From NCBI GenBank assembly GCA_024228555.1, contig JAAETI010000404.1:1-32564 (forward strand): a DNA stretch of 32,564 nucleotides. The letters are read 5' to 3'. The notes under the pieces were generated by a model. That model was not told the origin of the DNA, did no database searches, and saw only the letters and a program-made list of their open reading frames with translations. Numbering within the stretch: position 1 is the stretch's first letter; the number at the start of each line of letters is the position of its first letter. The DNA comes from a bacterium. GTDB lineage: Bacteria > Actinomycetota > Acidimicrobiia > Spongiisociales > UBA5794. Made by a program: the position numbers and the translations under genes. Below, piece by piece: positions 1 to 32,564 of this stretch.

Positions 1-161
1 AAGTCGAGCGCCTGGGAAGCAACCCATCCGCATTCCTGGTCGGTCGTGGCTTGGAACCGTTCTACCAGGTCGTCACGGGCGGAGTAGAAGGCGTCTTCGT
101 CGTTGGGTCCGACCTTCATTTCCGGAGGGTAGACCGAGAGCAGATGTGAGGGATCTTCCAT
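1..161 (-). CDS. Partial uncharacterised protein, N-terminal part
   Basis: The reading frame is open on the minus strand from an ATG at 161 to the window edge, so only the first 53 or so residues are visible. It reads as ordinary coding sequence, with an acidic segment containing PNDEDAFYSARDDLVERF. From memory, this resembles the N-terminus of small uncharacterised actinobacterial proteins with an acidic AFY-ARD-LVERF signature. I cannot assign a function. A second in-frame ATG lies at 119, and neither start has a strong Shine-Dalgarno sequence. The gene is divergent from the repeat-bearing gene that starts at 191. Confidence 0.5.
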   Translation of the reverse strand, partial: MEDPSHLLSVYPPEMKVGPNDEDAFYSARDDLVERFQATTDQECGWVASQALD

Positions 162-190
162 CGGCGGAACGGATTCCGTACCGTGCAGCC

Positions 191-664
191 ATGGTTGGCA
201 ACACCGAAGAACGCAACACCGAAGAACGCAACACCGAAGAACGCAACACCGAAGAACGCAACACCGAGGAAGAAAGACAGCAGCTGATTCTCGAAGTAGG
301 GCGGCTCGTCGACGGGCTCCGCGTAGGGGACGCACGGGAAGCCGACTGGAATCCGCTCCACGGTGTACTCCAGCTCGAGCACTGCGACGGGTTCATGTGG
401 ATGAACCGCATCGATTGGGAGGGCATCGTGATCGAGGTGTACAAGCACGGCATCACCCGCCGTTCGCTCCACCTCGATCACGATGGTCGGGCGTACCTCT
501 ACCGGAGCCGTGACTGGGCGGAGGTTTCCGTGTCTGTGGCCGTCGACCGCGTGTTCGAGGGCATTGGGGAGACGGGTTGCACCCGAGAGACCCCGTACAC
601 CGAGGAGTACCGGGGGGAGAAGTACCGGAGGGCCAGAGAACTGGGATGGACGGTCATAGCTTGA
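191..664 (+). CDS. Hypothetical protein with N-terminal NTEER tandem repeats
   Basis: The protein is about 157 residues from the ATG at 191. An in-frame GTG at 146 would add 15 residues of poorer-looking sequence, so I prefer 191, although no clear ribosome binding site precedes either. The first 28 residues contain four exact copies of the pentapeptide NTEER plus a degenerate fifth, very charged and probably disordered. The rest has normal protein composition, with a Trp- and Asp-rich central part (WMNRIDWEGIVIEV, RSLHLDHDGRAYLY) that suggests a small alpha/beta domain. I do not recognise the family. The reverse frame is also long and open, but it is a shadow: its Phe-Gly-Val repeats are simply the complement of the NTEER repeats. 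Confidence 0.55.
   Translation: MVGNTEERNTEERNTEERNTEERNTEEERQQLILEVGRLVDGLRVGDAREADWNPLHGVLQLEHCDGFMWMNRIDWEGIVIEVYKHGITRRSLHLDHDGRAYLYRSRDWAEVSVSVAVDRVFEGIGETGCTRETPYTEEYRGEKYRRARELGWTVIA
200..274 (+). repeat. 15-bp in-frame tandem repeat (4 exact + 1 degenerate units)
   Basis: The unit AACACCGAAGAACGC occurs at 200-214, 215-229, 230-244 and 245-259. A fifth, diverged unit is at 260-274. Because the period is a multiple of three, copy-number change by slippage would add or remove Asn-Thr-Glu-Glu-Arg pentapeptides without disturbing the reading frame. Confidence 0.95.
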
Positions 665-689
665 CGCGGCAGCAACGGTCACACCATCT

Positions 690-1062
690 GGCCAGATCGA
701 AGGGGTGCTCTGACAGCGCGCCGGCGGGCATTCGTCCTCGAACTCGATGTGCCATCGCACTTCTCGCTCGACCTCGTCGAAAGGGAGAAGGTCTCGGATC
801 TGGTGCGCGAGCTGGCTCTCCCATCGGTCGCGCAGCCCGCGCCGTAAGTCTGGAGCGAGCACCGGCTGGATCGGCTCAGCAGGCATTACCTGCTGGCCCA
901 GCCTTTCCGATAGGCCGTTGCATAGATTCCCGATCGGCGCATCGATGGCGCGGGTTCTTCGGGCGAGATCGGGTCGAGGTCCTCGGACAGTCGGTGGACG
1001 TTGAAGTACCCGTAGGCGAGTGCTGTTCCTCCACGTAGGACCCACGGGTTGTCGAGGCCCGT
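690..1062 (-). pseudogene. Decayed AbiEii-type nucleotidyltransferase toxin fragments
   Basis: Two minus-strand fragments in different frames recall the AbiEii/AbiGii nucleotidyltransferase family. The first (about 1062-890) reads LDNPWVLRGGTALAYGY followed by HRLSEDLDPIS, matching the family's GG-x-AL and S-D/E-x-D active-site region. It runs to a stop near 890. The second (about 930-690, another frame) reads DLRRGLRDRWESQLAHQIR then LLPFDEVEREV, like the C-terminal helix region of these toxins. The family is normally about 250-300 residues, so most of the middle is missing and the frame is broken. AbiEii proteins are the toxin half of type IV toxin-antitoxin pairs, and no AbiEi antitoxin is visible. 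This is a relic rather than an active gene. Confidence 0.6.
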
Positions 1063-1253
1063 ACCGGGTCGCTGGGGCGATACCGCTCCTTGCCACGGGT
1101 GACGTACCGCACCGCCAGCTCAGTCCGGGCCTTGCCGTGTGCGTTGTGCACCGAGTAGGCACCGGGGCGCAAGAAGGTGGCGGCGAACACGTCGCCTTTG
1201 TCGAGACGCCGGCTGTCGAACTCCGGGGTGCGTGACTTGGGCAGCCCTACCAC
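1063..1253 (-). pseudogene. Fragment of an unrecognised protein upstream of the AbiEii relic
   Basis: A minus-strand frame starting at a GTG (1253) encodes about 64 plausible residues. They include LDKGDVFAATFLRPGAYSV and GKERYRPSDPVR, which look like a small beta-sandwich domain. The frame then turns into low-quality sequence exactly where the AbiEii fragment begins in another frame. I read this as the broken end of a different gene joined to the AbiEii relic by deletion. There is no convincing ribosome binding site, and the function is unknown. Confidence 0.4.
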
Positions 1254-1346
1254 CGTTGCCCCATCGATGCCGAATGTTGCTCAAGCCGTGTATTTCTTTT
1301 GCTGAGATTCCGTCCAATGCGCAACGCTCAATGAAGGAGGAAGATC

Positions 1347-2630
1347 ATGAGCGACAATATTCCGGCAAGTGCTGTTGGGCTCAAGGAGGGGTCGAAAGCT
1401 AAAGCTGTCCGTCCGGTTCAGAAGTACCTCGAGACCTTCGGGTATCTCGAGAGCGACTCGAACCCGTTTGCGACCGACGAGGTCTTCATGAGACGAACGT
1501 CGGCCGACCATGTTCTCGAGGAGCAGCCCGCAGCAACGCGAGGTGAGTTGGACTCGGCGACCATCGAGGCGCTGAAGCAATTCCAGGCCGTCGCGGGTAT
1601 TCCCGCTACCGGCGAGATCGACTCTGAGACGCGGGAGGCGATGAACGCACAGCGGTGCGGTGTTCCCGATACCGCCTCGGCCCTCGGTGAGTATGTGACC
1701 GGCGCGGGGAAGTGGAGCACCAATCACCTCACCTACTCGTTCCAGAATTACACGGACGATCTGACCAGGGGTGAAATCCATTGGGCTATCGACCATGCCT
1801 TCTCGCTGTGGTCGGCTGAAACGCCGCTCCGATTCCGTCGGGTTGCAGATGGCACGTCTGGCGACATCGTGATCCGCTTTGTTACCGGCGATCACGGTGA
1901 TGGCTCGGCGTTCGACGGGCCGAGCGGGGTCCTGGCTCACGCCTTCCTACCGGTAGCTTCCGAGCCTATTCGCGGTGATAGCCACTTCGATGATGCGGAG
2001 GCATGGGTCGTTGCGATTCCGATCACATCTGGGATCGACCTCGTCACCGTCGCTGCTCATGAGTTCGGCCACGCGCTGGGGCTGCGACACTCAAGTGACA
2101 GCTCCGCCTTGATGGCCCCGTTCTATCGTGGGTGGCACCGGTATCTGAGTTCCGATGACATCCAAGGGATTCAGAGCCTCTACGGCGGACCTGGTCGACT
2201 TGAGAACGCAACGTGGATTCACGGCAACGCGGCGTTGATCGAACACGAGAATGCGGTCGACTTCGAACGGAAGTACGGCTTCTACAACCGGATCGTGGGT
2301 AAGGCCAATTCAACCAATTGGATTCACTTTGCCCTGCCGACACCGGTGATAGAGGACGGCCGGCGTCTCAGCCTGGACCGCTTCATGTTGAGGGCGGTGA
2401 CAGGTTCCAAGGCAACGCTCCGCGACGTGCACATCCGCGACGGAGAGCGCGTTGTTGCCCTGCTCAACGGTGTGAACCGTTCAGGAGTCATGCCGTTTGC
2501 GCGGTTCGGTGTGGCCTCCATGCCAGCCGTACGGTGGGGCGTGAGTGTTTCACTTGGATTCGATTTCGGCTCAGGCACCAACGGTGACCGGCGGGTCGAT
2601 CTGATCTCGGCTGGCTTCGACTACAAGTAG
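1347..2630 (+). CDS. Matrixin (MMP-like) zinc metalloprotease with cysteine switch
   Basis: A 427-residue protein with a clear AGGAGG ribosome binding site at 1335-1340. Residues about 15-100 form a peptidoglycan-binding-like helical prodomain. This is followed by RCGVPD (Cys104), the cysteine switch that keeps matrix metalloproteinases latent by binding the catalytic zinc. The catalytic domain shows the MMP structural zinc/calcium region (HGDGSAFDGPSGVLAHAF, then GDSHFDDAEAW), the zinc motif HEFGHALGLRH (His238, Glu239, His242, His248) and a Met-turn methionine at about 256. A C-terminal beta-rich domain (from about 290) starts WIHGNAALIE and looks like an accessory module found alone in other bacterial proteins. 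No signal peptide precedes the prodomain, which is odd because matrixins are usually secreted. Catalytic residues are intact, so an active, self-inhibited enzyme is expected. The substrate is unknown. The neighbouring sigma factor and protease genes suggest a shared proteolytic pathway, but that is inference. Confidence 0.88.
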   Translation: MSDNIPASAVGLKEGSKAKAVRPVQKYLETFGYLESDSNPFATDEVFMRRTSADHVLEEQPAATRGELDSATIEALKQFQAVAGIPATGEIDSETREAMNAQRCGVPDTASALGEYVTGAGKWSTNHLTYSFQNYTDDLTRGEIHWAIDHAFSLWSAETPLRFRRVADGTSGDIVIRFVTGDHGDGSAFDGPSGVLAHAFLPVASEPIRGDSHFDDAEAWVVAIPITSGIDLVTVAAHEFGHALGLRHSSDSSALMAPFYRGWHRYLSSDDIQGIQSLYGGPGRLENATWIHGNAALIEHENAVDFERKYGFYNRIVGKANSTNWIHFALPTPVIEDGRRLSLDRFMLRAVTGSKATLRDVHIRDGERVVALLNGVNRSGVMPFARFGVASMPAVRWGVSVSLGFDFGSGTNGDRRVDLISAGFDYK

Positions 2631-2644
2631 GTGGCATTCGGATT

Positions 2645-2680
2645 GGGGTGGGTTAGTGTCTAGCGACACCGACCCACCCC
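2645..2680 (+). terminator. Hairpin after the metalloprotease gene
   Basis: An inverted repeat 15 bases past the metalloprotease stop pairs GGGGTGGGT with ACCCACCCC, and GTGTC with GACAC, around a short TAGC loop. No T-tract follows, so it is a candidate intrinsic or Rho-assisted terminator. It separates this gene from the sigma factor gene. Confidence 0.6.
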
Positions 2681-2861
2681 ACTCATGCGATGGGGGGCAG
2701 ATGTCCCGGCAGAGCTTGTCGCTCAGGTCGTACCTTGCCAGGTACCGATGCGGGACGCGCTCGCCAGGCGATGGCTGCAATACACGAGGTGGTGTAGCTT
2801 GATTGAGACGAGGTTTTCGAGACCGGGTGATGGACCACGAGCCGGGGTTGAGTTCGAGCGT

Positions 2862-3389
2862 ATGGATCTGGGCGATCTCTACAAGAGGACGGTCGACGGC
2901 GACGCTGCCGCGTTCGACGAGTTGTACGTGTCGTTGAAGGATCTGGTGTGGTGGGCTATCCGCAACGGCGGGGTCACGGGCGCCGACGCCGAGGACGTCT
3001 TCCAGACGACGTGGGCAAAGTTCTTCGAGTACCTAGGTCGGCACCGCAACCCGAATGCGATCAAGGGCTGGCTGGTTGCTGTCGCTCGGAATCTCTGTAT
3101 GGACCTCGGGCGGGTCTCTGGGCGCACACAACCGATCGAACTACTGATGGAAATGGAAGCCGATGACCATCCGCCCGACGAGCTGGCGATTCGCTCTCTC
3201 GATATCGACGTTCTCGAAGAGGTGTTGTTCGAACTCTCCGAGCGGGAGCGTCAGTTGGTGGCGCTGTGGGCTCATGGGGCGTCCTACAAAGAGATGCATC
3301 TGGCGATTGGAATTCCGGCGGGCAGCGTCGGGCCGACTATGGCACGCTGTAGGGAAAAGCTCGCCGCCAAAATGAAGGAGCGCTCTTGA
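2862..3389 (+). CDS. ECF-type RNA polymerase sigma factor
   Basis: From ATG 2862 the protein is 175 residues, the usual size of an extracytoplasmic-function sigma factor. The frame stays open upstream to 2685, but that stretch is unlike protein, so the internal ATG is preferred. There is no strong ribosome binding site. Region 2 is visible as DAAAFDELYVSLKDLVWWAI then ADAEDVFQTTWAKFFEYL and IKGWLVAVARNLCMD. Region 4 is LSERERQLVALWAHGASYKEM followed by the recognition helix around IPAGSVGPTMARCREKL. It would direct RNA polymerase to an unknown set of promoters. The stop overlaps the start of the next gene (TGATG), so the two are translationally coupled. That partner lacks a membrane segment, so it is not a classical membrane-bound anti-sigma factor. 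Confidence 0.85.
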   Translation: MDLGDLYKRTVDGDAAAFDELYVSLKDLVWWAIRNGGVTGADAEDVFQTTWAKFFEYLGRHRNPNAIKGWLVAVARNLCMDLGRVSGRTQPIELLMEMEADDHPPDELAIRSLDIDVLEEVLFELSERERQLVALWAHGASYKEMHLAIGIPAGSVGPTMARCREKLAAKMKERS

Positions 3390-3829
3390 TGGGCCGGAAA
3401 GAAGAGCCATCACTCAGGGACCAGCTGCGCGACGTAGCCGGGGAAGCATTCCCGGTGCCTGAGCGGTCGGACGTCATGGCACGGGCGTTGTTTGCCCTCC
3501 AGTTTGCCGAGAAGTGGCTCGCAGAACAGGTAGAGGATGCGGGGGTCCCGATGAGGGGCGGTGCCGACCAACTGCGTCAAACCTATCGATCGACCGGCCA
3601 GAACGTCGAGATCGTTGTCGAAGGCGGTGTCGAGAGGCGAGTGACTGGAGCGGTCGAGCCGCCGGCAAAGGGCTGGGCACTCATCCGCTCCGGGAACCAC
3701 CGTGATCTAATCCGCATCGACGACAGCGGTATGTTCACATCGCTCATTCCGTCTGACGCGGGGCCCATAGATGTGGTCCTCGAGTTTGATCACGGGCTGA
3801 CGATGACTATGAAGGGCATCGGCGAGTAG
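3389..3829 (+). CDS. Small protein translationally coupled to the ECF sigma factor
   Basis: A 146-residue protein whose ATG shares its A with the TGA of the sigma gene, implying coordinated synthesis. The first 70 residues are helical and charged (SDVMARALFALQFAEKWLAEQ). The C-terminal half looks beta-rich (GWALIRSGNHRDLIRIDD, then GPIDVVLEFDHGLTMTMKG). There is no signal peptide and no membrane helix. Position and coupling suggest a regulator or partner of the sigma factor, perhaps a soluble anti-sigma factor and a possible substrate for the protease genes opposite. That is inference only; I do not recognise the family. Confidence 0.7.
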   Translation: MGRKEEPSLRDQLRDVAGEAFPVPERSDVMARALFALQFAEKWLAEQVEDAGVPMRGGADQLRQTYRSTGQNVEIVVEGGVERRVTGAVEPPAKGWALIRSGNHRDLIRIDDSGMFTSLIPSDAGPIDVVLEFDHGLTMTMKGIGE

Positions 3830-3831
3830 GA

Positions 3832-3859
3832 GGCGTGTGCGGCCGTGCGTTGTCACGCC
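3832..3859. terminator. Weak inverted repeat between convergent genes
   Basis: GGCGTG at 3832-3837 and CACGCC at 3854-3859 can pair around a 16-base loop. The element lies between the sigma-coupled gene and the convergent CHAT gene, whose stop codon it overlaps. It could serve both directions, but the stem is short and no T-tract is seen. Confidence 0.25.
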
Positions 3860-6459
3860 CCGTAGGCGTTGAACGCCGCTGCGACGAGTGCTGCGCCAGG
3901 GTCTTCAGTAAGGAGTGCCGTCGTAGTCTTCAGCAGAGCCGTTGCCGGAGGGTGGCCGTTGCGAAGCATCTCGTGAAGGACCAGCATGGCGCGCCGTGTG
4001 GGTGCGTCGGGAACGTCGACCTCTGCAGCAACGACCGTTCTGGTCCCGCCGGCCAGCACCGCGGTCGGCAGGCCGACTGACAGGCCTCCCCGATATGTTC
4101 GCGGTCGTCCGACTGAACATGCCGAGACGATGAGTTCGGCGGGCGGTGACGCGGTCTGCATGTCGTACACCGTGAATGGCCCGTCCGCCAGACCGATGCT
4201 CGACAGGATCGGGTTGTCAGTTCGCGAAATGCCGTGAGCTGCTAGGTGCATCCTCACGTCGTTGTCGATCAGGTTGAGGACGGCCTCTGCGGTGGCAGCC
4301 TCACCGACGAGTGTCTGTGCTCCAGGGTGGGCTGCGGCGAGTTCTGCCACCTCGAATGCGGCATGATCTGGTGCCGGGCCTGCGACGTACACAGTCGCAT
4401 CGGCGTCTACCCGGTCGGCGATGTCGGCGTGTGCCCACGCCGAGGCGCTTGCGTTGACCCGGATGGCATGACCCTTCAGATTGGGTAGCAGCGACCAGGG
4501 TACGCCGAAAACCCCCGGGGGAGGCACCAGGACGACGTCGCTCTCGTTGGCGGCAGAGTTGTGGAAGAGGTATTCGTCAAGCTGCGCTGCCGCACCCAAC
4601 AGCGCGTTGTGACGATGGTCCGGTTCGAGCGTCGCTAGAGCGGAGACGAGGCGCATGCGCACTTTGGCGGCCAACTCGTCGATGGTCGCGCTCGGTGCTA
4701 CCGGCGTGGCTTCAACCGACCCGCGGCTGACGTCGACCCGGGTGAGGAAGTCACCCGCTTCAATGAATACCGTCAACCGGTCATGTTTGAGGCCGTCCCT
4801 GATCTCCTCGAGTGGCACCGGCTTTGTGACCTGCGTCGACGTTGCGTCGGCGATACGGACCGCGCCACGCAATTCCGCTTCTGCGGCCGCGATGACTGCG
4901 TCATCGGCTCCACGTCGTTTCAGTAGTCGGTAGCCGGCGAGCTTCTCTGCGATGGCCGGGTCGGGGTCGAGTCGCGGAGCCGCATCGACGGCGCGCATCA
5001 GGTCCGTGAGAGTGATCATCGACTCGATGTCGTCGGTGTCAATGGCCAGGCCGAGTGCGAAGTCGGCAATCTCGGAGCCGGTGCTGCGAATTCCGACAGC
5101 CAGATCGGTGGAGCCCGCAATGGCAGCGTGGCGAGCGACACCGCGCATCTCGTCCAGGACGCGTTTGATCGCTCCGCGCGTGTCGCCGCGGGCGGCGTAG
5201 AGGCGAGCGAGCAGAGCGTGCGAACGCAGAGTGAGCTGAAGCCCGAGGTGTCGTTCGCCGCGACTCATCGACTCGGCGACGGATGAAACGGCATCGAAGT
5301 TGCCGGCCGCCAGCTCGACCTCGCCCAACAGAATCTGGGCCAGCGCCGCGCTGCGGCTGCCGTCCTGGCCTTTCGGTGGAGCGAGGGCGGTGGTGTCCAC
5401 TAGGTCGGCTGTGCCGTTTCGAACCTGTGCGTCGCTGAGCAGGACGTTCGCTGCATAGGCGAGATCTGCTGCGTCGATCTCGTTGAAGGATTCCACGGCT
5501 GCCTGCGCCGCCTCGACCGCTGAGCCAAACCTGCCTGTTGTGATGAACAGCCGGGCCAGGGCGATCTCGCAAAGCCCGTGCTCTCGCGTGGTGTGCGAGA
5601 CATCACGAGCCGCCTTGGCGTTCATGAGGGCGTCGTCCACCAACCCGGCCTGTTCATATATGTCGGCGGCGTCCAGATAGTCGTCCATTTGCATGTCATG
5701 GTCGTGCCGCGCGCTCTGGAGTGCCGTCAGCGCTTCCTTCGGCCGGCCGAGCAGCGAAAGCGCCACCGCAAGGTGATATGCCGGCTGTGACGCCGATTCC
5801 GCTGCCCCGAGCTCGAGCCACAAATCGCGACCTCGTTCGAGTTCGGGGATGGCTTCCGCGCTCCGGCCTAGCTGGACCAGGCACCAGCCTCGGTTGCTGG
5901 CGGCGCGAGCCGCCCATTGCGGTTCGCCTGCGGTCTCCAGTCTTGCGCTCAATCCCTCGAGGATCCTTGCTCCATCTGCGTATCGGGCCGAGAAGTTATA
6001 GAGCGCTCCGAGCTGAGCCTGAGCCTTGTCGCCGATGACGTTTGCCTGTCTGGCTGCGACCTCCTTGAGATGCTCTTCGGCTTCGTCGAGCCGCCCGGCT
6101 ATCGCCAGGGAACCGGACAGAGTGACAGCAATCTCATCGGCGAGTGTTGTTTCGGCGTGCGTGGTCGCAAGTCTGAGCCCCCTCGCTAGTAGCTCGACGC
6201 TGTGCTCGACATCGCCGTCGTTTCGAGCCAACAGCCCGCGCACGCGGTCCAACCATGCATGGGTCAGCGGTATGGATCCGCAGTGCGCCTCGACGTTGTC
6301 TGTAAGTCGCTGAGCTTTGTCGTCGCCCTGTGCCGCGCGATGTTCCGCCTCGTCGAGGAGGCGGGTGCATCGCGGGCAAGGGTTACTCGTCGGCGTTTTG
6401 GATCCTTTCAGGCGTACATCGCTGCAATTGCCGGCGTTGCGAACGATGTTCCGCTCCAT
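3853..6459 (-). CDS. TPR-CHAT caspase-like protease
   Basis: An 868-residue cytosolic protein from ATG 6459. The first 50 residues contain a CPRC pair. Residues about 50-500 are tandem helical repeats of tetratricopeptide type (for example GRLDEAEEHLKEVAARQ, LGRSAEAIPELERGRDLW, LGRPKEALTALQSARHD). The C-terminal ~300 residues are a CHAT domain (caspase HetF-associated with TPRs). Its catalytic His lies in HLAAHGIS (His742 by my count) and its Cys in IVSACSVG (Cys781), followed by GGLSVGLPTAVLAGGTRTVV, the usual CHAT ending. In this family the TPR region senses a partner and releases the cysteine protease. The start overlaps the upstream subtilase gene by 52 bases, and no alternative start follows soon after its stop, so coupled expression is likely. 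The gene is convergent with the sigma factor pair. Confidence 0.9.
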   Translation of the reverse strand: MERNIVRNAGNCSDVRLKGSKTPTSNPCPRCTRLLDEAEHRAAQGDDKAQRLTDNVEAHCGSIPLTHAWLDRVRGLLARNDGDVEHSVELLARGLRLATTHAETTLADEIAVTLSGSLAIAGRLDEAEEHLKEVAARQANVIGDKAQAQLGALYNFSARYADGARILEGLSARLETAGEPQWAARAASNRGWCLVQLGRSAEAIPELERGRDLWLELGAAESASQPAYHLAVALSLLGRPKEALTALQSARHDHDMQMDDYLDAADIYEQAGLVDDALMNAKAARDVSHTTREHGLCEIALARLFITTGRFGSAVEAAQAAVESFNEIDAADLAYAANVLLSDAQVRNGTADLVDTTALAPPKGQDGSRSAALAQILLGEVELAAGNFDAVSSVAESMSRGERHLGLQLTLRSHALLARLYAARGDTRGAIKRVLDEMRGVARHAAIAGSTDLAVGIRSTGSEIADFALGLAIDTDDIESMITLTDLMRAVDAAPRLDPDPAIAEKLAGYRLLKRRGADDAVIAAAEAELRGAVRIADATSTQVTKPVPLEEIRDGLKHDRLTVFIEAGDFLTRVDVSRGSVEATPVAPSATIDELAAKVRMRLVSALATLEPDHRHNALLGAAAQLDEYLFHNSAANESDVVLVPPPGVFGVPWSLLPNLKGHAIRVNASASAWAHADIADRVDADATVYVAGPAPDHAAFEVAELAAAHPGAQTLVGEAATAEAVLNLIDNDVRMHLAAHGISRTDNPILSSIGLADGPFTVYDMQTASPPAELIVSACSVGRPRTYRGGLSVGLPTAVLAGGTRTVVAAEVDVPDAPTRRAMLVLHEMLRNGHPPATALLKTTTALLTEDPGAALVAAAFNAYGA

Positions 6460-7655
6460 CGGGCGTAGCCATGCCACTTGCCCTTGGTCGTGCGCCGTCT
6501 GCTGTACATGGGTACCTCGACATAGGAGCGTGCATCTCCGCCGTCGAGATAGCAGCTCAAGATATCAACACCATTGGTGTAGACGTTGACCCATGGCCCC
6601 GAGTTGCTGAAGCCGGCGATCTGGCCGTGCTCATCGGTGGCTCCCACGCCGACCACGTCGTCGTAGGCAGCCGGGTAAAATGGGTCGTTGCGGTGAGCAT
6701 TGCCTGCGGCGGCGACGACCTTGACCCCAAGTTTGACCCACACCGACAACACCGGGCGTGTCTTCTTGAGGGGATTCATGTCGTCGGGTGTATGGGAAGG
6801 GCCCGCCAACGATAGGTTTAGGGCCCTGGGAATCTCCAGGTCGTACTCCTCAAAGCGTGAAGCTGCTTCCTCGGCAACCGTGAGCGCGTCGTCGAACCCG
6901 ATCTTGCCCTTGACCTTGAGTTCGGCCATGTGTGCAAGGGCTCGGGCGAGGACGATCGCTAGGTCCTTGTCGTCGAGGAACACTGAGTCACCTTCGTTGG
7001 TACTGTTGAGGGCCCGTGGCCGGAACACGTAGACCCTGGCGTCTGGGTTATCGATGAGGACCTTGCCTGCAACGAAGGTCCCGTGACCGATGTGCGGGGC
7101 GATCTTCTTGCCAGCGAGCTTGCCGGGCTGTTCAGGCTCGGCGTAGATCAGGCCGTTGCTGTCGTGGATGTCGCGGGTCAGCTTCCTCGGCAACACCCCG
7201 GTGTCGATTACGACGACCTTGCCTCCCTTTGCAGAAGCAGCGGTGAGTGTTGCCGTTGCCGCGTCGATCTCGGGGCTGGGTTCAATCGGCTCCGGAGCAT
7301 CGTGGGGTCCGAACTGGGTGTGGTTGCTGAGCATCAGGACGTGATGCGGGTTTGCATCAAGGCCGGCTTCGCGCAACGTATCGATCAGCTCTGGCACAGG
7401 GTGTCGCCGTGAATCGACGGGCACGGTGCTGTAGTCCGAGCCGGGGATTGGCGATGCGCCCTCTAGGACGATCAGATCCACTGTGGCGGCAGCCTCACGG
7501 AGCTGATCGGTCCTGATGACCAGTTCTCGGTCGACGTAGAAGTAGTCCTGCCCGTCGGGTCGCTCGACGGTCTTGAAGACGAGCGCTCCGTCGATCTCGC
7601 CGATTGGCTGACCGGCGCCGGGCGGGGGTGATGGTGGTGCTTGCTTGCTGCTCAT
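6408..7655 (-). CDS. Cytosolic S8 subtilisin-like serine protease
   Basis: A 415-residue protein. The start at ATG 7655 is well supported by GGGAGGA five to six bases upstream; the frame continues to 7862 but without a ribosome binding site. The catalytic triad is intact: Asp151 in VVVIDTGV, His191 in HIGHGTFVAG, Ser404 in SGTSFATPA, with oxyanion Asn319 in AAAGN. About 140 N-terminal residues precede the domain. A Pro-rich start and no signal peptide indicate an intracellular enzyme. The protein ends only 11 residues after the catalytic serine, shorter than usual for S8 peptidases. The TGA falls inside the beginning of the overlapping CHAT gene. Both genes are probably one operon, giving a serine and a cysteine protease made together. 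Confidence 0.9.
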   Translation of the reverse strand: MSSKQAPPSPPPGAGQPIGEIDGALVFKTVERPDGQDYFYVDRELVIRTDQLREAAATVDLIVLEGASPIPGSDYSTVPVDSRRHPVPELIDTLREAGLDANPHHVLMLSNHTQFGPHDAPEPIEPSPEIDAATATLTAASAKGGKVVVIDTGVLPRKLTRDIHDSNGLIYAEPEQPGKLAGKKIAPHIGHGTFVAGKVLIDNPDARVYVFRPRALNSTNEGDSVFLDDKDLAIVLARALAHMAELKVKGKIGFDDALTVAEEAASRFEEYDLEIPRALNLSLAGPSHTPDDMNPLKKTRPVLSVWVKLGVKVVAAAGNAHRNDPFYPAAYDDVVGVGATDEHGQIAGFSNSGPWVNVYTNGVDILSCYLDGGDARSYVEVPMYSRRRTTKGKWHGYARWSGTSFATPAIAAMYA

Positions 7656-7956
7656 CGTTGTCCTCCCTGGAACGTCAGATCGGCGTCCATCGCGCCGTAT
7701 CTCAGAACTGACGTACTTCGACTCCTTTTGATACGTCTCGCAGAGTCGTGCGCCCTTCAAACATACCGATTGCCGATGAGACCTGCCCAGGATTTGGTGG
7801 TGCGACCTTGGATCGGTGCAGTGTGGGTCGAGGCACTGCGGCGGATAGGGCCGGTGTATCAAGACTGCGTGATGTTCGTCTAGTCGGGATAGCGGGTCAG
7901 AGCGGTGTCAATCACGCTCCGGCGCACCCGTTCGAGCAAATGCGATAGGAGATGTC
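7656..7956. other. Intergenic region between the subtilase and a divergent small gene
   Basis: About 300 bases with no convincing gene; the reading frames through it are shadows or upstream extensions. It must contain the promoters for the subtilase-CHAT operon (leftward) and the 113-residue gene (rightward). I could not identify clear -35/-10 boxes. Confidence 0.5.
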
Positions 7957-8298
7957 ATGTCAGCTGAAGGGCTTTGGCTACTGGACTACGACTGGGAAGT
8001 CGACGGGACCAGCGAGACGATCACAATCGAATTCCGTAGCGACAACACCTACACCTTTGGGGACGGTTCCTCGGGTGATTGGGCCGAGATCGATGGCTTG
8101 ATTGTCATGAAGTATGAGGACGGCCCGTATCCCGTCTTCGCCGCCGTCCGTGTCGGAGATGCCCTAGTCGGGCTTGGAACAACCGGTGGCGGCTACAACA
8201 TGACGTGGCGGGGCAGACGTGTTCCGATGGCTGCTGCAAGCTCTGGCGGTCCTCAGAACGAAGCAGTTGCAGTGGCACGGTTCCTGGCGTCCGAGTGA
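7957..8298 (+). CDS. Small uncharacterised protein beside the protease operon
   Basis: A 113-residue protein with a good ribosome binding site (AGGAG about seven bases before the ATG). The sequence starts GLWLLDYDWEVDG, followed by FRSDNTYTFGDGSSGDWAEIDG and a Gly-rich strand region, MTWRGRRVP. The alternating pattern suggests a small beta-barrel in the style of lipocalin-like or fatty-acid-binding-like domains, but I cannot confirm that. There is no signal peptide. It is divergent from the S8-CHAT operon, so it may be co-regulated with it. Function unknown. Confidence 0.65.
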   Translation: MSAEGLWLLDYDWEVDGTSETITIEFRSDNTYTFGDGSSGDWAEIDGLIVMKYEDGPYPVFAAVRVGDALVGLGTTGGGYNMTWRGRRVPMAAASSGGPQNEAVAVARFLASE

Positions 8299-8422
8299 GG
8301 GATGTGGGGCGGGAAAGCGAAGACCAACCTGTCCGTAGGGCAGGCGGCGTCAGAGGGCCGGAGAGACGGGGCGGCCAATTGGGCGTCAGGCGCCGGGTTA
8401 TTGGGCGGGGCGGTGGCGGTTT

Positions 8423-9201
8423 TCACCTCACTGAGCCAAGCCCGAGCGGCAGATCGAATCCGATCACCGTCAGCAAGATGCGCAGCCGCGGCATCACGGC
8501 GTGCTGGAGCATCGCTTCGATGTAGCACTCGAAACCGTTCTCGAGACCTTCGGGTTTGATGTCGACGATCTCGATGCCGTCGATGACCAGCGCCACCATT
8601 TGCGCACCTTCGGGTCCGGTCACCTCGGAGTGGGCCTTGGCGTACAGGTCGAGGTGGTAACAGGTGAGCTCCTCTGTCGGTAACGTCATCGGTTCCCGTT
8701 CCTCCCGGGCCGGGACGTGGGTAGCCGGATTGTCGGAGCCCGGGCACTTGATGGGCTCCTGAGGTGCTGGCGGGAACTCCTGGTATGCCCAGCGGGGTGG
8801 GCAGCCGACGCCGGCGCAGACCCGCAGGAAGATCGACAGCTCCTGGTTACGGAGTCGGCCACCCAGCTCCCGGGGGAGCTCCCGGTCGGTTGGGTGGAAG
8901 TCGATGGCCATTTCGGCGAGTTGCATCGCCCAGTTCATCGAATACAGGCCACCGGTGCCGGGTATCGGCAACGGCGCTTCGATGGTCATTGCAGGGTTGG
9001 AACGGTTGAGAACCGCAGGTGCCACCGGTACCCGGCAGCACATCCGCTTCTCCCACTCTTGTGCTACTCAGAGCGTTCCGTGTTGAACAGCGACGGCCGT
9101 TCGGCCATCACGTGCTCGATGATGCGATTGACGCCTCGTTCGTGGAAACTGCTGTAGAAATCGGAGTGATCTGTCAGTGCCACCAGCGTCCCCTCTCTCA
9201 T
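8423..9201 (-). pseudogene. Conserved hypothetical gene split by a probable frameshift
   Basis: Two minus-strand frames appear to belong to one protein. The first (9201-9064, 45 residues) contains FYSSFHERGVNRIIEHVMAE and stops right after SLFNTERSE. The second (8423-9043, 206 residues) begins MCCRVPVAPAVLNRSN and continues with IEAPLPIPGTGGLYSMNW, LSIFLRVCAGVGCPP, LTCYHLDLYAKAH and EIVDIKPEGLENGFECYI. The frame just upstream of 9043 reads VAQEWEKRM, open from the place where the first frame stops, which is what a one-base change would give. Alternatively the second part is an independent gene, since a GGGAGA element lies six bases before ATG 9043. The Cys-rich second part looks like a conserved family but I cannot name it. 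Sequencing error is possible. Confidence 0.5.
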
Positions 9202-9226
9202 GTCCGTGCACACCGATGGTGTGCGA

Positions 9227-9550
9227 ATGGTTACAAGAGGCGATTCACGGTGGGGTGATACGCGGAGATACCTCGATGGATTGACGTCCACGACCGACGG
9301 CCATCTTGCCGCTCATGTTCTGGTGGTGGTTCCGCGTGAGATGAAGCTGTACGAGGCGGCCTTGCGGCGCGGCGGGGCTACGTGGCTGTGGCGCTACTAC
9401 AAACCGGTGGGGCGCCAATTGCTGGAAGAGGCCGGGAGGCTCGGCCCAACAGCGCTCAGCGAGGCATATCGATCGCCGTGGAAGGAGACCAGCCACAAAG
9501 GGTTGCCCGAGGAGTTCCGTTTCGCGGCCGCTGCACGCATGCTCAGCTGA
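9227..9550 (+). CDS. Hypothetical protein
   Basis: A frame of about 107 residues from ATG 9227 (or 116 from ATG 9200, which would overlap the divergent gene's start). It contains DTRRYLDGL, HVLVVVPREMKLYEAALRR and WLWRYYKPVGRQLLEEAGRL, which look like real helical protein. There is no good ribosome binding site. It could be the end of a truncated gene. It lies 73 bases upstream of the AlbA_2 gene on the same strand. No function is recognised. Confidence 0.4.
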   Translation: MVTRGDSRWGDTRRYLDGLTSTTDGHLAAHVLVVVPREMKLYEAALRRGGATWLWRYYKPVGRQLLEEAGRLGPTALSEAYRSPWKETSHKGLPEEFRFAAAARMLS

Positions 9551-9623
9551 CGAGCGAGAAACGGGTGGGGAAGAGGGACGCTGTCGTTAGCATCCATACC
9601 GAAGCCTGGAATGGGACACAGAG

Positions 9624-11090
9624 ATGAGATCCAACGATCGTCCAAACTCACCGGATGAGCTCGCAGAGCTGTTGACAACAGCTGATGAGCTGGTGTCGTA
9701 TATCGGCCACCACGAGTCTCGGCTGGTCGAGCTCAAGAAGGGTCGTTCTCCAGCTAAGACGTGCACAGCCGTCGCCGCAATGGCCAACGATGAAGCTGGG
9801 GCTGTCGGCCTCATCGCTCTGGGCGTAGCCGAGGGCGCACCTCCCGCTCTTGAGGGGCTGAAGGTTACGGACGGGGTTCTGAAGAGGGTCCGTCGCGAGA
9901 TCAGCGATTCGGTATCGCCGCCACCGACCATCCAGATCTGGACCATTGGTATCACCGACGGCACCGCGGTCCTGTGCATTGGCGTCCAGGGCGACGGCGT
10001 CCGAGTCTACGAGTACAGAGGGCAACCCTACCGCCGTGTTGGTAGTGAGAATGTGAAGATGTCCCGCAACGATGCCTTCGAGCGGCGTGTCGTCTACAGC
10101 GGGCAAGAGAGTGCTTGGGAGGGGGCGTCCTCGAATGAGCCAGCTTCATCTCTCGACCCAGCATATATCCAGAGGTTCTTGAGAGCCGCCAGGCTGAACC
10201 AAGGAGCAAGCGGCTCGGATGAAGAGGTTCTGCTCAACTACGGGATCACGACGGCTGATGGTCGCACGACTAACGCCGGGCTGGCTTTGTTCGGTCACAA
10301 GGATCGATTGGGCAGTGTGATGCCTCAGTGCCTATTTCAAGCCGGACGATTCGAGAGCGTGAGAGCGTTGCGTAATCCGGTCGATCAGGTCCAGGGGGAG
10401 ATGTGCATACTCGCTCAGTTCGACGCCGGCACCAGCTTCGTTGAACGACACCTGTCGAAGTCGCCGAGAAGCCTTCCGGACGGTACACGGGTGGATCTGC
10501 TCGAGATTCCCAACGAGTCCATTAGGGAGATATTCCTAAATGCACTGGTTCACAGAGACTATGTAGCACCAAACGGTCGGGTCGCTCTTCACGTTGGGAA
10601 TGATGAAGTCCGCATCATCTCTTCAGGCTCTATGGTGCCCGGCATCGAATACTCATTTCTCGCGGCGAAGTCCGGGGAACTTGGCTCGAAGTTTCGGAAC
10701 CCGGTGATGGGCCGGGTTCTTCACGCCATGGGCCTCGTGGAAAGATGGGGCGGAGGCATCAAGACTGCCGTCGACGCAACTCTGGCACAGTTCCTCCCTG
10801 CGCCGCGGTTCCGGCTCGGTGACGACCAAGTGTCCGTAGCCCTTGTGCGTCCCGATCGGCTGCCCGACTGGGTCGCCGATGTTGGCCTCCTGATCGATGA
10901 CCTCCTCGTCTGGGATTGCTTGGCAGCTGAGCCTCTCACAACTAGGGATTTGCGCAGGTTGACGCAGTTGACCCGGCAGCAAACGACAGAATCGATTCAA
11001 AGGCTGACTGAAGTTGGTGCCGTAGAGTTACCCGAAGGACCTTCAGGAGTGGTGCGCCGTCGAGATTGGGACGGACTCGATTTCCGCTAG
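9624..11090 (+). CDS. Schlafen AlbA_2 / RecG-C-like ATPase-fold protein
   Basis: A 488-residue protein. The N-terminal ~150 residues form an AlbA_2 (Schlafen-type, 'divergent AAA_4') domain: ESRLVELKKGRSPAK, then AVAAMANDEAGAVGLIALGV. The middle, around residues 290-390, has the conserved segment LEIPNESIREIFLNALVHRDY followed by RIISSGSMVPGI and GLVERWGGGIKTA. This is typical of the ATP-binding-like C-terminal region of so-called RecG-like transcriptional regulators. A winged-helix tail follows (TTRDLRRLTQLTRQQTTESI). Such proteins are often found in defence or accessory islands and are annotated as putative DNA-binding regulators; biochemical roles vary. Here it sits alone, convergent with the helicase gene, at the edge of a defence island. 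Regulation or nucleic-acid cleavage are both possible. Confidence 0.8.
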   Translation: MRSNDRPNSPDELAELLTTADELVSYIGHHESRLVELKKGRSPAKTCTAVAAMANDEAGAVGLIALGVAEGAPPALEGLKVTDGVLKRVRREISDSVSPPPTIQIWTIGITDGTAVLCIGVQGDGVRVYEYRGQPYRRVGSENVKMSRNDAFERRVVYSGQESAWEGASSNEPASSLDPAYIQRFLRAARLNQGASGSDEEVLLNYGITTADGRTTNAGLALFGHKDRLGSVMPQCLFQAGRFESVRALRNPVDQVQGEMCILAQFDAGTSFVERHLSKSPRSLPDGTRVDLLEIPNESIREIFLNALVHRDYVAPNGRVALHVGNDEVRIISSGSMVPGIEYSFLAAKSGELGSKFRNPVMGRVLHAMGLVERWGGGIKTAVDATLAQFLPAPRFRLGDDQVSVALVRPDRLPDWVADVGLLIDDLLVWDCLAAEPLTTRDLRRLTQLTRQQTTESIQRLTEVGAVELPEGPSGVVRRRDWDGLDFR

Positions 11091-11220
11091 TTCGCAAGCA
11101 GAAGCTGCTCCTGGTGCGGGAGTTCACTTCTCGATGGCACGCTATCTGTCTCGACGGTTAACGCAGACCACAGCCCAGTTCGCAGGGACATCTCCTGCGA
11201 AACGGACCCTCGAGGTAGCA

Positions 11221-13356
11221 CTAGGTGGGGACGGTCCCGTCCATCTCCCACAAATCATCGGTGACGTTCTCGAGGAATGGCGATCGCTCATCGGCGCTGG
11301 CGAGAATGAGAAGCCTCCGCATGGCCCTTGTGCAGGCTACGAACAAGAGGCGTTGCTGCCGCTGGAGGTGCTCGGTGTCCTCCGTACCCATTGAGTACCA
11401 AGGAAGTCGTCCATCCTCGGCGGCGGCCACAACCACGATCGGGAACTCGATTCCCTTTGCGGCATGCATAGTCGTCACCTTCACTCCGGGATGTGCAATG
11501 TCCAGGTTCCTGGAGCGCATTGCCTTGGCGTTGTACCGGGAGTCGACGGCGGCGACGACGTCATCGAATTCTTTGGTGGTGGGGCAGAGAACCGCGACCG
11601 AATCGGGGCCGACGCGTTCCTCTCTCATCGCCTGAGCTATGAAGCGGTTCAAAGCGGGCGCCCAGTCGTCGACGTCTCCGTACCAGTGGATTGTCGGCCA
11701 TCGGCCTCGGTAAACAGGCTCCACGGCCATAGTCTCGGAGTCGGTAGCGTCGTCGTCCGGGGCCAACTGTGCCACTGCTTCCCAGATCTCGCGAGTGGTT
11801 CGGTAGTTGCGTTTCAAGATGCTGGTCCGGCCGGTGAACTGGAGTTCGTCGGCCACGGCTCGCCATCGCATTCCTGTTCCGTAGATACTCTGGTTTGAGT
11901 CGGCGGTTATGAAGACGTTTTTGCCGCCTTTGCAGAGCTTCGAGGCGAGTCGGATCGCTACCGGTTTGAGATCTTGGGCTTCGTCGATGAAGACGTAGTC
12001 GTATTGCGGGGCGGCGCCGTCGAGGGCTGCAGCTTGTTTGGTGCTGAAGAAGCAGAGTTTCTGGGACTCGAGGGCGGGCGTCAAGAGCTCGTGGAACTGC
12101 CAGACGCCTCGGCGCTGCCGCTCGTTGAGTCCTCGGCCGCGACCCGTCCGATCCTCCTCGAGGTAACCGTCTAATGAGTCGATGCCGCGTCCGGCGATCA
12201 CCCAGTCGACTTCTTCGAGCAGGAAGGGTACATCTCGCCGATCGAAGGGGAACGACGCGTCTCGGGAACGGAGCTTCTCGAGAGCCCGCTGGGAGGCGGA
12301 TTTCACGCCGTTGTGGCTGTCGTTCACCGGGTTGAGACTGAAGCCGTTCCTGCCTGCCAGTCTTGCGGCGATCCGATCGATGGTCTCGACCTGGATGTCG
12401 GCTGTCGATCCGCCGGCGACGAGCTCGGTGAGGAGACGCTTGGAGGCTTTGATAAGGGAGTTGGTGTAGGTAGTGAGGAGGATCTTCATCTGTCCCCTCA
12501 ATCCGGGAAGCGACGCCTCGTGTTCCGCAACGATCTCTCGGATGCAGTACAGGGCTACAACAGACTTGCCCGACCCCGGTCCACCTTTGAGCATCCATGG
12601 ACCTTTGGGTTCAATACGGTGGAAGCGACGGACGAATGCCTCCTGGTCCTCGTCGAGCTTTAGAAGGAAGCTGCCGAGCGAGCGGGATTCGTCGACTGCC
12701 TCAAGAAGCTCCTCGGCCGATCGGGCGACCCGAGTCGGGGTTTGAACGATCTCGGGCAAGGCGGGAGGCCAGACGAGATTCATCACTCGTAGGAGGATGG
12801 AGTCGTCGACGGTACCCGACAATGCCAGCAGGTCCTGCTCGGTGCGAGAAGAGCACAAGGCAGCGTGATGAGCTCGTGGGATCGACCATTCGCTGAGCAG
12901 CTCTGGGGTCAATTCGATCGGCAATTCATCATCGGGCGACGCAGCGTGATCGTCCTCCGCGACGGCTGGCATCAACCAAGCAGCCGCAGTGTGTTCGGTT
13001 GTTTGCTCTTCGATCAGCTCAGGGGCCTCACGGATGATCTCGTGTGTCGGACCATCGGGCCCCAATCCGATCCGGTCGTAGATGTCCTTTCGGTCTCCAA
13101 GGGCGACCAGCGTGACGGTCCCTCTGTCTCGGTCCTTTGTGACTCTGTAGATGAGCCGGTAGCTGTCGCCGACGCGGCATCGCCACAGATCTCGATAGCC
13201 ATGGAGCTTCTTGACCTTGTTGCCGCCGGCATCCTCGGCGTGTTCGGTCAGGAACTCGAGGGTTCTGCGGAATGTGTTCTGAACTCGCCGGGGAACCCGC
13301 GTCAGGTCGACGATGAATGCTTCGTAGAAGCTGATTCCGTACGACATCTGGGCCAC
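11221..13356 (-). CDS. RelE-type toxin domain fused to UvrD/Rep superfamily I helicase
   Basis: A 711-residue protein. Residues 1-95 are RelE/ParE-like (FYEAFIVDLTRVPRRVQ, KKLHGYRDLWRCRVGDSYRL, YRVTKD, LGDRKDIYDR). A linker leads into an SF1 helicase with Walker A GGPGSGKS (258-265), Walker B FIDEAQD (Asp458-Asp462), motif III-like ADSNQSIYG, motif IV-like RNYRTT, motif V VTTMHAAKGIEFP and motif VI LFVACTRAMRRL. All helicase motifs look intact, so ATP-driven DNA translocation is expected. The RelE-like part may bind nucleic acid or ribosomes, or may be a degenerate toxin. No separate antitoxin gene is adjacent. The dual-OB-like gene lies 72 bases upstream on the same strand, so it is probably the last gene of a four-gene operon with the DUF488 pair. 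Confidence 0.88.
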   Translation of the reverse strand: MAQMSYGISFYEAFIVDLTRVPRRVQNTFRRTLEFLTEHAEDAGGNKVKKLHGYRDLWRCRVGDSYRLIYRVTKDRDRGTVTLVALGDRKDIYDRIGLGPDGPTHEIIREAPELIEEQTTEHTAAAWLMPAVAEDDHAASPDDELPIELTPELLSEWSIPRAHHAALCSSRTEQDLLALSGTVDDSILLRVMNLVWPPALPEIVQTPTRVARSAEELLEAVDESRSLGSFLLKLDEDQEAFVRRFHRIEPKGPWMLKGGPGSGKSVVALYCIREIVAEHEASLPGLRGQMKILLTTYTNSLIKASKRLLTELVAGGSTADIQVETIDRIAARLAGRNGFSLNPVNDSHNGVKSASQRALEKLRSRDASFPFDRRDVPFLLEEVDWVIAGRGIDSLDGYLEEDRTGRGRGLNERQRRGVWQFHELLTPALESQKLCFFSTKQAAALDGAAPQYDYVFIDEAQDLKPVAIRLASKLCKGGKNVFITADSNQSIYGTGMRWRAVADELQFTGRTSILKRNYRTTREIWEAVAQLAPDDDATDSETMAVEPVYRGRWPTIHWYGDVDDWAPALNRFIAQAMREERVGPDSVAVLCPTTKEFDDVVAAVDSRYNAKAMRSRNLDIAHPGVKVTTMHAAKGIEFPIVVVAAAEDGRLPWYSMGTEDTEHLQRQQRLLFVACTRAMRRLLILASADERSPFLENVTDDLWEMDGTVPT

Positions 13357-13428
13357 CGCCGATTATCGACCGATCGTCGGATCCTACCCGTGATTCGCCA
13401 TGGCTCAGGATCCGTGCGTCGCTGCCGG

Positions 13429-14259
13429 CTAGTCGACGAGGCCCAATACTTGCAGCCGTTCGGTGACTTGTTCTTGGGGTGCGTTGAGAGCGTCGGCGAT
13501 CTCCGCCAGTTGTGCACCGGATTCGTAGCGTCGGAGGAGATCGTCATCATCGAGGGACAAAGACCTATCGGTGTCGGGAGTCGGCCGAAAGTGGATTCCG
13601 TTGACCTGGAGCCAGTGGGCCGGATCACGGGCCGGATCGTCGGTTGGGTACGGCCTGCCCAACCCCACCGACAGCAGGACGTCCTCGGATTGCAGCCGTT
13701 CCTTAGTCTTCTGGACAAGGGTTTGGTCGACGATCCAGGCCCCGTTGGACTCGTTGTAGAAACGGACGTCGGTTATCGACAGATCCAGGTCCCCAAGATC
13801 CGGATCGACGATGCCGATCCGGGCTCTCCCATCGGGGGTTCTGATCACCGGTCGGTAGGCGGGGGAGAGGGTGCCGAGTGATCTGGTACCTGCTCTCTCC
13901 GGCACAACGGCGCCGTTGCCGCGGTTCTCCAGGTCGTGGCCGAAGATGTCTTGCAGTGACAGTTCGGCGTTGGCTTCGAGCTTGGCCCACAGGCTCGTCG
14001 GTGGCTCCGTCCCGGTTCGGCGCAGGTTGCTGAGCTCGATACGGTGATCCTCGACTTCGGGACGTACCCCGACATCGTCGGGCCGGCCGAGATCGACGAT
14101 TGCGCCGACCTCAAGTGGGCCTTCGCGGGTCGCCAACAGGGAGCTCGGAAGGCGACTGCCGTCGAGCACCGGACGGATGTGTCGCCCGTCATCGGCCAGA
14201 CCCGCCGCGCAGATGTATCCGGGGGCCATGCGAGTCAGGTGGTCGACGACGATTTCCAT
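13429..14259 (-). CDS. Dual-OB-domain-like protein of the DUF488 operon
   Basis: A 276-residue protein. The ATG at 14259 overlaps the DUF488 stop (TGATG), and the longer upstream frame is a shadow of that gene. It opens EIVVDHLTRMAPGYICAAGL, with RHIRPVL and later SSLLATREGPLEVGAIVDLG. This reads like the bacterial 'dual OB domain' family, in which a T-R-M/C-AG pattern starts the first OB fold. The C-terminal third contains YPTDDPARDPAHWLQVNGI and ends with a helix-turn-helix-like stretch (ESGAQLAEIADALNAPQ). OB folds usually bind single-stranded nucleic acid, so a nucleic-acid sensor or adaptor acting with the helicase is plausible but unproven. Confidence 0.65.
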   Translation of the reverse strand: MEIVVDHLTRMAPGYICAAGLADDGRHIRPVLDGSRLPSSLLATREGPLEVGAIVDLGRPDDVGVRPEVEDHRIELSNLRRTGTEPPTSLWAKLEANAELSLQDIFGHDLENRGNGAVVPERAGTRSLGTLSPAYRPVIRTPDGRARIGIVDPDLGDLDLSITDVRFYNESNGAWIVDQTLVQKTKERLQSEDVLLSVGLGRPYPTDDPARDPAHWLQVNGIHFRPTPDTDRSLSLDDDDLLRRYESGAQLAEIADALNAPQEQVTERLQVLGLVD

Positions 14260-14699
14260 CACAAATGGATCGCGTCGAGGTTTATGCCGGTGAGTCCCAG
14301 GTATTCGACTACGAGGCGGCGATGACAACGCTCCGGCCCGGGCTCGCTGCATAGAAGGACGGACGGGCGATTGAGCAGATGATCCCAGTCGATGGCTTGC
14401 TCGACGGACCGCTCCGACATGAGGTTGAGGAACTGCCGCTCGTAATCGTCCCATTCCAGGTCGCCGGATCGGTACGCCTTGAGCATGTTGCCCTCGGGGG
14501 CCAGCAGCGGTTCGTGAACGTAGTCGGCATCACAGAGTTCCCGCAGGAAGAAAGCTAGGTCGTCTCGTTTGGCGAACGCGGCCAGCTGGGAAACGTTGTT
14601 GAGCCGGACGTCGATCAGGCGTCGAATGCCGGCGTCTTTCAGAGTCCCGAAGAACTCGGCGGCCGACTTCTTGGTGAAACCGATTGTATGGATCTCCAC
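14259..14699 (-). CDS. DUF488 family protein (second of two)
   Basis: A 146-residue protein from GTG 14699, with GGGAGG upstream but at a long spacing. It opens with the family hallmark IHTIGFTKKSAAEFFGTL and RRLIDVRLNN, and contains the conserved C-terminal segment VLLCSEPGPERCHRRLV, including the Cys and the CHR/CHRR motif typical of DUF488. The family has no settled biochemical role. The gene overlaps both its neighbours (61 bases with the upstream DUF488, one base with the dual-OB gene), so the three are made from one transcript. This copy is more divergent from a canonical DUF488 than the first. Confidence 0.85.
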   Translation of the reverse strand: MEIHTIGFTKKSAAEFFGTLKDAGIRRLIDVRLNNVSQLAAFAKRDDLAFFLRELCDADYVHEPLLAPEGNMLKAYRSGDLEWDDYERQFLNLMSERSVEQAIDWDHLLNRPSVLLCSEPGPERCHRRLVVEYLGLTGINLDAIHL

Positions 14700-15238
14700 G
14701 ACGAGAACTCACCTCCCTCGAACAGCCCCTCCTGAGTATCGCCTGCAGGCGGCAGTTCGTGTTCATGTTGGATGTTGCCGTCTTTGCGGATGTGTTTGGT
14801 GTGCCGGCCGTGTCTCTGGAGGACGCGTCCGACAAGAAGACGTCGATGGCAGTCGGTCGGGTTCTCCTCGCCGCACATGATTGCCACCTGCTGTTTCTGT
14901 GCGGACCCCTCGAGGCGTTCGACAGCTTCGCTGAAGGCAGGGGAGTCGGCAACCAGGCCGTACAGCACATGTCCCGTCTCGTCGTACATGGCCGGATCAT
15001 CTGGCCGTCCTCCCAAGCCGGGCTCGTGCCGGTAGTCAATCCCGGCTTCGGCGAGCAGCTTCTCGAGTGCCGCTCGATTGAAGTGCGGTGTGTATCGGGA
15101 ATAGGGCTGGGAGCGGATGTCGACGACCAGTTCAACGCCTGCTTTCGTCAACAAGTCAATGAAGAAGCGGCCGTCATGATTCGAATGCCCGATGGTGAGG
15201 ATGGCTCGATCACTGGGTTGTTTGATGGGCGGCTGCAC
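14639..15238 (-). CDS. DUF488 family protein (first of two)
   Basis: A 199-residue protein. I chose GTG 15238 because GAGGAG lies eight bases upstream; the open frame extends further but without protein-like sequence. The N-terminus reads AILTIGHSNHDGRFFIDLL and VDIRSQPYSRYTPHFN, and the conserved distal motif is IMCGEENPTDCHRRLL, a canonical DUF488 signature. The C-terminal tail overlaps the next DUF488 gene by 61 bases. Two different DUF488 paralogues in tandem with a dual-OB-like protein and a helicase suggest a functional unit. It is divergent from the C5 methyltransferase gene, with about 120 bases of shared upstream region. Confidence 0.87.
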   Translation of the reverse strand: MQPPIKQPSDRAILTIGHSNHDGRFFIDLLTKAGVELVVDIRSQPYSRYTPHFNRAALEKLLAEAGIDYRHEPGLGGRPDDPAMYDETGHVLYGLVADSPAFSEAVERLEGSAQKQQVAIMCGEENPTDCHRRLLVGRVLQRHGRHTKHIRKDGNIQHEHELPPAGDTQEGLFEGGEFSSWRSIQSVSPRSRPPSSSGL

Positions 15239-15356
15239 GATGGCAACTCCTCGGTCCCTGGGATGGCCGTTGTGGCCCGGTGGGCGGTCACATCCCTGCG
15301 GAATCTGTCGTGGCGTCCCGCTATTGTACGCAGCAGAGTTACACCCATGTAAGTAG

Positions 15357-16442
15357 ATGGTACTGATGCGGATGATCGACCTCTTCGCAGGCTGCGGAGG
15401 GATGACCAAGGGATTTGAGGACGAAGGGTTCGTCCCCGCGTTCGCCGTGGAATGGGAGCGACGGGCGGCGGCCACCTATGAAGAGAATTTCGGGCCCCAC
15501 GTTGTGGCGGCGGACATCACAGAGATTCCCGATTCCGAGTTCCCGGCCGCCGACGTAGTCGTCGGAGGGCCCCCGTGCCAAGGGTTCTCCCAGTTGGGGA
15601 CACGGGATCCCGACGATCCGCGCAACAGCCTGTGGGCCGAGTACGCACGGGTTGTAGCGCATGTGCAACCGAGTGTCTTTGTGCTTGAGAATGTCCCACA
15701 GTTCCTCAAGTCCGGCCAATACGGGCTGATGGAGGACTGGACCAACAACGACGGCCCACTTGCCGGATATGAGCTCGTCTCCGGGGTGCTGAACGCCGCC
15801 GACTACGGGGTGCCTCAACGCCGCAAGCGGGCCATCCTTATCGGCTCTCGTGTAGGCACTCCGTCTCTGCCCGAGGCGACGCACGGCGACCAGTTGGGTC
15901 GGGAGCCGTGGCTAGGGCTGCGGGAGGCATTTGCCGGAATTCCATTCACAGCCGGGCCATCGACTCTTCCCGATCGATCACGAGACGATGGTATTGCCGG
16001 GCCGTTCAAGGCCGAAGAGCTGCATCTGTCTCGCAATCCCAAAGAGATCAGCCTGCTGCGCTACGACGCCGTCCCCCCAGGCGGCGGCCGCTTCGACTTG
16101 CCAGAGGAGTTGTTGCCCGCATGCTGGGCGAACAAGCCCACCGGAACGACCGACGTAATGGGGCGGCTCGAATGGGATCGGCCAGCATTGACCATCCGAA
16201 CCGAGTTCTACAAGCCGGAAAAGGGTCGCTATCTGCATCCGCAATACGACGTTGCGAATCCAGATGACCGCGTCAACCGACCGATCACGCACTGGGAAGC
16301 GGCCCGAATTCAAACTTTCCCGGACGACTTCAAGTGGTGCGGGACGAAGATTGAGATCGCACGCCAGATCGGCAACGCCGTACCGCCTCTCCTTGCCAGG
16401 GTGATAGCCCGGCATCTTCGAGACACGCTGCTCGACGCCTGA
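15357..16442 (+). CDS. DNA (cytosine-5-) methyltransferase, NaeI-type system
   Basis: A 361-residue C5-cytosine methyltransferase that transfers a methyl group from S-adenosylmethionine to cytosine. Visible motifs are I (DLFAGCGGMTKGF), IV with catalytic Cys74 (GGPPCQGFSQLG), VI (FVLENVPQF), VIII (PQRRKRAILIG) and X (QIGNAVPPLLARVIA). The variable target-recognition region lies between about 220 and 300. Three closely spaced ATGs (15357, 15366, 15372) are possible starts and none has a clear ribosome binding site. The convergent neighbour is a NaeI-like endonuclease, so the enzyme most likely protects GCCGGC, the NaeI target, if specificity is conserved; that is inference. It may also need to be expressed before the endonuclease on entry into a new host. 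Confidence 0.92.
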   Translation: MVLMRMIDLFAGCGGMTKGFEDEGFVPAFAVEWERRAAATYEENFGPHVVAADITEIPDSEFPAADVVVGGPPCQGFSQLGTRDPDDPRNSLWAEYARVVAHVQPSVFVLENVPQFLKSGQYGLMEDWTNNDGPLAGYELVSGVLNAADYGVPQRRKRAILIGSRVGTPSLPEATHGDQLGREPWLGLREAFAGIPFTAGPSTLPDRSRDDGIAGPFKAEELHLSRNPKEISLLRYDAVPPGGGRFDLPEELLPACWANKPTGTTDVMGRLEWDRPALTIRTEFYKPEKGRYLHPQYDVANPDDRVNRPITHWEAARIQTFPDDFKWCGTKIEIARQIGNAVPPLLARVIARHLRDTLLDA

Positions 16443-16460
16443 GGCCGTGGCCAGGAACGC

Positions 16461-17390
16461 CTACTGGCGAGGAAGCAACGGCGCGGGAACGGTCGACGGG
16501 TCGTCTGGATGCGCAACCCTCCACCATGACCCGTCGATACTGGCGGTACGACTCTGTCCTTCGGTAGCGGCGATCAATCCTGAACTGACGAATTCGCCCT
16601 CACTCGGGATAGGCAGTCCAAGCTGCCGCGCTAGGGACTGATGCGATGTGTAATCGCCGAGTATCACTATTCCCTCTTCCCGCAGATATGAGCGTGCGCC
16701 CCCATTCCCTCGAACCCGCTTCATGTAGTCCACTTGCTGAGCCACCGTCGCGACGGCAGACCGCCCGATGGGGACGCCGCGTGCCTTTCTAAACAGCTCA
16801 TTGATGCGTTGCTGGCCCTTCCGTGGCCCGGAAAGGCTCACGAACAGGGTTTCGAGGAGGTCGGGATCCAAATGAAGTAGCGCGTTGGACGGGAAGCCGA
16901 CCTGGCTCCATAGCCATCGGATCTTTTGCCGGCCTGCTGCGGTCAGGGACCTCTTCATGTCTCGATTCGGTCTACCCAGCAGATCTGCCTCGCATCTGAC
17001 AACGCCCGCGGACCACCTTGACGTGTTCTCGTCTGCTGTGACGAGGAGACAAAGCTCATTGTGTGCTTCCGGAGGGATCATCCAGCGCCCGGCCGACTGG
17101 GAGTACTTGCAGTCGACATCGATGTCTGTGATCTTGAAGTCCATTCGATCGCCGTCGTCGAACCGAAATTCTCGCTGGAGGTTGATCTCGAACACAGAGC
17201 CGAAGTGGGTCTTCTCAGTCTTTCTCAGTTGATCCCACCGATAGCGACCTGTGTGCTGGCCGTCGTAGATCTGATCGAACGACTGTCGAAGAACCCTCGC
17301 TAGTCGGTCCTGAGCCTTTCGGGCGGAGGTCAGGTAGTTGGCAACGGCCTCGAGTTCAGTATCAATCGAGATGGGAGGTCCGGGGGTCAC
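16461..17390 (-). CDS. Type II restriction endonuclease of the NaeI family
   Basis: A 309-residue protein from GTG 17390, close to the 317 residues of NaeI. The endonuclease domain shows DGQHTGRYRWDQLRKTEKTH and the catalytic set Asp84 in GDRMDF, then Asp93 and Lys95 in DVDCKYS, equivalent by my alignment to the NaeI metal-binding D...DxK. The C-terminal half matches the NaeI Topo/CAP-like DNA-binding domain (VATVAQQVDYMKRVRGNGGAR, EGIVILGDYTSH, ARQLGLPIP). NaeI cleaves GCCGGC and needs two copies of its site, one acting as effector. All key residues appear intact. The gene is convergent with the methyltransferase (19 bases between stops) and divergent from the glycosylase gene 42 bases away. 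Confidence 0.9.
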   Translation of the reverse strand: MTPGPPISIDTELEAVANYLTSARKAQDRLARVLRQSFDQIYDGQHTGRYRWDQLRKTEKTHFGSVFEINLQREFRFDDGDRMDFKITDIDVDCKYSQSAGRWMIPPEAHNELCLLVTADENTSRWSAGVVRCEADLLGRPNRDMKRSLTAAGRQKIRWLWSQVGFPSNALLHLDPDLLETLFVSLSGPRKGQQRINELFRKARGVPIGRSAVATVAQQVDYMKRVRGNGGARSYLREEGIVILGDYTSHQSLARQLGLPIPSEGEFVSSGLIAATEGQSRTASIDGSWWRVAHPDDPSTVPAPLLPRQ

Positions 17391-17432
17391 GTCGACAGGC
17401 TACGTCGACCGGCTCTGTGCTACAAACAAGGT
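17391..17432. promoter_or_regulatory. Short divergent start region between endonuclease and glycosylase
   Basis: Only 42 bases separate the divergent starts of the NaeI-like endonuclease and the glycosylase. Any promoters must overlap each other or lie within the opposite gene. No clear boxes could be assigned; the feature is defined by geometry alone. Confidence 0.3.
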
Positions 17433-18080
17433 GTGGCGAACCTGGAGTCCTTCCGCAAGAGCATGATCTCTTTTTGCCAGGTCTCCGCTCGCTCCTTTCC
17501 CTGGCGTGAGACACGCGATCCGTATGCCGTGGTGGTCAGTGAGATTCTTCTCCAGAGGACACGGGGTGAGCACGTAATACCCGTGTACAACGAGGTGTTG
17601 CGCCGGTGGCCGACGGTTGACCGATTAGCGAGAGCGCGGGTCTCGACGATCGAGCGAGTGATTGCTCCGCTCGGGCTTGTGAAGCGGGCGGCGATGATCC
17701 AGCGTCTGGCGCAGGAGGTCGCGGTCCTTGGTCGTGTGCCGTTCGATCCTGAGGTACTGCTCGGGTTTCCGGGTATCGGCCCGTACGGTGCGCATGCAAT
17801 TCCGATCTTTGCCGATTATCAGGATTTGCCCTTGGTCGACTGGGTAATCGCTCGAGTGCTCGGCCGCTACTTTGGCCTTTCGAACGACCGTCGTCCCAAC
17901 GCCGACCGCGCCCTTTGGGGTCTGGCCACCGAACTAGCAGATATGGGTTCGGCACGTGAATTGTGGCTCGGTGTTCTCGATCTGGGAGCAGCAGTATGCA
18001 AGCCGGTCCCGCGATGTCACAAGTGCCCGCTCAAAGAACACTGTTCGGCAGCGAACAGCAGCTCTGCCGGCGCCGGATAG
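17433..18080 (+). CDS. HhH-GPD DNA glycosylase, T:G-mismatch type, of the restriction-modification locus
   Basis: A 215-residue EndoIII/MutY-superfamily protein. It starts FRKSMISFCQ, then RSFPWRETRDPYAVVVSEILLQRT as in MutY. The helix-hairpin-helix is FPGIGPYGAHAI. At the place of the EndoIII catalytic Lys (Ser in MutY) it has Tyr118, the residue used by the Mig-type thymine-DNA glycosylase. The conserved catalytic Asp is Asp136 (LVDWVIARVLG). Four C-terminal cysteines (C-x5-C-x2-C-x5-C) should hold a 4Fe-4S cluster. Enzymes of this kind remove T from T:G mismatches caused by deamination of 5-methylcytosine, fitting a C5 methyltransferase neighbour. It would therefore protect the host genome at methylated restriction sites. 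The start is a GTG with AAGG very close upstream. Confidence 0.85.
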   Translation: MANLESFRKSMISFCQVSARSFPWRETRDPYAVVVSEILLQRTRGEHVIPVYNEVLRRWPTVDRLARARVSTIERVIAPLGLVKRAAMIQRLAQEVAVLGRVPFDPEVLLGFPGIGPYGAHAIPIFADYQDLPLVDWVIARVLGRYFGLSNDRRPNADRALWGLATELADMGSARELWLGVLDLGAAVCKPVPRCHKCPLKEHCSAANSSSAGAG

Positions 18081-18085
18081 GCTGT

Positions 18086-19447
18086 TCAGTCTTCGCTCGG
18101 AACGATCAGGCGTAGATAGGCCAGGAATGTGGTCAACCGTTTCAGATCCTGATCCGCCACCGGATCGGGGCTGAAGTGCATTATGCCGTTGCGAATCAGC
18201 CGAACCTCGTCCAATGACTGGTGGAAGGCGACTCGGTCGGCGGGCCATCCCATCTGGTCCCATGCAGATGGACTCTCCAGAACTCTCTCGATTTCACCAA
18301 GCGTCAGGGAGTGGGCGCCTTCGACTTCGCGATCGGCATCATCCGGGACAAGGTACTCGAGAAGCTCGTCGGGGGTGAAAGCCTCATCAAGGCAGACGCG
18401 GAGCCATTGCTCAATCTCTCCGACCAGCAGGAAGGGACGGGCGAGACCGGCAAACTGGTCACTCAAGTCGGCGGTCGTCACGATGCCGGTGATCGTGTTG
18501 TGCGCTCCTTTTACGAATACGAAGCCGGCCTCCACAATCGACGGGACGATATCAAGAAGCGGGTCGTCGCCCTTCACGACAGGAGGTTCCACATCCATAC
18601 AGAGAGATAGGTCCGCGTCTGGATTCTGGATCCGCGCTTTCGCAATCGATTCCCACGAAACCGCTCCCTTGAGTTGATGCTCGGTCTTCATTACCGCCAG
18701 CTGCGAGTAGTCATTGATCTGCATGATTGTCTGGGCTCGCAGCAGATCATCTGCGGGACCGACTGCCTCGACACCACCGGTTGCCGATGCTAGATGGCCG
18801 ACGACCAGCGTTACGGGCTCGGTAGCGCTTTCGGCTGGGATGTCACCTGGTTCGGTTGAGCCGTGACTAGAAGCAAGCTCGATCGTCACTATCTGATCGA
18901 TCCCGCCTACGGTGAAGTCCGGAACGGTTACCAGGCCAGCCTCTGTCAGCGTGGCTTGAATCCGCTTGTTCGAGGATGACCAACGGCGGTTTATGCCCCA
19001 ATTGGTCAAGAGGGTTCGAACCGGTATCTGATGCGGGCTGCCGGATTGTGCCGCGGCCTTCCATTGAGATACAAGGGCTTGAGCGGGTTCCCTCTGCGCA
19101 TACGCGGCATGACGCGCAGTCTGGAGAGCCTTGTGAGCCTCCTCGTCCGGTAGTTGGAGGAATGTGCGACCGGTGTCCGTGAGCGCCCAGACACCGTGCG
19201 AGACGCTCTCTAGGGCGCGTACCCGTCTCAGCAACGTACGGGCCCATGCGATCCGCTGAAGAATCTTCGGACCCTTCTGTGTCGAGTTGGGGGGAAACTC
19301 GATTGCAAGCTGCTCTTCAGTTATTCCGGCGATCTCGATCGCCGCATCATCGATATCGGTGTAGTGGCCCTTGCCTCCGATACGGTCCGCTGCCTTGAGA
19401 GTCGGAAGCATGAGGTCGGGCTGAGTAGGAAGCTGCGGTTCTGTCAT
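18086..19447 (-). CDS. Winged-helix / CBS / HEPN multidomain protein, probable abortive-infection effector
   Basis: A 453-residue protein with a composite architecture. Residues 10-100 resemble the Mrr N-terminal winged helix (LPTLKAADRIGGKGHYTDIDD, ILQRIAWARTLLRRVRAL, GVWALTDTGR). Residues 140-185 are a second small module (VRTLLTNWGINRR, LTEAGLVTVPDF) of a type I associate with CBS-containing defence proteins. Residues 230-335 are two CBS-like repeats (QINDYSQLAVMK, VFVKGAHNTITGIVTTADL), which usually bind adenine nucleotides. Residues 340-450 are helical and contain RNGIMH (Arg419 to His424), the R-x4-6-H motif of HEPN ribonucleases. A nucleotide-sensing, RNA-cleaving abortive-infection role is a reasonable inference. 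It is convergent with the glycosylase gene, five bases away, on the outer side of the NaeI-type locus. The HEPN motif is the strongest single clue; the other domain calls are less certain. Confidence 0.7.
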   Translation of the reverse strand: MTEPQLPTQPDLMLPTLKAADRIGGKGHYTDIDDAAIEIAGITEEQLAIEFPPNSTQKGPKILQRIAWARTLLRRVRALESVSHGVWALTDTGRTFLQLPDEEAHKALQTARHAAYAQREPAQALVSQWKAAAQSGSPHQIPVRTLLTNWGINRRWSSSNKRIQATLTEAGLVTVPDFTVGGIDQIVTIELASSHGSTEPGDIPAESATEPVTLVVGHLASATGGVEAVGPADDLLRAQTIMQINDYSQLAVMKTEHQLKGAVSWESIAKARIQNPDADLSLCMDVEPPVVKGDDPLLDIVPSIVEAGFVFVKGAHNTITGIVTTADLSDQFAGLARPFLLVGEIEQWLRVCLDEAFTPDELLEYLVPDDADREVEGAHSLTLGEIERVLESPSAWDQMGWPADRVAFHQSLDEVRLIRNGIMHFSPDPVADQDLKRLTTFLAYLRLIVPSED

Positions 19448-19632
19448 TCGGTCGGTACCCCCGAAGTCTTCGCTGCCTGGTCATCGGAGTCTATTCAGAC
19501 TTCGGATCGGTTCCGCATTTCTACGTATGCACAAGCCGGGTAGCGACAGCCACGAGCTCTGCATCCGACAGGAAACAGGGTATGAACGCTCTGTCTCAAA
19601 TCGTGCTGGAAGCGGCCGAGTCGTAGCCTGGC

Positions 19633-22002
19633 GTGAGCAAAAAGGAGAGAACAATCAGGGTCACGTCAATCCTTCGCCAGGTATCGCAGGTCGTAGCTTT
19701 CACTCTTGTACTTGGCGGTCTCACAATGCTGCCAACCGGCACTGCGGCAGCGGACACGATTGCCGTCCCCGGCGACTATTCCACCATTCAGCAGGCAATC
19801 GACGCTGCTATCGATGGAGACACGATCGTCGTTGCCGCGGGTGTCTACTCCGAACGAATCGATTTCCTCGGCAAGGAGATCACAGTCGAATCGAGTTCCG
19901 GTTCCCTCGTGACGGCCATCGATGGCGGGGGTATCGGTCCGGTCGTCACGATGGCTTTCGACGATGACTCAACCGCCGCAGTGCTGCGGGGATTCACCAT
20001 CCAGAACGGTACCAACGACAGCTGGGGAGGCGGCATCTTTATCGACGAGGGCGCGCCGCTTGTGGAATCCAACATCGTCCAGAACAACACGGCTTGGGAT
20101 GGTGCCGGAATAGCGGCAATCAAGTCCTCGGCAGTCATCAAAGACAACATCGTCCGTGACAACAGCACGTTCGATGGGCAAGTCAATGAAGGTGGCGGCA
20201 TCTACGTCGGGGGTGTCGGCCGCGTCGAGGTGCTCAGCAACACGATCAGAGACAACTTCGCAGCAGACGGAGGCGGCATCTCGGTCTACGCCTCCGATGT
20301 TCTTATCTCCGGGAACTCCATCATCGACAACCAGGCAACGTCAGAAGCAGGTGGGATCCTCACCCAGCGGCCGACCACGATCGTTAACAACTACATCATC
20401 GGCAACGAAGTGCTCGTCGATCTGGCAAGCAAACGAGGCACCGCGATTGTCTGGCAGGGAGGCGACCTGATCAACAACACCATCGTGGGCAACCCCGTTT
20501 CAAGGTCGTCTCTCCTCTACGTAGCTACCTCCGATGAAGAGGCGCGCATTGCCAACAACGTGGTCTATGCATCGACTCTCCAAGACGCCATCGAATGTGG
20601 TGGGCTCAACAAGCCTGTGGCCCCGATCTTTGAGCACAACAACGTCTATGCGCCGTACACCGACCTGTACATCGGTCTGTGCCAAGACATGACCGGGATC
20701 GACGGGAACATCTCCCTACATCCGGGGCTCGGAGGTCCCGCCGACATCGAATACAACAACCGCCCGAACTCGCCACAGATTGACGCCGGCACGAGCGTCG
20801 GAGCCCCCGCCACCGACGCCGAAGGTGACCCACGTCCTGTGGATGGCAACGGCGACGGCATCGCCAGTTGGGACATCGGTGCGGACGAAGCCGAGACTCC
20901 CTCAACAGTGGTCACGGGTCGGGTCATCGACCAGGCAACCGGCAACCCAGTTGCCGATACCTGCGTATCCGCACATGACACATTGGGCTACCACGACGCC
21001 CGGGTCGTGACCTCCGCCTCCGGCACCTACGGGATAGCGCTCGAACCAGGCACAACCCGTATCCTCTTCTATGACTGCCGCAGCGTCGGGGTGGTGGAAG
21101 AGTGGTTTGAGGACGCGACCGATTTCGACGGTGCCACCCCGGTGAGTGTTGTGGAGGGTGAGACCACCCATGTTGCGGATGCCGCCGTAACCCTCAACAG
21201 TCATCCGATCACAATCCATACCGAGAGCCTGCTTGGCAATCCATTGGGTCAGATCTGTGTGCGCATGAGCACAGGTGGGCTCAACTGGGCGGGGACAACC
21301 GACGGGAGCGGTGTCGTAGCATTCGAGGCGCCCAGTGCCACCTATGCGCTCTCGGTCGGGATCCCGGGAGCGACGTGTCGGACCGGATACGAACCTGAGC
21401 AGATGGACATCACCGTTGGTGGCCCCCACCAAGTCACTGTCCAGCTCGGCCTCGAGCGCTCGACGTTCTCTGACACCGCTGATTCGATCTTCGTCGACAG
21501 CATCGATTGGCTGGCCGGTGCCGGGGTCACCAAGGGCTGCAACCCGCCGGTCAACGACAGATTCTGTCCCGACGAGGTCGTTACCAGAGGCCAGATGGCG
21601 GCCTTTCTCGTCCGGGCTTTTGGGCTCAGCGGCTCGTACGCGCCGGGTTTCATCGATGACGATGACTCTGTATTTGAAGCCGACATCGAGAAGCTTGCTG
21701 CTGCCGGGGTCACCAAGGGCTGCAACCCGCCGGTCAACGACAGATTCTGTCCGGGCGATCCGGTGTCGCGGGGCCAAATGGCTGCGTTCTTGCATCGGGC
21801 GTTCGGTAGCGATCTCACGCCGGGGGCGCCCGTTACGTTCACCGACGATGACACCAGCATCTTCGAGGCCAGCATCGAATGGCTTGGCGCGGTTGGGGTT
21901 ACTAGCGGTTGCAACCCGCCCGCCAACACGAGGTTCTGCCCGGACGCTCCGGTCACGAGAGGGCAAATGGCAGCCTTCCTCGCACGTGCCTTCAACGGTT
22001 GA
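19633..22002 (+). CDS. Exported beta-helix surface protein with SLH-like repeats
   Basis: A 789-residue exported protein. The GTG at 19633 begins a short basic stretch, followed by a hydrophobic signal segment (VVAFTLVLGGLTMLP) with likely cleavage after TGTAAA. Residues about 45-400 form a right-handed parallel beta-helix (IQQAIDAAIDGDTIVVAAGVY and many N-x-I-x-N turns). The segment ends ARGTxxGAPATDAEGDPRP-like, typical of actinobacterial surface proteins. Two carboxypeptidase-regulatory-like beta domains (from about 424, VTGRVIDQATGNPVADT; from about 520) follow. The last 180 residues are three 61-residue SLH-like repeats with a Cys pair (GVTKGCNPPVNDRFC, TRGQMAAFL). Such a tail would anchor the protein in the cell surface. 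It probably binds or degrades polysaccharide, but no catalytic residues were identified. Confidence 0.85.
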   Translation: MSKKERTIRVTSILRQVSQVVAFTLVLGGLTMLPTGTAAADTIAVPGDYSTIQQAIDAAIDGDTIVVAAGVYSERIDFLGKEITVESSSGSLVTAIDGGGIGPVVTMAFDDDSTAAVLRGFTIQNGTNDSWGGGIFIDEGAPLVESNIVQNNTAWDGAGIAAIKSSAVIKDNIVRDNSTFDGQVNEGGGIYVGGVGRVEVLSNTIRDNFAADGGGISVYASDVLISGNSIIDNQATSEAGGILTQRPTTIVNNYIIGNEVLVDLASKRGTAIVWQGGDLINNTIVGNPVSRSSLLYVATSDEEARIANNVVYASTLQDAIECGGLNKPVAPIFEHNNVYAPYTDLYIGLCQDMTGIDGNISLHPGLGGPADIEYNNRPNSPQIDAGTSVGAPATDAEGDPRPVDGNGDGIASWDIGADEAETPSTVVTGRVIDQATGNPVADTCVSAHDTLGYHDARVVTSASGTYGIALEPGTTRILFYDCRSVGVVEEWFEDATDFDGATPVSVVEGETTHVADAAVTLNSHPITIHTESLLGNPLGQICVRMSTGGLNWAGTTDGSGVVAFEAPSATYALSVGIPGATCRTGYEPEQMDITVGGPHQVTVQLGLERSTFSDTADSIFVDSIDWLAGAGVTKGCNPPVNDRFCPDEVVTRGQMAAFLVRAFGLSGSYAPGFIDDDDSVFEADIEKLAAAGVTKGCNPPVNDRFCPGDPVSRGQMAAFLHRAFGSDLTPGAPVTFTDDDTSIFEASIEWLGAVGVTSGCNPPANTRFCPDAPVTRGQMAAFLARAFNG
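21519..21752 (+). repeat. Nearly identical SLH-like repeat units (51-bp exact match)
   Basis: The 51 bases at 21519-21569 are identical to 21702-21752, a spacing of 183 bases (61 codons), and encode the core GVTKGCNPPVNDRFCP of repeats one and two. Repeat three (about 21895-21950) is diverged. The identity suggests recent duplication or gene conversion between repeat units. Confidence 0.9.
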
Positions 22003-22340
22003 CGATCACCTGGCTACGTTCGAATGCGTCTATGCCGCTGGCTAGATCCGTGAGGCACTCCGCGGCCAGCCGTCTGTAGCGGGAGTCGATTCTCCGAGAG
22101 GAGGCAGTGAGTTGTCAGCGCCCGGGTTCCCTCCTTCGCAGATAGGCCTCACCGTGCGGGGAGAGCCGATATCCGATCCGGAGGGAGATCGCTAGGCCGA
22201 GGTTCTTGAGCTTCCCCACGTCCCTGTTCACGGGTTCGATTCTCGCGGGAGCTGGCACCGACACCTGCAGGCGGACCTCGGGAGAGCCCCACTCGACAGC
22301 CTCGCTGAGCCCACGTGGGCCTCGAATGAATCTGTCACCC
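21992..22340 (-). pseudogene. Minus-strand gene remnant with an internal stop
   Basis: One minus-strand frame contains protein-like sequence on both sides of a TGA near 22115. Upstream are GDRFIRGPRGLSEAVEW, PARIEPVNRDVGKLKNLGL and GYRLSPHGEAYLRRR. Past the stop the same frame continues with SSRRIDSRYRRLAAECLTDLA and runs to 21992, into the 3' end of the surface protein gene. No start codon with a ribosome binding site was found. I read this as a decayed gene; it could also be two tiny unrelated frames. No function is recognised. It occupies most of the ~380 bases between the surface protein and the next plus-strand gene. Confidence 0.35.
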
Positions 22341-22379
22341 CGCAGCGATACCTTGTTCGTACCGTGTGAAAGGGGAGCC

Positions 22380-22748
22380 GTGAAGGTGCTTGTTGCTGCA
22401 GGTCCGGGGTCGACACAACGACCCGATGACTTCAACTGGACGGTCGATGGCGAGTTGGTGAGTCTGCCTATCGACACCTGTGATTGCCCGGACTGCGGAT
22501 GCGAGCGAGCAGTCGCCGGGCTGGCGAGCTGCAAGGCAACCACGACCTTCACCGTGGTCGACAACCCGATACTCGATGCTGATGACTACGTCGCTGCATT
22601 CTCGGACGCACTCAAGCGACAGGGATGGGTCCAGAGGGGTGACGAAGCCGTGGCGGCGCAATGGGCACGCAAGCACCTCCGCCACGCAGCACGGTTCTCG
22701 CCGGGGCAGACCCTCGAAGTCCGCAACGGGGAAGTACGGGCACGCTGA
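22380..22748 (+). CDS. Small Cys-rich uncharacterised protein
   Basis: A 122-residue protein. The GTG at 22380 is preferred over an upstream ATG because AGGGGAG precedes it closely and the sequence becomes protein-like only from VKVLVAAGPG. It contains FNWTVDGELVSLPIDTC, a Cys cluster DTCDCPDCGCERAVAG suggestive of a metal site, then TTTFTVVDNPILDADDYV and a helical C-terminus. It reminds me of a family of small actinobacterial proteins with the same 'CDC...GC.C' signature. No function is known to me. There is no signal peptide, so it is cytosolic. Confidence 0.7.
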   Translation: MKVLVAAGPGSTQRPDDFNWTVDGELVSLPIDTCDCPDCGCERAVAGLASCKATTTFTVVDNPILDADDYVAAFSDALKRQGWVQRGDEAVAAQWARKHLRHAARFSPGQTLEVRNGEVRAR

Positions 22749-22778
22749 ACCGATCCACACATGCGTTCGACACCAACA

Positions 22779-22793
22779 CATGTGCAGCACATG
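22779..22793. promoter_or_regulatory. Palindromic operator candidate upstream of the toxin-antitoxin genes
   Basis: CATGTG-CAG-CACATG is a perfect six-base inverted repeat with a three-base spacer, ending 15 bases before the antitoxin ATG. A TAGGAT at 22797-22802 could be a -10 box. FitA/VapB ribbon-helix-helix antitoxins commonly autorepress by binding such palindromes; the role here is inferred. Confidence 0.5.
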
Positions 22794-22808
22794 CAGTAGG
22801 ATGAAGGG

Positions 22809-23033
22809 ATGAGCAAGATGATCCAGATCCGCAATGTTCCCGAGGACGTGCATCGAGAGCTGAAGGTGCGTGCTGCACAGGCAGGGACGAGCCTGTCCGA
22901 ATACCTCAACGCCGAGCTGGCTCGCCTCGCCTCCCACCGTCCGCTCGGAGAGCTGATCGCCGAACTCGATCTCGAGCCGTCGCTACGCAAAGGTGAGGCT
23001 GCTTCAGCGGTTCGGGCCGGCCGCACCAGGTGA
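22809..23033 (+). CDS. FitA/VapB-type ribbon-helix-helix antitoxin
   Basis: A 74-residue protein with the ribbon-helix-helix fold of FitA-like antitoxins: MIQIRNVPEDVHRELKVRA, then GTSLSEYLNAELARLA. The C-terminal tail (LGELIAELDLEP) would wrap around and inhibit the toxin. TGAAGGG lies directly before the ATG. The stop overlaps the toxin GTG by four bases (GTGA), giving the standard antitoxin-first coupled arrangement. The protein likely also represses its own promoter through the upstream palindrome. Confidence 0.9.
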   Translation: MSKMIQIRNVPEDVHRELKVRAAQAGTSLSEYLNAELARLASHRPLGELIAELDLEPSLRKGEAASAVRAGRTR

Positions 23034-23407
23034 TTGTTGTCGACGCGTCAGCGTTCATCGACGCTGTCGACGGTCGGAAGGCAGTGATCGACAGGATCGT
23101 GGGTGAGGACATCCACATCCCCCATCTGCTCGACATCGAGGTGGCCAGTGCCCTGAGGCGTCTTGTCTCGCAAGGGCGATTCACCGAACAGCGGGCGACT
23201 GCCACGCTGACCCTCCTCCGCCGTGGCGATGTCCGGAGGCACCCACACGAGCCCTTGCTCGATGTCATTTGGGCGTTGCGAGGTCGAGTTACGGCCTATG
23301 ACGCAGCCTATGTTGCGTTGGCGACCGCACTCGATGCTCCTCTGGTGACCACCGACCGGAAGCTCGGCACACTGCACGATCTGCCCTGCGCCGTCGAGGT
23401 CTTCTAG
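23030..23407 (+). CDS. vapC: VapC-type PIN-domain ribonuclease toxin
   Basis: A 125-residue PIN-domain protein. The four acidic metal-binding residues are Asp5 (VVDASAFID), Glu37 (LDIEVASALRR), Asp91 (AYDAAYVALA) and Asp109 (TTDRKL), all present, so it should be an active Mg-dependent endoribonuclease. VapC toxins typically cut tRNA or rRNA when freed of antitoxin; the target is unknown here. The GTG start overlaps the antitoxin stop (GTGA). The pair is a complete type II toxin-antitoxin module and may simply stabilise this locus. Confidence 0.92.
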   Translation: MIVVDASAFIDAVDGRKAVIDRIVGEDIHIPHLLDIEVASALRRLVSQGRFTEQRATATLTLLRRGDVRRHPHEPLLDVIWALRGRVTAYDAAYVALATALDAPLVTTDRKLGTLHDLPCAVEVF

Positions 23408-23522
23408 TCACCGCAGCCTGGTCAATCATCCTTGCGGACGACTAAGGATCGTTCTTTCGGCGCTATGCATTCGACTGTTGGCGTCGCATGATGCGAGGCG
23501 GGTATAAGAAGAGGAGTGGATC

Positions 23523-24935
23523 ATGAAGGCAGGCAAGATCGTCGCTGGCATCATGGCTGTGGTGCTGGGACTGATGGCAATGGCAACGCTTGTAGGTGGA
23601 TCGGCCCTCATCTGGGTGCACACGGCGCAACGTGACGCCGACGGTTTCCTGGAAAGCCCCACCTACGATCTGGAGTCTGCGGGCTACGCCATTACCTCCG
23701 GTGACATCGACCTCGGCGCTCGGCCCGGCGATTGGTGGCCGGGCAACCTCGCCGACGTACGTTTTAATGCCGAGGCAGCCGACACCGCATCTGACGTCTT
23801 CATCGGTATCGGACCGTCTGACGCCGTCGACGGCTACCTGGGGAGTGTCTCCCGGGACGAAGTGACCGAACTCGGGCTTCCCTCCCACGTCGACTACCGG
23901 TCTTACAGCGGAGACGCACCGGCCACGCCACCAAACGACCAAGCCTTCTGGGTCGCCTCCACCACAGGCGCCGGGCCGCAGTCTCTCACCTGGAATGTCG
24001 ACCCGGGGGAGTGGAGCATCGTCGTGATGAACGCCAACGGCGAGTCCGGTGTTGACGTTGAATTCACTGCCGCCGCCAAGGTCGGGGTGCTGCTCGGCAT
24101 CGGTATCGGCGCCCTCGTGGTCGGGTTGTTCTTCGCCGCCTTCGCCGCCATGCTGATGGTCGAAGCAGTACGTCCACCACGCACCAAGACCGGTGCCCCC
24201 GCCGCAGCGATGCCGCCGCAGGCGGCACCCGTCGGGGCCTATCCGCTCACCATCGAAGGCACACTCGACGAGCCACTTAGCCGTGGCCTGTGGTTGGTGA
24301 AGTGGCTGCTCGCCATTCCCCACTTCATCGTGCTTGGGTTCCTGTGGGTCGGCTTCGCGCTGCTCACGTTTGTCGCATTCTTCGCCATCTTGTTCACTGG
24401 TCAATACCCACGCAACATCTTCGACTTCAACGTCGGCGTGATGCGCTGGACCTGGCGAGTCACCTTCTACTCATACAGCGCCCTCGGCACCGACCAGTAC
24501 CCACCGTTCACCCTGCGGGACGTCGACTACCCCGCCCGCCTCAACGTCGCCTACCCGCAACGGCTCTCCCGTGGCCTGGTGCTGGTGAAGTGGTGGCTGC
24601 TCGCCATCCCGCACTACATCATCGTGGGTCTGTTCACCAGCGGCGTCGTTTTCTGGAGTAACGACTGGATCGGTGGCGAGTGGATCCTGGAGGCAGCCGG
24701 TGGCGTCATCGGCGTCCTGGTATTCATCGCCGGGCTCATCCTGCTGTTCACCGCCCGCTACCCGCAAGGTCTGTTCGACCTGATCATGGGTCTCAACCGT
24801 TGGGTCTTCCGGGTGATGGCGTACGCCACGCTGATGCGAGACGAATACCCACCGTTCCGGCTCGACGTTGGTGGGCTGGAGACGGACGCGGGGGCGGTGT
24901 CCTCGGGGACGCGGTCTCCGGTTGTGGGGGAGTAG
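23523..24935 (+). CDS. Membrane protein with two DUF4389 repeats
   Basis: A 470-residue protein with a strong GAGGAG ribosome binding site. An N-terminal membrane helix (residues 5-30) leads into an extracytoplasmic region of about 150 residues, then a second helix (about 185-215) and a Pro/Ala linker. The C-terminal 240 residues hold two DUF4389 units. Each starts RGL(W/V)[10 protein letters not shown] and contains a double-helix hairpin, then [18 protein letters not shown] or [18 protein letters not shown] and a DEYPPF/DQYPPF end. The function of DUF4389 is unknown. The family is common in actinobacteria as polytopic membrane proteins. No operon partner is obvious. Confidence 0.85.
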
Positions 24936-25021
24936 AGCCGCGGTAGCGCCTACGTCACCGCGTAGCTGGCTTTCCCCCTCACGATCCAGGCCCTCGCTTT
25001 GCTCGGGTCTGGCTCTGCTCT

Positions 25022-25119
25022 CCCGAACCAAGGGCTGCCCTGCGCGCAGCTTGCGAGCTCCGCTTCGCAGAGCTCGGGGAGAGCTGTAGGAACCAGAGCT
25101 TGCGGTCGAGCGGTTCGGG
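25022..25119. repeat. Structured intergenic inverted repeat
   Basis: CCCGAACC at 25022-25029 pairs with GGTTCGGG at 25112-25119. Inside, GAGCTC at 25055-25060 and again at 25070-25075 can form a smaller hairpin around a nine-base loop. The element lies in the 213-base gap between the convergent DUF4389 and histidine kinase genes. It could be an RNA structure at the 3' ends of the transcripts. Confidence 0.45.
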
Positions 25120-25136
25120 CTCTCCCGCCGGGAGAG
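25120..25136 (-). terminator. Hairpin just after the histidine kinase gene
   Basis: CTCTCCC and GGGAGAG form a seven-base stem around a three-base loop, 12 bases beyond the kinase stop codon. There is no T-tract. It is a plausible terminator for the leftward kinase transcript. Confidence 0.4.
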
Positions 25137-25148
25137 AGCTGAAAGGGC

Positions 25149-27113
25149 TCAGTCGGTCGTGGGTTGGGTGAGGGGGATGGTGATGGTGAAGGTTGTCCCT
25201 GCTCCCGGGGCCGACTCAACCTCGATTGTGCCGCCGTGGGATTTGACTGCGTCGTAGGCGATTGCAAGGCCTTGTCCGGAGCCGCGGCCGACTTCCTTGG
25301 TGGTGTAGAAGCGCTCGAAGATCCGGGCCCGCACCTCCGGGGTCATGCCGGTGCCGGTGTCGCTGATGGTGAGGACCACAGCCTCGTCGGTCGACTCGGT
25401 TGTGATCTTGATTTGGCCACGATCGGCATCGGAGTCGGCGATTGCATGCGCCGCATTGACAACGATGTTCAGCACAACCTGCTTGATCTGCCCTTCGTCG
25501 CATTCAGGCTGGGGTAGCTCTTCGTCCAGATCCAACTCGAGGTCGGCGTTGTACTTCCACTCATTGCGACTCACCTCGACAGTGGATGTCACCAGCCGGT
25601 TGATGTCGGCCGGCCCAACGTCGCCGCCGGGGTGGGCGAAGTCCTTCATGGCGCGGACGATGTTGGCGATCATGTTCAGACCCTCATGCGATTGTGCGAT
25701 CGCATCGGGAATTTCCTCCGTCAGGAACTCGAAGTCCAACTCCTTGACGACGCTATCCACCGCTTCCTTGTCGGTCTGCGAGGCGAGTTCCGCGACGCGG
25801 TCAAACGCACTGATCAGGTCTGGGAAGGAGGCGTTGAGGAAGGACGTGTTGTCGGAAACGAACTGCACCGGCGTATTGATCTCGTGGGCGATACCGGCCG
25901 CAAGCTGACCGATCGACTCAAGACGACCTGCGGCCGCAAGCGACCGCTCCAGCCCAACGATCTCGGTGATATCGCTCATCGTCGAGACCACGCCGATGGT
26001 GCTGTCCTTGTGCATGAGCGGGATGATCGATCGGATCACCGTCTCTGGGTGTCCCGACGGCGTGGAGTAATCCATCTGCTTGCCCTTGAGCGGCTCCCCG
26101 GTGGCAAGGACTTTGGCTTCCATGGCCTCGTGGTCTTCGACAAGTCTCCGGATCTCATCGGTCGACACGCTGTCCGAGACCTTTACCCCGATCGATGGAT
26201 CTACGCCTGCTTCCGTGAACCGCTCCATCATTGCCGGGTTGCACCCCATCAGTTGCAGGTGGCTGTCCTTCCACGCAATGGACTCAGGGGTGTGGTCGAC
26301 GATGGCCCTCAGGAGCTCCTTTTCCTCCTCGACGGTTGCCTGGAGCGATGCTTCCCTGCTCCGCGCCCGCCTCCCCAACCGCCGGGTGATGGCCAGTACG
26401 GCAATACCGATTACCGCAGTAGCCGCCAGGATGGCCACGGCAGTATCGGAGTGCCGGGCCTGTGCAGCTAGGCCGGCAGATTGTGCGGCTCGCATTGCAG
26501 ATCTGTACTCCTCGTTGGCGGTGCGCCAGTCTGCGAAAGCATCGTCAAGGGAGGCAACGGCCATCGTCTGTGCCGCGGCATCTCCGGCATCGACCGCATC
26601 GATAGCGTCGTTGCCGGCTGCGGCAAGGCTGAGGTTGGCCTGATAGAGCGCTTTGCCGAAGTCGAGGAATGGTGAGTTGGGATCAAGATCTGCTGTAGTG
26701 GCAATAAGTTGATCGATGTTGGCGGAGATTTGGGCGGTCTGCATTTGGATCGCCTGCTCACTGCCTTCACCCTGCCGGATGGCCAGCATTGCCTGTAGGT
26801 ACTGCTGGGTTGCGCTCTCCTGCATCCCGTCGAGATGCTGTTCGGCATTGGCCCAGTGCTCGTGATCCGCGGCCGACCTGCCGAGCCAGACCACCATGAC
26901 GCTCGAAGCGAGCAGTGAGATGGCGGCCATGATGGTGAGTGCCGCACCTATCACTGTCACCAGATGGGCGATGGTCAGATGACTGAGGCGAGATCGAGGG
27001 GAGCTGCGATTGGGCTCAGGTGGCCACAAAACCTCGATTGCGGGAGTGTCAACCGGCGCGCTGCTGTCATCGGGTACCGAACGCGCTGCCCTGGTCTCGG
27101 TGGTGTCGATCAT
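25149..27113 (-). CDS. Membrane PAS-domain sensor histidine kinase
   Basis: A 654-residue kinase with GGAGAG before the ATG. Two membrane helices (about residues 48-80, and about 225-245) bracket a helical extracytoplasmic sensor of some 145 residues, rich in Ala and Gln. A PAS domain follows (residues about 265-385, ELLRAIVDHTPESIAWKDS, VVSTMSDITEIVGLE). Next are the phosphoacceptor region GQLAAGIAHEINTPVQFV with His410, the N box VVLNIVVNAAHAIA and the ATP lid boxes ISDTGTGMTP and GRGSGQGLAIAYDAVKSHGG. It would autophosphorylate on His410 and pass the phosphate to a response regulator, but no regulator gene is adjacent, so it is an orphan kinase. The H-box style (HEINTPVQ) is that of the ntrB/PAS group rather than the EnvZ group. 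Confidence 0.92.
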   Translation of the reverse strand: MIDTTETRAARSVPDDSSAPVDTPAIEVLWPPEPNRSSPRSRLSHLTIAHLVTVIGAALTIMAAISLLASSVMVVWLGRSAADHEHWANAEQHLDGMQESATQQYLQAMLAIRQGEGSEQAIQMQTAQISANIDQLIATTADLDPNSPFLDFGKALYQANLSLAAAGNDAIDAVDAGDAAAQTMAVASLDDAFADWRTANEEYRSAMRAAQSAGLAAQARHSDTAVAILAATAVIGIAVLAITRRLGRRARSREASLQATVEEEKELLRAIVDHTPESIAWKDSHLQLMGCNPAMMERFTEAGVDPSIGVKVSDSVSTDEIRRLVEDHEAMEAKVLATGEPLKGKQMDYSTPSGHPETVIRSIIPLMHKDSTIGVVSTMSDITEIVGLERSLAAAGRLESIGQLAAGIAHEINTPVQFVSDNTSFLNASFPDLISAFDRVAELASQTDKEAVDSVVKELDFEFLTEEIPDAIAQSHEGLNMIANIVRAMKDFAHPGGDVGPADINRLVTSTVEVSRNEWKYNADLELDLDEELPQPECDEGQIKQVVLNIVVNAAHAIADSDADRGQIKITTESTDEAVVLTISDTGTGMTPEVRARIFERFYTTKEVGRGSGQGLAIAYDAVKSHGGTIEVESAPGAGTTFTITIPLTQPTTD

Positions 27114-27342
27114 TGGGTCTCTCCGTCGAGTTCCCTCACCTGTCGGCCGCAGTGCCCCTGCATTAGTCGACGTGTATCAACTACGTCCAGAACCACACCG
27201 ACGGCCAGCGACGAGTCGGCGGACCGCGACCGACTCCCGCTAGATACCGAAGTCACCGCTGGAGCCCGTCCATCGGCTCACCCGAGGTCTACCTCGCAAT
27301 AGCTCCCCACCTGGCGAATCAGGCCCCAAGTAGCTCCGCTTC

Positions 27343-27852
27343 CTACCTGAAGTGTGCGTAGACCTGGCGTTGGAGCACGTCATGAGGATCGTCGAACCCC
27401 GACTCCATCGCAGCCAGTAGGAAGTCATCGGTTGGGTTGCCGCTATCGGTGTGCACGACGATCGAACCAAGCATTACCCCGTCTGACTCGGGGCTGATCG
27501 CCAGCAGCAACTGTTCGAACGTCGGAGGGTCAACCATCATTCTGAGCGCATCGAGGATCACCCACTTGAGTTCGCTGTGGGTGATCGTGTCGCGACGTTT
27601 GGCTCTGATAATCGTGATCATTCGAGCCAGGTCGACCGCTTGGCCCCATTCCTTTGGTGTCGCGGTGGGATCGAGGTAGGGGGCGGTCCCGCGTTCACCG
27701 GTATCGGTGACATGGCGATCGGCCTGCGACGCTCCGATGTTCGACAAGCGTTGGTGGCTCACCCTCGCCCGCTTCTGCGCCTGGGCCGCCGGCTGTGGTG
27801 TGTGCTCGGCCGCTCGACGCCGTGCTTGCTCGATCCGTTCCTCACGATTCAT
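27343..27852 (-). CDS. Hypothetical protein
   Basis: About 169 residues from ATG 27852. An upstream ATG at 27870 is possible and the frame stays open to 27987, but the sequence becomes protein-like only at MNREERIEQARRRAAEH. It has a charged, Gln/Ala-rich N-terminus, then YLDPTATPKEWGQAVDLARM and a helical C-terminal region (ELKWVILDALRMMVDPPTFEQLL). There is no membrane segment or signal peptide. No family is recognised. It lies upstream of the histidine kinase on the same strand, with a 229-base gap in which I see no gene. Confidence 0.6.
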   Translation of the reverse strand: MNREERIEQARRRAAEHTPQPAAQAQKRARVSHQRLSNIGASQADRHVTDTGERGTAPYLDPTATPKEWGQAVDLARMITIIRAKRRDTITHSELKWVILDALRMMVDPPTFEQLLLAISPESDGVMLGSIVVHTDSGNPTDDFLLAAMESGFDDPHDVLQRQVYAHFR

Positions 27853-28174
27853 CGGATGATTCTCGCGCATCGGGAGGACTTCGTATCCGCAGGGGAGCCT
27901 TCGCTCAGGATGGCTGCGATGTGATGTGTGATCCGACAACCTTGCACCACCAACCGGGCACCGTGTCTGGCGGCACCTTTGGTGCACGACATCGTCGGTC
28001 GCGTGCGGGAACTACCCCCGGCAGTTTCCTGGGGATTCGCTCAGCAAACTCCAGCAGCCCCTGGTTTTGGAGGGCGGGATCAGGCCCGACCAACGGGAGG
28101 GACTGAGCCGCGAGGGGGAGGAGGTGCTCCCATCGTTCGGGTACATATTGCGATGATGTCGGTACGCTCCTGGC

Positions 28175-29059
28175 GTGATCAATACTCGCGCAGTTACGGC
28201 AGCCTTTGCGTTGGTTCTCTCTGGATGCACCGGGGCGACCGCGGTCACGACAACCGCTGCGCCACCAACCACAGCAGGCGAAGCTGCTGCGACCCCGACC
28301 ACCACGATGACCACGACGACAACCGTGGCCATTACCACCACAACGGTCTCGCCGTTTGCTCGACCGGATTGGCTGGGCACGATCGTGCTGCCGCTGGGAT
28401 CCGATGGTGAGAACGGGATTGCGCAGCCGACCCCTCCGGAGTTGCAGGACCGTCGCCTCGAGACGATCGATCGACTGCCGCCCCCGGCGGATGACCAATT
28501 TGTGGCCACCGTCAGCCCCGTATCCGATGATGTCATTGCACGGTCCACATGGACCGAGGATTGCCCGGTCACTAGGGATGAGTTGGCCTACCTGAACGTT
28601 ACCCACTACGGATTCGACGGTGAGTTCCACACCGGCGAGGTCATCGTGAATGCCTCGGTCGCCGAGGACATCGTCGGCGTATTCGAGAAGCTTCACGCTG
28701 CCCGTTTTCCCATCGAGTCGATGAAAGTGACCACCCAAGCCGAGCTCGATGCGCCACCGACCGGTGATGGCAACAACAGCGGTGCGTTTGGATGTCGCGA
28801 AGCCGTCGGCTCGGGTGCCTGGTCGCAACACGCCTTCGGTCTTGCGATCGACATCAACCCGTTTCACAACCCTTATGTCTCTAGCGAACTCGTCATCCCC
28901 GAGCTGGCCGACAGTTACCTCGATCGAGAGCGGAGCCTGCCCGGGATGGTCCTTGCCGACGGTGTCGTATTCGAAGCATTTGCCGAGATCGGGTGGGCAT
29001 GGGGCGGCAACTGGAACTCGCTCAAAGACTGGATGCATTTCAGCCAATCCGGCCATTGA
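28175..29059 (+). CDS. M15-family peptidase lipoprotein (VanY/D-Ala-D-Ala carboxypeptidase-like)
   Basis: A 294-residue lipoprotein starting at GTG 28175. The signal ends at a lipobox LVLSGC (Cys18), followed by a long Thr/Ala-rich linker that probably spans the peptidoglycan. The C-terminal domain is of the M15 zinc peptidase fold. Its ligands His219 and Asp226 lie in SQHAFGLAIDINPF, and His288 in KDWMHF, with the preceding W-GGNW motif. It would trim D-amino-acid cross-links in peptidoglycan outside the membrane. The catalytic residues are intact. It is followed by the DUF3040 gene on the same strand. Confidence 0.88.
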   Translation: MINTRAVTAAFALVLSGCTGATAVTTTAAPPTTAGEAAATPTTTMTTTTTVAITTTTVSPFARPDWLGTIVLPLGSDGENGIAQPTPPELQDRRLETIDRLPPPADDQFVATVSPVSDDVIARSTWTEDCPVTRDELAYLNVTHYGFDGEFHTGEVIVNASVAEDIVGVFEKLHAARFPIESMKVTTQAELDAPPTGDGNNSGAFGCREAVGSGAWSQHAFGLAIDINPFHNPYVSSELVIPELADSYLDRERSLPGMVLADGVVFEAFAEIGWAWGGNWNSLKDWMHFSQSGH

Positions 29060-29140
29060 TCGCGGCCGGGTTCTCCCAAAGTGGTTGTTTGCAGCCCACG
29101 TCGGCCGACAGGTCCGTGGATCTAGCCGCACGAGGCCACC

Positions 29141-29479
29141 ATGAATCCCAACGAAATCAGAATTCTCAAAGAGATCGAAGCTGCCGAGTCGCAGGACGAC
29201 GCCGCATTTGCCGAGCGGATCGCCGAAGGCCCCGGCCTTCCCCTCCGTTACAAGCTGATCGCCGGCGCAATCGGCCTAGTCGGACTAGTCCTCGTCATGA
29301 TGTTCCCGGCCAACCTTGCCTTTGGCGTTGCCGGATATCTTGTACTGGTTGCGATCGGCACCGATGCACTGCGTCGCCGCCCGGTCCGTCCCTTCGGCGA
29401 GACACCGATGCAGTTCTTCCATCGTATGACTGCCGGGCTGTTTGCCAACACCACCGTTGTCGAACCCAGTCTGGACTGA
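29141..29479 (+). CDS. DUF3040 membrane protein
   Basis: A 112-residue protein typical of actinobacterial DUF3040. The N-terminus NEIRILKEIEAAESQDDAAFA is the characteristic amphipathic segment. It is followed by two membrane helices (LIAGAIGLVGLVLVMMFPA and FGVAGYLVLVAIGTDAL) and a short basic tail. The function of the family is unknown. There is no strong ribosome binding site before the ATG. It may share a transcript with the peptidase gene, 81 bases upstream. Confidence 0.8.
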   Translation: MNPNEIRILKEIEAAESQDDAAFAERIAEGPGLPLRYKLIAGAIGLVGLVLVMMFPANLAFGVAGYLVLVAIGTDALRRRPVRPFGETPMQFFHRMTAGLFANTTVVEPSLD

Positions 29480-29485
29480 AGCGGG

Positions 29486-30004
29486 CTACTGCTCGATCCA
29501 GTCGACGATGAAACGCCGCTGCTCGGGCGTTTCCGGCGAAGCACGATGACCCCTCACGGTGTCAGCCTCTCGTAGCTCTGCAATCACATCGATGACGTTG
29601 TCCGGCGTCGCCAGCCCATGGCGCAGCAGCCAGCAACCGACGACCGTCCCAGTTCTGCCAACTCCACCCCAACAATGGATATACACGCCACCGCTCTCGA
29701 GCCCTGCGTCGATGGCGTCGAGGATGTCGACCATTTCGGGTTCTGTAGGGACAGACATGTCGACGACGGGGCGACGGATCATGCTTGCGGTTGGGGCAAT
29801 GGCCCCCTCGTAGGAGCGGAAGAGCTGTCCTTCGTGGTTCCTTGCGCCCGGTTCCATCAGGTTGACAAACGTGGTGATGCCGGAGTCGACCAAGGGCAGT
29901 ACCGCAGCGTCAGATGCACCGGGACACGGTCCCGCAATGAGCCGGTCGGCGACAACCCAGTAGGTGCCGGTCTTCGGTGGTGCCGCGTTGTGCGCAAGGT
30001 CCAT
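29486..30004 (-). CDS. Dual-specificity/tyrosine phosphatase-like protein
   Basis: A 172-residue protein from ATG 30004. The open frame extends to 30319, but the extra residues are a shadow of a decayed lipoprotein gene. The CX5R active site is HCWGGVGRTGT (Cys111, Arg117), with a WPD-loop-like region upstream around MSVPTEPE. The N-terminal part (YWVVADRLIAGPCPGA, ITTFVNLMEPGA) matches the cyclin-dependent-kinase-inhibitor-3 / DSP style of bacterial phosphatases. It would remove phosphate from proteins or possibly from phosphoinositide-like substrates. It lies seven bases past the DUF3040 stop, in convergent orientation. Confidence 0.88.
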   Translation of the reverse strand: MDLAHNAAPPKTGTYWVVADRLIAGPCPGASDAAVLPLVDSGITTFVNLMEPGARNHEGQLFRSYEGAIAPTASMIRRPVVDMSVPTEPEMVDILDAIDAGLESGGVYIHCWGGVGRTGTVVGCWLLRHGLATPDNVIDVIAELREADTVRGHRASPETPEQRRFIVDWIEQ

Positions 30005-30126
30005 CAGCGTCAAGCTATCAGAGTGTTTGTCGGGTGTGCACTTGTCATCGGAGGCGCTCCCGTCTTCACCCCCCTTGTTCGGCCTGGGGCCGTCCAGTGA
30101 CGGGACCGAAGCTGATTGGGGCCAAG

Positions 30127-30432
30127 TCACAGCATGGGAGCCGCCGCATCGTGTGGCGCCCCCGACCCGCTGAGGGTCAGCCGATCGTCGTTGAACGCAA
30201 ACGTTTCGACCCCGCTCAACGCCGGGTGAAACGTCTGCTCGGCTTCCACACTGCGGGCTCGCACCCATGGCCGTCAGCCCCATGGCGCCAAACGAGATGT
30301 CGGAACCGGACACACTCACGGTGCCAAGGTATGAACTACAGGCGGCTCATCCGCTGGCTCGCCGGCGTCGTCACCACCACCGCATGCGGCCAACACAACA
30401 GATACGAGCACCATGCCAATGAGTGTCTTCAT
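30127..30432 (-). pseudogene. Decayed META-domain lipoprotein
   Basis: A minus-strand ATG at 30432 starts a lipoprotein signal, MKTLIGMVLVSVVLAAC (lipobox LAAC), which stops soon after. A second frame then reads SVSGSDISFGAMGLTAMGAS, and a third SVEAEQTFHPALSGVETFAF then NDDRLTLSGSGAPHD, ending at 30127. Together these recall the META/HslJ lipoprotein pattern (gsdisFg..g.T.M, EqtF..aL..v..f, DrLtLsG). The frame breaks and the shortness show it is no longer functional. The original role of META proteins is poorly known. Confidence 0.55.
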
Positions 30433-30564
30433 CGCTATCCGACGTTGCCCGTCTCCGTTGATTTCCACTACGTAGCGCAGCGTTGGCTATTGCGTAGAAT
30501 TCGACACCACAATCGACGACCCGTCCGTACACTCAGAAGCGCTCGATTGAAGGGGACGCAAATC

Positions 30565-31308
30565 ATGAGCATCACTGTCCGAACCGGCTTCAAGGCCGCA
30601 ATGGCATTCCTCCTGATGGTTGGGATGCTGCTGCTGGCCCCTAGCCCGGCTAGCGCCGCCCCGCTCACTGCGGCTGACTTTGCCGCAGACTGCAACACAG
30701 ACGGCCGACTCGACGTATCCGGCACCCAGCGCTACGTCGGTGGGAGCGGGGTCATTGTCGCCGACTGCATCGTTGTCCACGAAGCCGGGGCGACCCTGGT
30801 TCTGCGCAACGTCGATCTCTCTGCAGGTGGCAACATCGTCGCCATCAGCAGCCTTGAAGACGCAACGATCAAGGTCGTCGACAGCACCATTGTGGCCCGG
30901 GGAGCGCTCGAACTGACCGCAGGCTGCTGCGCAGGCGATGAGCTCGTGCCGGATGACAATGGAACCGTCATCGTCAAGCGGTCGACACTCACGGCGGTGA
31001 CCATCCAACTGATGTCCTCGTTTGACGGACTCAACGGGAGGGTCGTGGTCCGCAACTCGACACTGGATGCCACGGGAGCATTGGGGGTACAGATCCGCGC
31101 TTCTGATCTCAGCGGCGCCGACGGCAGCCTGCGCCTCGTCGACTCCACGATCACATCTGCAGGGGACATTCTCGTCCGAACCGGCATAACCGGTAGGACG
31201 GTTGCTCGTCGCAACACGCTAAACGGTCTTGGTACCACCACCATCGCGACCGGTGCAAGCGGGTCATGTGTTTCGGTAGGAAACACCCCAGCGGTGGCTT
31301 GCACCTAG
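30565..31308 (+). CDS. Secreted beta-repeat protein
   Basis: A 247-residue secreted protein. ATG 30565 is supported by AAGGGGA eight bases upstream; the longer upstream frame is a shadow of the pseudogene and phosphatase region. The signal peptide is AAMAFLLMVGMLLLAP with likely cleavage after ASA. The mature part has repeating short strands (VVVRNSTLDATGAL, VKRSTLTAVTIQLM, RLVDSTITSAGDILV), suggesting a small beta-helix. Two adjacent Cys (TAGCCAG) and two near the C-terminus may form disulphides. There are no catalytic motifs. It may be a surface or matrix protein related in fold to the larger protein at 19633. Confidence 0.75.
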   Translation: MSITVRTGFKAAMAFLLMVGMLLLAPSPASAAPLTAADFAADCNTDGRLDVSGTQRYVGGSGVIVADCIVVHEAGATLVLRNVDLSAGGNIVAISSLEDATIKVVDSTIVARGALELTAGCCAGDELVPDDNGTVIVKRSTLTAVTIQLMSSFDGLNGRVVVRNSTLDATGALGVQIRASDLSGADGSLRLVDSTITSAGDILVRTGITGRTVARRNTLNGLGTTTIATGASGSCVSVGNTPAVACT

Positions 31309-31317
31309 GCAAGGATT

Positions 31318-31347
31318 CCTGTCCCACTGCTCAGGCAGTGGGACAGG
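31318..31347 (+). terminator. Strong hairpin terminator candidate
   Basis: CCTGTCCCACTGC and GCAGTGGGACAGG form a perfect 13-base stem with a four-base TCAG loop, nine bases after the beta-repeat protein stop. No T-tract follows, but the stem is the strongest hairpin I found in the window. Confidence 0.75.
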
Positions 31348-31447
31348 CAGGTCAATCTGCTCTCGAGTCGTACTCTGGGACAGCCCCCAGCCGAGACAGG
31401 GGATCGTCCCCCATGTTGATGGTGCGGATTCGAAATACGTTGTCGGC

Positions 31448-31804
31448 ATGGGAGACACACCAACACACACAAAGGGCCCGGACGAGGTTGTCGTGTTCTT
31501 GCACGACGTGCACCGGGAGGGGCTGCTGTCCGACAGCCTGACCGAGACACTGATCAACTATCGCACCCACAGCACCCAACCCGCTGTCGCCGCGGTTCCG
31601 GCCGCGGCCACGACGGTTGCACAACCGCACCCGGTCTTCCGGACCGCTCCACCGGTCGCCCTCAAGCCGCAACCACAACCGTCGGTGCAACCCGCGCCGG
31701 TCGCTCGCCCGACCCCTAGATGCCGTCGCGTGCCGGCCTATGGGCGCGATTCGCCAAGAAACTGTGGGGAACCTTCACCGCCGATTTCGCCGCCAATGCT
31801 CTGA
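31448..31804 (+). CDS. Possible N-terminal part of the downstream membrane protein
   Basis: The frame from ATG 31448 starts TKGPDEVVVFLHDVHREGLL then SDSLTETLINYRTHS and a Pro/Ala-rich linker to about residue 90. After that, at about 31718, it loses protein-like character, exactly where the membrane-protein frame begins at ATG 31720. The first 90 residues resemble the cytosolic N-terminus found before polytopic domains in related membrane proteins. I think this is one gene broken by a single-base change. Translational coupling of two genes is the alternative. The end at 31804 is simply the stop in the wrong frame. Confidence 0.45.
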   Translation: MGDTPTHTKGPDEVVVFLHDVHREGLLSDSLTETLINYRTHSTQPAVAAVPAAATTVAQPHPVFRTAPPVALKPQPQPSVQPAPVARPTPRCRRVPAYGRDSPRNCGEPSPPISPPML

Positions 31805-32564
31805 CCTACGTCGGCGTCCTGCTCTCGGTCGTCGTCATCTTCACGTTCTTTGCGTTTGGCTACTTCAGCGATTGGATCGCTACCAAGGAGCTGCGCCCGC
31901 TCGCCGAGATTGGTGTGGTTGCATTCTTCCTCGGCCTGGCCTGGGTGCTGCGGCACCGCACCGGTATCCCGCAAACCTCGGTCGCAGTCGAGATGATCGG
32001 GATCATCCTCATTCCCGTCATGTTGTCCGCTTCGTTCCGCGACGGGTGCACTCCGGCGTATCGGGCGTGGTGCTTGCCGCCCGATATCGATGGCCCCGGT
32101 CGTTGGGCCGCCTACGGCGTAGCCGGCCTTGTTGCCACTGGCATCTACTACCTGTACGCCCGTCGTCGTCACATCTATTCCTACCTGGTGGGGCCGATGC
32201 TGTGGACCAGCATTGGGGCGTTCGCTCTCTACCTCGAAGACGGAATCGAACTCTTCCGAAACGGTGGTCCGCTGCACCTGACCCGATTCTCGAGTGATGG
32301 CATCTCTGCTCCCCAGCTCATCATGGTGCTCAGCGCGATTGGGTTGACGATCTTGATTGCGGGCCGCATCCGCACGACCGCGATCGGCAATACCCTGGCA
32401 GTCCCGCTTGCTCGTTCCGGTGTCTTCTTCACCCCCTTCCTACTTGTCCTCTCGGTGGTCTTCTCGTACAACGACGCCGTAGGCGCCGGGATTGAAAGCC
32501 CGTCGTTCGCCGACCTTGCCTGGCCCAACGTTGCCGTGTGCACAATCGCCGCCGTGGTGTTTGC
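31720..32564 (+). CDS. Polytopic membrane protein, incomplete at window end
   Basis: From ATG 31720 (directly after an in-frame TAG) the frame stays open to the window edge, giving at least 281 residues. The start reads MPSRAGLWARFAKKLWGTF, then many membrane helices (ALTYVGVLLSVVVIFTFFAFG, IGVVAFFLGLAWVL, VEMIGIILIPVMLSASF, PQLIMVLSAIGLTILIAG, SGVFFTPFLLVLSVVFSY). The pattern of helix pairs is that of the large, poorly characterised membrane proteins of actinobacteria, similar to DUF2157-type. No ribosome binding site precedes ATG 31720, which supports the idea that the true start is at 31448 and the gene is frameshifted. Confidence 0.7.
   Translation, partial: MPSRAGLWARFAKKLWGTFTADFAANALTYVGVLLSVVVIFTFFAFGYFSDWIATKELRPLAEIGVVAFFLGLAWVLRHRTGIPQTSVAVEMIGIILIPVMLSASFRDGCTPAYRAWCLPPDIDGPGRWAAYGVAGLVATGIYYLYARRRHIYSYLVGPMLWTSIGAFALYLEDGIELFRNGGPLHLTRFSSDGISAPQLIMVLSAIGLTILIAGRIRTTAIGNTLAVPLARSGVFFTPFLLVLSVVFSYNDAVGAGIESPSFADLAWPNVAVCTIAAVVF

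Follow-up and report, generated by a model that had tools for sequence, protein, structure and literature searches.

The group of ECF sigma factors known as ECF54 (Huang et al. 2015; Casas-Pastor et al. 2021, cited in PMC8999054) has, in the review's account of it, a subtilase, a CHAT protein and a "carboxypeptidase" as genomic neighbours, and regulation by proteolysis has been proposed for it. Two CRISPR-associated systems work along comparable lines. In type III-E systems (Craspase/CASP, comprising Cas7-11-Csx29, Csx30 and CASP-sigma), the TPR-CHAT protease Csx29 cleaves the sigma inhibitor Csx30 (PMC10028731), and in the type III system CalpL/CalpT/CalpS a Lon-SAVED protease, activated by cyclic tetra-adenylate, cuts an anti-sigma factor and frees an ECF sigma factor (PMC11417357). 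The EACC2/TRADD-N caspase systems also include an ECF sigma factor, although, as far as their description in PMC8195603 extends, they are built from other domains (EACC2, DUF1822) and have neither a counterpart of the small protein considered here nor a subtilase of family S8.

The window analysed here is a stretch of 32,564 nucleotides of actinobacterial DNA, in which an earlier note had recognized a block of protease genes around an ECF sigma factor. All of the genes it named are present, i.e., an M10 matrixin, the sigma factor (SIG), a protein whose length of 146 aa was given correctly (SMALL), a TPR-CHAT protein (CHAT) and an S8 subtilase (S8). The features are as follows.

1347-2630: M10 matrixin (Pfam E 3.5e-53)
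2862..3389, + strand: SIG, ECF sigma factor with regions 2 and 4 (Sigma70_r2 E 3.4e-07; TIGR02937 E 2.7e-19)
3389..3829, + strand: SMALL, 146-aa partner of SIG, overlapping the SIG stop
3554..3556, + strand: codon of SMALL Arg56 (R60 in the numbering of the L012 homologue), proposed CHAT cleavage site, P1
3853..6459, - strand: CHAT, TPR-CHAT caspase-like protease (CHAT E 2.5e-17; TPR_12 E 9.1e-13)
4117..4119, - strand: codon of the CHAT catalytic Cys781 (Cys in 72/72 homologues)
4234..4236, - strand: codon of the CHAT catalytic His742 (His in 72/72 homologues)
6408..7655, - strand: S8, subtilase with an N-terminal extension (Peptidase_S8 E 4.9e-19)
7710..7734, - strand: promoter-like element GTATCAA-N14-CGTC, about 55 bp upstream of S8 (exact match, 0.00 expected)
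7856..7880, + strand: promoter-like element GTATCAA-N14-CGTC, upstream of the 113-aa gene (exact match, 0.00 expected)
7957..8298, + strand: 113-aa protein, candidate SIG target gene, with the promoter-like element 77 bp upstream

The start of SIG, previously placed at 2685, is corrected to ATG 2862, which is most likely the true start and gives a product of 175 aa that is 68% identical to the homologue in locus L010. Translational coupling of SIG and SMALL had been asserted as well; the gene overlap is there, and since the TGA stop of SIG overlaps the ATG of SMALL (TGATG, 3387-3391), the coupling itself is plausible. The most likely start codons of S8 (7655) and CHAT (6459) leave these two genes overlapping by about 50 nt. 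The 113-aa protein has no Pfam match and no homologue near the 125 related loci.

Judged by its domains and neighbourhood, the locus resembles ECF54: SIG is an actinobacterial ECF sigma factor with regions 2 and 4 only, its neighbours are of the subtilase, CHAT and carboxypeptidase types (the last through PF13620, a regulatory-like domain, in SMALL homologues), and our set includes a locus of Geodermatophilus (L086), the genus to which the model member of ECF54 belongs. The gene association has already been published for ECF54 (PMC8999054), and hence it is not new; what we add to the published picture is a near-invariant linker arginine, a bipartite promoter and a layout in two gene pairs. Whereas ECF54 was published without an anti-sigma factor, we propose SMALL as such, and SMALL, a regulatory-like beta-sandwich and no enzyme, is most likely what was called the ECF54 "carboxypeptidase". 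The likeness to Craspase lies in the CHAT-domain profile, which matches its TPR-CHAT chains (E 2e-08), and in the role proposed for SMALL, which would be similar to that of Csx30. In contrast to Craspase, the module is accompanied by a subtilase, the putative site in SMALL is an arginine in an interdomain linker rather than a loop around Met427, no gRAMP/Cas7-11 was seen among those window ORFs (a part of all) that were examined with Pfam, and, as the earlier note had stated, a search of the window turned up no CRISPR-like repeat array. The module would share with CalpL/CalpT/CalpS the scheme of a protease releasing an ECF sigma factor from its inhibitor, but the proteases at the locus are CHAT, S8 and M10 and not Lon-SAVED. 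It is probably a CRISPR-free counterpart of both systems.

SIG, SMALL, CHAT and S8 form a conserved module that recurs across actinobacteria; in a sample of 396 genomes from the phylum, 63 have a SIG of this type. Among the loci with full flanks that were found through SMALL, all four genes lie within about 5 kb in 57/64, and at least 12 gene orders occur. The association goes beyond chance because a search with SMALL alone, which matched 7 of 198 genomes, led to adjacent partners: SIG, CHAT and S8 adjoin it in six, and CHAT and S8 are present in the seventh, where the match lies at a contig edge. Such conserved and repeatedly reshuffled co-occurrence strongly supports the link among the four genes that had been suggested from the window. 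SIG-SMALL and CHAT-S8 behave as two pairs, sometimes apart yet in one genome. The earlier note would have counted separation of the pairs against the link; SIG-SMALL is indeed away from CHAT-S8 in some genomes, but in seven cases CHAT-S8 is found elsewhere in the same genome. SMALL homologues adjoin SIG at 23 of the 26 ECF54-like sites of the class, the two genes frequently overlapping (often as ATGA) and converging in a few loci. The sole candidate for a natural SIG-SMALL fusion, L061, looks like a frameshifted assembly and was rejected.

We consider it fairly probable that these genes constitute an ECF54-type protease-controlled switch in which CHAT cuts SMALL at the arginine to free SIG. 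In the resting state, SIG would be held by the helical N-terminal part of SMALL, the two proteins being produced together. CHAT would be activated by a signal that its TPR repeats perceive and, as conservation suggests, would cut SMALL after the linker arginine (R56 in the window; motif A-G-V-R/G,S,A). This would separate the half that binds SIG from the beta-sandwich, so that the inhibitor would fail and SIG be freed. SIG would then transcribe its own gene, SMALL, S8 and a few neighbours from GTATCA-N15-GCTC promoters, the motif itself being present and its use presumed, and SIG-driven SMALL would act as negative feedback. S8 may be an auxiliary protease that likely acts downstream or as an amplifier, because a promoter precedes it and some lineages lack it while keeping the other three genes.

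The candidacy of SMALL as an anti-sigma factor for SIG was examined at the level of sequence and predicted fold. The AF2 model of the L012 homologue shows a helical hairpin, a linker and a beta-sandwich of the carboxypeptidase-regulatory-like type, and PF13620 is detected in 4/8 SMALL homologues. The SMALL profile has no sequence match among PDB chains, including known anti-sigma structures and chains named Csx30. A fold search, in which the helical part was barely tested, returned common Ig/FN3-like beta-sandwich matches only (best Z 9.9), with no anti-sigma, Csx30 or CalpT entry among the matches listed. When the SIG-stop-SMALL sequence of L038 was modelled as a read-through with TGA as Gly, both domains folded (pTM 0.45) and the interface was uninformative. 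A domain common in anti-sigma factors is zf-HC2, which the N-terminal segment of diverged SMALLs weakly resembles (E 0.04-0.09); a zf-HC2 search of the genome that the window comes from yielded so few anti-sigma proteins that comparing profiles was of little use.

An unlikely alternative is that there is no anti-sigma factor and the proteases degrade SIG itself, keeping its level low until a signal stops them, SMALL being an adaptor or an unrelated regulator. This would agree with the classification of ECF54 in the review as proteolysis without an anti-sigma factor (PMC8999054) and with the second-copy SIG genes that have no recognizable SMALL beside them. Yet no neighbour of SIG is as constant as SMALL, which often overlaps it and remains even when CHAT and S8 move off, and it is in SMALL that the conserved, isolated arginine sits. 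That a SIG-type promoter at times precedes SMALL itself, as for an inhibitor under feedback, and that zf-HC2-like N-termini occur, however weakly, also speak for SMALL as the inhibitor.

If SMALL is the inhibitor, its linker arginine is a specific candidate site for the cleavage of SMALL that the earlier note had suggested. Arginine occupies this column in 96/101 SMALLs and in 49/49 of a further phylum sample, strongly diverged ones included, where hmmalign may have pulled a nearby arginine into the column. The column has an entropy of 0.30 bit, compared with 2.5-3.4 bits at linker positions 52-58 and 61-65 and 1.9 at V59, and the motif [VIMALT]R[GSATD] is present in 140/142 linkers versus 48.5 (max 67) after shuffling. 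Positions 54-60 are predicted to be disordered, and AF2 of SMALL alone gives low pLDDT around the arginine. The residue is lost or unrecognizable mostly where no such CHAT exists: four genomes that lack one have SMALL-like proteins in which it is lost, and in the phylum sample SMALL is recognizable at 48/58 SIG loci in CHAT-positive genomes versus 1/10 in CHAT-negative genomes. The arginine is kept in genomes with CHAT but without a related S8. Two genomes (G123 and G449) have the arginine with CHAT not detected, which may reflect assembly gaps or recent losses. As the arginine was lost only about two times on the tree, its correlation with CHAT is not significant once relatedness is counted, and a phylogenetic independent-pairs test had too few events. 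It is also conceivable, if doubtful, that the arginine is a structural or sigma-contacting residue and that cleavage occurs elsewhere or not at all, invariant residues usually serving in binding and a linker being able to fold on the sigma factor. However, the residue lies in a variable, low-pLDDT stretch, the linker is of low confidence in the SIG-SMALL read-through model too, and the arginine persists in diverged SMALLs with a quite different N-terminal domain.

The putative output of the switch is a conserved bipartite promoter, GTATCA-N15-GCTC (with CGTC in the window's subclade), which precedes SIG in 26/85 cases (0.3 when shuffled), S8 in 16/73 (0) and SMALL in 8/88 (0.3). For SIG of the window, no consensus-type element was detected upstream; the S8 gene of L011 is preceded by the same GTATCAA-N14-CGTC as that of the window. 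A genome-wide scan revealed no genome-wide excess, and about 22 of 99 matches in ECF54-positive genomes were no farther than about 15 kb from a SIG gene, a zone that makes up roughly 1% of the sequence.

As for the proteases, the catalytic residues had been described as intact, and they are, both in CHAT (His742/Cys781), whose CHAT domain (PF12770) with its His/Cys dyad follows the TPR repeats, and in S8 (PF00082; Asp151/His191/Asn319/Ser404), whose Asp/His/Ser triad and Asn vary little or not at all across 72 homologues. S8 shows no evident signal peptide or membrane segment, nor was a hydrophobic segment seen in 73 homologues, and by its sequence it is a subtilase of cytoplasmic type. Arginine-bearing SIG-SMALL-CHAT loci occur in genomes without a related S8 (G173, G206 and G207), so S8 appears dispensable and CHAT is the likelier direct protease. 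These loci weigh against S8 as the enzyme that cuts SMALL, with CHAT activating S8 in a two-step cascade, a scheme that we find quite unlikely even though S8 is near CHAT in most loci (the 57/64 above) and two-step cascades are known in anti-sigma control (RseA; PMC10028731). Besides, among loci with complete flanks none was found with S8 but without CHAT, and the SIG-type promoter before S8 suits a downstream role. Lastly, a chance grouping of proteases with a sigma factor, which would fit the matrixin (listed in the block by the earlier note, but lying outside the conserved module, with one homologue only, in L068, near the 125 related loci), is refuted for the four-gene core by its conservation across Actinomycetota in many orders.

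CHAT proteases are common in bacteria, but to our knowledge their substrates have seldom been identified. The present analysis proposes, for one module, a candidate CHAT substrate together with its cut site and an output promoter. If the proposed switch is true, ECF54 gains a mechanism, the misleading "carboxypeptidase" label is replaced, and TPR-CHAT proteases free sigma factors outside CRISPR as well. The wider proposition, which we hold to be evenly balanced, is that actinobacteria widely use a CRISPR-free TPR-CHAT switch, in which a two-domain anti-sigma factor would be cut at one arginine and an ECF sigma factor would activate its own cassette, and that CRISPR type III-E may be a specialized offshoot or a parallel of this commoner CHAT-sigma design.

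The block comprises the following genes, given with the linker arginine codon discussed below:

1347-2630, + strand: M10 matrixin
2862 (probable start)-3389, + strand: ECF sigma factor (SIG)
3389-3829, + strand: SMALL, 146 aa, the proposed anti-sigma factor; its ATG overlaps the SIG stop (TGATG)
3554-3556: codon of SMALL R56 (R60 in the numbering of related locus L012)
3853-6459, - strand: TPR-CHAT protease (CHAT), dyad His742/Cys781 present
6408-7655, - strand: S8 subtilase (S8), Asp151/His191/Asn319/Ser404 present
7957-8298, + strand: 113-aa protein

The catalytic residues of CHAT and S8 are intact and no CRISPR-like repeats were found within the window, both as the earlier note had described. 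The matrixin, which that note had counted as part of the block, lies in it but is no part of the conserved module, as a homologue is present near just 1 of 125 related loci. This homologue (41% identity; L068 11428-12213, Nonomuraea endophytica) adjoins a doubled module, and the matrixin itself has an N-terminal peptidoglycan-binding domain and a C-terminal DUF6623.

The co-occurrence of S8, CHAT, SIG and SMALL is conserved. When SMALL alone was used as the query, matches were retrieved from 7 of 198 genomes of the class; in six of these SIG, CHAT and S8 all adjoin, and in the seventh CHAT and S8 adjoin SMALL, which sits at the edge of a contig. In the window's own genome the module is present three times (contigs C404, C554 and C90). 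GTDB genomes scanned with a SMALL alignment yielded 80 loci across Actinomycetota. In the count set of 64 loci, each flanked by 5.5 kb or more on either side, which includes a few near-duplicate records, SIG was present at 63, CHAT at 60, S8 at 57 and all four genes at 57. At least 12 arrangements of the genes, differing in order and orientation, were seen over about 5 kb, which argues that selection keeps them together, as opposed to simple inheritance of one operon.

At a few loci SIG and SMALL have no CHAT or S8 nearby. The earlier note had weighed such separation against a shared circuit, and SIG-SMALL is indeed sometimes distant from CHAT-S8, but in seven cases (L021, L025, L028, L029, L095, L096 and genome G066) the genome has a CHAT of this kind at another site, with S8 adjoining it; the module is thus made up of two pairs, SIG-SMALL and CHAT-S8. 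Genomes G173, G206 and G207 hold SIG-SMALL-CHAT (or SMALL-CHAT) and lack a related S8 altogether, so S8 is accessory. A SIG search of the class gave two score groups, with 26 places scoring at least 140 bits, one partial match at 120, and the others at 105 or less. SMALL lies beside SIG at 23 of the 26; the exceptions are a contig end (G162), a divergent SMALL-like ORF downstream that lacks the arginine (G142), and one place (G196:C218) where no recognisable SMALL was found beside SIG. Distant SIG relatives in genomes without CHAT (L258, L260, L261) are followed by an 84-85 aa protein with no beta-sandwich or linker arginine, possibly a simpler SIG partner. The S8 proteins at L012 13413-15047 and L031 6113-7624 carry tandem aromatic repeats (FGNPSFFGNPSF.., YLGNPVYLGNP..) between the N-terminal part and the catalytic domain.

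PF13620, a carboxypeptidase regulatory-like domain, was matched by half of the first eight SMALL members, and no peptidase signature was found in SMALL. In the AF2 prediction residues 3-53 form a helical hairpin, which a linker joins to a beta-sandwich of eight strands (66-149), and fold comparison returned common Ig/FN3-like sandwiches. A passage of a review (PMC8999054) gives the context of the sigma factor group ECF54 as carboxypeptidase, subtilase and CHAT proteins, with proteolytic control and no anti-sigma factor. Since all three neighbour types match the module, that passage suggests that the reported "carboxypeptidase" is SMALL, which we infer from the neighbours.

Position R60 is Arg in 96 of 101 aligned SMALL sequences (entropy 0.30 bit); the rest of positions 52-65 range from 2.5 to 3.4 bits, V59 excepted at 1.9. 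Residues 54-60 have a pLDDT below 50 (AF2). A lone invariant residue within a linker that is otherwise free to vary and apparently disordered has the look of a protease site, making this arginine a candidate cut site. A further phylum-wide sample had Arg in 49 of 49 recognisable SMALLs, strongly diverged ones included, and of 142 sequences belonging to CHAT-positive systems, 140 have the motif [VIMALT]R[GSATD] in the linker (shuffled mean 48.5, maximum 67). SMALLs without the Arg come from G032, G096, G114 and G142, all genomes with no detected CHAT of this kind, one of the two G096 copies being ambiguous with an Arg four residues off; in G123 and G449 the Arg is present and CHAT was not detected. 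In the phylum sample a recognisable SMALL lies beside SIG at 48 of 58 loci in CHAT-positive genomes versus 1 of 10 in CHAT-negative ones. A raw Fisher test (142/0 vs 2/4) gives p 8e-7 but ignores kinship among sequences, and the tree holds about two Arg losses and about four CHAT losses, too few for power in an independent-pairs test. Because the sequences are related and losses few, the CHAT-Arg correlation is suggestive only. The Arg is kept in systems without S8, which points to CHAT over S8, the two cutters considered in the earlier note.

Upstream regions share GTATCA-N15-GCTC(C/T), which came up first as an over-represented pair of words separated by a gap and was afterwards expressed as a weight matrix. 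At score 14, with a matrix trained on part of the sites counted, the motif lies upstream of SIG in 26/85, S8 in 16/73 and SMALL in 8/88 (shuffles 0-0.3); the same scan found none upstream of CHAT. It ranges over Saccharothrix, Nocardioides, Lentzea, Planobispora and members of Acidimicrobiia, with 93 strong sites in the fetched loci and 0 in 40 shuffled loci. The window has the subclade form GTATCAA-N14-CGTC:

7710-7734, - strand: upstream of S8
7856-7880, + strand: upstream of the 113-aa gene

These are its only two occurrences there (0.00 expected in shuffles), the pattern having been adjusted after they had been seen; in near relative L011 it lies about 50 bp upstream of S8. A weaker promoter-like form is at 1290-1314, upstream of the matrixin. 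Genome-wide, motif counts are at background level and matches cluster near the module, which suggests a small, local regulon of SIG, SMALL, S8 and a few neighbours. At L098, L099, L104 and L110, with no CHAT nearby, SIG-type sites lie upstream of exopolysaccharide-type genes (UDP-glucose dehydrogenase, Wzz-like, glycosyltransferase), assigned partly by Pfam and otherwise by reading the sequence. Large LuxR-type AAA ATPase regulators (about 890 aa) near the module have a strong SIG-type promoter at L063, L069, L077 and L079. Downstream of the C90 module (L016 4014-6185), a 303-aa protein has the promoter and no Pfam match; it is accompanied by an FHA-like protein and by proteins whose repeated GSGxQQxAGRDI motifs may resemble amyloid-type signalling motifs.

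Elsewhere in the window are an AlbA_2/Schlafen-type protein (9624-11090), a UvrD-like protein (11224-13356), a C5 cytosine methylase beside a NaeI restriction endonuclease (E 9e-106; 15357-17390) and an Mrr_N protein (18089-19447), a set that has something of a defence island about it. With restriction-modification and AlbA_2/Schlafen-type neighbours, a defence role would fit the window context taken by itself. A tandem 15-nt repeat, GCAACACCGAAGAAC, in five units at 198-272 within an ORF, encodes a short repeated peptide.

In Craspase, the TPR-CHAT protease Csx29 cleaves Csx30, an ECF sigma factor inhibitor (PMC10028731), and the CHAT domains of the module and of Craspase are related (E 2e-08). 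Craspase is an experimental precedent for a TPR-CHAT cutting a sigma inhibitor, whereas for the module such cleavage is proposed; CalpL/T/S, with a protease of another type, is a second precedent (PMC11417357). By analogy the module would work like both, yet it appears to be a member of neither, because the window lacks a CRISPR array and the putative inhibitor is unrelated as far as can be told from sequence. Beyond the observed gene content, conservation, intact active sites, conserved linker Arg and promoter motif, the binding, cleavage, signal and order of events that follow are a proposal. Most likely, SIG would be held by the helical half of SMALL; CHAT, once triggered by its signal, would cut SMALL C-terminal to the conserved arginine, and the freed SIG would then raise expression of its own module, S8 and SMALL included.
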